Assembly: GCA_028875575.1 (NCBI GenBank)
Contig: JAPPDF010000002.1
Span: forward strand, 1 to 52,461
Origin: Acidobacteriota bacterium
GTDB lineage: Bacteria; Acidobacteriota; Terriglobia; Versatilivoradales; Versatilivoraceae
DNA length: 52,461 bases
Direction of reading: 5' to 3'
The notes beneath the pieces were generated by a model. That model was not told the origin of the DNA, searched no databases, and saw only the letters and a program-made list of their open reading frames with translations. The position numbers were made by a program, and so were the translations under genes. This document shows positions 1 to 52,461 of this stretch, piece after piece (the first letter of the stretch is position 1; each line of letters opens with the position of its first letter).

Positions 1-602
1 TCGAGGAACTCCACCTCCAGGGGTTGATTGACGTGGGCGGAGTAGTCGTAGCCGGACGTGCTCTGATCTTCTTCCCAGTGATAAACGAAAGTGTGCGGGT
101 CCAGGGTCGCCAGGACGTATTCCCGGTCAACCTTACCGGGCGGAGGGGATGTGATCACGCCGCCTTCCAGGCGGAATCTCCTGGCGGGCGGCCCCCGATA
201 GCCCGTCTTGCGCACCGTGACCACGTAGTCGCCGTCCGGCAGCCCTGCAAAGGCAAAGCCGCCATCGGGCCCCGGAGCAGTTGTTTCAAGTACTCCGTTG
301 CCGCAAGTGAGCAGCACCCTCACATCGTCAAACGCGCCCGGCCCTTCAACTCCGGACACGTGGCCCATGTAGACTCCGGTGCCAACGCCGCCGTCACTGC
401 AACGGAGCGTGGCATCTCCGCCATCGCCAACGTCGCCGGCCTTGGGGCCGCGGATGCTTTCGTTCTGCCGCTGTCTGTGTTCGAGGTCGGAGACCTGGCC
501 CAGCAGGAATCGCTCGCCGTTGCCGCCAACGACTCCAGCCAGGACAATTGCAATGATCGCAAGGCGAGCGAGGCTGCCCGCAACCCGCTTCGTAAGATTC
601 AT
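1..602 (-). CDS. Secreted protein with carboxypeptidase-regulatory-like domain (3' truncated by window edge)
   Basis: The reading frame is open from an ATG at 602 down to base 1 with no stop, so the gene runs off the left edge; about 200 residues are visible. The protein begins with a basic n-region and a hydrophobic stretch (residues about 8-26, ending near VVGGNG), a Sec signal peptide. Residues about 95-135 (GGFAFAGLPDGDYVVTVRK) match the beta-sandwich pattern of carboxypeptidase-regulatory-like or CNA-B-like domains found in surface proteins. The start was chosen because the signal peptide follows it directly; the ribosome site (GGCAGG) is weak. It is divergent from the next gene. The function is unknown. 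The plus-strand frame opposite it is a shadow. Confidence 0.7.
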   Translation of the reverse strand, partial: MNLTKRVAGSLARLAIIAIVLAGVVGGNGERFLLGQVSDLEHRQRQNESIRGPKAGDVGDGGDATLRCSDGGVGTGVYMGHVSGVEGPGAFDDVRVLLTCGNGVLETTAPGPDGGFAFAGLPDGDYVVTVRKTGYRGPPARRFRLEGGVITSPPPGKVDREYVLATLDPHTFVYHWEEDQSTSGYDYSAHVNQPLEVEFL

Positions 603-992
603 CCTGCCGGCCTGAGCCGGTGCCGGCCGGGACCAGAGTGGACCCGAGGCAATCGCAGGCGCCCGTCCGTGGCCATTCCCGGTCAAACATCTACCGATGA
701 TGATTGGGCGTTCCAAGTTCCTCTTCTCTCAAAGTGATTGCCCAGGGTTAGGGGGCAGGGCTGGCTTGCTCACTATCGGCCGGAAAACTATCAAAATTCA
801 GTGAAATGTGCCACAGATGGCGTGAACAACACGTGGAATCTTGTAGATAGAAGGGGGGGAAAAGAGACAGAATGTCTGAGCCCTTTTGCTGGTTTCTTAA
901 AAATGCCGGCCAGAACGAGCCTCTCTTGCCTCTGCCTTTCTCTCCCAGTCGAGAGCAGGTCGGAGACTGGCTGGACAGTTAGGAGAAAAGTC
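603..992. other. Divergent intergenic region, 390 bp
   Basis: This gap separates two divergent secreted-protein genes and should hold both promoters. The 750-890 part is clearly more AT-rich than the flanks. A weak sigma70-like pair lies on the plus strand (TTGCTC at 766-771, 17-bp spacer, TATCAA at 789-794), about 200 bp upstream of the 993 start. I see no RNA gene or convincing short ORF. An open frame extends upstream from 993 to 738, but the ribosome site and signal peptide place the true start at 993. Confidence 0.4.
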
Positions 993-2348
993 ATGCGAAT
1001 TCTTGAGCGGACAATATGGTGCCTGAGCGGTCTGCTGCTGCTTTCCTCGGCCGTGCTGGCCCAGAATCGGGCAATTGGACTTCACGGGGTCGATCAATGG
1101 CAGACCATGCAGGATCGGATTCGTGCCATCCGGCTCAGCCTGTCCAATCCCACGGCATCCCTGTCGAAGCTTCCGACCCAGGTGGAGCAGGCCAATCAGG
1201 AGGGGCTCGGGGGCGACAACTTCGTCAACATCATTCCCTTCGTGACCAGTGCGAACGGCGCGCGGACCAACATCGGGATCAACAACTTCAGCCAGTCTTC
1301 ACTGGCTCAGGGTGAGAGCCCCTCGGCCAGTGTGGTCATCGGTCTCTACGGCCGCTCCGGAAGCCTGGACCGCACGGGCGCCTTCTCCGTACGGTCGAAT
1401 GAAATGCGTCAGATCAACGGGATCATTAACGCCCTCACTCCGGTACAAGGGGGCGGAGCAGCCACCACCGGCTGGCTGTTGATCTTCTCGGACGAACCGG
1501 TCACCGCCTGGGCCTCCGTCATCCTGGACGAGACCAGCAACGATCCGGCCATGCTGGTTGCCATTGCCGACCAGATCTTCAAGCCCGCGGCTTTTGTCGA
1601 GAGCCAGGGGACACCCTCGAATCCGCTTCTGATCCACTCCTCGGTGAAGAGGGGGGCCTTCAAATCCCGTCTGACCGTGGTCAACATCGGTTCCGGGCAG
1701 GGACGCGTCAGCGTGAAGCTCCATACCCAGAGGGGAGTCCTGCAGGAAACACTGCCGGCCGTCGATCTCGATCCGAGCGGCATGTTCGTCAGCGACGATA
1801 TCCGCATGTCGGTTCCCGGCACTTTCGGGCCAATCACCATCGAGGTTGAGGATCCGGATCCGGAAGATGACGGCATTCCGCGTATTGTCGCCACCTCTCT
1901 GATTGAGAGCACCACCGGGCCCTTTGCCGGATTCCTGCCGGCCTTCGCCCTGCCTCAGCACACCACTCCGGCGATGGCGGGTGTCTGGGAGGGTTCCGTC
2001 ACCGGGGCCAGCACCAATGCCGAGGTGCGACTGACGCTCTACCAGGAAAGGGACATGCTCTACGGAAGACTGGATATCCTCAGCGGCACCTTTCCCACGA
2101 CCGACCGTTTTTTCAGCGTCAAGGGGGACATCATCGAAGGGTCTGTATTGCTGGAGGTTCAGCAGGTGCTGGACGACTGTTCGTCCACTGGCAGGTCGCC
2201 CTGCACGATGTTCGCCTATCGGATGTTCGCCGAGTCTCTCAGCGGCAGTTCCGTGAGCGGCGATACGGTTTACGTCGACCGATCGGACCGTTCCGACAGC
2301 GGCAGCTTCGCGCTGGAAAGGGTCGGAGCCATTTACCCGTCCGAATAG
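993..2348 (+). CDS. Secreted protein of unknown function
   Basis: This is a 451-residue protein. I use the ATG at 993 because AGGAG (981-985) lies just upstream and the first residues form a clean Sec signal peptide (MRILERTIWCLSGLLLLSSAVLAQ, cleavage after VLA or AQ). Two parts can be seen. Residues about 60-320 read as repeated beta-strand sequence typical of exported acidobacterial proteins (NFVNIIPFVTSANGARTNIG, LTVVNIGSGQGRVSVKL). A C-terminal block of about 110 residues begins at MAGVWEGSVTG and resembles a small beta-barrel with a Cys pair (DDCSSTGRSPC). I recognise no catalytic motif. It probably acts in the periplasm or at the surface. It is convergent with the amidohydrolase downstream. 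Confidence 0.75.
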   Translation: MRILERTIWCLSGLLLLSSAVLAQNRAIGLHGVDQWQTMQDRIRAIRLSLSNPTASLSKLPTQVEQANQEGLGGDNFVNIIPFVTSANGARTNIGINNFSQSSLAQGESPSASVVIGLYGRSGSLDRTGAFSVRSNEMRQINGIINALTPVQGGGAATTGWLLIFSDEPVTAWASVILDETSNDPAMLVAIADQIFKPAAFVESQGTPSNPLLIHSSVKRGAFKSRLTVVNIGSGQGRVSVKLHTQRGVLQETLPAVDLDPSGMFVSDDIRMSVPGTFGPITIEVEDPDPEDDGIPRIVATSLIESTTGPFAGFLPAFALPQHTTPAMAGVWEGSVTGASTNAEVRLTLYQERDMLYGRLDILSGTFPTTDRFFSVKGDIIEGSVLLEVQQVLDDCSSTGRSPCTMFAYRMFAESLSGSSVSGDTVYVDRSDRSDSGSFALERVGAIYPSE

Positions 2349-2533
2349 CGTGGTCGGGGGGGACGGAATCGGCAACTCCCCGATGCCGATGCAGGAAACT
2401 CGATTGGGAAGAGAGTTGCAGGACAATGAACTAAAGAAGGACCAGGACGACCCCGTACTATCCTGCCCTGACCGGAGACTGCCATTGACGATTGCGTGAT
2501 TCAGGTGGGGATGATCTCAAGAAACTTCCGTGG

Positions 2534-3616
2534 CTACTTCCGGGAGGCGGGGCCGGACCCGGCGCCACTTTGCCGCCGCTCCCAGTCTCGCACCTTCTTG
2601 TTGGCGGCATCGAAGATGCGCTCGTAGTTGCCGTAGCGGGTCTTGCGGCTGACCGTTTCATCCAACCGGTCCCAGAGAGGCTGGTAGTCCCGATAGGTTT
2701 TCAGGTAAGCATCGAGGTTGGCAGGCGCCACCGAGTCGGTGCCGAATAGGAAACGCTCGGGGTAGGCGTTCAGCAGCTCGGCCCAGGCCCGGACCGACCG
2801 GGGGCTTTCGACCACCCACTTGGCGACTTCGTCCCAGGAGAGGTCGCAATAGACGTGCGGGAGGGCGGGGTCGCGAAAGAGTTCCTCCAGCAACTCCAGG
2901 TGGTTGGGCGTGGGTCCCACGAAACGGCCCAGACCGGAGTGGGCCCAGATGATGGTGGTTTGGGGATGGGCCCTGAATATCTCTTTCAGGGCGTCGAAAT
3001 GGGCCGGCCGGTCGCCCTTGACTGGCCTCACGGTGTTGATGTCGCAGTGCAGGATCACCACCAGCCCCACCTCCCCGGCAAACTTCAGAATCCTGTCCAG
3101 GGCCGGGTTGTGCAGGCCGGCGGTGTGCCCCAGCACCTTGGAGGAGACGAACTCCTTGTGAACGGAGAACTCGCCGATACCGCTGAACACACCGGGATAG
3201 AGGTTCAGCACCCGTCGAATATGGTCGGTTGCGTACATGTCGGTCGGGTTGAAGCCGGTGATCATGGGATCGAAGCGGCGCTGGTCCTGGGGTGAAAGGC
3301 CCCGGTAAGCCTCGGCGACCATGGCATCCACAAAGGAGTAGTAGTAGAGGGCGGAATCCGAAAGAAGATAGTAATCGGGCGCCCGTTCTCCCGACTCGAA
3401 GTAGTCCCACTTCTGCTGCAGCGGAATGCCGAACAGAGCCACGCGGCCCACCCTGTCTCCCATGATCTCCAGAAAGTCCGCCAGGCCGATGCCCCGCTGG
3501 ACGTAGTTGGCAATGTGAAAGTGCGCGTCGTGGAAATCGACCTCCTCGGCCGGCGCCGGCAAAGCCCACAGGGTGCAGCCGGCCAGGATGGCCACGGCTG
3601 TGAACGGTGCTCTCAT
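2534..3616 (-). CDS. Exported amidohydrolase family protein (Amidohydro_2)
   Basis: This 360-residue metal-dependent hydrolase has a TIM-barrel of the amidohydrolase-2 type. The N-terminal metal motif is DAHFHI (residues about 29-34), followed by an HCDIN strand, a WAHSG strand and a late GTDS motif with the barrel's conserved Asp. The start at 3616 is preferred over one 18 codons upstream because AGGAG sits just before it and a signal peptide (AVAILAGCTLWALPAPA) follows, so the enzyme is probably periplasmic. It is the last gene of a three-gene minus-strand operon after a metallophosphoesterase and a cyclase. The substrate is unknown; family members decarboxylate or hydrolyse cyclic acids and lactones. 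Confidence 0.85.
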   Translation of the reverse strand: MRAPFTAVAILAGCTLWALPAPAEEVDFHDAHFHIANYVQRGIGLADFLEIMGDRVGRVALFGIPLQQKWDYFESGERAPDYYLLSDSALYYYSFVDAMVAEAYRGLSPQDQRRFDPMITGFNPTDMYATDHIRRVLNLYPGVFSGIGEFSVHKEFVSSKVLGHTAGLHNPALDRILKFAGEVGLVVILHCDINTVRPVKGDRPAHFDALKEIFRAHPQTTIIWAHSGLGRFVGPTPNHLELLEELFRDPALPHVYCDLSWDEVAKWVVESPRSVRAWAELLNAYPERFLFGTDSVAPANLDAYLKTYRDYQPLWDRLDETVSRKTRYGNYERIFDAANKKVRDWERRQSGAGSGPASRK

Positions 3617-3701
3617 TGGTTTGGTCTCCTGGCTTTCCCGATGTTCCGAATCCCGGCCCGGCGGGAACAAACCCCGGTCGAAGTCGGCACTGGCAGCCGG
3701 C

Positions 3702-4727
3702 TTAGAAAGTGGCGATGGGGTTGAGCGGCGATCCGGTGCCGCCGCCGACCGGCAGCGGGGCCGCCGTGATCAGGAACTCCCAGCGGTTGAGGCGGCGGGC
3801 GGTGGCGCTGAGGGCCTCCAGGTCGCAGTTATCGAAGATGGGAACCCCCATGGCGATGATGGAAAGCTGATGCATGGGTGAGACGATGCCTTCGATGCCC
3901 GAAGGAGCCACCTCGCTGGCGGCATCGCTGCCCAGCAGGGCGATCTCCCGCTGGTGAAACCAGCGGGCGCAGGAAGCGTACATTCCGGCCGCCGTTTCGG
4001 AAACGTCCCAGGCTCCCTTGGCGTCCCGTCTGGCCCAGCGCCCCGTCCGGACCAAAACCACGTCCCCCCGGCCCACTTTCACTCCGGCCTTCTTTTCCCA
4101 GGCGTCCAGATCTTCCGGATAGATCGCTTCTCCCGGTTCCAGAAAGTCGACCCCTTTGAGGGCGGGAATGTCCATCAGGATACCGCGGCTGAAGACGCCG
4201 TCCTTCACCGTCTCAATGCCCAGCTTGTTCGCACCCCCGTCGGTGACCTCCATGCGGGAGAACCCGTTGAACATCTTGCCCCCGTAGAACATGTGGCACA
4301 GGGAGTCCATGTGGGTATGAGCCCAGCCGTGGTATTGCATGCGATAGGCGTCATTGGAGAACATCCCCGGACTCTTGCCGGTCAACAGCATGGCATGCTC
4401 GACCGGGAAGGGATTGTCCACGGACTCTTCCTTCTCGATGTCCCGGGCCAGAGAGACCGAAACGCCTTCCCGAACCAGAGCGGCAGCCTGCTTGCGCTTG
4501 GCCGGAGTAATGAAGTTCAGCGCACCCAACTCATCCGAGTCTCCCCAACGCCCCCAGTTGGACAGCTCTTCCATCCACCGGTCGATATCGGCCTTGGTCA
4601 GGCTGCGGCTGCCCTTTGCCGACATGTCCGGGACCTGAGAAGACCGTTGCCAAAAGAACCAGATCGCCAACAGAGCCACCAGCAAGGCGATGGGCCGCCA
4701 GTAACAGCATCCAAGAGGAATTCTCAT
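3702..4727 (-). CDS. Cyclase family protein (kynurenine-formamidase-like), membrane-anchored
   Basis: This 341-residue protein has the cyclase fold (PF04199; relatives include KynB-type arylformamidase). The metal-binding signature is HTHMDSLCH at residues about 135-143, a variant of the family's HxGTHxDxxxH in which the Gly position is altered. Before the domain comes a basic start and one hydrophobic segment (ALLVALLAIWFFW), so it is probably anchored in the inner membrane or exported. AAGGAG precedes the ATG at 4727. It lies 24 bp after the metallophosphoesterase and 85 bp before the amidohydrolase, which implies co-transcription. Its pairing with an amidohydrolase suggests hydrolysis of a cyclic or N-acyl compound; the substrate is not known. 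Confidence 0.85.
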   Translation of the reverse strand: MRIPLGCCYWRPIALLVALLAIWFFWQRSSQVPDMSAKGSRSLTKADIDRWMEELSNWGRWGDSDELGALNFITPAKRKQAAALVREGVSVSLARDIEKEESVDNPFPVEHAMLLTGKSPGMFSNDAYRMQYHGWAHTHMDSLCHMFYGGKMFNGFSRMEVTDGGANKLGIETVKDGVFSRGILMDIPALKGVDFLEPGEAIYPEDLDAWEKKAGVKVGRGDVVLVRTGRWARRDAKGAWDVSETAAGMYASCARWFHQREIALLGSDAASEVAPSGIEGIVSPMHQLSIIAMGVPIFDNCDLEALSATARRLNRWEFLITAAPLPVGGGTGSPLNPIATF

Positions 4728-4751
4728 TCGACTGTTCTCCTTGATTGACCT

Positions 4752-5537
4752 TCAGGCACGCCGCAGCTCGTCGGCGGTCAGCCGGTGCACCACCGTTCGC
4801 AGTCCCTGTTCTCCAAGGGAGATCACCCGGTAACCGCCCGGCAGCGACACCGACTTTTCGGACCAGGGGCCTTCTCCGAATTGGAATGAGATGGCCGGCA
4901 CCGACATGAAGTGGATGCCCGCGTAGTGAAGGTGGCACTCGAAATGGATGTGGCCGAAAAAGACCGCCTCCACGCATTGGGACCCTTTGAGGATCTCCAG
5001 CAGCGGCTCGGCATTCTTCAACATCAGCGCGTCCATCCAGGAAACACCGCTGGTCAGGGGATGGTGGTGCATGAAGACCAGGGTGGGTTGGCGTTCCCGG
5101 AGCAACCGATCCAGCCATTGGAGTTGCTCCTCCTCCATCCCTCCCCAGACCTCCCCGGGACGGGAGGTGTCCAGCACCACCAGCCGCCATCCCGATCGAT
5201 GCAGGCAGTAGTAGTAGGGATCGTCCCCCGGCTGCTCCTGGTTCAGCAGGTGCCGCCGCAGGCTCCCGCGGTCGTCGTGGTTGCCGACGGCAAAATGGAC
5301 CGGAGGGTCGACCGTTTCCATTTGCGCCTTGAAGAGCCGGTAGGCGGCCTCGGTTTGCTCGGAAACCGAGTCGCCGGTGTAGATGCACAGGTCGGGGCGC
5401 GGCCGGATGGCGTTGATGGAGGCGATGGCGGCCTTCAGGGCGCGGGCGGGCTCCACCCCGTAGATCACGTGGGCAGGATCGCCGAACAGATGAGCGTCGG
5501 AAAAGTGGACGATCGAGAACTCGGAATCGGCGGTCAT
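4752..5537 (-). CDS. Calcineurin-like metallophosphoesterase (CpdA-type)
   Basis: This is a 261-residue cytoplasmic phosphoesterase. All five metal-ligand blocks of the calcineurin-like superfamily are visible in order: DAH near residue 14, GDS near residue 55, GNHDD near residue 85, the HHHP block near residue 156, and GHIH near residue 194. This layout matches class III cyclic nucleotide phosphodiesterases and related enzymes of 250-280 residues. There is no signal peptide. It opens the minus-strand operon with the cyclase and amidohydrolase. The physiological substrate (cyclic nucleotide, nucleotide or phosphodiester) cannot be read from sequence. Confidence 0.88.
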   Translation of the reverse strand: MTADSEFSIVHFSDAHLFGDPAHVIYGVEPARALKAAIASINAIRPRPDLCIYTGDSVSEQTEAAYRLFKAQMETVDPPVHFAVGNHDDRGSLRRHLLNQEQPGDDPYYYCLHRSGWRLVVLDTSRPGEVWGGMEEEQLQWLDRLLRERQPTLVFMHHHPLTSGVSWMDALMLKNAEPLLEILKGSQCVEAVFFGHIHFECHLHYAGIHFMSVPAISFQFGEGPWSEKSVSLPGGYRVISLGEQGLRTVVHRLTADELRRA

Positions 5538-5706
5538 GGCGCAACCCCGGCAGACCGGCGCCGGAAGGTCGATTTCCGAAGCTCCTCGAGTCCGGCTTTT
5601 GGCCCGCCGCCAACTCTATCACGACCCTGAACGGGAGCCAAGTCGACGAAAACAGCGGTCAGCCGGCCGCGGTTGAAGCAGCCCCAAACCTGCCGAGGAG
5701 AAGGGT

Positions 5707-5735
5707 TTGACTTCCCCGGACACCGGCAATATCAT
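5707..5735 (+). promoter_or_regulatory. Candidate sigma70 promoter for the PhyH gene
   Basis: TTGACT at 5707-5712, a 17-bp spacer and TATCAT at 5730-5735 match the sigma70 consensus at five of six positions in each box. The pair lies about 90 bp upstream of the 5825 start and faces the plus-strand catabolic cluster. This is a pattern match only. Confidence 0.45.
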
Positions 5736-5824
5736 TTCCGCCCTGACCGGTCCGGAACCAGAAACAGACCCGCATCCTTGCCCCAAGCCGGCCTCCGCAA
5801 GGACGAGGCCGCGGTGAATGACAC

Positions 5825-6571
5825 ATGCCCAGGCTAAGCCAGCAAACGCTGCAACAGTATCGGCAGCAGGGTTTCGTCCGGGGCGGGAAGATTCTGTCCG
5901 ACAGCGAGCTGGCCCGGTTGCGGGAGGAGATCGACCGACTCATCTCCGGACTGCCGGCGGGAACCCGGCCCGAGAACATGCCGTCGGTGCACTACCGCAA
6001 CCGCTACTTTCTGGATCTCTTCCTCAGCGAGCCCCTGGTGGACATTGCGGAACAGATTCTCGGTCCGGACGTGGCCCTCTTTACCTCCTACGTCATCAGC
6101 AAACGCCCCGCGGACGGGCTGGAGGTGGAGTGGCACCAGGATGCCGCCTTTTTTCCCATCGACCCCATGGAGACCTTCACGGTGTGGCTGGCCGTTGACG
6201 ATTCGGACCGGCAAAACGGATGCATGCAGGTCATCCCGGGATCCCACCGCAACAAGGTGCTCTTGAACCATCGGGTCGACACGGACCGGCACACCACCCT
6301 GCCCCTGGCCTTCCAACAGGTGGATCAGACGCGGGCCGTCGACGTGGAGCTCAAAGCCGGGGAGTTCTCCGCCCACGACGCCTTCCTGTGGCACGGGTCC
6401 AACCCCAACCGTTCCCGGCGGCGACGCTGCGGCATCACCATCAAGTACATTCCGACTTACGTCCGCATCGATCGCACCTTCGTGTCTCCCACCGGGTTCG
6501 ATTGGTCCGGCTTGAGACTCTATCTGGCCCGGGGCCGCCCGGGCGGGCACAATGAATATTTCAACCATTAG
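5825..6571 (+). CDS. Phytanoyl-CoA dioxygenase (PhyH) family protein
   Basis: This 248-residue Fe(II)/2-oxoglutarate-dependent oxygenase uses 2-oxoglutarate and O2 to hydroxylate an organic substrate. The facial triad shows as WHQDAAFF (His-x-Asp, near residues 104-106) and the distal His in AHDAFLWHGSNPNRS (near residue 193), followed by the Arg residues that usually bind 2-oxoglutarate. The length is normal for bacterial PhyH proteins. The ATG at 5825 begins right before the conserved start of the fold; the ribosome site (AAGGACGAGG) is only fair. It leads a same-strand run with the penicillin acylase and downstream enzymes. The substrate is unknown. Confidence 0.88.
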   Translation: MPRLSQQTLQQYRQQGFVRGGKILSDSELARLREEIDRLISGLPAGTRPENMPSVHYRNRYFLDLFLSEPLVDIAEQILGPDVALFTSYVISKRPADGLEVEWHQDAAFFPIDPMETFTVWLAVDDSDRQNGCMQVIPGSHRNKVLLNHRVDTDRHTTLPLAFQQVDQTRAVDVELKAGEFSAHDAFLWHGSNPNRSRRRRCGITIKYIPTYVRIDRTFVSPTGFDWSGLRLYLARGRPGGHNEYFNH

Positions 6572-6709
6572 AATGCATGTCTCGGCCCGCATGGCTCTCC
6601 GCGGTCCGCAGTGTGCTTCCAGCCCAGCGGGCCAGCGGGTAAATCGGCGGCGGCCCGCTTCTCCGGAGCCAGGATACCGGTGGGCGATGACTCAATGCGG
6701 AGTTCCAAA

Positions 6710-9091
6710 ATGAAAAAACCCATTGACGACCGTCTCAGGAGACTTGGGGCGGGCGAGTCCATCCAATCCCTTTGCAAGGCCTCGGGCATGTCGAGGCAGC
6801 AGTTTGATGCCTGGTGGCGGGACGAGATTCGTTCCAGAGTGCCCGAAATGGAAGCTCGTCATGAGCTGGCGGTGAAGCGTCCGGTCCGGATCGAGCGCGA
6901 CTCCTGGGGAATTCCCCACATCTCGGCCGAGGACGACCTGGACCTGTTCTTTGGCTACGGCTTTGCCATGGCCCAGGACCGGCTGTTTCAACTGGACTAC
7001 CTGCGGCGCAAGGGACAGGGAAGGCTGGCCGAGATTCTGGGTCCGGAAGGCAGCGAGTCGGACCTGCTGGTCAGAACCGTGGGGCTGCCGGGCATCGCGG
7101 TCGAGGAGGTGAGCCGCCTCCCGGAAGAGGTAGCCCTCAGGCTCCAGGCCTTTTCGGACGGGATCAACGCCTGGATGGAGCGCACCGCCTCTTCCCTGCC
7201 CATCGAGTTCGACCTGCTCGACTATGAGCCCGAGCCCTGGTCCCCAGCCGGCAGCCTGGCCATACAGGTGGAGTTTCAGTGGTATCTGACGGGCCGCTTC
7301 CCGGTCATCGTCATTCCGGAACTGGCCAAACGCCGCCTCCCGGATCCCGCTCTCTACCGTGCCTTCCTTCAGGGAGAATCCGACGAGGAGAGCATCCTGC
7401 ACACCGGCGACTATACGGCCCGGCCCCGGCAAGCCGGGGCTCATCCGGCGGTGGGCCCCTCCGGCGGGGACCCCTGCGAGGGGGAAGGGAGCAACAACTG
7501 GGCGATCGCCGGATCGAGGACCCGAAGCGGCAAGCCGCTGCTGGCCAGCGATCCCCATATCGCCTTTGCCGCCGTCTCCTGCTGGTATGGAGTGCACCTG
7601 CGCAGTCCCTCCCTCGGTGTGGCCGGCACCGGATACGCGGGTGTTCCGGCCGTGATGATCGGCCGCAACCGGCGCGTTGCCTGGGGGGTTACCAACAACA
7701 TCTGTTCCCAGCGGGACCTCTATCAGGAAAAGACCGATCCCGGCCATCCCGGCTGTTTCCTCCATGACGGAAACTGGGAGCCGGCCCGCGAACGCAACGA
7801 GGAGGTCAGGGTGAAGGGAGCCCCTTCGCTGACTCTGACTGTGCACCATTCCAGAAACGGCCCCATCGTGGACTCGGTGCTGCCGCCGTTGGCGAGGGAT
7901 ACGGGACCGGTGTCGCTCCGCTGGCTGGGCGCCCAAGGCTCGGGATGGCTGCCGGCCTTGCAGCGCATGAACCGCGCCGACAGCGCCGACCAGTTTCGCC
8001 AAGCGTTGAAGGAGTGGATCATGCCGACCTGGAACCTGGTGTTTGCCGACGTGGAAGGGAACATCGGACAGCAGTCCACCGGCAGGATTCCGATCCGCCA
8101 AATCTGGGAAAGAGGCTACCGTCCGGGTTGGGATCCTGCCCACCAGTGGAATGGGCTCATTCCATTCGAGGGCATGCCCGGACTGAAGAATCCGGAACGA
8201 GGCTGGATCGCCAGCGCCAACAACCGGCCGGCTCCCGACGACTACCCCTATCCCCTCTCCGGCACCTGGAGCAGCGGCCACCGGGCCCGCCGGGTTCGCC
8301 AGAGGATCGAAGACAGGAGAGACCTGTCACGGGAGGACCTGGTGGGGATCCAGCACGACGTTCTCTCCCTTCGAGCCCGGGAGTGCCTGCCGCACCTGCT
8401 GCAGATCCTGGACGAGCATGGCCCGGAGAATGAAGAAGCCGTGGAAGAGCTCAGGGGCTGGGACGGCCGCATGGAGACCGACAGCGCCGGCGCCTCCATT
8501 TTCGAGACCTTCTTCACCCACTGGAGCCGCACCGTGGCGGGCGAGCACTTTCCTGAGGACGAGGTGGAGCTGGTTTCGGGGGCCATCGGTGGATTGGCCA
8601 CACAGATGCTCAGGGAAGACCCGGTGGGCTGGTTCGAGCGCCAGCCGCGCCCGAACGCGGTGGTCCGGGCCTGGCGCGCCAGCCTGGCCGAGCTGTCCCG
8701 GCGGATGGGTCCCGAGGTCTCAAGCTGGATCTGGGGACGGGCTCATCGGATTCATCTCAGGCATGTGCTCTCCGGCCGGGGCGATCTGGGACGCCTGCTG
8801 GATCGGGGAGGTCAACCGGTCAAGGGAAACGGGATCACCGTGTGTAATACCGGGTATGACCCCAACTGGGGCGCCACCATGGGGGCCAACTTCCGAATGA
8901 TCGCCGATCTGGGCAGTCCGGAATCGGGCTTGTGGACGGTGGACGCCCAGGGACAGTCGGGACATCCCGGAAGCCCTCACTACGGCGACCAGTTGACCCG
9001 GTGGCTGGGAGCCCGCTACCACTACCTGGCTCTGGAGTCCAGGTCTCCCGACATCAAGACCGGAACCACCTTGAAACCGGCTGGCGGGTAG
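6710..9091 (+). CDS. Penicillin acylase family protein with HTH-like N-terminus
   Basis: This 793-residue Ntn-hydrolase (S45 family) probably hydrolyses an amide bond of an N-acylated compound. The autocatalytic junction is visible: after a linker, GEGSNNWAI places the nucleophile Ser at residue 261, which would become the N-terminus of the beta chain. The alpha-chain motif WGIPHISAED near residue 70 and the ASDPH block after the nucleophile fit the family. I start at 6710 because GGAG (6699-6702) precedes that ATG; an in-frame start at 6611 lacks one. Most relatives are periplasmic with signal peptides, but none is seen here. Residues about 15-40 (IQSLCKASGMSRQQFDAWW) instead look like a transposase-type helix-turn-helix. 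A SelA-like gene follows after 33 bp. Confidence 0.9.
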   Translation: MKKPIDDRLRRLGAGESIQSLCKASGMSRQQFDAWWRDEIRSRVPEMEARHELAVKRPVRIERDSWGIPHISAEDDLDLFFGYGFAMAQDRLFQLDYLRRKGQGRLAEILGPEGSESDLLVRTVGLPGIAVEEVSRLPEEVALRLQAFSDGINAWMERTASSLPIEFDLLDYEPEPWSPAGSLAIQVEFQWYLTGRFPVIVIPELAKRRLPDPALYRAFLQGESDEESILHTGDYTARPRQAGAHPAVGPSGGDPCEGEGSNNWAIAGSRTRSGKPLLASDPHIAFAAVSCWYGVHLRSPSLGVAGTGYAGVPAVMIGRNRRVAWGVTNNICSQRDLYQEKTDPGHPGCFLHDGNWEPARERNEEVRVKGAPSLTLTVHHSRNGPIVDSVLPPLARDTGPVSLRWLGAQGSGWLPALQRMNRADSADQFRQALKEWIMPTWNLVFADVEGNIGQQSTGRIPIRQIWERGYRPGWDPAHQWNGLIPFEGMPGLKNPERGWIASANNRPAPDDYPYPLSGTWSSGHRARRVRQRIEDRRDLSREDLVGIQHDVLSLRARECLPHLLQILDEHGPENEEAVEELRGWDGRMETDSAGASIFETFFTHWSRTVAGEHFPEDEVELVSGAIGGLATQMLREDPVGWFERQPRPNAVVRAWRASLAELSRRMGPEVSSWIWGRAHRIHLRHVLSGRGDLGRLLDRGGQPVKGNGITVCNTGYDPNWGATMGANFRMIADLGSPESGLWTVDAQGQSGHPGSPHYGDQLTRWLGARYHYLALESRSPDIKTGTTLKPAGG

Positions 9092-9124
9092 TTTCGGCGG
9101 CAACCCTAAAGAGAGCGAGTTACC

Positions 9125-10321
9125 TTGCAAGACATCTACCGGAGCCTGGGCGTGCGGCGGGTGATCAATGCCGCCGGGACGCTGACCCGCCTGGGCGGAC
9201 CGCCCATGGTGCCGGAAGCCGTGGAGGCCATGCGGGAGGCCTCCCGCTGGAGCGTATCCATCGAGGAGCTGCAGGAGCGGGCGGGGAGCTATCTGGCCCA
9301 GGTGACCGGCGCCGAAGCGGGATATGTCACCTGCGGGGCCGCCGCCGGATTGCAGCTTGCGGCCGCGGCCTGCCTGGCGGGCCTGGACATTCACAGGATG
9401 GAGCGCCTGCCCGACAGCAGCGGCATGCCCAACCGGATCGTCGTGCAGCGCTGCCAGCGCAACGCCTATGACCATGCACTTCGCGCTGGGGGCGCCATAC
9501 TGGAAGAGGTGGGGCAACTGGGAAACCCGGAGGTACGGCCAACGGCGCCCTGGCAGATCGAGGCGGCCATCCATGCCGGGACGGCAGCGGTTCTATGGGT
9601 GGACATGCAGGCCGAGGGCGCGGTCTCCCTGGAGGACACGGTGGCGGTGGCTCATCTCCATCGACTGCCGGTCATCGTGGATGCGGCCGCCTCGCTGCCC
9701 CCCAGAGATAACCTGCAACGTTTCGTTGGCGCCGGAGCCGACCTGGTGGCCTTCTCGGGAGGCAAGGCTTTGGGCGGCCCGCAGGCTTCGGGGATTCTGG
9801 TGGGCCGCCGGGACCTGATAGATTCGGTGGCCCTGCAGCACCAGGACATGGACGTCTGGCCCGAAACCTGGATGCTGCGCGATCGTTTTCTGGAGTCGGG
9901 CAGGCTTCTGGGCCCGCCCCTGCAGGGAATCGGGCGACCGCTCAAGGTGGGAAAGGAGGAAATCGCTGGCCTGGTGGCGGCCGTGAGAGCCTACCTCAAA
10001 CAGGATCCCGAGGCCTGGCGTCAAGATCAGGCCGGCAAGATTCAGACCCTCCGGGCCGGTTTGGAAGGACTTCCCTACCTGGGGGTCACCGTCATGGACA
10101 GCGGTGAGCCGGGCTACCCGCTGCTGGAGGTGGAACTCGAAGAGAACCCCGCGGGGCTGACGCTGGTGGACCTGGTGTTGGGCCTGCTGGAGGGAGACCC
10201 GGCAGTGGCGGTCGGCCAGCAGGAGATGCCCCGGGGCCGCCTGATCCTGAACCCGGTGAGCCTGGGTGCAGACCAACTGGAGCTGGTCATCGAGCGCTTC
10301 GGCTCGATTCTGACAGGCTGA
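9125..10321 (+). CDS. SelA/DgaE-like PLP-dependent enzyme
   Basis: This 398-residue fold-type I PLP enzyme resembles L-seryl-tRNA(Sec) selenium transferase and D-glucosaminate-6-phosphate ammonia lyase. The Schiff-base Lys lies in FSGGKALGGPQASG, the diagnostic motif of this subgroup, preceded by VIVDAAASLPP with the ring-nitrogen Asp. It starts with TTG at 9125, followed at once by the conserved QDIYRSLGVRRVINAAGTLT block. It sits 33 bp after the acylase and 22 bp before the creatininase-like gene. No selenocysteine gene is nearby, so an ammonia-lyase or racemase-like role on an amino acid or amino sugar acid is more likely than selenium transfer. That role is inferred from context. Confidence 0.82.
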   Translation: MQDIYRSLGVRRVINAAGTLTRLGGPPMVPEAVEAMREASRWSVSIEELQERAGSYLAQVTGAEAGYVTCGAAAGLQLAAAACLAGLDIHRMERLPDSSGMPNRIVVQRCQRNAYDHALRAGGAILEEVGQLGNPEVRPTAPWQIEAAIHAGTAAVLWVDMQAEGAVSLEDTVAVAHLHRLPVIVDAAASLPPRDNLQRFVGAGADLVAFSGGKALGGPQASGILVGRRDLIDSVALQHQDMDVWPETWMLRDRFLESGRLLGPPLQGIGRPLKVGKEEIAGLVAAVRAYLKQDPEAWRQDQAGKIQTLRAGLEGLPYLGVTVMDSGEPGYPLLEVELEENPAGLTLVDLVLGLLEGDPAVAVGQQEMPRGRLILNPVSLGADQLELVIERFGSILTG

Positions 10322-10343
10322 CAGGCACTGAAACGAGGCTGTT

Positions 10344-11141
10344 ATGGAACGCAAGAGCTACTGGTATCAGCAATACACCTGGCAGGAATTGAAGGACTTG
10401 GTGCCGCGCCAGCCGGTGGTGGTCCAGCCGATCGGCTCGGTGGAAGACCATGGACACCACCTGCCCCTGGACACCGACAACTTCCTGATCCAGTCCATCT
10501 GCGAGGAGGCGGCCCGCCGCGCCGATGGAGAGATCCTGCTGCTCCCGCCGATCCCCTATGGTTTTGAAACCCATCACATGGATTTCCCGGGAACCATCGA
10601 CATCCGCATGGAACACCTGCTGAACTTCGTTCTGGATGTCACCAAGAGCGTGGCTCACCACGGATTCAAGCGCATCCTGATTGCCGACGGTCACGGCTCC
10701 AACATGCCCATCCTGGAACTGGTGGCCCGCAGGACCATTCTGGAAACCGACAGCCTCTGCGGAGCCTTCATCTGGCCCTCCCTGGCCGCCGAAAAAATCC
10801 AGGAGGTGCGGGAATCGGAGCGGGGAGGCATCGCCCACGCCGGCGAACTGGAGACCTCGGTCTACCTGCACCTGGACCCTGACCGGGTGCAGATGGACAA
10901 GGCCGTCAAGGAAATGGGCCTCCCCCCCTCCAACTTCATCTTCCTGGATCTCATGGCAAGCTCCCCGGTGCTCTTCATGGATATCTGGACCCGCTTCAGC
11001 AAGACGGGCGTAGTGGGAGACCCCAAGCTGGCGACCGCCGAAAAGGGCCGGGTGATCTTCGAGGCGGTGGTGGAGGCGTTCCTGCGGCTGGTCCGGGAGT
11101 TCAAGAACCGCCCCGACGGCCAGCGGGTGGATCACCACTAG
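10344..11141 (+). CDS. Creatininase family protein
   Basis: This 265-residue metal-dependent amidohydrolase belongs to the creatininase/FAPy-deformylase family (PF02633). The metal-binding block is GSVEDHGHHLPLDTD at residues about 31-45. ADGHGSN near residue 115 and the HAGELETS block near residue 168 supply further ligands. Family members open cyclic amides such as creatinine or remove formyl groups. The length is normal and the ATG follows the SelA-like stop by 22 bp, which indicates one operon with the penicillin acylase. Together the three genes look like steps in degrading an N-acyl or lactam compound; the actual substrate is not known. Confidence 0.87.
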   Translation: MERKSYWYQQYTWQELKDLVPRQPVVVQPIGSVEDHGHHLPLDTDNFLIQSICEEAARRADGEILLLPPIPYGFETHHMDFPGTIDIRMEHLLNFVLDVTKSVAHHGFKRILIADGHGSNMPILELVARRTILETDSLCGAFIWPSLAAEKIQEVRESERGGIAHAGELETSVYLHLDPDRVQMDKAVKEMGLPPSNFIFLDLMASSPVLFMDIWTRFSKTGVVGDPKLATAEKGRVIFEAVVEAFLRLVREFKNRPDGQRVDHH

Positions 11142-11290
11142 CGCAAGGATTTTTTGCTCCCGGGGCGCCGCGTTTGCCTCCCTCCGGCTCGTAGGCGGGC
11201 TAGGCCCTTGTCTTGCCGACGCCCACTCAAGGGGGAGTGATCTTGAGATCCTGGAACGGCCGGAGAGGCACGTTTTGAAGGAGGACAGCC

Positions 11291-13099
11291 ATGATCGATA
11301 ACCATGAAAGCTCCCAAGGGCGGGGTTGGCGGCTCAATCGCCGGCAGTTTCTGGAAGCGGCAGCGCTGGCCGGTCTGACTCTGCGATTTCGGTCCCAAGC
11401 CTCGGGCGCCACGGAAGGCGGGACGCCCACTCGGGACGGAGCTGTCTACCTGACCGACCTGGACCGGTGCCGGCCCGCTTCAGCCCTGTCCACCCGTCTG
11501 AAGCGCGGGACCTGGAAGACGCTGGCGTACGAAACCGACGACTTCAGCGGAACCATGCTGGTGGCCTTGGAGGAGAGCGCCGCTCCCGATTTGACCTACA
11601 CCCTGAAACGCAACGGGTGGCACCGGATCTATGTCGGCATCTACCGGAAGCCCTTCGAACAACCCAAGCAGGTTCAGGTCAAGTTGTCGGGGGATCCTGC
11701 CTACACCACCGTCACCGGCCGGCGCGGAGAAACCGACCATCGCGAAAACTGGATCGACGATATCTACTGGAAAAGCGCCGACCTGAGCGGGCGCGACCTG
11801 CTCATCCGCCAGACCCGGGTGCCTCGCATCCAGCACGGGTGGCTGGCTTACATCAAGCTGGTCCCCCTGTCGGCGCAGGAGGTGGAGCGACTGCGGCAGG
11901 ATCGCGCTCAAAAGGCGAGCAAGCGCTTGTTCGTGCACACCGATGCCCACTTTTCCAACGTTTCCGGATCGGCCGAGGAGGTGCTCAAGTACCTGGAGCC
12001 TCTGCGTCATACCGACGTGTCGCGGGTGTACTGGGAGGCCGGCGGCGGAGACCGGGCTCTTTACCTGTCCAGGATCGCCGAGGACTACGGGCGGGCCTTC
12101 AACCAGCCCGACCCGGTCTTCCCCAGGGCCGTCGATCGGGAGCTGGCCGTGACCTGGAGAACCTATCGCCAGAAAGGGGTGGATCCCCTGCGCGCGGCCG
12201 CCGAGTTGGCTCGGGAGATGGGAATCGAGCTGCACGCCTCCTACCGCACCGCCGGCTTCGTCTACCCGGCGCCCCACGACCACATTGCGGGCAGCTTTTA
12301 CGAGAAGCATCCGGAACTGGCTTGCCTGGATCGACAGGGCAGGCCCATGCCCCGAATTTCCTACGCCTTCCCCGAGACTCGCCGCTACGTGATCTCTCTT
12401 TTCAGGGAGATGGCCGAATACCCCATCGACGGGGTGGGAGTCCTCTACAATCGCCGCCCTCCGCTGGTGGCCTACGAGGAACCGCTGGTTAGCGAATTCC
12501 AGGCCCGCTACGGCCAGGACCCCCGCCGGCTGGACGAGCTGGACCACCGCTGGCTCACTTTTCGAAGCCAGGCCCTGACCCGGTTCATGCGGGAGCTGCG
12601 CCAGGCACTGGACGAGGTCACCCAACGCACCAGCCGTTCCAAGAGGCTGGCCATCTCGGCGGTGGTGTTCCGTCCCGAGGAGAACCTGTTGCACGGAATG
12701 GACCTGAAGACCTGGATCGCCGAGGGCCTGGTGGACACCATCATCCCCTATTCCTCCACCATTCGGCTCAACAGCTACCAGCCCGCCTGGGATAAGCCCG
12801 AGGACGTGGACTACTACGTCTCGCTGGTTCGGGGGACGCGCTGCCGCCTGGCGCTCAACCTGATGCCTCGAGGGTTGACCACCGAAGAGTACCACCGCAA
12901 GGCACACCGGCTCTATGAGGCCGGCGTCGAGAACTTCTTTTTCTGGGATGGAATCGTCCGGGCTCGCAAGGTGCCTCGATTGGGGCACAAGGAGGAGGTG
13001 GCGGCCTGGGCGGCTGCCGGCGAGCCGCAGATTCTGCCCACGGCCAAACGCCTGCGCAAACTGGGAGAATGGGAGCTCACCCTTGAGACGCCGGGGTAG
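11291..13099 (+). CDS. Tat-exported family-10-like glycosyl hydrolase
   Basis: This 602-residue protein begins with a twin-arginine signal (NRRQFLEAAALAGLTL), so it is exported folded. AGGAGG lies just upstream of the ATG at 11291. After an N-terminal beta-rich part of about 200 residues comes a TIM-barrel-like region (from about residue 215, LFVHTDAHFSN). It contains MGIELHASYRTAGF, an IDGVGVLYNRRPP strand and GMDLKTWIAEGLVDTIIPYS, features of the GHL10-type putative glycosyl hydrolases. The gene at 50614 encodes a related barrel (GMDLETWIREELVDSVIAMP). It follows the creatininase gene by 149 bp and converges with the PfkB gene, the stop codons being two bases apart. The catalytic acids are not assigned. 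Confidence 0.75.
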   Translation: MIDNHESSQGRGWRLNRRQFLEAAALAGLTLRFRSQASGATEGGTPTRDGAVYLTDLDRCRPASALSTRLKRGTWKTLAYETDDFSGTMLVALEESAAPDLTYTLKRNGWHRIYVGIYRKPFEQPKQVQVKLSGDPAYTTVTGRRGETDHRENWIDDIYWKSADLSGRDLLIRQTRVPRIQHGWLAYIKLVPLSAQEVERLRQDRAQKASKRLFVHTDAHFSNVSGSAEEVLKYLEPLRHTDVSRVYWEAGGGDRALYLSRIAEDYGRAFNQPDPVFPRAVDRELAVTWRTYRQKGVDPLRAAAELAREMGIELHASYRTAGFVYPAPHDHIAGSFYEKHPELACLDRQGRPMPRISYAFPETRRYVISLFREMAEYPIDGVGVLYNRRPPLVAYEEPLVSEFQARYGQDPRRLDELDHRWLTFRSQALTRFMRELRQALDEVTQRTSRSKRLAISAVVFRPEENLLHGMDLKTWIAEGLVDTIIPYSSTIRLNSYQPAWDKPEDVDYYVSLVRGTRCRLALNLMPRGLTTEEYHRKAHRLYEAGVENFFFWDGIVRARKVPRLGHKEEVAAWAAAGEPQILPTAKRLRKLGEWELTLETPG

Positions 13100-13101
13100 A
13101 A

Positions 13102-14049
13102 TTACCCCAGATTCTCGCCCCAACCCAGGACGCCGCGTCCCCGTTCCACCACCGTGGCAGCTATTTGCTGGGCCCGGGCCACGGCCTCGGCCAGGGGGCG
13201 ATCCTCGGTGAGGCCTGCGATCAGGGCTCCGTTGAAGGCATCCCCGGCTCCAATGCTGACGTTGCTGGATGCCACCCGGACCGGGGGTTGGTGGGCATAG
13301 GGTTCCTTCACGGACTGGTAGGCGGCCCCACCGGAGCCCATCTTGAGAACCACCGTGTGGGGGCCGGCTGCCAGCACGCGCTCGGCTACATCCCGGCCGG
13401 TTCTCCCGGAAGTCCAGACCGTCAACTCTTCCAGGGTGCCCACCACCACCTCGGCCCGCGCCCACAGCTCCCTCACTCGCCCGGGCTCGGCCTTGCCCGT
13501 CCAGCCGAGACCCGTATCCAGCACCCGCACCCGGCCCCCTCCGCCGAAATCCTCCAGCAGATTCAGCACCTGGGGCAGCACCTCCAGCGGGATCTGTCCC
13601 GGCAGGCTGGCCAGCAGCCAGGTTGCTTCTCCGTCCTGAGCCGACAGGCTCCAGTCCAGAGCCGGGCCGACGTGCTGGAGTGTTCCCAGCCGCCTTCCGG
13701 AGGCGTCTACCGCGGTGATGGCCTGCATGGTAGAGCGGCCGGTCGGCGCGGTGCACTTCACCCCGGCCCGCTCCAGCCAGCCTCGGACCAGTTGCCCGGA
13801 CGGATCCTGGCCAATGGGCGCGTTCAGGTGAACCCTTCGACCCAGTTTCCCCAGCACGTAGGAAGCCGACCCCCCATTGCCGCCCAGGCCCATTTCAGGG
13901 GGTGAATGCAGCGGCAGCAGGGTCCGGTGGGTGTAGACGTCCCGCGGCACCTCGCCGATCCAGTGGCGGGGCGGATCGCGCAGGGTCACGTCCAGGCCTG
14001 CTGACCCGGACACAGCCACCACCGTGGCTGGGATTTTTTCAGTGGACAT
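13102..14049 (-). CDS. PfkB-family carbohydrate kinase
   Basis: This 315-residue sugar or nucleoside kinase of the ribokinase/PfkB superfamily transfers phosphate from ATP to a sugar hydroxyl. The C-terminal signature SIGAGDAFNGAL (near residue 270) carries the catalytic Asp and the anion hole. The N-terminal substrate motif GLGGNGGSASYVLGKLG (near residue 54) matches the family's Gly-Gly region. VVLKMGSGGA is the strand before the nucleotide site. Substrate specificity cannot be assigned. It reads towards the glycosyl-hydrolase-like gene, and an inverted-repeat element lies 24 bp upstream of its start, so that element may include or displace its promoter. Confidence 0.88.
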   Translation of the reverse strand: MSTEKIPATVVAVSGSAGLDVTLRDPPRHWIGEVPRDVYTHRTLLPLHSPPEMGLGGNGGSASYVLGKLGRRVHLNAPIGQDPSGQLVRGWLERAGVKCTAPTGRSTMQAITAVDASGRRLGTLQHVGPALDWSLSAQDGEATWLLASLPGQIPLEVLPQVLNLLEDFGGGGRVRVLDTGLGWTGKAEPGRVRELWARAEVVVGTLEELTVWTSGRTGRDVAERVLAAGPHTVVLKMGSGGAAYQSVKEPYAHQPPVRVASSNVSIGAGDAFNGALIAGLTEDRPLAEAVARAQQIAATVVERGRGVLGWGENLG

Positions 14050-14073
14050 GGCTGGTTGAAACGGGAGACCCAG

Positions 14074-14339
14074 TGTTCTGTCTCAGAAATAGGGTTGCCC
14101 TATTTCGGAGCGCAACGGTACCGGATTCCAGGAGCGACGACGATGCAATGCCCCTTCATTGTGAGGAGGAGCGACGACGAAGGCGGTGCCGTTCCGCCCG
14201 AACCCGGAGGGCCGATGGAGGTTTCCTAGAGGGGGAGCACCACGGTGCCTTTTGGCTGAAACCCAATGGGCCTCTCCTACCGACCGTTTCTCGGTGGAAC
14301 CTCCGTCGGAGATGGCAGCCCTATTCCTGAGACAGGACA
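14074..14339. mobile_element. 266-bp MITE-like element with 26-bp terminal inverted repeats
   Basis: The ends 14074-14099 and 14314-14339 are inverted copies matching at 23 of 26 positions (shared cores CTGTCTCAG, AATAGGG and TGCC). The left end contains a perfect hairpin, AAATAGGG-TTG-CCCTATTT (14087-14105). Inside lie two direct copies of AGGAGCGACGACGA (14130-14143 and 14167-14180) and a looser inner inverted repeat (around 14211 and 14298). The element has no transposase and no plausible coding frame. It fills nearly all the space between the PfkB start and the aldolase stop. Target-site duplication is not clear. A non-autonomous transposon is the best explanation. Confidence 0.65.
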
Positions 14340-14345
14340 GCAGCC

Positions 14346-15128
14346 TCAATCGCCACGGTCTATGCCGCCCAGGATGTCGGCGGAACCGCGCTCCAGCAGC
14401 AGGGTATCGGAGCCGGCGAGAATGATTCGGTACCCCCGGCCGATCATGTCGTTGGCGGTGGCGTTGTCGAGGGCCAACCCGCCCAGGTAGGTGGGGCCGG
14501 CCAGAATGACCTCCTCGGCCCGACCGATGGCGTCCTGGACTTCCGGGTGGTCCGGACCATCCCGATACCCGTAGCTCATGGCCAGGTCGTTGGGGGCAAT
14601 CTGGCAGGAATCCACGCCCGGAACGGTCACGATCTCACGGATGTTGTCGATCGCCTCACGGTGCTCGATCAGCAGCATGCACAGGATCTGGTCGTCCGCC
14701 GCGTCCACATAGGATTCACGGGGTGTTCCAAATCTGACAGGCGCGTAGAAGGGGCCGTAGCCGCGGTTGCCTCGCGGCGGGTAGCGAACGGACCGGGCGG
14801 CTGCTTCGGCCTCGGCCCGATTGTGGATCATGGGGAAGACCATCCCCATGGCGCCGGCGTCCAGCACCGGTTTGACCAGCCAATGCAGGTTCCAGGGCAC
14901 TCGAACGATGGGGGTGGCAAGGGTCCCCTGGGTGGCCGTCACCATGGCATGGACCGAGGCAATGTCGATCGGTCCATGTTCCATGTCGAAGAAGAGCCAG
15001 TCGAAGCCCGCGGCAGCCAGAATCTGGGTAGTGGCCACACTGGGCATGGAGACCATCATGCCGATGGCAGGCTTGCCTTCAGCCAGGCGAGCCCTCAGGG
15101 GGTTGATGGCGGGGGTGGCGGGTCTCAA
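14346..15128 (-). CDS. HpcH/HpaI aldolase/citrate lyase family protein
   Basis: This 260-residue class II aldolase probably cleaves or forms 2-keto-3-deoxy-type acids with pyruvate. Visible family motifs are FDWLFFDMEHGP (metal/pyruvate-binding strand, near residue 41), TPIVRVPWN (catalytic Arg strand), the GAMGMVFPMI strand near residue 93, and RGYGPFYAPVRFG. The frame opens with TTG at 15128, whose last two bases are part of the upstream gene's TGA (ATGA-like overlap of four bases); GGAG lies two bases before it. The overlap implies translational coupling to the Gly-rich secreted protein. The start is somewhat uncertain. The inverted-repeat element begins 6 bp after its stop codon. Confidence 0.85.
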   Translation of the reverse strand: MRPATPAINPLRARLAEGKPAIGMMVSMPSVATTQILAAAGFDWLFFDMEHGPIDIASVHAMVTATQGTLATPIVRVPWNLHWLVKPVLDAGAMGMVFPMIHNRAEAEAAARSVRYPPRGNRGYGPFYAPVRFGTPRESYVDAADDQILCMLLIEHREAIDNIREIVTVPGVDSCQIAPNDLAMSYGYRDGPDHPEVQDAIGRAEEVILAGPTYLGGLALDNATANDMIGRGYRIILAGSDTLLLERGSADILGGIDRGD

Positions 15129-15973
15129 AGCTCCAGCTTGTCGTTGTAGACCATTTTCTTTAGCCTGAACTTGCGCTTGATCTTGAAGGGGCCGACCTGC
15201 GTTCGCAGCTCCACGTCCTTGTCCTCGAGGGCGATGGCTTCGTCTCGAGGGAAGAACATGAAGATCTCCACAAACTGGTCCCGGGGCAAGACCTCCACCG
15301 AAGCGGCCGCGATGGGTTCCTTCTTCTTCCGATGCAGGACCGACATCTGCTTGATGCGCTCGGTGCTTCGTTGCAGACCGCGCGCCATCCTGCTGGGCAG
15401 ACCGCTCAACAGGACCACGTACTGCTCGTCCTTCAGGTTGAGAAGCTGCTTGTCCTGTTCCGATTCCTCGAAGTCACCCCGGTAGCGGGCCCGAATGACG
15501 GCCTGCTTCACCGGCAGGGCGCTGGCCCAGCGGACGGTCACATTGATGGGAGGCGGGCCACGCCGCGCCGCGGGCCGCCGGCCGCCCAGACCGGGGCCGC
15601 CGCCACCAAGCGGGCTACCGGATGGAGGGCCCGCTCCGCCGCCGGCACCGACGCTGCCGCTGGGAGGACTGGCGCCGCCGCCACCGAAGCCGCCATCAAG
15701 GCCGCCGCCTCCACCACTGCCCCGAGACTGGTCCGGATCGCCACGCCGCGCCGACGGATCCTCCGTGGGGCCGCCTTCAATGTTGTCGAATCCTCCCCGT
15801 CTCATCCGCATGGGGTCGAGGGAGACATTCTGGGCCCAGGGAGATTTGGTCAACAACTTGTGGACTTCCTTGGGCTTCCATTGCTTGTATTCCTTTTTTT
15901 CCCAGAAATCGGCGGCCCGGAGCCCGGCGCTGCCCAACAGGAGCAGCAGGGCCAGAAGGATGGATTTTCTCAT
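15125..15973 (-). CDS. Secreted protein with Gly/Ser/Pro-rich linker, unknown function
   Basis: This 282-residue exported protein starts with a Sec signal peptide (RKSILLALLLLLGSAGLRAA). Residues about 21-55 (FWEKKEYKQWKPKEVHKLLTKSPWAQ) form a charged, Trp-rich block that I associate with exported acidobacterial proteins. A low-complexity Gly/Ser/Pro linker follows (about residues 65-140). A compact C-terminal domain (about 145-282) begins INVTVRWASALPVKQAVIRA and ends with basic residues. No catalytic motif is recognised. Its stop overlaps the start of the aldolase gene by four bases, an odd pairing of an exported protein with a cytoplasmic enzyme. Confidence 0.75.
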   Translation of the reverse strand: MRKSILLALLLLLGSAGLRAADFWEKKEYKQWKPKEVHKLLTKSPWAQNVSLDPMRMRRGGFDNIEGGPTEDPSARRGDPDQSRGSGGGGGLDGGFGGGGASPPSGSVGAGGGAGPPSGSPLGGGGPGLGGRRPAARRGPPPINVTVRWASALPVKQAVIRARYRGDFEESEQDKQLLNLKDEQYVVLLSGLPSRMARGLQRSTERIKQMSVLHRKKKEPIAAASVEVLPRDQFVEIFMFFPRDEAIALEDKDVELRTQVGPFKIKRKFRLKKMVYNDKLEL

Positions 15974-16326
15974 GAGACTGACCTCTATGGTTCAGCGCAT
16001 CCAGGGATGCGCCCTGACACAAAATCCGGACTCCCTGCAATCTGAATCCGGCGACAGCAGTATGCGTACCAGCCATCGCGCAAATTCTAACGGGGTCCTT
16101 GCCTGCAGCTATTCTAGCCCATCCCTCCGGGAATCTTCAAAGTTATCTTCCGGCCGGAGCGGCGCTCCCTTGGAATCGGAAATCCGCTTCTGATAGGCTT
16201 TTTCAGAGGGCCCTTCCCCGGCCGCTTGCGCGGCCGAAAGGTTGCTCAACCGGTTGCAGCCGCCCGCGGAATCCACCGACGGCGCAGAGGACCGCCGCGG
16301 CTCAAATCTCATTGAGGAGAACCCCC
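15974..16326. other. Divergent intergenic region, 353 bp
   Basis: The region lies between the Gly-rich secreted protein (minus) and the dehydrogenase (plus). On the minus strand a sigma70-like pair is visible: TTGAAG (16140-16135), 18-bp spacer, TAGAAT (16116-16111). A 7-bp hairpin (GCGCATC ... GATGCGC, 15995-16012) lies in the presumed 5' leader of the secreted-protein gene. No gene is seen; the open frame extending 5' of 16327 to 16099 lacks a ribosome site and conserved sequence. Confidence 0.35.
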
Positions 16327-17313
16327 ATGAGCCAACGACTGAACATCCTGCTTCTTCCCCACCCGCTCCGGGAGTCGATGTTCCGCCCCTGGGGCGAGGA
16401 TGTGATGGCGGCGATCGGCGACCGCCATCGGTTGAGGGTCTACGATCCCTCCCAAGACCTGACCCGGCAGTTCGAGGGCGTGGACGTGGTGATCGACCAG
16501 AGCGGTTCGGCCGGGACCCGGGAAATGGCCGACCTGGCTGCCGGACGGTGCCGCCTGTGGCAGGTTCTGGGAACGGGCGTCGATGCCTTCGATCTGGACT
16601 ACTGGCGGTCCAAGGACATCCCGGTGGCCAATACCCCCGGTCCCTTCAGTGGAGTGGCCCTGGCCGAATGCGCCATGATGTTCATCCTGATGCTGACCCG
16701 CAAGTATCCCGTGACCCAGACCTATATGCGGCAGGGGGACTTTTACGAACCGGTCGGCCTGGAGCTGGTAGGACTGAAACTGGGGATCATCGGCTTCGGC
16801 GCCAGCGGCAGCGAGCTGGCCAGGCGGGCACGCCCCTTCGGCTTCAAGATCCTGGCGGCAGACGTCCGGCAGATCACGCGGGAGGAAGTGCAGCAGTTCG
16901 GTCTGGAGTTCGCCGGCAAGGCGGAAGACATCGATCGCATCGTGGCCGAGTCCGACATCCTGTCGGTCCACCTGCCCCTTAACTCGAAGACCCGCCACAT
17001 CATCGATGAGCGGCGGCTGGGCCTGATGAAGTCGTCGGCCTTTCTGGTCAACGTGGCCCGAGGAGCCCTGGTGGACGAGCCGGCCCTGAGCCGGGCCCTG
17101 GTGGAGGGACGCATCGCGGGGGCGGGACTGGATGTGTTCGGGAAGGAACCGCCCGATCCCGAGGACCCCATCTTCAAGCTGCCGACGGTTGTGACCACGC
17201 CCCACATTGCCGGAGTGACCGACGGCACCTCCCGCAAGCGGGCCCGGGTGGCTGCCGACAACGCCGACCGGGTAGCGGCCGGCCTCGAGCCCCTCTACCG
17301 CGTGGACCTTTAG
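16327..17313 (+). CDS. D-isomer-specific 2-hydroxyacid dehydrogenase
   Basis: This 328-residue NAD(P)-dependent oxidoreductase interconverts a 2-hydroxyacid and a 2-oxoacid. The Rossmann motif is GIIGFGASGSELARRA (near residue 155). The catalytic Arg is in NVARGALVDE, the Glu in FGKEPPDPEDP and the catalytic His in TTPHIAGVT, so the triad is complete. GAGGAG precedes the ATG at 16327, and the first residues (MSQRLNILLLPHP) begin the substrate-domain fold. It stands alone on its strand, convergent with acoX with a gap of only 7 bp. The exact substrate (glycerate-, phosphoglycerate- or formate-type) is not resolved. Confidence 0.9.
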   Translation: MSQRLNILLLPHPLRESMFRPWGEDVMAAIGDRHRLRVYDPSQDLTRQFEGVDVVIDQSGSAGTREMADLAAGRCRLWQVLGTGVDAFDLDYWRSKDIPVANTPGPFSGVALAECAMMFILMLTRKYPVTQTYMRQGDFYEPVGLELVGLKLGIIGFGASGSELARRARPFGFKILAADVRQITREEVQQFGLEFAGKAEDIDRIVAESDILSVHLPLNSKTRHIIDERRLGLMKSSAFLVNVARGALVDEPALSRALVEGRIAGAGLDVFGKEPPDPEDPIFKLPTVVTTPHIAGVTDGTSRKRARVAADNADRVAAGLEPLYRVDL

Positions 17314-17320
17314 GCAGTTC

Positions 17321-18304
17321 TCAGGTAAGCCCCAACGCCAAGCCGGCTGTTGCCGCCCGGGCCGTGTCCAACACCCAGGGACCGTCGGGGCTCAACCGAA
17401 CCTCCAGCTCTTCGCCGATGCCGGCCAGCCGGTCCCGCTCTCCATCGAAAGCCAGGGTCACCGGCTCTCTCATCTCCAACGGCTTTTTCTCCTCCAGCGA
17501 CAGGCGGTGCACGGCGCTGATGGAGATCTCCCGGAACAGCCCCGGCCCCAGCGGCGCCGTCACTCGCCGGCCATCCGGACCGAAGACCAGGTGAAGTCCC
17601 CGGGGACTTTCGGCGGTCACCGTTTCCACGAACCCCCCGATGGCCGACAGTCCGATGCTCCAGGGCTGGGCGCGGGTCAGGAAGAGCTCCTGCAGGTGGT
17701 CCACCTCCCAAATGGCTCGGGCTCCGATGAAGGTCCGGGTGGTGACGGCCAGGTCGACCAGGGCCAGGTCGACCACGCCCGAGGGGTCATGCAGCCACAG
17801 CACCTTGGACCGGGTGCAGGCCGTTTCCCGATCGGTCCGGCCCGTGGCCAGCAATCCGGCGGCAAGTCCGGCGGTGGTGCCTTCCTGAAATTCGGAGAAG
17901 ACGTTGTTGGTCCCGGTGGAGATGGGAAGTAGAGGAACCTCGCTCCCGCTGCCCTTGAAGACGGCGCGATTGGTCCCGTCGCCGCCCAGGGTCACGATAC
18001 ATCCGACCCCGGCCTCCACCATGGCCGCCGCTGCCCGGGTGGAATCCTGGGGACCGCCGCTGACCGGGATCTCCAGCGGAGACACCCGCAACCGGGTCTC
18101 ACCCATTTTCTGGCAGGCCTTGGGGCAGATTCCGGCGGGCTCGGGCATGTAGAGCACCTGCTCCACCCCGGCTGCTTCCAGGCCGCGCAGCAGGCGAGCG
18201 GTCAAGGCCGATTTTTCCTGGTTGGAGACCACCCAGGCCTGGGCCACCAGGCGACGGATGTCTCTACCCGACGCCGGATTGGCCACGATCCCGACTTTGC
18301 TCAT
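17321..18304 (-). CDS. acoX: AcoX-like ATP-NAD kinase family protein
   Basis: This 327-residue protein carries the GGDGTNR motif (near residue 105) of the NAD kinase/diacylglycerol kinase superfamily and a matching TGTNN block about 20 residues later. It resembles AcoX, a protein of uncertain role encoded with acetoin dehydrogenase genes. Here it lies 82 bp after acoC as the last gene of the operon, which supports the name. No clear ribosome site precedes the ATG at 18304, so translation may depend on coupling. The enzymatic activity of AcoX is not established; a kinase role is predicted from the motif. Confidence 0.8.
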   Translation of the reverse strand: MSKVGIVANPASGRDIRRLVAQAWVVSNQEKSALTARLLRGLEAAGVEQVLYMPEPAGICPKACQKMGETRLRVSPLEIPVSGGPQDSTRAAAAMVEAGVGCIVTLGGDGTNRAVFKGSGSEVPLLPISTGTNNVFSEFQEGTTAGLAAGLLATGRTDRETACTRSKVLWLHDPSGVVDLALVDLAVTTRTFIGARAIWEVDHLQELFLTRAQPWSIGLSAIGGFVETVTAESPRGLHLVFGPDGRRVTAPLGPGLFREISISAVHRLSLEEKKPLEMREPVTLAFDGERDRLAGIGEELEVRLSPDGPWVLDTARAATAGLALGLT

Positions 18305-18386
18305 GTCAAATTAATGCGGGGAGTAGCCCCAGCGCTGCACGACCAATCTTGCAAAAGGCTCATCCAGGAGAATGTCGGCTGCCCGG

Positions 18387-19448
18387 TCAGACGAACTCGG
18401 CCAGTAGCCGGGTGACCGGGGCGGGTTGCTCCACCGGGGCGGCGTGCCCGCAATCGGGCAGTTCGTGGAGTTGAGATCCCTCAATGGCGGCAGCCAACTG
18501 GCGGGAAAGGTCCGGCGGCGTAAGGCTGTCTTCCGAGCCCACCAGGACCTGGGTGGGGCAATTGAGGCTGCCCAGGCGAGGGCGCAGGTCGGCTTTGGCC
18601 ACCATGCGGGTGGCGGCCACGATGCTGGCGGCGTCGCTGGAAAGGATGCTGCGACGTATGGCCTCAACCACTTTGGGATTGGCGTCCCGAAAGGCGGGTC
18701 TGAAGGTCAGCTCGATGAGGGTGTCGGCAATGCCCTCCATGCCGCCGAAGGTGGCTGCCGATGCCAGCTCGAAGAGGGTGTTTCGGGTTTCCTGGGGGAA
18801 GGCGGCCGTGGTGGACAGCAGCGATAGCGAACGCACGCTCTCGGGACGGCTGGCGGCCAGCTCGACCGCAATCATGGCGCCCAGCGAGTGGCCCACCAGG
18901 CTGGCTTGCTCAACCTGAAGGGTATCCAGCAGAGCGACCAGGTCGGCGGTGTGTTTGCGGAGGGTGTGGGCGCCCGGTGTCTGCTCGGAACGGCCATGGC
19001 CGCGCAGGTCGTAGCTGATCAGGGTGCGGCCCTGAAAACCGGCCTGATCCAGGCCGGTCCATAGCTCCATGGAGCTGCTCAGGCCGTGGATGAAGACCAC
19101 GGCAGGCCCTTCGCCGGTCTGCTGCACGTTCAGGGCGATGCCGTTGGCCTGCAGGATCTCGGCGCTGGGACCCTCGGCCGCGCCCGGAGCCCGGGGCTTG
19201 ACGACGGCCCCTTCGGCGGGCTCGATCCGACCCAGGACCGTCCCCACGTCCACCACCTCTCCCTCGGCCACCACCACGCTGATGACCCCGTCCACGTCAG
19301 CGGTCATCTCCGCCGTGGCCTTGTCCGTCTCCACCTCCAGGACAACCTGGCCGGCCTCCACCGAGTCTCCGTCCTGAACCTGCCAGCGGGACAGCTTGCC
19401 TTCGCTCATTCCCATGCCCATCTTGGGCATGATGACGTCAATTGGCAT
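18387..19448 (-). CDS. acoC: Acetoin dehydrogenase E2 component: lipoyl domain fused to alpha/beta hydrolase
   Basis: This 353-residue protein has two parts. Residues 1-78 are a biotinyl/lipoyl domain with the lipoylation Lys43 in VETDKATAEM. After a short Ala/Pro linker, residues about 95-353 form an alpha/beta hydrolase with the oxyanion region HGLSSS, the nucleophile Ser188 in GHSLG, and a late His in CGHAAP. This architecture, with a hydrolase domain in place of the catalytic acyltransferase domain of ordinary E2 proteins, is typical of AcoC of the acetoin cleaving system. No peripheral-subunit-binding domain is evident. GAGGAAAGG precedes the ATG at 19448. It lies 40 bp after acoB. Confidence 0.88.
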   Translation of the reverse strand: MPIDVIMPKMGMGMSEGKLSRWQVQDGDSVEAGQVVLEVETDKATAEMTADVDGVISVVVAEGEVVDVGTVLGRIEPAEGAVVKPRAPGAAEGPSAEILQANGIALNVQQTGEGPAVVFIHGLSSSMELWTGLDQAGFQGRTLISYDLRGHGRSEQTPGAHTLRKHTADLVALLDTLQVEQASLVGHSLGAMIAVELAASRPESVRSLSLLSTTAAFPQETRNTLFELASAATFGGMEGIADTLIELTFRPAFRDANPKVVEAIRRSILSSDAASIVAATRMVAKADLRPRLGSLNCPTQVLVGSEDSLTPPDLSRQLAAAIEGSQLHELPDCGHAAPVEQPAPVTRLLAEFV

Positions 19449-19488
19449 CAGACCTTTCCTCGTTCGCTATCGATCAGCGGCCACTCTC

Positions 19489-20526
19489 TCAAGACACCTT
19501 GGAGCAGGTCTCTTTCACGGCGGCCACCACCTTTTGCGGATTGGGCAGGTAGGCGTCCTCAAGCACCGGGCTGAAGGGCACCGGGGAGTGGGGGGCGGTT
19601 ACCATGCCCACCGGCGCCCGCAGCCAGTGGAATCCCCGGCTGGCGACCATGCCGGCAATGTGCGAGGCCAACCCGCAGAGAGGATTGGCCTCGTCGACGA
19701 TCACCAGGCGCCCGGTCTTTTCCACCGATTCCAGAATGGTCTCCTCATCCAGTGGGGACACGGTGCGCAGGTCGATCACCTCGGCGTCGATGCCCTCCTT
19801 GGCCAGTGTCTCGGCGGCGTTCAAGGCATGAACGGCGGTGAGGCTTACCCCCAGCAGCGTTACGTCGCTGCCCGGCCGGGCCACGGCGGCCTTGCCGATG
19901 GGCACGATGTGCTCTCCCCCGGGCACCTCGCCCTTCATGGTGTACATGGTGATGTGCTCGCAGAAGATGACCGGATCGTCATCCCGGATCGAGGCCGTCA
20001 GCAGGCCCTTGGCGTCGGCGGCGTTGGAGGGGGCCACCACTTTCAGGCCGGGGATGTTGGCGAACATGGGATAGAGGGTCTGGGCGTGCTGGGCGGCGGC
20101 ACGAAAGCCGCCACCGATCATGGTGCGAATGGTGACCGGAACCATGGCCTTGCCGCCGAACATGTACCGCAGCTTGGAGCCCTGGTTGAGCAGTGAATCG
20201 AGGCAACTCCCCAGGAATCCGCAGAACATCAGTTCGGCGATGGGACGCAGCCCGGTGGCCGCGGCCCCAACCGCGGCTCCGATGAAAGCAGCTTCGGAAA
20301 TGGGGGTGTCCAGAACCCGCTCGCGTCCGAACTCGTGCACCAATCCCTTGGTCACACCCATGACGCCCCCCCAGGCCTCGTCATCTTCCAGGTGCTCCAC
20401 CTGGGCTCCTCCGGCGATGTCCTCGCCCATGATGACGATCTTGGGATCGGCGCGCATCTCCAGCCGAATGGACTCGTTGAGCGCCTCGGCAATAGTGATG
20501 GTTCTGGCGGCAGTGGCTACAGCCAT
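19489..20526 (-). CDS. acoB: Acetoin dehydrogenase E1 subunit beta
   Basis: This 345-residue protein matches the beta subunit of 2-oxo acid/acetoin dehydrogenases (transketolase pyrimidine-binding plus C-terminal domains). It shows MGEDIAGGA near residue 33, the DTPISEAAFIGAAVGAAATG block with the conserved Glu that activates thiamine diphosphate, and the C-terminal DLRTVSPLDEETI segment. AAGGAGG precedes the start. It forms the E1 heterotetramer with the AcoA product encoded 51 bp upstream. With AcoC it would cleave acetoin to acetaldehyde and acetyl-CoA. Sequence alone does not exclude another 2-oxo acid; the acoX and acoC neighbours favour acetoin. Confidence 0.88.
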   Translation of the reverse strand: MAVATAARTITIAEALNESIRLEMRADPKIVIMGEDIAGGAQVEHLEDDEAWGGVMGVTKGLVHEFGRERVLDTPISEAAFIGAAVGAAATGLRPIAELMFCGFLGSCLDSLLNQGSKLRYMFGGKAMVPVTIRTMIGGGFRAAAQHAQTLYPMFANIPGLKVVAPSNAADAKGLLTASIRDDDPVIFCEHITMYTMKGEVPGGEHIVPIGKAAVARPGSDVTLLGVSLTAVHALNAAETLAKEGIDAEVIDLRTVSPLDEETILESVEKTGRLVIVDEANPLCGLASHIAGMVASRGFHWLRAPVGMVTAPHSPVPFSPVLEDAYLPNPQKVVAAVKETCSKVS

Positions 20527-20577
20527 TTCAAGACCTCCTTGATCGTACGGTGGACCTCAATTCTCAACGACTCTCAA

Positions 20578-21546
20578 CTAGGGGTAACTGACGTAGACGT
20601 CGCTGGTGACCTCTTCCACCTGGGGCAAGGGACTGGACTCGGCGTAGGCCAGCGCTTCGTCAACAGCCTGCCTGGCCTCCCGGTCGATGGCATCCAGCTC
20701 CTCGGAAGTGAACCAGCCGTGCTGGGTGACCAGGGTCCTGAAGTCCCTGATGGAATCCTTGCCTTGGGACCCGCTCATGTAGAGATCATCCTTATAGGTC
20801 TGCTGGTCCCCCTCGAAGTGGCCGTGGTGGCGATAGGTCTTGCACTCCAGCAGGCTGGGCCCCTGTCCGGCCCGCGCCCGCTTCACGGCTTCCACGGCGG
20901 CTTCATGCACGGCGAAGACGTCGCTGCCGTCGACCACGGCCCCCGGGATGCCGTAACTGGCCGCCCGCTCGGCGATGTTCTCGATGGCGCAGTGATAGCT
21001 GGCAGGGGTGCTCTGGGCATAGCCGTTGTTCTCGGCCACGAAGATGACCGGAAGATTCCAGATGGCCGCCAGGTTGGCGCTTTCATGGAAGGTTCCCTGT
21101 TCGCAGGCGCCGTCCCCGAAGAAGCAGGCACAAACGTCCCCGCTGCCAGTCACCAACGAGGTCAGACCGGCGCCGCAGGCCAGGGGCGGCCCCCCGCCCA
21201 CGATCCCGTTGGCGCCCAACATGCCCTTGCCCACATCCGCGATGTGCATGGACCCGCCCTTGCCCTTGCACAACCCGGTGGCCTTTCCATAGATTTCGGC
21301 CATCATCGAGTTCATGTCGCAGCCCTTGGCGATGCAGTGCCCGTGCCCCCGGTGGGTGCTGGTAATGGTATCGCTGGCCCGCAAGGCGCTGCAGACACCG
21401 GTGGCAATGGCCTCCTCGCCCACGTAGAGGTGCACGAATCCGGGAATGTGGCCCTTGGCAAAGGCCTGCTTGACGGTTTCCTCGAAGTTTCGGATGGACA
21501 CCATGGTCCGGTACATGGACCGAAGCTGGTCCTGGCTGAGGTTCAT
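20578..21546 (-). CDS. acoA: Acetoin dehydrogenase E1 subunit alpha
   Basis: This 322-residue thiamine-diphosphate-dependent alpha subunit carries the ThDP motif from GDGACEQGTFHES to FVAENN (near residues 165-195). It also has the STHRGHGHCIAKG and GKGGSMHIAD blocks typical of pyruvate/acetoin E1 alpha. I place the start at 21546 because GGAGG lies just upstream and the length then matches AcoA; an in-frame start 29 codons earlier has no homologous-looking sequence. It is the first gene of the acoABCX operon. The dihydrolipoamide dehydrogenase (E3) and an AcoR-type activator are not in the window, so E3 must be supplied from elsewhere. Confidence 0.88.
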   Translation of the reverse strand: MNLSQDQLRSMYRTMVSIRNFEETVKQAFAKGHIPGFVHLYVGEEAIATGVCSALRASDTITSTHRGHGHCIAKGCDMNSMMAEIYGKATGLCKGKGGSMHIADVGKGMLGANGIVGGGPPLACGAGLTSLVTGSGDVCACFFGDGACEQGTFHESANLAAIWNLPVIFVAENNGYAQSTPASYHCAIENIAERAASYGIPGAVVDGSDVFAVHEAAVEAVKRARAGQGPSLLECKTYRHHGHFEGDQQTYKDDLYMSGSQGKDSIRDFRTLVTQHGWFTSEELDAIDREARQAVDEALAYAESSPLPQVEEVTSDVYVSYP

Positions 21547-21700
21547 GACCTGATTCCTCCCGTTTACAGGATCAGACACCAAGACGCGACCGCTTCGCAA
21601 GAGCGGGCGCCGGCGGATCCCCATCGCAGACAAGATAGAGGGAAACCATACGCGACCGGCCCCCCGACTTCAACCCTTATTTGCGGTCCATTGCCGGGGT

Positions 21701-23245
21701 TCAATCCCAGTCCACGGAGGGTGGGGGTTCCGACAGGAAAACGGTGGGCTGCAGTCCGGGAATGTCCGGAACCAGCGGGAAGAAGGGACGTTTCATCCGC
21801 TGGTAGGGGAGATGGCGCACCGAGGCCGGCGTCGGTCCCGGAGTGTCCACCACCAGGGCTCCCTTGGAAATTCCGGCATAGGCGTAGTTGAAGTTCATGG
21901 GGTTCTTGACGCCGATGAACTTGGCCTGAAGGGGATCCAGGCCGGCGGCCTGGAATTGCTCGGTCTTCCATTCGTAGGTAGGCCTGGAGGTTACCAGCAC
22001 CTGGAAGGCGCCGATCCGCAAAACGGCCGAAGCCCCCATGGAAGCCCGGGTGCCTCCGTAGATTCCTCCGGAATAGACGAAGGCGCCGTCCAGCAATCGC
22101 GAGACCTCGCCCTCTACCTGCAGGGGCTGTCCCCAACGAGGGTCCAGCTTGTGGCCCAGCGGCAACCGGACCCTGCGGCCGGCCCCTGCCTGAAAACAGG
22201 CGCCGGCCGCGTCCGGGTCCACCACCGTCAACAGGGTCGGCTCCTCCACACCGATCCGGATCAGCTCTTTGAGCAGGGCGACACTGTCTCCGGCCGCGCC
22301 CCCTCCGGTACAGTCCGCCGTATCGACCAGAAGTACCGGCCCCCCGGAAAGGCGCCGCCCCCGATCTACTGCCTCGGCAACCGTCATCATTCCACACTCG
22401 AATCGGTATCGGTTATCCCAGTACTCCTCGGCCAGCGTCAGGGCAAGGCGCCGGGCCAGCTTGTGGTCGTTGTCGCTGATGACCAACCCGCCCGAGCCCA
22501 GCCCGGGCAAGTCGTTGTAGGGGTGCACCCCGAACACCGAGACCGACAGGATTCCGGGATCCTGTTCCATCTCCCGGGCGCGTCGGGTCAGGTGCGCCAT
22601 GGGAGCATCCCCAAAGGTCATGCCATGGATACCGCTGGTCAGCACCGGGACCTTGGCCATGGCGGCGACGGGCCTCTCCCGGCCTCGAAGCAGGCGGAAC
22701 AGCAGTTGGGCGGCCCGCTCCCCGGTGGTGAACGCATCGTCGTGGGGGTAGCGGGTGAAGGCCACCAGCCCGGAGGCCTGCCGGACCATGCGCCGGGTGA
22801 CATGGGCATGCATGTCCAGGGTGGCGACGACGGGGACCTTGTGCCCGACAATCTTGCGGACCGACAGGAGCAGATCGCCTTCCGGGTCGTCTTCGGAAAC
22901 CGTCGTCATCGACCCGTGCAGCGCCAGCAGGACGCCGTCCACCCGACCGGCTTTCCGAAGGGGGGAGAGGAGGGACTGCTTGAGGGCCCGGTAGCAGTCG
23001 TCGGTGCTGGGCCCGCCGGAAACGCAGCGAGCCGCCACCAGCGGGACCGTCCGAGCCCCCTCTGCCTCGCAGACTGCAAGCATGCCGGCATTCTCGCAGT
23101 CGGTTCCGGCCAGTTGAAGCAGATCCTCACCGTGGTGAATATAGGTGTTGTTCCAGAGATCCAGTTCGGTCCGGGTGGTCAGGAACTGACTGGTCTCCTG
23201 AAAAATTCCGCCGATGGCGATGCGAAGATTTGTTGAGCGCGCCAC
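21701..23245 (-). CDS. M81 family metallopeptidase (MlrC-like)
   Basis: This 514-residue protein belongs to the MlrC family (peptidase M81), known from microcystin and linear peptide degradation but widespread in bacteria without that pathway. Family blocks seen are IGGIFQETSQF at the N-terminus, LLALHGSMTTV (near residue 108), TLDMHAHVT (near 142), RYPHDDAFTTGERAAQL and VDTADCTGGGAAGDS (near 300). It starts with GTG at 23245 after a strong GGAGG. No signal peptide is seen, so it is probably cytoplasmic. It lies 61 bp after the enolase-superfamily gene on the same strand. The natural substrate is unknown. Confidence 0.88.
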   Translation of the reverse strand: MARSTNLRIAIGGIFQETSQFLTTRTELDLWNNTYIHHGEDLLQLAGTDCENAGMLAVCEAEGARTVPLVAARCVSGGPSTDDCYRALKQSLLSPLRKAGRVDGVLLALHGSMTTVSEDDPEGDLLLSVRKIVGHKVPVVATLDMHAHVTRRMVRQASGLVAFTRYPHDDAFTTGERAAQLLFRLLRGRERPVAAMAKVPVLTSGIHGMTFGDAPMAHLTRRAREMEQDPGILSVSVFGVHPYNDLPGLGSGGLVISDNDHKLARRLALTLAEEYWDNRYRFECGMMTVAEAVDRGRRLSGGPVLLVDTADCTGGGAAGDSVALLKELIRIGVEEPTLLTVVDPDAAGACFQAGAGRRVRLPLGHKLDPRWGQPLQVEGEVSRLLDGAFVYSGGIYGGTRASMGASAVLRIGAFQVLVTSRPTYEWKTEQFQAAGLDPLQAKFIGVKNPMNFNYAYAGISKGALVVDTPGPTPASVRHLPYQRMKRPFFPLVPDIPGLQPTVFLSEPPPSVDWD

Positions 23246-23306
23246 AAATCCTCCATCCCGGCCGGCATCCTCGGCCGAGGGGTCGTGGAGATACCGCCAC
23301 CAGGAC

Positions 23307-24488
23307 TCAATATGGCTCCCGGAAGACCCAGTACTCCTTGCCGAAGGACATGTCGGAGTAGGCCCCGGTGGGCAGCCGTTGGCCGGCAGGCAGTGTCCAG
23401 CGGCGAATGACCGCTTCGTTCAGGTCAACCCCCAGGCCGGGAGCCTTGGGAAGCCGGAAGCAACCGTCTTCGATCCGGTGGGGCTCCGCCAGCAGGTCGT
23501 CGATGAAGGGATTGCCGGTTCGGTCCACTTCGACCGTGATGCCGTTGGGGAGAGCGGCGATAACGTGCATGTTGGCCGTCAGGGCCAGGGCGTCGCTCCA
23601 GGTGTGAGTGGCGACCCGGGCCCCGTGCTCCTCCGCCAACTGCCCGACCCGATGGCACTCGCTGATGCCGCCCGCTCGACAGGCATCGGGCTGGACCACA
23701 TCCAGGGCTCCGGCCCTGAGCATTTCCCGGAATCCCTGGAGGCCAAACTCGTTTTCACCCGCGGCCACCGGGACCTTGCAGTGCCGCCTCAAGGCAACGT
23801 AATTGTCGATGTCCTCGGGCTCGAAGGGCTCTTCATACCAGAAGACCCGGTTCTCTTCCAGGACCGTCGCCATCCGCCGCGCCACCTCCAGGCTGTAGCG
23901 CATGGAGGCGTCCACGATCACGTCCACGGCGGGCCCCACCGCCTGGCGCACGGTACGGACGGAGGCCACGTCGTAGTCTTCGTCCTTACCCAGCCGCATC
24001 TTCACCCGGCGGTAGCCCTGGTCCACGTAGCCTGCCGCCTCTCGGCCCAGCGACTCCAGGCTGTCCGTCCACAGCAGCGCGCTGGCATAGGCCGGCACCC
24101 TGTCCCTGGATCCCCCCAGAAGCTCCTGCACGGTCTTGCCCAGGGCCTTTCCCCTCAGGTCCCAAAAGGCGATATCCAGCGCCCCCAGGGCCGACAGGGC
24201 CGCTCCCTTTCTCCCGTACCAGCGGGTGGCCTGGTACATCTTGGACCACAGGGCTTCCACCTCCCTGGGATCGTCTCCCAGCAGCAGGGGCTTGAGGTGA
24301 TCCTCGATGACGATCCTCACCAGCTCCGGATGGCTGTAGGCCGAACCCCAGCCCACCCTTCCGTCACTGGCCGTGACCCGAACCAGAGAGGTCAGGCGAC
24401 CCGTCAGCTGTCCTCCGGCATAGGTCGATCGCCGCTCCGGCGGGATCTCATAGCGCAGGTTGATGACCTCGATTTCTTCGATTCTCAT
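23307..24488 (-). CDS. Mandelate racemase/muconate lactonizing enzyme family protein
   Basis: This 393-residue enolase-superfamily enzyme has an N-terminal capping domain and a C-terminal barrel. The barrel shows VKMRLG (Lys-x-Arg in place of the more usual Lys-x-Lys of the racemase subgroup), metal ligands in VIVDASM, YEEPFEPED and AAGENEFG, and the His of ATHTWSDA. Such enzymes abstract a proton alpha to a carboxylate, commonly as sugar-acid dehydratases. The start at 24488 (MRIEEIEVINLRY) fits the fold; an in-frame start 22 codons upstream does not add conserved sequence. It heads a two-gene unit with the M81 gene. A sugar-acid dehydratase role is inference. Confidence 0.87.
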   Translation of the reverse strand: MRIEEIEVINLRYEIPPERRSTYAGGQLTGRLTSLVRVTASDGRVGWGSAYSHPELVRIVIEDHLKPLLLGDDPREVEALWSKMYQATRWYGRKGAALSALGALDIAFWDLRGKALGKTVQELLGGSRDRVPAYASALLWTDSLESLGREAAGYVDQGYRRVKMRLGKDEDYDVASVRTVRQAVGPAVDVIVDASMRYSLEVARRMATVLEENRVFWYEEPFEPEDIDNYVALRRHCKVPVAAGENEFGLQGFREMLRAGALDVVQPDACRAGGISECHRVGQLAEEHGARVATHTWSDALALTANMHVIAALPNGITVEVDRTGNPFIDDLLAEPHRIEDGCFRLPKAPGLGVDLNEAVIRRWTLPAGQRLPTGAYSDMSFGKEYWVFREPY

Positions 24489-24891
24489 GGGCTTTTTCCA
24501 GGCGTCAATTGCCTCTCCGAAACTTTTGATCCTACCACACCACTCCCCTTCCAATAGCAGTCACCCAAGCCGGGCCGCCAAGACGAGAACCCCCGGCGAC
24601 GCGGTGACCAGCTAAGCTCGACACCGGGTTGCCCCCGGAAAGTTGCACGACTGTTGAGGAGTTGTTTCGCATCTGCGACCGGATGGGGTAATATGACCCG
24701 CACCAATCGAGAGGTTACACCACGGGGGAGGTAATCTGCGCGCCGCCGGCCCGCAGACAGCACCTTCCGTGACTCTGCGTCGGTTATCGGCTGGCGGCTT
24801 TACAACCACTGCCGTTAAGGATATGGAATGAGCGCCCTGCCGGGAGTCACTGAAGCAGAGCCGAGACGAAACCGATCAAGAAGGGACCACG
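24489..24891. other. Divergent intergenic region, 403 bp
   Basis: The region is between the enolase-superfamily gene (minus) and the radical SAM gene (plus). A good -10-like hexamer, TAATAT (24689-24694), is present on the plus strand; the nearest -35-like hexamer (TTGTTT, 24662-24667) is 21 bp away, too far for a standard promoter. Although the downstream protein is probably cobalamin-dependent, I do not see the conserved core of a cobalamin riboswitch. No small gene is supported. Confidence 0.3.
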
Positions 24892-26598
24892 ATGCATATT
24901 CTCCTGTACGTGCCTGACAATCAGGTGACCAACAACTTTGTTCCGCAACTTTGGCCCTTCGTCCTGCAGAGACTGACGCCGAAGGAACATCGGGTCAGCA
25001 TCATCGACGGCAATGTGCGTCACCTGAGTGCCCGGGAGTTGGTCGACTTCATCGTTGAGAACGATGTAAGTCTGGTGGGCATGGGCTTCATGACCCGTAT
25101 GGCCCAAAAGGCGTATCACATGGCGGCAGCGATTCGAAAGGAAACAAACGTGCCGATCGTGATGGGAGGTCCGCACGTGACCGAAGTCCCCAACGAGCCC
25201 CTCGGCCTCACCGGTCATCCTCAATACGCCGACGCGGTAGTGTTGGGAGAAGCGGACGACACTTGGCCTCTGGTGGTGCGGGATGCGGCCGCAGGAACCT
25301 TGCAGCAGTTTTACCAGCCCGCCGTCATCGACGGGAAGGATGTGAAGCCGAGCCTCAAAAACTATCCGCAGGTAAGGTGGGACCAGATCGACCTCTCGCT
25401 TTTCGATCTCATGCGATTCGTGCCGTCCACGGCCAAACGGATGCTCAAGAAGCTAGGCCTGAACTATGACGAGCTCTACGTGGTGCCCGTGGAATCGGGG
25501 CGGGGCTGCCCCTACGGCTGTGAATTCTGCACCGTGACCGGATTCTTCGGAGACCAGATTCGCTTCCGCGACAACCAGAACGTCATCGACGAACTGCTCT
25601 GCCTGAAGGCCTTGGCCAAGGAAAAGAACGCACTGGTCAGTGTCTTCTTCATTGATGACAACTTCGCGATCAATCGCAAGCGCACCAAATCCCTGCTGCG
25701 CGACATGATCGCCCAGGATGCCTGTGTTCCCTGGATTGCTCAGATCAGCATGAACCTGTTGCGAGACGAAGAACTGGTGCGGCTCATCGCCGAAAGCGGC
25801 GGGCGCTGGATCTTCATGGGTCTGGAGTCCATCGATGCCGACAGCCTCAAAGTCGCCAACAAGTCGTTCAACAAGCCCGGCGAGTATGCGGAAATCCTGA
25901 ACCTGCTGGCCAAGTACGAGCTCTATGCCATCACTTCTTTCATCTTCGGCATGGAGGGGGATCGCCAGGGCGTCTCGGAAAACACCTTCCGCCAGGTCGA
26001 CGGCTGGCCTCCGGGACTGCCGGTTTTCGGGATACTCACCCCTTACCCGGCCACACCGTTGTACGATCGCTTGCAAAGTGAGGGGCGGCTGACCCGACCG
26101 GAACATTGGCTGGACTTCCAGGCCTTCAAGGCCGCCTATCTCCCCAAGGGCCTTTCCGCAGACCAGGCGGAAGAGGAGGTTCACCGCGCCTGGGCACACT
26201 GCTACAGCTCACAAGCCTTCCGCAGGTCTCAAGACTGGCTGCTCCGCAACCGGAAATCCTTCGGGTATCAGGTCATGCACTTCGTGGCGCGCTTGCTCTT
26301 CCGAGGCATCTATTTCCCGCAGTTGACCCGCTGGGCGTGGATCAAGCTCCTGGCCCGGAATTACAGCACGATTGGGAACCTGGTGTATCAGGGGCTCAGG
26401 AAACAGCGCAGGGCTCGCCGAAAACCGCCGGCGCCAGCGCTCGCACAGACTCCGGCGGGGGGTGCATCAGGGGTCTTGCGCGATAACGACCTCAAGGGAA
26501 TGGTCAGGGAAGCGCCGGTCTGGAAGGCTTCGGAGTCCCTCGGGGAAGGCGAGGAACCCCCTCGAGAATCCATCCCCACTCAATCCAGGCTTACTTGA
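24892..26598 (+). CDS. Cobalamin-type radical SAM protein
   Basis: This 568-residue protein has an N-terminal Rossmann-like B12-binding domain (residues about 1-150; MGFMTRM and VMGGPHVTEVPNEPL are typical strands) followed by a radical SAM barrel. The [4Fe-4S] motif is GRGCPYGCEFC (CxxxCxxC, near residues 206-213). FIDDNFAINRKR, the GRWIFMGLESI strand and a YPATPLYDRL block follow, as in BchE/HpnP/HpnR-like B-class enzymes. The B12 domain lacks an obvious DxHxxG, as in many such proteins. The C-terminal 150 residues are basic and aromatic and may touch the membrane. GAAGGGA precedes the ATG. Such enzymes methylate or rearrange unactivated carbons, often in lipids or pigments; the substrate here is unknown. 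Confidence 0.85.
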   Translation: MHILLYVPDNQVTNNFVPQLWPFVLQRLTPKEHRVSIIDGNVRHLSARELVDFIVENDVSLVGMGFMTRMAQKAYHMAAAIRKETNVPIVMGGPHVTEVPNEPLGLTGHPQYADAVVLGEADDTWPLVVRDAAAGTLQQFYQPAVIDGKDVKPSLKNYPQVRWDQIDLSLFDLMRFVPSTAKRMLKKLGLNYDELYVVPVESGRGCPYGCEFCTVTGFFGDQIRFRDNQNVIDELLCLKALAKEKNALVSVFFIDDNFAINRKRTKSLLRDMIAQDACVPWIAQISMNLLRDEELVRLIAESGGRWIFMGLESIDADSLKVANKSFNKPGEYAEILNLLAKYELYAITSFIFGMEGDRQGVSENTFRQVDGWPPGLPVFGILTPYPATPLYDRLQSEGRLTRPEHWLDFQAFKAAYLPKGLSADQAEEEVHRAWAHCYSSQAFRRSQDWLLRNRKSFGYQVMHFVARLLFRGIYFPQLTRWAWIKLLARNYSTIGNLVYQGLRKQRRARRKPPAPALAQTPAGGASGVLRDNDLKGMVREAPVWKASESLGEGEEPPRESIPTQSRLT

Positions 26599-26640
26599 GC
26601 AAGAACTTCTGAACCCGCCAGCCGACCACTTCGGCTACGT

Positions 26641-26886
26641 AGCTCGCATTTCTCACCAGGGGGCGTGATCCTGGCGCAGTAATTTTCCCCTCAGCGCGTG
26701 CTCGGGAGCGAAGAGCGTAGCGGTTTCTACGGTCGAGCGAGCATGTGCGCGCTGAGGGGAAAAGGACAAGCCAGGGCGCGCCCAGCGCCGCGTATAGTCG
26801 CAAGAAGTCCCAACAGGTTCGATAAAGTGCTGAATATAAAAGGTCTTCTTGAAGTACATTCAGCGACCTGGTGAGAAATGCGGGCT
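26641..26886. mobile_element. 246-bp MITE-like element with 20-bp terminal inverted repeats and palindromic core
   Basis: The ends 26641-26660 and 26867-26886 are inverted copies matching at 19 of 20 positions, including a perfect GCATTTCTCACCAGG. Inside, TTTTCCCCTCAGCGCG (26683-26698) pairs perfectly with 26748-26763, and a small inner hairpin (CGTAG...CTACG) sits between them, so a long cruciform is possible. No coding frame fits. A related copy in opposite orientation starts at 52295. The element lies 43 bp after the radical SAM stop and 135 bp before the MFS start, so it forms most of that intergenic region. Confidence 0.7.
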
Positions 26887-27021
26887 TGAGTTCGCCGGCC
26901 TTGCCCAGAGCAAGGTGGTGAGACTCGGACAACTGCCCCGGCCCCTTTCCCGGCTGGCCGAGAGCACCCAGCACAGGTCCCTCCAACACAAGCTTCAGCA
27001 CTCTGTTTCGTAAACACACTC

Positions 27022-28317
27022 ATGACGACTCAACTCACGACGGACCCGCGACGTCGGACCCTTCTGGTCTTCATCTTCGTGATGGCCTTCCAGCAAGGGG
27101 TGACCATCAACCTGCTGCCGGTCCTCTTCACAAGCTTTGCCGAGACCTTCCAGTTGGACCTTCAACAAAGGGGTCAGATCCAGTCCTTCTTTTTCGTGGG
27201 AGCCATGGTGGCTCTGTTCGCTTCCGGGTTCGTGACCGAGCGCATTGCCGCGCGCCGCTCGGCGCTGCTGGCCCTGGGGCTCTCCGGCCTGGGGTCGATC
27301 CTGGTGGCCATGGCGCCCGACTTTGTCCTGCTGCGCCTGGGAGCCGCGGTGATGGGTATGGGGACCCTTTGGGCACTCTCGGTCACCAGCGCCACCATCG
27401 CCGCTCACTTCGCTCCCCAGAGCCAGCGGCTGTTCATGTGGACCATGGCGGTTTTTGCCGCCTCCGGGACGGGCGCACCCTATGGCCTGGGACACCTGGC
27501 GTCCTTCCTGGAGGTGTGGCGGCCCATTCTGTTCGGGGTCGGCCTCTACCTGTGGGTGTCGGGAGTGGCCGTCGCCTTCCTGTTTTGGAGAAGCCTGGGG
27601 GATACCGGTCGTCGCGTCCGGCCGCCCGGATCGGCTGCAGGGCTCCGGCCTGCCGGGCACTCAGCCGGTAACGCAACGCCATGGGAAACATCCGCGGGCT
27701 GGCTCACCGGGATTTTCCGCCGCTACCGTGGTTCGCTCCTGGGACAGGGAGCGCTGCTTCTCATCGGCTTTCTGGTGATTCTGGACAACCTTACCGCCGG
27801 CAACATCGTGGCCTGGACGCCCAACCTCTGTGAAATGCGCTTCGGCCGAGACACTGCCCTGGCCGGTGAGATCATGGGCGCCAACGCGGGCGGCTACCTG
27901 GTGGGTCGCATCATCCTGGGTCTGTTCCTGACAGGACGCTATTCGGACCGGGTCCTGTTGGGATTGTGCTATGCGGGGGGCATGCTGGCCTACAGCCTGC
28001 TGCTTTGGGTTCCCGATCCTCGAATGGCCATTGCCATGATGGTGATGCAGGGGGTGTTCCTTTCAGCCCAGGCTCCCACCGTCTATTCCCTGGCCTCCAC
28101 AAAGTTTCCGGATCGGGCCGGAACGGCCGTTCCTCTGGTCGATGCGATCGGAAGCATCGGAGCCATTTCCGCGCCCCCGCTAATGGGTTGGGCGGCGCAG
28201 CGAATGGGCAGCCTGGAGCGTGCAGCCTGGTTCCTTCCCCTGACGGGATGCCTGCTGATAGCCATCAGCCTGGGCTGGGAAGCAAAGGATCGGTCGAAGA
28301 AGGAGGGACAGGGGTAA
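27022..28317 (+). CDS. Major facilitator superfamily transporter
   Basis: This is a 431-residue inner-membrane protein with about twelve hydrophobic helices in two groups of six, split by a basic, Pro/Gly-rich central loop (about residues 190-225, RSLGDTGRRVRPPGSAAGLR). The loop between helices 2 and 3 carries FVTERIAARRSALL, a variant of the MFS signature. Polar residues in the first helix (FQQGVTINLLP) and in WTPNLCEMRFG may line the path. No ribosome site is obvious at 27022, so initiation may be weak or leaderless. The substrate is not predictable. It converges with the bactofilin gene. Confidence 0.85.
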   Translation: MTTQLTTDPRRRTLLVFIFVMAFQQGVTINLLPVLFTSFAETFQLDLQQRGQIQSFFFVGAMVALFASGFVTERIAARRSALLALGLSGLGSILVAMAPDFVLLRLGAAVMGMGTLWALSVTSATIAAHFAPQSQRLFMWTMAVFAASGTGAPYGLGHLASFLEVWRPILFGVGLYLWVSGVAVAFLFWRSLGDTGRRVRPPGSAAGLRPAGHSAGNATPWETSAGWLTGIFRRYRGSLLGQGALLLIGFLVILDNLTAGNIVAWTPNLCEMRFGRDTALAGEIMGANAGGYLVGRIILGLFLTGRYSDRVLLGLCYAGGMLAYSLLLWVPDPRMAIAMMVMQGVFLSAQAPTVYSLASTKFPDRAGTAVPLVDAIGSIGAISAPPLMGWAAQRMGSLERAAWFLPLTGCLLIAISLGWEAKDRSKKEGQG

Positions 28318-28442
28318 CCGGTTGTCCACGGGGAAGCATTGCCGGGTGGAGTAATTCAGAAGCCGCCCAGGGCCGGGGCGCACCCCTCTCTTTCAGTGGG
28401 GCTGGATTCGGGTTCGGCGGAACAGAAGGTCGGGAACCGGCC

Positions 28443-29057
28443 TCAGGGAGAGGCTTTGGTGATCGGCGGCGTTTCAGGAGGTTTGGCGCGCGGTACCGCG
28501 GCTGGCTTGGTCTCGACGCGTGGAGTTTTGGGCGCCGCCGGCTTGGGGGCCTTAACCTCAGGCGCGGTTTTCACCATCTCGACACTGCCCTTGAGTCGGG
28601 CGCCGTCGGCAATCGAAATCCGATTGGAACGAATGCTACCCACCACCGAGCCCACCGGGGTGATCTCTACCCTGTCCTGGGCAACCACGTCCCCAACCAC
28701 GGATCCGGCAACGATGACGTTGGCGGCTTGAATATCGGCCTGAATCCGGGCCTTGGGGCCAACCCGAAGCACCTGGTTTCGAAGGTCGATCTTTCCCTCC
28801 ACCCGCGAGTCGATGGTCACGTCCTGGCTTCCCGACAATTCGCCTCGGATAACAAAAGTATCCCCCAGGTAGTTCTCTTTCCTGGGCTCTGCGGGAGCGG
28901 GCGTCGGCTTGGGGGACGACTGCGCTCGCGGCTGCACCGGGGTTTTGCTTTCCGGGGCACCAGCGAAAGTCTGCTTCTCTCTTCCGGGGAGGATGCGGCC
29001 CGCCCAGCCCTTCAGCGACCCGGTTTGCTTTGCCTTGGAATCCTTGGAAGTGTCCAT
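28443..29057 (-). CDS. Bactofilin (polymer-forming cytoskeletal protein)
   Basis: This 204-residue protein has the bactofilin organisation: a disordered N-terminus rich in Lys, Pro and Ser (residues 1-60), a central right-handed beta-helix domain (about 62-160), and a Pro/Lys/Ala-rich disordered tail. The central domain has six-residue periodic strands such as TFVIRGELSGSQDVTIDS, the IDLRNQVLRVGPKARI strands and GSVVGDVVAQDRVEI. Bactofilins polymerise without nucleotides into filaments that place cell-wall or polar proteins. I use the ATG at 29057, preceded by GGGA; an in-frame TTG four codons upstream lacks a ribosome site. No peptidase partner gene is adjacent. Confidence 0.9.
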   Translation of the reverse strand: MDTSKDSKAKQTGSLKGWAGRILPGREKQTFAGAPESKTPVQPRAQSSPKPTPAPAEPRKENYLGDTFVIRGELSGSQDVTIDSRVEGKIDLRNQVLRVGPKARIQADIQAANVIVAGSVVGDVVAQDRVEITPVGSVVGSIRSNRISIADGARLKGSVEMVKTAPEVKAPKPAAPKTPRVETKPAAVPRAKPPETPPITKASP

Positions 29058-29185
29058 TTTTAGTCCCAATCAGACCGAAAGGAAAATTGCCTGGGCGTCC
29101 CGGCGTTTGGACCTGACTTGCCGTTAGCCGGCTGGAATCAGCACATTATAACCCGCTCAAACCAGGATCGAAAGCCTCAAAGCCT

Positions 29186-32100
29186 TCAGAAATTCAGGCG
29201 CAGCGACAACTGGAACTGTCTCGGATCGAATGCCGAGGTGAAGGAGAAGGGCTCGGTGACCGGTCCCCGGCGGCCTACCAGCCGGGAGGGGAGTTCATCG
29301 ATGCTCACGTCGCCGACCGTGCTGTTGATTTGCTTGAAGTTGGTGCGGTTGAACAGATTGAAGGCCTCGGCGATCAGCCCCAGAGTCCAGGTCTCGGTCA
29401 GCGGAATCTCCCGGTTCAGCCGGAGGTCGACGGAGAAGAAGTCGGGCCCAATGCCCACATTGCGGCCTACGCCCCAGGGACGGTGGGTGTCGACATGGCG
29501 GTCACCCACGCTGTCGAAGCCCGAGTTGAGATTGAAGGGAGCACCCGAGCGGGCGCTCATGATGGCCGAGACCGTGAAGTCCCGGATCAGGGCGTGACCG
29601 AATCCTCTGCCGGTGCCCGATCTCCAGGGGAGATCCACCACGGTGTAGGCCACGAAGTTGTGTTTCCGGTGGAAGGCGGAAAGCGCCCACTCCGACCTGG
29701 CGTCCCACTGCAAGTGCGGCTGGAACGCAGAATTGTAGTCGGTGTTCTCGTCCATGGTCTTGCTCCAGGTGTAGTGGGCCGAGAGGGTGAATCCGTCGAA
29801 GAAGCGTTTCCGGAACTGGGCCATAAAGGCGTGGTAGGAGGAATTGGCCCAACTGCCGTAGATGTTGTTCTGCAGCACCAGCGGATTGTGAAAGCCCACG
29901 ATGGGGCGTCCCAGCTCGTTGGTTCCCGCCTGGTAGACGTTGGTGTCCAGGGGGCGGATGATGTGCACCCCCCGGTTGAAGTTGTATCCCAGCGAGACGG
30001 TGTAGCCGTCGGCCACCTCGCGCTGGATCTCGAGGCTGGCCTGCTGGGAATAGGGATTGACGGTGTCGTCGGCCACATCGAACTGCACCCGCAGCGGAAG
30101 CCCCGGTCCCGGATCGATCCCGTGGATGGCCAGGTCCTGAGCCGTGATGGAACGGGTCCCCAGGATGCCCCGCTGCAGGGCGGTGTGGTAAATCTCTGCC
30201 GAGGTAAGCAGATCGCCGGTCAGCGCGCTGTTGATTCCCTCCAACCCGGTCAGCGGGATGAACACCTGGAAGATCCGTCCCTGCTCTCCCAGCAATTCCC
30301 GGATGTAGGTGATATGGCTATCGATCCTGGCGTAATAGATTCCGAAGCCCCCGCGTACCACCATCCTTGGATCGGGGCTCCAGGCGAAACCCAGCCTGGG
30401 CGCAACGTTGTTCTTGTCGGTCGGGAATTGGGTCTTGACCTCGAACTCGTGACGGCCGCCCAGCGTCAGTTGCAGATTGGGTCTCAGGCGCCAGGAGGCT
30501 TCGGCGAAGAAGTTGAAATAGTTCTTCCATCCGATCCAGTAGGGCTCGCCGAAGCCTTGCTGGTAAATGAGCGGCAGCCCCAGGGCATAGGCCTGCAGGG
30601 AGGAGATCGGTTCGTCGATCGCGGCCGCATGCTGGGGCTGTCCGAACGCCGTCAGAGCGCCCTGCAGGAGTTGCGCCCCCCCTCCGCCGATGGCGTTATC
30701 GATTATGACGTAGAGCGGTATCGCCTCGCCAAACTGAAAGCTCCCTCCAAAGAAGGTCTCCGACCTGACGCTGAAACGCGAGCCCCCGGCGTCGACGCCG
30801 AACTTGTAGGTATGCGGGCCGGAAGTTCGGGTGAAATTCTGCCGCACCTGGCCGGCGCGTTCCACGACGCGGGCCGGCAGGATCAGGTTCCGTCCGAACA
30901 GGCCGAACCCGTTGATGTCGATCGCCGGGCCATAGGGGTCGGTCGGAAACACGCCGAAGTCGTGATAGTTGAATCCCAGGAGGGTTTCGCTGGCCAATTC
31001 CGGGTTGATCAGCAGCGTATTGCCCAGTGCCACCCCGAAATCGTTGGTGTGGGCACTCCGGCCGCGGCTGTTTGAGACCAGCGATCCGAACTGCGTATTC
31101 TCGCTGTCGGAGCCGGTCCAGTTGACCCGGGTGAACAGCGTGTGTCCATCCCCCACCGTGTGGTCGAAACGCCCTAGGAACTGCTGGCGTTCCTCCCCGA
31201 ACGGAAACACCCCGCTGTTTTGCTCGAACAGGGAGACGACGTGGGGGTAGTTCCCAGGAGTCAGCGCTGCCGCAAACTCGTCCAGCAGCGGCGGCGGGAT
31301 CAGCCCCGCCGCGCCCAGACCCGCCATCAGGCCCTGCTGCGAGGGCGGCAGCTCGTAGAGAAACGAGTCGTCCCGCAGCAGCGGAACGAAGACCGATTCG
31401 TGGCGGTCCAGCCGTTCGTAGGCGCCGTAGAAAAACGTCCCCTCCCGGCCCAGCGGTCCGCCGATGGAGGCGCCGCTCTGCGCTCGCGTGTAGGCCGACT
31501 TCTCCGGATCGAAGTAGTTGCGGGCCTGCACGTGGCGGTTGCGGAGCAGCCCGAACAGGCTGCCGTGCAACTGGCTGGTTCCGCCCTTGGTCACGATGTT
31601 GATGGCGCCGCCCGGCGCCCCGCCCAGCTCGGCCGAGAACGTGTTGCGGTTCACCTGGAACTCCTGCACCGCCGCCTGGGTGACGGTGGAGCGAACCGTT
31701 CCCGTGTCGAAGACGTTGTTCAAGCCGTCCAGCATGAAGGTATTGTTCCGCCCGCTGCCCCCCCCGATGCCCAGCCCGGAATGCGGCGTGACCACGATGC
31801 GGCCGTCCCGGTCATCGACCATGTCGTTGGTGCTGACCACTCCCGGGGTCAGCAGAGCCAAGTCCAGGTAGTCCCGGCGGTTGATGGGGAGGTTCTCGAT
31901 GCGGACGGAGTCGATATAGTCGGCCTGCGTCGTCTGATGGGTGTCGATCGCCGGGCGCTCGGCTACGGCTGAAACCACGATGCTCTTGGTGGCCGCGCCC
32001 AGGGTCAGCTCCGGCGAAAAGGCCGCGGTCTCTCCCACGCGGACCTCGAAGTTCTCGGCCACGTAGGGGAGAAAACCGTCCGCCTCGAAACGCAGCGTGT

Positions 32101-32353
32101 AGAGCCCAGGCATGACGTGGCTGAAGACATACTTGCCCAGCGGGGAGCTGACGGTTTCCCGCTCCACATCGCGTTCCTGGTCCAAGGCCGTCACGGTGAC
32201 GCCCGGTATGACGGCTTGCGTCTGATCGAACACGTACCCCTGGATGCGGCCGCCCTTGGTCTGGGCGCCCGACAGGGAGGCGCCGGCCAGAACCAGAATG
32301 ACGGCTGCCGCCCATCGACGGCCCCAGGCGTAGAGTGGTGGTGTCAATCGCAT
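29186..32353 (-). CDS. TonB-dependent receptor with carboxypeptidase-regulatory-like N-terminal domain (Oar type)
   Basis: This 1055-residue outer-membrane receptor starts with a Sec signal peptide (WAAAVILVLAGASLSGA), then a carboxypeptidase-regulatory-like domain (GRIQGYVFDQTQAVIPGVTV, about residues 35-115). A plug domain follows (about 120-230) with DYLDLALLTPGV, NNTFMLDGLNN and GGAPGGAINIVTKGGTSQ. A long barrel ends in a terminal Phe (QLSLRLNF), as expected for barrel insertion. Such proteins import large substrates or act in protein secretion using TonB energy. AAGGAAG precedes the ATG at 32353; an upstream in-frame start lacks support. It is divergent from the Tsx-like porin gene. Confidence 0.9.
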   Translation of the reverse strand: MRLTPPLYAWGRRWAAAVILVLAGASLSGAQTKGGRIQGYVFDQTQAVIPGVTVTALDQERDVERETVSSPLGKYVFSHVMPGLYTLRFEADGFLPYVAENFEVRVGETAAFSPELTLGAATKSIVVSAVAERPAIDTHQTTQADYIDSVRIENLPINRRDYLDLALLTPGVVSTNDMVDDRDGRIVVTPHSGLGIGGGSGRNNTFMLDGLNNVFDTGTVRSTVTQAAVQEFQVNRNTFSAELGGAPGGAINIVTKGGTSQLHGSLFGLLRNRHVQARNYFDPEKSAYTRAQSGASIGGPLGREGTFFYGAYERLDRHESVFVPLLRDDSFLYELPPSQQGLMAGLGAAGLIPPPLLDEFAAALTPGNYPHVVSLFEQNSGVFPFGEERQQFLGRFDHTVGDGHTLFTRVNWTGSDSENTQFGSLVSNSRGRSAHTNDFGVALGNTLLINPELASETLLGFNYHDFGVFPTDPYGPAIDINGFGLFGRNLILPARVVERAGQVRQNFTRTSGPHTYKFGVDAGGSRFSVRSETFFGGSFQFGEAIPLYVIIDNAIGGGGAQLLQGALTAFGQPQHAAAIDEPISSLQAYALGLPLIYQQGFGEPYWIGWKNYFNFFAEASWRLRPNLQLTLGGRHEFEVKTQFPTDKNNVAPRLGFAWSPDPRMVVRGGFGIYYARIDSHITYIRELLGEQGRIFQVFIPLTGLEGINSALTGDLLTSAEIYHTALQRGILGTRSITAQDLAIHGIDPGPGLPLRVQFDVADDTVNPYSQQASLEIQREVADGYTVSLGYNFNRGVHIIRPLDTNVYQAGTNELGRPIVGFHNPLVLQNNIYGSWANSSYHAFMAQFRKRFFDGFTLSAHYTWSKTMDENTDYNSAFQPHLQWDARSEWALSAFHRKHNFVAYTVVDLPWRSGTGRGFGHALIRDFTVSAIMSARSGAPFNLNSGFDSVGDRHVDTHRPWGVGRNVGIGPDFFSVDLRLNREIPLTETWTLGLIAEAFNLFNRTNFKQINSTVGDVSIDELPSRLVGRRGPVTEPFSFTSAFDPRQFQLSLRLNF

Positions 32354-32405
32354 CTGTTGGCTTCCTTCGTTGGCAGAACAGGCTTCTGACAAACAGAGTA
32401 TTGTG

Positions 32406-32434
32406 TTGAATAGCGGAATGCCTGACTGTACATT
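32406..32434 (+). promoter_or_regulatory. Candidate promoter for the Tsx-like/NCS2 gene pair
   Basis: TTGAAT at 32406-32411, a 17-bp spacer and TACATT at 32429-32434 form a moderate sigma70-like pair on the plus strand, about 84 bp upstream of the GTG at 32518. It lies in the 164-bp gap shared with the divergent TonB receptor gene. This is a pattern match only. Confidence 0.3.
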
Positions 32435-32517
32435 CTACGGCCAAAGTCAAGCGAGAGGCGGTTTTCTCACCGGATTTGTCCGTTTTTGGGGTATTGTTCC
32501 GCACAAAAGGAGCACCT

Positions 32518-33309
32518 GTGGCCCGACACCCCTTCCGGACCGGACTGCTGAGATGGATTGCGACCGCCTGCCTGGTGCTGGCGGCCACGGCCACGGCAGC
32601 CAGCCAGGCCGAATTCCACTACCAGTACGGCAAGCTCGCCAACCCCTTCTCCGGCGCTCAGGAGAATACCTCCATCCTGACCGTGCAGCATGCGACCGGA
32701 TGGAAGTTGGGAGACAGTTTCTTTTTCCTCGACATTCTCAACGACGGACTCCAGGACGGTTTCAACGACAAGGACCTCTACGGCGAATGGTACCCGACCC
32801 TGAGCCTCGGCAAGGTATCCGGCAAGAAGTTCCAACTGGGACCGATCCGGGATATCTCCATCATCGGCGGCATCAACTTCGGCGCCGACGCCAACGTCTT
32901 CAAATATCTGCCCGGCGTGCGAGCCTCCTGGAAGGTGCCGGGCTTTGCCTTCCTCAACACCGACGTGATGGCATACATCGACGGGAACAGCGGAGCCGCC
33001 AGCGGTGGCGCGCCCCGGACCAGCAACAGCTTCACGGTCGACGTCAATTGGGCGCTGCCGTTCCGAGTGGGCGGCCAATCCTTCCTGATGGGCGGTCATG
33101 CCGAGTATGTGGGTGCGAGCACGGACGAGTTCGGCAACCGTGTCAAAGGGTGGGTTCTGGCGCAGCCCCAACTCACCTGGGATCTGGGCGCCGCCTTCGG
33201 AGCGGCAAATCACTTGCTGGTGGGAATCGAGTACCAGTACTGGCGCAACAAACTGGGTGTGGAGGAAGACGAGTACGCCCCGCAGCTGCTGCTGATCTGG
33301 CGGTTTTGA
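32518..33309 (+). CDS. Tsx/OmpK-like outer-membrane channel
   Basis: This 263-residue outer-membrane protein resembles the nucleoside-specific channel-forming Tsx family (PF03502). After a signal peptide (LLRWIATACLVLAATATAAS) the mature protein opens with EFHYQYGKLANPF, the usual first strand. It continues with amphipathic strands (FFFLDILNDG, IIGGINFGADANVFKYLPG) and ends in a Phe (LLLIWRF). The GTG at 32518 is chosen because AAAGGAG lies five bases before it and the signal peptide follows; an in-frame TTG at 32476 lacks a ribosome site. The NCS2 permease gene 141 bp downstream supports a nucleoside or nucleobase uptake role. Confidence 0.8.
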   Translation: MARHPFRTGLLRWIATACLVLAATATAASQAEFHYQYGKLANPFSGAQENTSILTVQHATGWKLGDSFFFLDILNDGLQDGFNDKDLYGEWYPTLSLGKVSGKKFQLGPIRDISIIGGINFGADANVFKYLPGVRASWKVPGFAFLNTDVMAYIDGNSGAASGGAPRTSNSFTVDVNWALPFRVGGQSFLMGGHAEYVGASTDEFGNRVKGWVLAQPQLTWDLGAAFGAANHLLVGIEYQYWRNKLGVEEDEYAPQLLLIWRF

Positions 33310-33450
33310 CAGACCCTGCAATAGAGGTCGGGGCGCGGCCGAGGCGCACCGCCGCCTTGGCCGCCGTCCGAGTTTCACCCGCCGGGGCCGCGTTCACGAG
33401 GTCCCGCCAAACGTTTCACCCGTATGTAAAGCATGTAAAGGAAGAACAAC

Positions 33451-35244
33451 ATGGAAGCTCAAGACACCGCCCGGAATGCCGCCGTGCGCTATGAACCCGA
33501 CGAGAAGCCGCCGATATTGCTGTCGCTGGGCCTCGGACTGCAACTGGCCGTCCTCTGCGTTGCTGGCGTCGTACTGACTCCAGCCATCGTGATTCGGGTG
33601 GCCGGAGGAAGCGAAGCCTTCCTCTCCTGGGCCGTGTTCGCCGCGTTGGCTGTCAGCGGGGTCACCACACTCGTCCAGGCGGTACGCTTGGGCCGCATCG
33701 GCGCCGGCTACGTTTTGTTGATGGGGACCTCGGGCGCGTTCATCGCGGTCTGCATCACGGCCATTGCCGAGGGCGGGCCGGCGATGCTGGCCACGCTGGT
33801 GATTGCCTCCTCGCTTTTCCAGTTCGGACTGGCCGCCCGGCTTTCGCTCTTTCGGCGGATCCTGACACCGGCGGTGGCGGGAACCGTCATCATGCTGATT
33901 CCGGTGACGGTCATGCCCTTCATCTTCAAGATGCTGAACGATGTGCCGGAAGGGACCCCGTTGAGCGCCTCCGGGACCTCCGCCCTGGTAACGCTGCTGG
34001 TCATCGCCGGTCTGGCGCTGAAGGCCCGTGGCAAACTGCGGTTATGGGCGCCGGTGGTCGGTGTGGCGACAGGATCGGTGGTGGCCGGGTTCTACGGAAT
34101 CTACGACTCCAAGCTCATCGCCGAAGCGGCCTGGGTCGGACTTCCCACGGAAGGATGGCCGGGGCTGGATCTGAGCTTCGGACCCACCTTCTGGGCACTG
34201 CTTCCGGCATTCGTGTTCGTGACCCTGGTGGGCGCCATCGAAACCATCGGGGATGCCGTCGCCATCCAGCGCGTCTCCCACCGACGGACCCAGGCCGTCG
34301 ATTTCCGTGCGGTGCAGGGTGCGGTGGCTGCCGATGGATTGGGAAACCTGCTGTCCGGACTGGGCGGCACCGTTCCGAACACCACCTATTCGAGCAGCGT
34401 ATCGGTGACCGAGCTCACCGGGGTCGGTGCCCGCCGGGTCGGTATGGCGGTGGGCGCCGTGTTCATTGTGATTGCGGTTCTGCCCAAGGCGCCAGCGGTG
34501 CTGCTGGCGATCCCGGGGCCGGTCGCGGCCGCCTACATCACGGTTCTGCTGGCGATGCTGTTCGTGATCGGCATGAGGATCGTCGTACAGGACGGCATCG
34601 ACTACCGCAAGGGGGTTGTGGCCGGGGTGGCTTTCTGGATTGGCGCGGGTTTCCAGAACGGCGCCATATTCCCCGAGTATTTCAACGACTTCGCCGGCGG
34701 ACTGCTGCAGAACGGGATGACTGCCGGCGGCCTGGCCGCCATTCTCATGACGATGTTCCTGGAGTTGACCCAGCCCCGCCGCAGACGGATGGAGACCGAG
34801 TGTCATCTGGCCGCCCTGCCAAAGATCCAGGAGTTCCTCAAATCTTTCGCCGCGGACAACGGCTGGGCGCAGGCGATGCGGAACCGGCTGGACGCGGCTG
34901 TCGAGGAAACCCTGGCGACACTATTCCATCGGGGAGATTCCGACGAGAAGCGAGAGCCGCGCCGACTGCAACTGGTGGCCTTCAAGGAGAACGGCGGCGC
35001 CGTCCTGGAACTGATCGCCTCCAGCCGCGACGAGCAGAATCTTCAGGATCGAATTGCCCTGCTGGGCCGATACGCCGAAGGTCCGGGGGTCGAACGGGAA
35101 ATCTCTCTGCGGTTGCTGCGGCACGTCGCCTCATCGATCCGTCACCAGCAGTACCACAACACCGACATTGTCACCATTCGGGTAAAGGCTCCCCAGCCGG
35201 AGGCAAGCCAAACCTCCGAAAGCGGGTCCGGCAAGGCAGAATAG
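33451..35244 (+). CDS. NCS2 xanthine/uracil-type permease with C-terminal RsbW-like domain
   Basis: This is a 597-residue inner-membrane protein, longer than the usual 430-480 of NCS2 permeases. Residues about 20-440 form the transporter of about 14 helices, with a conserved helix-10-like block (TLVGAIETIGDAVAIQRVS) and GNLLSGLGGTVPNTTYSSS, both typical of the family. Residues about 450-597 are soluble. LPKIQEFLKSFAADNG, RNRLDAAVEETLATLFHRG and a VLELIASSRDEQNLQDR strand resemble a histidine-kinase-type ATPase of the RsbW/anti-sigma kind. The usual N-box Asn is replaced by Ala or Thr, so ATP binding is doubtful. GGAAG precedes the ATG. With the Tsx-like porin it forms a predicted nucleobase uptake pair. 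Confidence 0.85.
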   Translation: MEAQDTARNAAVRYEPDEKPPILLSLGLGLQLAVLCVAGVVLTPAIVIRVAGGSEAFLSWAVFAALAVSGVTTLVQAVRLGRIGAGYVLLMGTSGAFIAVCITAIAEGGPAMLATLVIASSLFQFGLAARLSLFRRILTPAVAGTVIMLIPVTVMPFIFKMLNDVPEGTPLSASGTSALVTLLVIAGLALKARGKLRLWAPVVGVATGSVVAGFYGIYDSKLIAEAAWVGLPTEGWPGLDLSFGPTFWALLPAFVFVTLVGAIETIGDAVAIQRVSHRRTQAVDFRAVQGAVAADGLGNLLSGLGGTVPNTTYSSSVSVTELTGVGARRVGMAVGAVFIVIAVLPKAPAVLLAIPGPVAAAYITVLLAMLFVIGMRIVVQDGIDYRKGVVAGVAFWIGAGFQNGAIFPEYFNDFAGGLLQNGMTAGGLAAILMTMFLELTQPRRRRMETECHLAALPKIQEFLKSFAADNGWAQAMRNRLDAAVEETLATLFHRGDSDEKREPRRLQLVAFKENGGAVLELIASSRDEQNLQDRIALLGRYAEGPGVEREISLRLLRHVASSIRHQQYHNTDIVTIRVKAPQPEASQTSESGSGKAE

Positions 35245-35369
35245 CGGCTTTCAGCCGGGCTGGCGCCGGCCTGGGGGTGCCCATCCGGCTCTCTGTTGCC
35301 ATTGCATCCGTTGTCAGGACGCCGTGTGGCAACCGGGGCGCCGCGCTCCGACGGCCAGGGCCAACGCCA

Positions 35370-36098
35370 ATGTCAACATACGACGCCATTGCCGAAGAGT
35401 ACCGGGACTCCAAGCAACTGCCGTTCCGGGAGCACCTGGAACGTTTCACCCTGTTCCAGCTGCTGGGCGACGTGCGCGGGAAAACGGTCCTGGACATGGC
35501 CTGCGGTGAGGGGTACTACACTCGTCTGCTCAAGCGAGCCGGCGCCTCGGAGGTCACCGGGGTAGACATCTCCGCGGAGATGATTCGACTGGCCGAGGAT
35601 CAGGAAGCAGGGCAACCGCTGGGTTGCACTTACGTCCGGGCGGATGTGACGGCGTTTCGGCCCGAAGTGCCGGTCGACCTGGTGGTGGCCACTTATCTGT
35701 TCAACTATGCAAGTACCGCCGAGCAACTCGGCAGATTTTGCCGGGTCTGCCATGGCGCCCTGAGACCGGGCGGCCGCCTCATCGGCGTCAACGACAACGT
35801 GCGGAATATCCCGCCCGGCCCCGCTTCGCTGAGGAAATACGGACTGGAGAGATCCTGCCCCAATCCCGCGGCCGAGGGGGATGTCGTCCGCTACACCATC
35901 ACCAATGCCGACGGACACCGGTTCCAGTTCGACAATTTCTACCTGACACCCGAGACCTACGGGGCCGCGTTCCGAAAGGCCGGATTTCGAGAATTTCGGT
36001 GGGTGGACCTCTGGCTATCCCCCTCGCAGAGCGGCAATCCCTTCTGGGACGATTTCTTGAGCAATCCCCCAATCGCCGCTTTCACGGCCACCAGGTGA
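35370..36098 (+). CDS. Class I SAM-dependent methyltransferase
   Basis: This 242-residue methyltransferase shows motif I, VLDMACGEGYYTRLL (near residue 37), the acidic residue after strand 2 in VTGVDIS, a motif-II-like VDLVVATYLFNYA and GALRPGGRLIGVND (motif III). The start at 35370 (MSTYDAIAEEYRDS) is the normal beginning of this family; the open frame continues far upstream only because it is a GC-rich shadow of the NCS2 gene. There is no strong ribosome site. It follows the permease by 125 bp and converges with the second TonB receptor. The substrate is not predictable; small molecules are usual for this type. Confidence 0.85.
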   Translation: MSTYDAIAEEYRDSKQLPFREHLERFTLFQLLGDVRGKTVLDMACGEGYYTRLLKRAGASEVTGVDISAEMIRLAEDQEAGQPLGCTYVRADVTAFRPEVPVDLVVATYLFNYASTAEQLGRFCRVCHGALRPGGRLIGVNDNVRNIPPGPASLRKYGLERSCPNPAAEGDVVRYTITNADGHRFQFDNFYLTPETYGAAFRKAGFREFRWVDLWLSPSQSGNPFWDDFLSNPPIAAFTATR

Positions 36099-36119
36099 GC
36101 AATCGGGCCAAGCACCCTC

Positions 36120-38891
36120 CTACTGTCCCAGCTTCTTGAAGGAGTAGGACAGGCGGAAGTAGAAATAGGCGCCGTTGAATCCCCAGGGCGTGTATTCGCT
36201 GTACTGCTCTCCGACGCTGGTCGCGTTGGGAGAAACATCTGGAAAGGTGTTGAAGGCGTTGCGGGCACCCATCGCCAGGCTCGTCTCTTCGCTAAAGGGC
36301 AGACCAACCTCCAGGTCGAAGACCGGCTTGCCGTTGAAGAGGGTCTGAGCGCTGTCCCAGTCGAACCAGGCGCCATAGTAATTCAACCGTCCAAGGACAT
36401 TCACCGGGCCGATTTTCTGGCTGACGCTGGCGTTCCAGCGGTTCCTGGGGAGGGCTTCCTGAAGTTCCCGCAGGCGGCGGGCCACATTGAGCAGTTCCGG
36501 ATTGAAATGGGTCACCTGGGTGTCGGTGTGGTTGAAGACGGCGCTGAACACGGTGCCACCCTTCAGCCGGGGCGGCGCGTAGCTGAAGACCAGGTCGATT
36601 CCCTGGGTGGTGGTGGTGATGTCGTTGGTGAAAAAGCGAAAGCTGGCCAGGCCGCGAGCGTTCGCCACTCCCGCTTCCAGGAGCTGATCGACCTCTGTCG
36701 GCGTAAGGGTGAAGTCCTGGGTTACCGCCAGGCGGTCTGCCACATCGATGCGGAAATAATCGGCCGTGAGAATCAGCGTTCCCTGTTCCAGAACCGCCCC
36801 GGCTGTGTAGTTGACCGAGGTCTCGGGTTTGAGTGGCTCACCGCCCCGCAATCGGGCCACGGGGAAGATCGACGGAACCGTGCCCCGTTCCACCAGGTCG
36901 CCCAGGGTGGGGTCGAAAATCGTCGACAAGTTGAATCCGTTCTGCTGGCCCGGGGTGGGGGCGCGGAACCCGCTGCTCAGGCTGGCGCGGAGCGAAAAGG
37001 GATCCGCAAGCCGGTAGCGGCCCGACAGCTTGCCGTTGACCGTGGTGCCGAAGTCCTCGAAGTTCTCGATGCGAGCCGCCGTACCGACCGTCCATCGGTC
37101 CTCCGCACCCGACAGCTCGACATCGCCGTAGGCCGCAATGTTGCTGCGGTTCCACTGGCCGGCCGCTTGCGGGCTGTAGCCGCTGAAGCCGTTGGAACCG
37201 GCGCTGAAGCCTTGAGCTGCGTAGGGACCGACCTCCCAGGACTCCCGTTGTCCCAGCCGCGTCTCATACTGTTCGTCCCGCCACTCGGCCCCGGCGGCAA
37301 GGTTGAGCCTGTCGCTGACGGCATAGGAGACATCCAGGTTGAGACTGATCTCCTGCTGCCGATTGCTGCCCAGGTCAAAGTAGGTGGGAGTCTCCGGTCC
37401 GAGCGAGGCGTTGACCGTGTTGCTGATGAACAGATCGGTCTGGTGGGACCCGACGCTGATGCTGCCGTCCCAGACGAAACCCTTGCCGGTGAAGCCGCGG
37501 ATCCCGGCGACCACCGAACCGTCGGATACCGAGCCTCCGAAGTTGGGAGTGAACCCTCCGGGGAAGATCTCCTGGAACGAGAAGCAATCGGGGTCGGCCG
37601 TCACCCGTCCCATGGTGATCGGGTCGGGGACGTGATCGGTGACGGCCACCGTGGGACAGTTGGCCGAGGGTTCGCCGCGCGCGGCCGCAACGTCTCCGAT
37701 GAGCAGGGTTCGACCCCGGTCGGCGGTGAAGACGCCCCCGCGCGTGTTGGGGTTGCGGAAGAAGAAGCCGCCGGTCACTTCCTTGCCGGCATAGCCGGTG
37801 TGCCCGTAGAACTGCAGGCGATCGCTGAGAGGGAAGCCGAAATTACCGAAGAGCTTGAGGTCGCCGTCAATCTCCGGAGAGCCCCAGATCTGGGCGGGGT
37901 CTCGGACGTGGGTATTGCCTGCTGCCATGAGAGCCGCCACGTCGCTGCGCTGAACGCTGCGGTCGGTCGGTTCGGCGCCACCGTACTCGAAGCTGAGGTT
38001 GGCGAAACCGGTGGAGCCCAACGGCAATCCGGCGTTGCCGGCCACACGGTAGGTGGCGCCGTCCCATGGCTCCGCGTAGGTGCCCGCGTTGAACTCCAGA
38101 CTGGCGCCCGATCGGCTGTTCTTGGGCAGCAGATTGATGACTCCGGCAATGGCATCGGAGCCGTACTGGGCCGCCGCGCCGTCGCGCAACACCTCGGCCT
38201 GCCGCAGGGCAATCGCCGGTATGCCCGAGATGTCGGGTCCCTGGGATCCGAAGGCCACGCCGTTGCCGCCGTGCCAGTCGATGATGGAGGAGCGGTGGCG
38301 GCGCTTCCCGTTGACCAGAACCAGCGTGTGGTCGGGGGCCAGATTGCGCAGCATCACGGGCCGCACGATGGTGGAGGCGTCGCTGATGGGCTGGGTGTTG
38401 ACGTTGAAGGAAGGAACCACCGCCCGCAACTGGTTGGCCAGGTCCCGGCTCCCCTGACTGGTGAAGTCTTCGGTGCGGATGACGTCCACCGGGACCGTGG
38501 ACTCGGTCACCGACCGCGGCTCGGCCCGGCTCCCTACGACCACAATGGAGGTGGTGACCGCTCCCAATTCGAGCGAGAAGTTGCGAAGGACCAGTTGCCC
38601 GGCCCTCAGCTCGACGTCGCTGGCAGTGACGGTTTCGAAGCCTGAAGCCTCCACCGCAACCGTGTAAATCCCGGACTCCAGGGTCAATTGGTAGGCGCCC
38701 ACGGCATCCGTCAAGCCCGTAACCTCCGCTCCGGTGGCATTGTTGGTCGCCGTGACCTCCGCGGCCGGGATGGACGAGCCATAAGCGTCGTTCACCTCAC
38801 CTCTCAAGGTAGCGGTATCCTGAGCGTAGGCTGTGCCGGAGATCGCTATCAGGAGCAAGACAAGTGCCGGGACAGCAAGTCTTGGGAACAT
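36120..38891 (-). CDS. TonB-dependent receptor with carboxypeptidase-regulatory-like domain
   Basis: This 923-residue outer-membrane receptor has a signal peptide (LAVPALVLLLIAISGTAYA), then a carboxypeptidase-regulatory-like domain (TLRGEVNDAYGSSIPAAEVT, about 26-105). The plug domain (about 115-240) is well conserved: VPVDVIRTEDFTSQGS, RPVMLRNLAPDHTLVLVNGK and LRDGAAAQYGSDAIAGVIN. The barrel ends near YFRLSYSFKKLGQ. The plug resembles those of catecholate or oligosaccharide receptors more than Oar, unlike the receptor at 29186. GGAGAGG precedes the ATG at 38891. The substrate is unknown. The long plus-strand frame inside this gene is a shadow. Confidence 0.9.
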   Translation of the reverse strand: MFPRLAVPALVLLLIAISGTAYAQDTATLRGEVNDAYGSSIPAAEVTATNNATGAEVTGLTDAVGAYQLTLESGIYTVAVEASGFETVTASDVELRAGQLVLRNFSLELGAVTTSIVVVGSRAEPRSVTESTVPVDVIRTEDFTSQGSRDLANQLRAVVPSFNVNTQPISDASTIVRPVMLRNLAPDHTLVLVNGKRRHRSSIIDWHGGNGVAFGSQGPDISGIPAIALRQAEVLRDGAAAQYGSDAIAGVINLLPKNSRSGASLEFNAGTYAEPWDGATYRVAGNAGLPLGSTGFANLSFEYGGAEPTDRSVQRSDVAALMAAGNTHVRDPAQIWGSPEIDGDLKLFGNFGFPLSDRLQFYGHTGYAGKEVTGGFFFRNPNTRGGVFTADRGRTLLIGDVAAARGEPSANCPTVAVTDHVPDPITMGRVTADPDCFSFQEIFPGGFTPNFGGSVSDGSVVAGIRGFTGKGFVWDGSISVGSHQTDLFISNTVNASLGPETPTYFDLGSNRQQEISLNLDVSYAVSDRLNLAAGAEWRDEQYETRLGQRESWEVGPYAAQGFSAGSNGFSGYSPQAAGQWNRSNIAAYGDVELSGAEDRWTVGTAARIENFEDFGTTVNGKLSGRYRLADPFSLRASLSSGFRAPTPGQQNGFNLSTIFDPTLGDLVERGTVPSIFPVARLRGGEPLKPETSVNYTAGAVLEQGTLILTADYFRIDVADRLAVTQDFTLTPTEVDQLLEAGVANARGLASFRFFTNDITTTTQGIDLVFSYAPPRLKGGTVFSAVFNHTDTQVTHFNPELLNVARRLRELQEALPRNRWNASVSQKIGPVNVLGRLNYYGAWFDWDSAQTLFNGKPVFDLEVGLPFSEETSLAMGARNAFNTFPDVSPNATSVGEQYSEYTPWGFNGAYFYFRLSYSFKKLGQ

Positions 38892-39293
38892 GAACCTCTC
38901 CAGTTGGAACGAATCATTAATACTCAAAGCCCTTTGCAAAATTCGGAAGCGGGACGATTACCGGAAATGGCCACAAAAGGCACAAAAACACAATTTGTGC
39001 CTTTTGTGGTTAAAAAGCAGTTTTACCAGGCCGCACCCGATATCGAAAAAGGCAAAACCCAAGGTTTGCCGGCAAGATGACCTGACGCCCTGCGAATTTT
39101 GCAAAAAATTCCACAGCCATTGTACTACCTACCAGCGGGCTGGCATCTCTCACTGGGTCGCCGGGCATCGGGGATTCCGATGGCTTGCGCCAATGGCAAC
39201 CCGCAGACGCCGTAGCCACAGTTTACTGAAGTCTCTACCGATTCAGGGTTTTCGATAGACTACAATTCCAAACAAGTTTGGTGGAGTATCCCC
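38892..39293. other. Divergent intergenic region, 402 bp
   Basis: The region lies between the TonB receptor (minus) and the glycosyltransferase (plus). It is AT-rich for the window. It contains the perfect 16-bp inverted repeat described separately, and a -10-like TACAAT at 39261-39266, 27 bp upstream of the TTG at 39294, without a good -35. A 19-base segment at 39143-39161 matches an end of the 26641-type element at 16 of 19 positions and may be a relic. No gene is supported here. Confidence 0.35.
38971..39009. repeat. Perfect 16-bp inverted repeat with 7-base loop
   Basis: CCACAAAAGGCACAAA (38971-38986) is followed, after the loop AACACAA, by its exact reverse complement (38994-39009). Both flanking genes point away, so a transcription terminator is unlikely. 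The site is 80-118 bp upstream of the TonB receptor start. It could be a binding site for a dimeric regulator or a small dispersed palindrome. Confidence 0.6.
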
Positions 39294-40676
39294 TTGGATC
39301 TCAGAAGAGTCCTCCGGGCTGCGGACTCAGCGTCACTCGGAGACAAGTTGGTGCTGCCCCGCCGCGAGGGTGGGCGCCCAATGCCCACCTGGTACGTGGA
39401 TGCGGTCGGCTTCTGGTGTGTACTGGGATACGCGGCGCTGGCCCTTCTCGCCCGGCAGCCGGGAGAGCCGCCGCTGCCGGCTTTCTTCCTGCTGATCGCC
39501 TGGACCGGCTTGCCGGTGTTCGGCCTCTATCTGCACTTCCGCCGGCGAGAGGAGCCCTTTCCGCTCGGCCGCCTGATTTTCTGGACGGTAGCCTTCCGCA
39601 TCTGCGGGCTGGCGGGCGGTCCCTTCTACGAGGACGACTTTTACAGATACCTGTGGGACGGATACCGCTTCGCCACCGCCGGCACCCCCTACGGCGCGGC
39701 CCCGGAGGCTTTCTTCATCGACCCCTCCGTGCCGCCGGCCATGCAGTCCCTGCTCAGCGGCATCAACTATCCCGAACTTCCGACCATCTACGCCCCGGTG
39801 ACGCAGGCCATCTTTCTGTTTGGCTATTGGGTGCATCCGGGCAGCGTCGCAGTGCTGCAGGCAATCCTGATCCTGTTGGACCTGGCGCTGGTGGTCCTGC
39901 TGTTGCGCCTGGCGCCGGCGCGGAACGTGCTGCTCTATGCCTGGTGTCCTCTGGTGATCAAGGAGATCGCCTTTACCGCCCACCCGGACGGCGCCGGCGC
40001 CTGCCTTCTGCTGGCAGCTGTTCTGTTGTCCCGGAACCGCCGCTGGCAGGTGGCTGCCATCACGCTGGGGCTGGCCGCGGGAGCCAAGGCGTTCGGCCTG
40101 GTGCTGGCGCCGCTGGTGCTGGCCGGAGCCCGCCTGCGGCACTGGATGATGTTCGGCGCCACGGTGGCGGCTGTCTATGCTCCCTTCGTGTTGAGCGGCG
40201 GGAGCGATCTGGCATCGCTTCAGGTGTTTGCACGGGAGTGGGAATTCAACTCGTGGCTGTTCGGGCTGCTTGAGACCGCGCTGCCGCCGTTTGAGACCAG
40301 ACTTGCCCTGGGGCTTGCTTTTGCGGCATTCTGGGCCTGGTACCACGTCGAATACTTTCGGAGCCCCGCTCGGGTGATCCCGCGGGGGGATTGGATCTTC
40401 GGCGGGCTGCTGGCGGTATCTCCGGTCATCAATCCCTGGTACCTGCTTTGGCTGTTGCCATTCGCGGCGATTTATCCGACCATTTGGGCCTGGACGGCCT
40501 CCCTCGCCGTGCTGCTCAGCTACGCGACCGGGCTGAACCTGCAGGACTACGCCATGCACCCCTTTGGGCAGCCCTGGTGGGTGCGTGTACTGGAGTTCGG
40601 GGTGATTCTGTGCGGGCTCGCCTGTGACCTGGTGCGGCGCCGGCGGGCCGGCAATAATGAGGATGAACGACCATGA
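39294..40676 (+). CDS. Polytopic membrane glycosyltransferase (GT-C fold, GT87-like)
   Basis: This 460-residue integral membrane protein has about ten to twelve hydrophobic helices. After the first helices, the periplasmic loop EDDFYRYLWDGYRFATAGTPY carries acidic residues like the catalytic loop of GT-C enzymes that use polyprenyl-phosphate sugars or mannans (GT39/GT87 relatives). The VSPVINPWYLLWLLPFA block is also typical. The TTG at 39294 has GGTGGAG eight bases upstream; an in-frame ATG at 39381 (MPTWYVDAVGF) is an alternative with a more distant GAGGG. The stop overlaps the DUF547 start by four bases, showing translational coupling. The acceptor is unknown. Confidence 0.78.
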   Translation: MDLRRVLRAADSASLGDKLVLPRREGGRPMPTWYVDAVGFWCVLGYAALALLARQPGEPPLPAFFLLIAWTGLPVFGLYLHFRRREEPFPLGRLIFWTVAFRICGLAGGPFYEDDFYRYLWDGYRFATAGTPYGAAPEAFFIDPSVPPAMQSLLSGINYPELPTIYAPVTQAIFLFGYWVHPGSVAVLQAILILLDLALVVLLLRLAPARNVLLYAWCPLVIKEIAFTAHPDGAGACLLLAAVLLSRNRRWQVAAITLGLAAGAKAFGLVLAPLVLAGARLRHWMMFGATVAAVYAPFVLSGGSDLASLQVFAREWEFNSWLFGLLETALPPFETRLALGLAFAAFWAWYHVEYFRSPARVIPRGDWIFGGLLAVSPVINPWYLLWLLPFAAIYPTIWAWTASLAVLLSYATGLNLQDYAMHPFGQPWWVRVLEFGVILCGLACDLVRRRRAGNNEDERP

Positions 40677-41542
40677 AAAAAGACCGGATTGAAACGGCGA
40701 CGGCACGCATGTGGCTGCAGCGCAATTTGGCCTTGACCCTGCTCGCCACGGCTATTCTGGCTACCGCCTGCGCTCCCCCGCAACCGGAACGGATCTCCGA
40801 TTGGGATGCCAGCGACGAGTCCAATGTCGAGCCTATCGATCACGGCCCTTGGCAGAACATCCTGGACGCCTACCTCGATCCCGATCCCCAGGGCGTCAAT
40901 GTCCTCGACTATGCCGCTCTGGCAGCCAGTTCCGATGACACGGCCAAGTTGGCCGGATACCTCGAGCACCTGCAAGGAATCGACCCCCGAGATTACCGCC
41001 GGGCGGAGCAGATGGCCTACTGGATCAACCTGTACAACGCCCGCACCGTGAAGATGGTCTCGGACTCCTATCCGGTGGATACGATCAGGGAGATCCACCA
41101 GGGCGACGTCCCGATGACCGGCCCCTGGGGAGACGTGTGCGCCAATGTCGCCGGCCAGGACCTAACGCTCGACCAGATAGAGCACCACATTCTCCGCCCC
41201 ATCTGGCGGGACAAGCGGATTCACTACGCGGTGAACTGCGCCGCCTACAGTTGTCCGCAACTGATGGAGACGGCCTTCACTGCCGCCAATACCGAGTCGC
41301 TGCTCGAAGCAGGGGCGCGGACCTACGTGAACAGTGCTCGAGGTGTGGACGTGGTCGACGATGAGTTCATCGTCTTGTCCAGCATTTACAAATGGTATCC
41401 CGAGGACTTCGGGGATACCGAGGAGTCGCTGTTAGAGCATCTCGTCCACTACGCCGACAGCGAGTTGGCAGACTTTCTCGAAGGGTTCGAGGGCACGATC
41501 GACTACGACTACGACTGGAAGCTGAACCAACCCCAGCCCTGA
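40673..41542 (+). CDS. DUF547 domain lipoprotein
   Basis: This 289-residue protein starts with a lipoprotein signal ending in ATAC (Cys at residue 33 is the lipidation site). The DUF547 domain follows, with EQMAYWINLYNARTVKMV (near residue 117), IEHHILRP, RIHYAVNCAAYSCPQL (near residue 182) and the FIVLSSIYKWYPEDFG block. The conserved Cys of the NCAAYSCP segment and nearby His residues suggest a thiol or metal site, but the domain's activity is not established. Its ATG overlaps the glycosyltransferase stop (ATGA), so the two are made together. It probably acts in the periplasm attached to a membrane. Confidence 0.87.
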   Translation: MKKDRIETATARMWLQRNLALTLLATAILATACAPPQPERISDWDASDESNVEPIDHGPWQNILDAYLDPDPQGVNVLDYAALAASSDDTAKLAGYLEHLQGIDPRDYRRAEQMAYWINLYNARTVKMVSDSYPVDTIREIHQGDVPMTGPWGDVCANVAGQDLTLDQIEHHILRPIWRDKRIHYAVNCAAYSCPQLMETAFTAANTESLLEAGARTYVNSARGVDVVDDEFIVLSSIYKWYPEDFGDTEESLLEHLVHYADSELADFLEGFEGTIDYDYDWKLNQPQP

Positions 41543-41705
41543 TTACACACTTCACACCCACGGGAGACAGACGCCAAACGCCGCTCCAACGTTACTTCGC
41601 GAACTCTCGTCGGCCGAGGCACAAAGCACGCGCCTGCACCCGGCGACACCACCACTTGAAATTCGGTAAGATCACCTTTTTTTACCGCAACCGTTCGGTT
41701 TTCGT

Positions 41706-41734
41706 TTGTCAAACGTCACAAACGGCAATAAGGT
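41706..41734 (+). promoter_or_regulatory. Candidate sigma70 promoter for the small Cys-rich exported protein
   Basis: TTGTCA at 41706-41711, a 17-bp spacer and TAAGGT at 41729-41734 lie about 30 bp before the ATG at 41765. The boxes fit the consensus moderately and the spacing is ideal. A promoter here would separate the last two genes of the group from the DUF547 gene. Confidence 0.35.
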
Positions 41735-41764
41735 ATTTGAGCGCAACAAGAGGAGGATAGAGAC

Positions 41765-42139
41765 ATGAAGAAATTTGTATTGGCAGCCATCGTTCTCGCC
41801 GCCGGCATAGGGCTATTCCAGCTTTGGGTCTCGGCCTCCGGCTCCATCGGACCGGGATCCGGCAAGGTGAGTCCGCGCGCGGCCTACTCGAAAGGCAAGG
41901 CTCTGACGTTCGACCTGCTGGTCTGCGATACCTGCCCGCTAAAGAAGGGCGAACTCGATCGTGACCGTGCCAGGAGCCTCAGGGCCAGTCTGGAGGCGGT
42001 CTACAACGGCAAGACAACGGGATCGCCGGACGACGATGCGGTCACCGCGCTGTGCGGTAAAGACGACGTACAGGGCGAAGAATGCAAAATGAGGATGGAA
42101 GTGGTTCACTACTTCCTGACCCGGCGCTTCAAACTCTAG
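41765..42139 (+). CDS. Small exported protein with CxxC and Cys pair, unknown function
   Basis: This 124-residue protein has a signal peptide or single anchor (KKFVLAAIVLAAGIGLFQLWVSAS) and a mature part of about 100 residues. Four Cys are seen: a CDTC pair near residue 55, one in TALCGKDD near residue 100 and one in EECKMRM near residue 111. No CxxCH haem motif is present. Two disulfides or a metal site are possible. GAGGAGG precedes the ATG. The protein is charged and mostly helical in its second half. I do not recognise a family. The outer-membrane barrel gene starts 48 bp downstream, so the two are probably co-expressed. Confidence 0.7.
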   Translation: MKKFVLAAIVLAAGIGLFQLWVSASGSIGPGSGKVSPRAAYSKGKALTFDLLVCDTCPLKKGELDRDRARSLRASLEAVYNGKTTGSPDDDAVTALCGKDDVQGEECKMRMEVVHYFLTRRFKL

Positions 42140-42187
42140 CCCGTCTTCCTCGCAATCCATTCGATAAACAAGGAAGGTATCTACCCT

Positions 42188-43138
42188 ATGATCCGCAATA
42201 GTCGTTCGTTCGTGACCGTTCTGGTCGGCTCGGGGCTTGCCCTGTGCTTGTGGGCCCCTCTCTCGTTCGCCCAGGGCACGCCCTGGTTGGCCGAGCCGGG
42301 GACCGGCAGCGTCAACATTTCCTTCGTCAACCAGAATGCCACCGAGTTTTTCCGCCAGACCACCAAGGTGAAGGGACCTCTGGAGGCGACCGGGGCCAAC
42401 CTGGCGCAAAACACCATGTGGTTCGGGGTCAACTACGCCATCAATGACTCGGTAGCTATAGACGTGCAATCTGCTTGGGCGCGGAGCTTCGTGGCGGGCG
42501 CGGTCGGACCGTCGGGCGGCCAGGAGAGCTACAGCGGGATATTCGATTCCACCCTCGCCGTCACCTGGCGAATCGTCGATGAGCTTGTCAGCGACGCGCC
42601 CAGCGTCGCCGTGCGGGTGGGAGCGATCATCCCCGGCAGCTACGACACCGGCTATATCAACTCGCTCGGCGACGGCGGCGCCGGGGTCGAAACCTCGCTC
42701 ATCATCGGCAAGTTCGGCAGCGCGGCAGGAGTCTCGGCGGAGATCGGCTACCGGAACCGCACCAGCACCGAGGTCAACACCCAGGCGCTGGGCGGCGCTG
42801 CCTCGGGTGGGGAGAAGGTCGACATCCCGGCGGACGTATTCCTCAACCTGGGTCTCTTCATCCCGGCCGGCGACTATTTGACTGTCGGGGCGGACTATCG
42901 GATGGTCAATGCACTTGACGGCATCGACATCGGCGGGCCGGGCTTCTCGCCGAGCCAGTTTCCCGGCTTGCAGGAGGACGCGCACATCGTGGGCGGGCGG
43001 CTGATGGCCGACGTCGCCGACAACGTCAGCCTGAACGGGTTCGTCGGACGAGTGGTGGCGGGGCGGAACACGGCAGCCTCGCTGCTCATCAGCTTCGGCG
43101 TCAGCCTCGGCTTCGGCGGAGGCGGCGTCGGGTTCTAG
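42188..43138 (+). CDS. Predicted outer-membrane beta-barrel protein
   Basis: This 316-residue protein has a Sec signal peptide (VTVLVGSGLALCLWAPLSFAQ). The mature sequence alternates hydrophobic and polar residues in strands separated by Gly/Asp turns (VAIDVQSAWARSFV, STLAVTWRIVDELV, LLISFGVSLGFGGG). It ends with a Phe after a Gly-rich strand, as in outer-membrane barrels. It resembles short transporter-like barrels of the phenol-degradation MetA type in general character, but I cannot place it in a named family. GGAAGG lies just before the ATG. It is the last gene of the group with the DUF547 and Cys-rich proteins. Confidence 0.7.
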   Translation: MIRNSRSFVTVLVGSGLALCLWAPLSFAQGTPWLAEPGTGSVNISFVNQNATEFFRQTTKVKGPLEATGANLAQNTMWFGVNYAINDSVAIDVQSAWARSFVAGAVGPSGGQESYSGIFDSTLAVTWRIVDELVSDAPSVAVRVGAIIPGSYDTGYINSLGDGGAGVETSLIIGKFGSAAGVSAEIGYRNRTSTEVNTQALGGAASGGEKVDIPADVFLNLGLFIPAGDYLTVGADYRMVNALDGIDIGGPGFSPSQFPGLQEDAHIVGGRLMADVADNVSLNGFVGRVVAGRNTAASLLISFGVSLGFGGGGVGF

Positions 43139-43412
43139 CCGGAGATATTGCTACAACAGCATGTTCAGGGAAAGATCTTCACCTCAGGACTGACTATGGG
43201 CTCTGAATAGGGCCGACTACCCTTTCAAAGGCGAGTTCATCACCAATAAAAGGGATCATATGTTGAAGCCACCCGGAGCCTCAGGGAGCCCTCCGTATAT
43301 CGGCGCCTGCTCCTGTCCCACTACCTCCCTCAGTTGCAAGATAACCTAGCCAAGACAGGTCCCGTGAGGGACGTGACGCGCTCAGGGGTCCAGTCTCGGT
43401 GAATCATGCCGG

Positions 43413-44384
43413 CTATCGGTAGATCGCGGGGGGGCGGACCGAGCCGGATCCGGCTCGTCGGCGACGGGGACCGGAAAACGCAGCCAGGTGCACCACAACC
43501 TCATCCACCAGGAGAGCGCCGGCCACCAGGTGGTCGGCCACGCAGCCGAGGTCTCGGCCCAACCCCAAAGCCGGGCGGTCCTCGAAGGACGCCTTGAGGA
43601 TGCCGGCAAGGAAGGATCGGGCTTCCGCCGCCCGGCCCGACCTCTTTTGCGAGATTGGACGTTCGATGACGTCGACGGCATAGCTTCGAACGAGCCTGGG
43701 CAGCATCGAAGCGAAGGTTTCGGGTTGGTCGAACAGATCCAGGCCGAGTCGCTCCTTTCCGACCATGAAGACGGCACCGACTTGACCGGGAAGCGAATTG
43801 ACGGATTCGACGTATTGATCGAGCGTCGCGGCATGCCGTTCAAAGATCGAACTCATGGCTCTGCTGGGCGATGCCGCATCCATGGCGGCGGCTTTGGCCG
43901 CAATGGAGTGCCAGACCTGGGCCTGGTCGGACACCCTTTCACCGGTCTCAGCCAATGAATGGAGCACGCTGGCGAGCCTCTCAGTCCTGCCCCGCGCGTA
44001 CTGCAGCTGCTCGGTCACGACGAAATCGTCTCGCTCATAGTCCCAACGGCCCTCCTCCACGCACGACACGGGAATGACCACCGTGTGTTGCTCCGGGATG
44101 AGCATGGTGAGATTGGCAACGCGATTCTGCTTGGCCCCGACCAATTCTTCCCCGTCCAGGATCAGCACCGGCAGCTTCGATCGGTTCTCCACCGCAAGGT
44201 CAGGCACGCTTCCGGCTCGGGACACCTCTTTGACGGTGACCAAGCCTCCCCGCAGGCCGTCGGCCAGCATCAGGTATTGGAGGCTGCTGCGGACGTCCGA
44301 CAACAGCGGAAACATCGTCAGTCCCTTCCACGCCTGGGGATCTCCAAGTTTCAGGTTGGAGAGGGCGGCTTTCAGTGGATGCAT
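43413..44384 (-). CDS. ARPP-1-like domain protein (DUF6569 type)
   Basis: This 323-residue cytoplasmic protein contains the block KLPVLILDGEELVGAKQNRV (residues about 69-88) followed by HTVVIPVSCVEEGRW, which I recognise as the core of the ARPP-1 domain. That domain has been described by comparative genomics as associated with ADP-ribose-related conflict systems. The second half has helices (AAKAAAMDAAS, FERHAATLDQYV) and an RSYAVDVIERP strand. AAGGAG precedes the ATG at 44384. It is divergent from a MerR-type regulator across 109 bp that hold a strong promoter and repeats. The function is not experimentally known to me; the family name is from memory of the motif. Confidence 0.7.
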   Translation of the reverse strand: MHPLKAALSNLKLGDPQAWKGLTMFPLLSDVRSSLQYLMLADGLRGGLVTVKEVSRAGSVPDLAVENRSKLPVLILDGEELVGAKQNRVANLTMLIPEQHTVVIPVSCVEEGRWDYERDDFVVTEQLQYARGRTERLASVLHSLAETGERVSDQAQVWHSIAAKAAAMDAASPSRAMSSIFERHAATLDQYVESVNSLPGQVGAVFMVGKERLGLDLFDQPETFASMLPRLVRSYAVDVIERPISQKRSGRAAEARSFLAGILKASFEDRPALGLGRDLGCVADHLVAGALLVDEVVVHLAAFSGPRRRRAGSGSVRPPAIYR

Positions 44385-44414
44385 GGGCGACTCCTTGATA
44401 TGGTCAGCAAAAAT

Positions 44415-44463
44415 CAGTAAAGTGCATAATTATCGATGTAGAGGGGATTCTGTCAACAGTAAA
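44415..44463. promoter_or_regulatory. Promoter of the ARPP-1-like gene bracketed by direct repeats (candidate operator)
   Basis: On the minus strand TTGACA (44456-44451), an 18-bp spacer and TAATTA (44432-44427) form a near-consensus sigma70 promoter for the ARPP-1-like gene. CAGTAAA occurs at 44415-44421 and again at 44457-44463, just outside each box, with starts exactly 42 bp apart (about four helical turns). A downstream CAT is shared three bases after each copy. The divergent MerR-type protein is the obvious candidate binder. This fits a regulated promoter and is inferred from pattern. Confidence 0.5.
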
Positions 44464-44493
44464 CAACATTAATCACCATTAAAAACCACTTCT

Positions 44494-45324
44494 ATGGCTT
44501 TTGACCGGGAAACGGAAAGCTACACGGCCGCTGAACTGCAGCGGGAGACCGGGTTCGATCGCAGGACCATCGCCTACTACGTGCACGAAGGCCTGCTGCC
44601 CAAGGTGGGAAGGCGCGGGTCGCGAACCCGATACCCGAAGCTGGTCCGGGACCGCCTGCTCTTCATTCGACAGGTTCGGGAAGCGGAGCAGCGAGGGATT
44701 GTGGCGCCGGTGTCCCTCCGCGACATGCGCAAGATCTTCGAGCACACGCCGCCGGAGCTGATTTCCGGTGTCGCCGACGGGCGGATTCCCGTCAACCCGG
44801 AAGCCGTCTCCACCATATCTCCCAGCATCCGTCCACTAGCCCGGCGGCGGGAAGCCATCGAGGAACGTTGGGCGCCTGTGCGGAAAGACCGACCCAGCGC
44901 CGAGTTTCCCGGAAGATTGGCCGATTCACGCTTCCACGAGCCCGGCCCGGAAGAAAGCGAGGCGCCCGAGAGGCACTACTGGCGGGACAGCCACCCGGAG
45001 GAGAAAGGGAACCGCCGGGCCACGGACCAGGACGACCCGAACCTCGCGTACCAGCCGATACCGGTTGAAGATTCCGAACCAGGCCGGGAATCGGAGCTCG
45101 GCGAACTGCTGGCCGCACTACAGGACATCGCGGACCACCGCCGACAACCGTCGCCCGCAATGGACCGCTGGCTTCAAGTAGAGGTTTCTCCGGATATCAC
45201 GCTCTCGGTCCGGGGGGTGAACGACGAAGCAGCCGCCTTACTGGAGAGAGCGGTCCACCGCCTGCGCCGCCTCATGCGCGAACACGCGGAAGTGGGGATG
45301 GATGAGGAGGAAGATGAGTCGTGA
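44494..45324 (+). CDS. MerR-type transcriptional regulator with long acidic C-terminal region
   Basis: This 276-residue protein begins with a winged helix-turn-helix of the MerR kind: YTAAELQRETGFDRRTIAYYVHEGLLPK, then TRYPKLVRDRLLFIRQVREAEQRG (residues about 10-65). The middle (about 100-200) is charged and low in complexity, probably disordered. The C-terminal 50 residues (LQVEVSPDITLSVRG and a helix LLERAVHRLRRLMREH) form a small separate domain, followed by an acidic tail. It lacks the Cys of metal-sensing MerR proteins. No ribosome site precedes the ATG at 44494, so the message may be leaderless. It probably controls the divergent ARPP-1-like gene and itself. Confidence 0.8.
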   Translation: MAFDRETESYTAAELQRETGFDRRTIAYYVHEGLLPKVGRRGSRTRYPKLVRDRLLFIRQVREAEQRGIVAPVSLRDMRKIFEHTPPELISGVADGRIPVNPEAVSTISPSIRPLARRREAIEERWAPVRKDRPSAEFPGRLADSRFHEPGPEESEAPERHYWRDSHPEEKGNRRATDQDDPNLAYQPIPVEDSEPGRESELGELLAALQDIADHRRQPSPAMDRWLQVEVSPDITLSVRGVNDEAAALLERAVHRLRRLMREHAEVGMDEEEDES

Positions 45325-45523
45325 GGGTTGTGAAGCGGGCTGGCGTGCTTCCCCGGGACGATTGGGTGTTCAGCGCTTATTCTGGGGTGGACCTAAACTG
45401 TGGGGTAGACCACTGCAACGTTCGTTATCCGCTGCGCCCCCCAATGTGCCGACACCTGCCCCTGCCAATCCACGCCCGAGCACTTTTGGGCTTGGTCGGG
45501 TGTGACTTTGACTTTTCCCGAGA

Positions 45524-46690
45524 TCAGGAAGTCTCGGTTTCCTCGTTGAGGACGGAAAGATACCGGTCATAGACAAATAGGCGGTTCCGTCGTTTTCCGG
45601 TAATCTCCCGCGCGATCCCCTGAGTCGCGAGCAGTTCCATGGCTGAGGCAGTTGCCCGAAAGGAGAGCTTGGTCTCTCGGCACGCCGCAGGCAACGATAG
45701 AATAGGCCTCGCCTTGAGCGCGTCGTGTACACGCAGTGCCGACCCGGTCTTCCGCCCCCCTGACACTTGAATGCGGTTGCGGTCATCCTGGAACATGCGG
45801 GACAGACCCTGTGCACTGGAGACTGCACCCTCAGCCGTTCGCTTCACTCCTTCCAGGAAGAAGCCAAGCCAAGCCTCCCAGTCGCCTGTGCGGCGCACGT
45901 GGTTCAGCAAGTCGTAGTAGTCACCGCGGTGTTGCTTGAAATACAGGCTCAGATAGAGGAGCGGCTGGCTTAGCAAACCGGCTTGACACAGAAGTAGCGT
46001 TATGAGAAGCCGGCCAACGCGGCCGTTTCCGTCCAGGAAGGGGTGAATGGTCTCGAACTGCACGTGTGCAAGCCCCGCCCTTAGAAGTACGGGCACCCCA
46101 TCGTCGGTGGCGTGGAAAAAGCGTTCTAACGCCGTCATGCAATCGGGCACGACCGTGTGCGGCGGGGGCACGAAAGCAGCATGACCCGGCCGGTTGCCGC
46201 CGACCCAATTCTGCGAGCGGCGGAACTCACCGGGTGTTTGGGACTGTCCCCGCCCGCTCGACAACAACACACCGTGGATCTCGCGGATCAGGCGATTCGA
46301 CAGGGGGAAATTCTGCTCCAGGCGACGCAAACCATATCTGAGCGCCGCCACGTAGTTGGACACTTCGGTCACATCATCAAGCGGAATCCCGGGCACTTCC
46401 TCAAGCTCGAATAGCAGAAGATCCGACAGAGAGGACTGCGTGCCCTCGATCTGAGAGGAAAGCACCGCTTCCTTGCGCACATAGGCATACAGGAAGAGCG
46501 CGTGGTCCGGCAGCAAAGTCGAGACCGCGTCGAGGCGGCCCAAGGCAAGTACCGCCGATTCCAGAAGCTGTTGCAGCGAGCCGTCCAACATCAGAGCAGG
46601 TGTTGGGGGCAACGGCAGCGGCACAAATGCCCGAACCCGCTCACCGCCGACGATCGTCACTTCATAGCTGCCGCTTTCTCCGCGCCGCAT
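45524..46690 (-). CDS. Fic family protein (class II, self-inhibited) with C-terminal HTH-like part
   Basis: This 388-residue protein has the complete Fic motif HPFLDGNGRVGR (residues 216-227), which transfers AMP or another nucleotide part to a target hydroxyl. The inhibitory motif SSQIEG (S78-xxx-E82-G83) precedes the Fic core, which makes it a class II Fic protein held inactive by its own helix. A FVPPPH flap lies near residue 178. The C-terminal part from about 310 (LSLPAACRETKLSFRATASAMELLATQGIAREITGKRRNRLF) looks like a winged helix-turn-helix. AAGGA precedes the ATG. No antitoxin gene is adjacent. It is convergent with the MerR gene. Confidence 0.9.
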   Translation of the reverse strand: MRRGESGSYEVTIVGGERVRAFVPLPLPPTPALMLDGSLQQLLESAVLALGRLDAVSTLLPDHALFLYAYVRKEAVLSSQIEGTQSSLSDLLLFELEEVPGIPLDDVTEVSNYVAALRYGLRRLEQNFPLSNRLIREIHGVLLSSGRGQSQTPGEFRRSQNWVGGNRPGHAAFVPPPHTVVPDCMTALERFFHATDDGVPVLLRAGLAHVQFETIHPFLDGNGRVGRLLITLLLCQAGLLSQPLLYLSLYFKQHRGDYYDLLNHVRRTGDWEAWLGFFLEGVKRTAEGAVSSAQGLSRMFQDDRNRIQVSGGRKTGSALRVHDALKARPILSLPAACRETKLSFRATASAMELLATQGIAREITGKRRNRLFVYDRYLSVLNEETETS

Positions 46691-46730
46691 GATGGGCTGT
46701 CCTTATTTACGGTTGTTCAATAACACTATT

Positions 46731-46757
46731 TGCTATTTAACTTTAGTGTCTAAATTA
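46731..46757. promoter_or_regulatory. AT-rich inverted repeat upstream of the fic gene
   Basis: About 40 bp upstream of the Fic start lies an AT-rich stretch with an inverted repeat: ACACTA and TAGTGT separated by 15 bases. It is much more AT-rich than its surroundings and probably holds the fic promoter. The Fic protein's own HTH-like tail could bind here. The boxes themselves are not clear. Confidence 0.3.
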
Positions 46758-46944
46758 CAATAACGAAGGTTCCAATGCAAATCCAGCGGGGACAATCACG
46801 ATAAGGGATACTGCCGAGCGCACATCTTGTACTGCCGGGCATTCACCGCAGTCTCAGTCGAAACCGACAGGCCCACGCCTGGGTAGTCACTGGCCTTCGA
46901 CACCTACGGCTACGATGGCAGGAGTGTCCCCGCCCCCCATCCCC

Positions 46945-47802
46945 TCACCCCGCAAACACTTCCTCCAGAGCGGCGCGCATGACCGCGCTGTCGGGGTCCT
47001 GGCCGGTCCAGTAGCGGAAGCTGATGACGCCCTGGTTGACCAGCATGCCCAGGCCGTCCAGAGCGGTGCAGCCTCGGGCGGCGGCGTTCCGCAGCAGGCG
47101 GGTTTGAGGGGGGTTGGCGATGACGTCGGCCACCACCATAGCAGGCGTGAGGGTGTCTGTGCGGAGGGGGATTCGGGCGCCGGCATCGGGGTGCATGCCG
47201 ATGGAGGTGGCGTTGATGAGGATCTCGGTGTCTTCGGACACGGCGTGGTCTCCCTCCCAGGGAAGGAAGCGGGCCTCCACCTCGGTTCGGGTCTGAAGCA
47301 GCTCCACAAGTTCCTGTCCCCGCCGGGGGCTGCGGTTGACAATGGTGATGCGGGAGGCTCCGGCCAAGGCCGTCTCGACCGCGATGGCCCGGGCGGCCCC
47401 GCCGGCGCCCAGGATCGTCACCCGCTTGCCTGCCGGTTGGGTCACCTCGCGCAGCGACTGCAGGAATCCCTTGCCGTCGGTGTTCTCGCCCACCAACTCC
47501 TCGCCGTCCACCACCACGCAGTTGACGGCTTCCATGACACCCGCGGATTGGCCCAGGCGGTCCAGGTGGGGGATGACCGTGACCTTGCAGGGCATGGTGC
47601 AGTTGCCGCCGCGGAAGCCCAGGACCCGGACCGCCCGCACGGCTTCGGCCAGCCGCTCGTTGCCCAGCTCGAAGTTGACGTAGCGCCAGTTCAGGCCGTG
47701 GTGGCGAAAGGCCTTCTCCAGCATGTGCTGGGTGGGATTGTCGGCCAGGTGGTGGCCGAAGCAGAACACCAGCTCCTGTCTGAAGTTCCACCGCTGGGCC
47801 AT
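46945..47802 (-). CDS. Shikimate-dehydrogenase-like oxidoreductase (AroE family)
   Basis: This 285-residue NAD(P)-dependent enzyme has the AroE two-domain layout. The catalytic Lys is in GGNCTMPCKV (near residue 73), the GENTDGKG motif (near residue 105) carries the catalytic Asp, and the nucleotide site is ILGAGGAARAIAVE, followed by VNRSPRRG. The N-terminal substrate motif is unusual: FGHHLADNPTQHML has Asn and Thr where ordinary AroE has the Ser-x-Ser pair that holds the shikimate carboxylate. This suggests a paralogue acting on another polyol acid. GGAGGAA precedes the ATG. It is divergent from the sugar-binding protein gene. A role in sugar or quinate catabolism is inferred. Confidence 0.8.
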   Translation of the reverse strand: MAQRWNFRQELVFCFGHHLADNPTQHMLEKAFRHHGLNWRYVNFELGNERLAEAVRAVRVLGFRGGNCTMPCKVTVIPHLDRLGQSAGVMEAVNCVVVDGEELVGENTDGKGFLQSLREVTQPAGKRVTILGAGGAARAIAVETALAGASRITIVNRSPRRGQELVELLQTRTEVEARFLPWEGDHAVSEDTEILINATSIGMHPDAGARIPLRTDTLTPAMVVADVIANPPQTRLLRNAAARGCTALDGLGMLVNQGVISFRYWTGQDPDSAVMRAALEEVFAG

Positions 47803-47988
47803 GGGTTCCTCCGGTTGTGTAAGCCTGTGGATTGAGACTGGGCAGGCATTCTAATGGGGAAGCCGAACCGCGTCAATTTGGGCTTGACCTCCCGGCAGGG
47901 ATGGGGATTTACTCTAAGGGTTCCGATTTTCCGAGCGTTTCGAATCGTGGGACGGGACCGGATGGTTAAAGCCCGAGGAGGTTCCCAA

Positions 47989-48966
47989 ATGCGATCCTGC
48001 CTGTGGAAGCTTTCAGCCCTGGCGATGCTGGTATTGCTGGCGGGATGCCGTGCGGAAGAGGGCGGCAAGACCCCGGGCGACGGGACGCCTTCCCGGGGAA
48101 CCATCGGCCTGTCGGTGATGACCCTGACCAATCCCTTCTTCAAGGTGATTGCCGACACGCTCACCGATGAAGCCCGCAAGCATGGCTACGAGGTGGTGGT
48201 GACCAGCGGCGAATTCGACGTGGCTCGCCAGCGCAACCAGGTCAAGGACTTCATCGTGCGCAAGGTGAGCGCCATCGTGCTCTGCCCCACCGATTCCAAG
48301 GCCATCGGAACCGCCATCCAGGAGGCCAACCAGGCCGGCATCCCCGTCTTCACCGCCGACCTGGCCTGCCTGGCCCCGGGCGCCAAGGTGGTCTCTCACA
48401 TCGCCACCGACAACTACGCCGGTGGCAAGGAAGCCGGCAAGGCCATGATCGAGGCGTTGGGCGAAGCCGGGGGCAAGGTGGTGGTGCTCCACTATGAGCA
48501 GGCAGAGTCCTGCCTGCTGCGGGTGCAGGGGTTTAACGAGATCATCGACGAATACAATCGCGATCGCCGGGCGGGCACCATCGACATCGTGGCCGTGCTG
48601 CCGGGTGGAGGGGCCAAGGACGGCGGCTACAAGGCCGCCGAGGACGCCATCCAGGCTCATCCAGACCTGGTTGGGATCTTCGCCATCAACGACCCATCGG
48701 CCCTGGGGGCCAGGGCGGCGCTGGAGAAGGCCGGCAAGGCCGACCAGGTCAGGATCATCGGCTTTGACGGCCAACCGGAGGGCAAGCAGGCGATCAAGGA
48801 CGGGCTGATCTACGCCGACCCCGTGCAGTTTCCGGACCGCATCGGCCGCCAGACCATGCAGACCATCGCCAGGCACTTCGAGGGAGAGGAAGTGCCCCCG
48901 GAGATCCTGATCCCCACCGCCCTCTACCGCAAGGCCGATGCCGAAAAGGATCCAACCCTTCAATAA
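47989..48966 (+). CDS. Ribose-type ABC transporter substrate-binding lipoprotein
   Basis: This is a 325-residue periplasmic binding protein (RbsB-like, Peripla_BP_4). It starts with a lipoprotein signal ending LLAGC. GTIGLSVMTLTNPFFKVI opens the fold, VSAIVLCPTDSKAIGTAIQ and VFTADLACLAPGAKVVSHI follow, and the C-lobe has GIFAINDPSALGARAAL and VRIIGFDGQPEGKQAIKDG. These are the standard sugar-binding blocks. The start at 47989 has GAGGAGG eight bases upstream; a longer in-frame start at 47854 adds no family sequence. It is followed by the permease gene after 146 bp, with no ATPase gene. The substrate is probably a monosaccharide or polyol, not fixed by sequence. Confidence 0.9.
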   Translation: MRSCLWKLSALAMLVLLAGCRAEEGGKTPGDGTPSRGTIGLSVMTLTNPFFKVIADTLTDEARKHGYEVVVTSGEFDVARQRNQVKDFIVRKVSAIVLCPTDSKAIGTAIQEANQAGIPVFTADLACLAPGAKVVSHIATDNYAGGKEAGKAMIEALGEAGGKVVVLHYEQAESCLLRVQGFNEIIDEYNRDRRAGTIDIVAVLPGGGAKDGGYKAAEDAIQAHPDLVGIFAINDPSALGARAALEKAGKADQVRIIGFDGQPEGKQAIKDGLIYADPVQFPDRIGRQTMQTIARHFEGEEVPPEILIPTALYRKADAEKDPTLQ

Positions 48967-49112
48967 CCCTGGAGCCGGCCGCTTGGCGGCGTCCCGGTCG
49001 GCTTGTCCCCCCAGCCCCCCGCCACCGGCAACTCCAGACGCCGACGCCGTTGTCCGAATGGGAATTCCGGGCTGTTCTCCTGCCTGAGACCCCGTCGCCG
49101 GAAGTGAACTCC

Positions 49113-50480
49113 ATGGGCCATCCCCGCTTTCATCGGCTGTTGTCCCGACTCCTCTCCGACTACGGCATGGTGCTGGTGCTGGTGCTGCTCGGGGCCTGCT
49201 TCAGCTACGTCACCTGGGACGAGCAGCACCCCACCGGCGTGGAGGCCGCCGAGCAGTTGACCGACCGCATCACCAGTGAATTTTCCCCGGGCGCGGCCGT
49301 CCTGGTGGTGGCCCGGGAGCACGGCGAGGATGCGCTCTTTGCCGACTCCCTCGAGCGCCGGCTGAGCGACGCCGGAATGAGGGTGCTGGGAACCGTCAAG
49401 GGCCAGCCCTCCGACGCCCGGGAACGCCTGGATGGGCTGTCCAGGTCGGGCGGGTGCCTGCACGCCATCGCCTGCACCGACGTCACCGGCCGCTGGGCTG
49501 TCTTCGACAGGCTGGGCGAGAAGTTTCCCGGCCTGGCCGGGGCCAGCGTCCTGACGCCCCCTAGCTACCGCTGGCCCAACTTCCTCAAGCGCGACAACCT
49601 GCTGAACGTGGCCAACCAGATCGCCGTCATCGCCATTCTGGCGGTGGGAATGACCATGGTCATCATCACGGCGGGGATCGACCTTTCGGTGGGCAGCCTG
49701 ATCGCCTTCTCGGCGGTGGTGTGCACCTGGTTGATCCGGGAGGCGGCCTCGGCCGAAGCCGCCGGCCCGCTGGACATGGTGCTCTGCGGCCTGGGGGCCA
49801 TCCTGCTGTGCGGCCTGCTGGGGGCCTTCTCCGGGGTCATGGTCACCTGGTTCGCCATTCCCCCCTTCATCGCCACCCTGGGAATGATGCTGGTGGCCAG
49901 CGGGCTGGCCTACATCCTGGCCGAGGGTCAATCGGTCTACCAGGTTCCCGACTCCTTCGTCTGGCTGGGCCGCGGGGCCGATTTTCTGAGGATTCCCAAC
50001 GCTGTGCTGCTGATGCTGGCGCTATACTTGTCGGCACACTTGTTGATGACCCAAACCGCGCTGGGGCGCTACATCTACGCCGTCGGCGGCAATCGCGAGG
50101 CCGCCCGGCTCTCGGGAGTCCCGGTCACGGCCGTGCTCATCTTCGTTTACACCCTGTGCGCGGCCCTGGCCGGGCTGGGCGGAGTGGTCATGGCCTCCCA
50201 ACTGAAGAGCGGCTCCCCCACCTACGGGCTGATGTACGAGCTCTACACCATCGCGGCGGTGGTGGTGGGCGGAGCCAGCCTGGCGGGCGGCGAGGGCCGG
50301 ATCTTCGGAACCCTCATCGGGGCCTTCATCATCGCGGTGATCCAGAACGGCATGAACCTGACCGGCGTGGAGAGCTACACCCAGAAGGTGGTCCTGGGGG
50401 CGGTGATCCTTGGCGCCGTGCTGCTGGACATCGCCAAGAAGCGGGGCTGGGGGAGATTGCAGAGGGCCAGACAGGCGTGA
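49113..50480 (+). CDS. Ribose-type ABC transporter permease with large extracytoplasmic insert
   Basis: This is a 455-residue RbsC-like permease (relatives are about 310-350). After the first helix (MVLVLVLLGACFSYV, residues 17-32) an insert of about 115 residues (35-150) lies on the outside. It includes AAVLVVAREHGEDALFADSLERR-like alternating beta and alpha segments and two Cys in GGCLHAIACTD. The usual permease then resumes with WPNFLKRDNLLNVANQ and ITAGIDLSVGSLIA. The loop GNREAARLSG, which touches the ATPase, is intact. GGAAG precedes the ATG at 49113; an upstream TTG at 49050 lacks support. No ATP-binding subunit is encoded in the window. Confidence 0.88.
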   Translation: MGHPRFHRLLSRLLSDYGMVLVLVLLGACFSYVTWDEQHPTGVEAAEQLTDRITSEFSPGAAVLVVAREHGEDALFADSLERRLSDAGMRVLGTVKGQPSDARERLDGLSRSGGCLHAIACTDVTGRWAVFDRLGEKFPGLAGASVLTPPSYRWPNFLKRDNLLNVANQIAVIAILAVGMTMVIITAGIDLSVGSLIAFSAVVCTWLIREAASAEAAGPLDMVLCGLGAILLCGLLGAFSGVMVTWFAIPPFIATLGMMLVASGLAYILAEGQSVYQVPDSFVWLGRGADFLRIPNAVLLMLALYLSAHLLMTQTALGRYIYAVGGNREAARLSGVPVTAVLIFVYTLCAALAGLGGVVMASQLKSGSPTYGLMYELYTIAAVVVGGASLAGGEGRIFGTLIGAFIIAVIQNGMNLTGVESYTQKVVLGAVILGAVLLDIAKKRGWGRLQRARQA

Positions 50481-50613
50481 AGCGGCCGCGGCTCCCCGGT
50501 GCCGCGAGCTTGCAGGATGGGCGGTGCGCCCCCGGCGCGTCCGCAAGAGGAGATTGCAGGGATCAGAAGGGTAAGTCAACCGCAGGTCATTGAACAAAGG
50601 AGGAACTTCAACC

Positions 50614-52290
50614 ATGAACATCAAGCTACTGGGCAGGGCAGCCGTCGCCGGACTTTTCCTGATTGGGGTTGTCTTGGCCCTGACGGCCCCGGCCGTGGCC
50701 GGGGAGGGAGACGGCCAGAAGGAAGTGATCTTCTATTCGGACGGACGCCACTCCAGCGTCTACCTCTATGAACCCCCCATGAGCGTTCGCCAGTACGTGG
50801 AGCCCATCGACGAGCTGCTGGACCTGGGCATCGATACCATCACCTACGCCGTGGGCGACTGCAGCGTGCTCCTCTACGACACCAAGGTGGGGGAACGCTG
50901 GGGGCACAACCTGAACCTGGTCAACCACATCGTCTGGTATCGGGCCGGCCAGAACGCCCATTCGTTCATCCAGCGGGGCATGGACCCCCTGGACGTGGTC
51001 ACCAAGCACGCCCAGCGCCGGGGATTCAAGTTTCTCCCCAATATCCTGCTCAACATGCTGCACACGGCCCCCAACAAGGTCACCAACAGCCGCGTGGCCG
51101 ACTTCACCACCCGGCATCCGGAGTGGCAGGTGGGGCCGGAGCCGGACTTTCCGGCGGCAGTGCACGATCTGCCCCACCGGCTCTCCTACGCCCGGCCGGA
51201 GATCCGGGCCGACCGCCTGGCGGTGATCACGGAGCTGGTGAGCCGATATCCCACCGACGGCATCGAGATCAATTTCAAAGATTACGCTCCCTTTATCGCC
51301 CGGCGGGAGGTCCCCGAGCACACCGAGACCATGACCGGCTGGCTCCGCGAGATCCGGCAGGCTTGCGACCTGGCGGCCAAGGAGCAGGGCCGTGAGAAGC
51401 GGCTGGTCATTCGCATTGCCGGCACTCTGGAGGGCAACCGCACGCTGGGAATGGACCTGGAAACCTGGATCCGGGAGGAGCTGGTGGACTCGGTGATCGC
51501 CATGCCGGTGACCCACGGGTATGAAGCCGGAACCCCCGAGCTGCGGAAGGTGGTCGAGGCCACCAAGGGCACCAAGGTCAAGGTGCTGGCCGGCATCAAC
51601 AACTCCGCCAATCCCCAGGACACCCGCGAGGTCTTTGCCGCGGCCGCGGCCAACGCCTACGCGGCCGGAGCCGAAGGCGTGCTCTTCCACACCTACTACC
51701 CCGACCCCGACCGCTATCCCTACGACGACTCGGCCATGGAATCCATGCGCTTCATGGGGTATCCGGACGTGCTGGCCCACAGGGACAAGCGCTTCCGCAT
51801 CGGAAGCAATCCCAAGGCGGACACCCCCCCAAAGTACGGGGTCCCCTGGCAGCTCCCCCTGGAGCTGGTCCCCGGTGAGAAGGGGAAGGAGATCCACCTG
51901 GACGTGGCCGACGACCTGGCGGCCAAGGCAGGCGAGGGTGAGCTGTGGCGCTGCGAGCTGCAGGTCATGGTGCAGCACATGATGCATACCGACAAGGTCA
52001 AGCTGTGGTGGAACGGGAAGGAACTCCCTGAAGCCAAGTGGCGCAAGGCGGACTGGACCTACCAGATGCGTCCGCGGCCCCAGCGCTACCGGGGATACCG
52101 GCTGCACGTGGACCTGCGCGGCGAGGACCTGCCCAAGATGGGCCGGAACACCATTCGGGTCGACGTCCTCGAGAAGGACAGCAAGCTGGTCTTCCCCATT
52201 ATGATCAGCGACGTGGAGCTGGTGGTGGAATACCTGCCCGGCAAGAACGGTCTGCGTCCGGGAGAAGGCGGGCCGGGACTAAAGCAATAG
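50614..52290 (+). CDS. Secreted family-10-like glycosyl hydrolase
   Basis: This 558-residue protein has a Sec signal peptide (AVAGLFLIGVVLALTAPAVAG) and AAGGAGG upstream of the ATG at 50614. A TIM-barrel-like domain covers about residues 35-400, with DGIEINFKDYAPF (a strand with an acidic residue), GMDLETWIREELVDSVIAMP and EGVLFHTYYPDPDRYP. The last 130 residues look like a beta-sandwich (LDVADDLAAKAGEGELWRCEL). The barrel is related to that of the Tat-exported protein at 11291, whose export route differs. It follows the ABC permease by 133 bp and may release the sugar that the transporter imports. The catalytic residues are not assigned. Confidence 0.75.
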   Translation: MNIKLLGRAAVAGLFLIGVVLALTAPAVAGEGDGQKEVIFYSDGRHSSVYLYEPPMSVRQYVEPIDELLDLGIDTITYAVGDCSVLLYDTKVGERWGHNLNLVNHIVWYRAGQNAHSFIQRGMDPLDVVTKHAQRRGFKFLPNILLNMLHTAPNKVTNSRVADFTTRHPEWQVGPEPDFPAAVHDLPHRLSYARPEIRADRLAVITELVSRYPTDGIEINFKDYAPFIARREVPEHTETMTGWLREIRQACDLAAKEQGREKRLVIRIAGTLEGNRTLGMDLETWIREELVDSVIAMPVTHGYEAGTPELRKVVEATKGTKVKVLAGINNSANPQDTREVFAAAAANAYAAGAEGVLFHTYYPDPDRYPYDDSAMESMRFMGYPDVLAHRDKRFRIGSNPKADTPPKYGVPWQLPLELVPGEKGKEIHLDVADDLAAKAGEGELWRCELQVMVQHMMHTDKVKLWWNGKELPEAKWRKADWTYQMRPRPQRYRGYRLHVDLRGEDLPKMGRNTIRVDVLEKDSKLVFPIMISDVELVVEYLPGKNGLRPGEGGPGLKQ

Positions 52291-52294
52291 ATTT

Positions 52295-52461
52295 GCCCGC
52301 ACTCCTCACCTGGTCGCTGAGCATAGGGGGGACGGGTCCTTGTCTTCAACATCTTGCGGCGTTTAGTTAGGAGCTTTCAGCGTACAGACTGTGCTGGGCG
52401 CGCCCTGGCTTGTCCTTTTCCCCTCAGCCCATCCATGCTCGCTCGACCGTAGTGACCGCTA
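52295..52461. mobile_element. Second copy of the 26641-type MITE-like element, inverted and cut by the window edge
   Basis: Starting four bases after the preceding stop codon, GCCCGCACTCCTCACCTGG (52295-52313) plus GTCGCTGA matches one end of the element at 26641-26886 in reverse orientation. The middle is diverged but nearly the same length (72 versus 71 bases). Then 52393-52461 matches the palindromic core closely (CTGGGCGCGCCCTGGCTTG, TTTTCCCCTCAGC, then CGCTCGACCGTAG). The far end lies beyond base 52461. Confidence 0.65.

Follow-up and report, generated by a model that had tools for sequence, protein, structure and literature searches.

A divergent ARPP-1 and MerR-like gene pair in Acidobacteriota with a putative operator of 10-bp direct repeats

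How is the ARPP-1 (DUF6569) gene of an Acidobacteriota bacterium controlled, and what part does the MerR-like gene facing away from it play? The question arises from a window, the whole 52,461-nt stretch of contig JAPPDF010000002.1 that was analyzed, in which the two divergent genes are separated by 109 bp (Table 1). An earlier note, made from the letters of this window, had described divergent ARPP-1 and MerR-type genes around a promoter bracketed by identical repeats, and had suggested a stress or defence unit with the nearby Fic gene. The divergent arrangement was confirmed by profile matches to PF20208 and MerR_1. The gene pair, its promoter, the repeat array and the conservation and uniqueness of these parts are established at the level of sequence.

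Table 1. Coordinates of the features of the ARPP-1/regulator locus within the window
Feature	Position	Strand	Basis or remark
ARPP-1 (DUF6569) gene, 323 aa	43413..44384	-	PF20208 E 1.1e-89; alignment; dN/dS
Ribosome-binding site AAGGAG of ARPP-1	44392..44397	-	read from sequence
Left array	44405..44431	+	R1 CAGCAAA 44405, R2 CAGTAAA 44415, R3 CATAATT 44425; period 10
-10 GATAAT	44434-44429	-	overlaps R3; TATAAT in 5/7 other species of the genus
Promoter spacer, 16 bp	44435..44450	.	2/16 columns conserved in genus; no inverted repeat
-35 TTGACA	44456-44451	-	directly adjoins R4; 6/6 columns invariant, 8/8 genus species
Right array	44457..44493	+	R4 CAGTAAA 44457, R5 CATTAAT 44467, R6 CATTAAA 44477, R7 CACTTCT 44487; period 10
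MerR-like regulator gene, 276 aa	44494..45324	+	PF13411 (MerR_1) E 4.6e-6; alignment; AlphaFold2 model; dN/dS
Fic gene	45524-46690	-	strong PADLOC SoFic match, 382.6 bits

The nearest named relative of the source genome is Candidatus Versatilivorator (L002; class Terriglobia), whose ARPP-1 is 96% identical. A genome scan found the divergent pair at 7 of 7 further loci of the genus, which comprises sponge-type Acidobacteriota, with identities to the window of 84–97% for ARPP-1 and 72–87% for the regulator. Within the class, full-length matches to the regulator were restricted to genus g1 and a second family, f3, represented by two genomes; both f3 copies adjoin ARPP-1 and are 55–57% identical. 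In a third family (f18; genome G596, from the phylum sample) the regulator is 37% identical, is again divergent to ARPP-1, and is the sole one among 41 genomes of the class of G596. The profile match to this third-family regulator (L159, G596:C1:1343637-1344389) reaches the C-terminus only across one in-frame TGA. Strong regulator matches were always beside ARPP-1 in the 396 phylum genomes, the 299 class genomes and the 41 further genomes. The earlier note had tied the idea of a compact regulated module to recurrence of this neighbourhood in other genomes; recurrence was found in three families, and all 11 loci keep the divergent pair together with its promoter and repeats, with the array partial in the third family. 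Judged on this conservation, the pair is a real, conserved and dedicated regulatory module with a well-defined putative direct-repeat operator.

Among the genomes sampled, only three Acidobacteriota families have the regulator, and it had no match among the plasmids or viral sequences searched. ARPP-1 is far more widespread, being found in 111 of the 299 sampled genomes of the class and in 80 of the 396 phylum genomes, so the regulator is a lineage-limited partner of a common gene. In a tree of ARPP-1 proteins those of families f1 and f3 form one clade (100/100), and the f18 protein lies nearby in an unresolved position. A general pairing of ARPP-1 with a MerR gene was rejected, as its neighbour elsewhere is a protein with sigma region 4, an XRE-M78 protein or a gene of unrelated kind. 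The same class includes family f9 (L109, L110, L114, L115, L116, L117 and L122), in which the gene upstream of and divergent to ARPP-1 encodes a sigma-70 region 4 protein, roughly 305–365 aa long in complete copies; the adjacent regulator is thus of another kind. In family f55 (L086, L089, L090, L096 and relatives) ARPP-1 lies downstream, on the same strand, of a gene whose product combines an XRE-type HTH with an IrrE/M78 peptidase domain. A TOTE conflict-system primase-like gene (L085:8103-11063) is divergent to ARPP-1 in a single genome of family f41.

The ARPP-1 product matches PF20208 with 301.1 bits (curated cut-off 27) across profile positions 2–297 of 297. Twelve residues are invariant over 69 homologues (E53, G78, G83, Q86, R88, C108, E110, R113, W114, Q154, W158 and G203). 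The invariant Cys, Glu, Arg, Gln and Trp residues suggest an active site, and the product is probably an enzyme. The predicted model is confident (pLDDT 93, pTM 0.90). Comparison of this model with the PDB by Foldseek (best E 2.3e-3, probability 0.12) and with VIA-align 2 (best Z 3.9 over 69 residues) gave no usable homologue, which is no proof of a new fold, and a viral structure library gave nothing under E 0.001. A profile search of PDB sequences gave no relative, hence no solved relative by sequence, and a literature search on ARPP-1/DUF6569 found no relevant paper in the library covered. The plasmid search yielded only three distant matches. On a Pimelobacter plasmid (L133:5998-8666) genes for DUF6569, a small ORF and an ADP-ribosylglycohydrolase lie in a row, followed by one for a RecB-like nuclease.

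The regulator carries a MerR-type winged HTH, its match to PF13411 scoring 27.1 bits against a cut-off of 21.6, and fold comparison of the N-terminal part returned MerR proteins as the nearest folds. There is no Cys in its 276 aa, which bears out the description of a MerR head without sensor cysteines. A PADLOC mad1 match extended over the HTH alone and was not counted as a sign of that defence system. The AlphaFold2 model is confident for the winged HTH (about residues 6–67), which is followed by short helices at 75–84 and 87–94, and confidence is low from about residue 109. Residues 109–199 form a disordered linker and residues 201–265 a conserved C-terminal segment, the fold of which is unresolved in the model. 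Within the genus dN/dS is 0.17 for the winged HTH region, 0.46 for the linker and 0.20 for the C-terminal segment. A fast linker between constrained winged HTH and C-terminal segments supports the separate C-terminal domain proposed from the sequence earlier; this part of the proposal stands by conservation, although the fold of the domain is not predicted with confidence.

The CAGTAAA copies reported on both sides of the promoter, 42 bp apart, are indeed present (R2 and R4). However, when the 109 bp were resampled under a Markov model, about 40% of the sequences contained some 7-bp direct repeat, so the CAGTAAA pair alone is not significant and is not used as evidence. Both copies are members of a larger array, overlooked in the earlier note, of seven direct repeats of the form NNNCA[G/T]TNNN with an exact 10-bp period, three over the -10 and start region and four upstream of the -35. 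The right array extends to the start codon of the regulator, and the start of R3 lies 32 bp from the start of R4, about three helical turns; across loci this phasing between arrays is 30 to 32 bp.

The array was evaluated at the 11 loci by counting CA[GTC][TC] units linked at period 10 against dinucleotide shuffles. Ten loci gave 3 to 5 links and the third-family locus (L046) gave 2, as against 0.04 to 0.10 in shuffles; p was 0.0005 (the floor) at 10 of the 11 loci and 0.006 at L046, for a motif that was first seen by eye in the same sequences, L024 and L026 included. Links at periods of 6 to 9 or 11 to 15 were almost absent, and on this count the array departs strongly from chance. A weaker, pattern-free test of lag-10 identity gave p < 0.05 at 8 of the 11 loci. 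The array is present in the eight species of the genus and in the second family, where the layout of three plus four units is kept despite diverged surroundings (one right-hand unit reads CAGG in L024), and is partly present in the third family, where only three right-hand units are kept. Conservation of the repeats among ARPP-1/MerR loci, another expectation that followed from the module idea, is seen in two families and partly in the third. Among 56 upstream regions of ARPP-1 genes lacking the regulator, none had more than one period-10 link. The four-unit right-hand pattern occurs a single time in its own 4.49-Mb genome, at this locus.

The near-consensus ARPP-1 promoter described previously was also verified, with TTGACA-16-GATAAT matching the consensus at 11 of 12 positions, while shuffles contained a mean of 0.1 promoter-like sites. 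The score is 12 of 12 in five other species of the genus, and the promoter is kept in all 11 species with spacers of 16 or 17 bp. Based on these features, the regulator is probably a dedicated autorepressor with a BldC- and CarH-like way of binding direct repeats, and not a classical MerR activator. Several copies of the regulator would bind head to tail on the seven repeats, one per helical turn and all on one face of the DNA. At the strong ARPP-1 promoter, occupancy of the left array would cover the -10 and the start region, and occupancy of the right array would cover the DNA upstream of the ARPP-1 -35 together with the regulator's own leader. With both arrays filled, RNA polymerase would be excluded from both genes. 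A signal sensed via the conserved C-terminal segment, joined by the disordered linker, would weaken the regulator's hold on the DNA, so that the near-consensus ARPP-1 promoter could fire. Binding, repression, the oligomeric form and the signal are steps that we infer.

A switch could be envisaged instead, in which regulator on the right array activates ARPP-1 by contact with RNA polymerase and the left array is used only at high levels of the regulator. Two separate arrays flanking the promoter about three turns apart would suit such a switch, but the promoter sequence is close to consensus as it stands, and its -10 and start region are overlapped by the left array, making activation an unlikely mode of control.

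The proposal that the pair serves in phage defence or in ADP-ribose conflict, like the plasmid cluster of ARPP-1 and ADP-ribosylglycohydrolase genes, concerns purpose and is compatible with the repressor mechanism. The family name, the TOTE-type primase gene divergent to ARPP-1 in L085, and the position of the Pimelobacter plasmid DUF6569 gene two genes from an ADP-ribosylglycohydrolase gene, with a RecB-like nuclease, all speak for it. The PF20208/DUF6569 protein of Pimelobacter simplex plasmid pA-N39 is about 30% identical to ARPP-1; however, it is encoded in a co-directional cluster with an ADP-ribosylglycohydrolase and a nuclease and with no MerR-like gene annotated, whereas a divergent MerR-like gene is found here. 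No glycohydrolase, nuclease or mobile gene lies beside the pair. The genome has a single ADP-ribosylglycohydrolase (PF03747) match, which is on another contig (C92) and not near the pair, and 5 of the 7 genus genomes have none. ARPP-1 itself is present with stable synteny in all 7 genus genomes at a median dN/dS of 0.11, and searches gave no match in phages and one partial match among viral contigs, all of which count against a conflict module. The Fic gene lies near the pair at most genus loci, up to about 2.8 kb away with varying intervening ORFs, and gave no match at the second- and third-family loci (L076, L078 and L088). The Fic and ADP-ribosylglycohydrolase genes are not conserved partners of the pair, and the stress or defence unit with Fic suggested earlier finds no support. 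Because no glycohydrolase is nearby and Fic is a neighbour in the genus only, a defence role of ARPP-1 is possible but not indicated by this locus, and we regard a conflict module as improbable.

In the classical mode of MerR regulators a dimer occupies the DNA separating the -35 from the -10 and untwists a spacer that is too long, activating the gene, here ARPP-1. The regulator shares the winged HTH (PF13411) of MerR, CueR and SoxR, and a feature of the promoter counts against an autorepressor: genus species carry an alternative -10 at 19-bp spacing, scoring 10 to 11 of 12, which would suit a classical activator. However, the 16-bp-spaced -10 is equal to or better than the 19-bp one in all genus species, with a tie in L007 only, and the f3 and f18 loci have 17-bp spacers only. 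Spacers of 16–17 bp are near optimal, so that untwisting would not be needed. MerR, CueR and SoxR bind a palindrome in a 19–20 bp spacer, whereas no dyad or other inverted repeat was found in the intergenic region here, and they have a long dimerisation helix and a metal or drug sensor, while the present regulator is devoid of Cys. The promoter spacer is the least conserved part of the control region: 27 of 30 columns of the left array region (44404-44433) are invariant in the eight genus species and 24 of 34 columns of the right array in the genus, against 2 of 16 in the spacer. Conserved arrays flanking an unconserved spacer show selection acting on the arrays rather than on the spacer, opposite to what a classical MerR operator would have, and classical activation seems quite improbable. 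Binding of the 10-bp repeats by some factor other than the neighbouring regulator, for which the AT-richness of the arrays might speak, is very improbable, as, among ARPP-1 loci, the array goes with the presence of the regulator, and the genome contains it only once, unlike the sites of a global regulator.

The proposed autorepressor has two documented counterparts. BldC of Streptomyces is a MerR-like protein that binds 9-bp direct repeats as head-to-tail multimers, excluding RNA polymerase by steric repression (PMC5859096), and CarH is a MerR-like protein that binds 11-bp direct repeats (PMC9304148). Likeness to BldC lies in the MerR-type winged HTH, in direct repeats that vary in number and are spaced by about one helical turn (tandem repeats of 10-bp period are found at all 11 loci, partially in L046), and in repression by coating of the promoter, which is here proposed from sequence. 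However, BldC is a global regulator of 68 residues that binds 9-bp units, AATTNNNN(C), while the present regulator has 276 aa with a conserved C-terminal segment and not a winged HTH alone, 10-bp units and a single site. CarH/CarA of Myxococcales and Thermus are repressors that share a MerR-type winged HTH with an extra C-terminal domain and tandem direct repeats overlapping the promoter, yet their repeats are 11-bp units (nnnnTnnACAn) and CarH has a cobalamin-binding domain, to which the regulator has no Pfam match. By analogy the regulator would work like BldC and CarH while being a member of neither, by size or C-terminal domain.

It is conceivable, and we put it forward tentatively, that these proteins constitute a new subclass of MerR-like repressors with 10-bp direct-repeat arrays, a BldC-like winged HTH, a new C-terminal sensor and one target, the ARPP-1 enzyme. 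If so, the releasing signal would reveal what ARPP-1 acts on. A 10-bp type of direct-repeat operator would join the 9-bp (BldC) and 11-bp (CarH) types and bear on the evolution of MerR-type winged HTH proteins from palindrome-bound dimers to filaments on repeats. ARPP-1 is common in Acidobacteriota, and a dedicated regulator with a defined putative operator offers a direct route to the signal that induces it.
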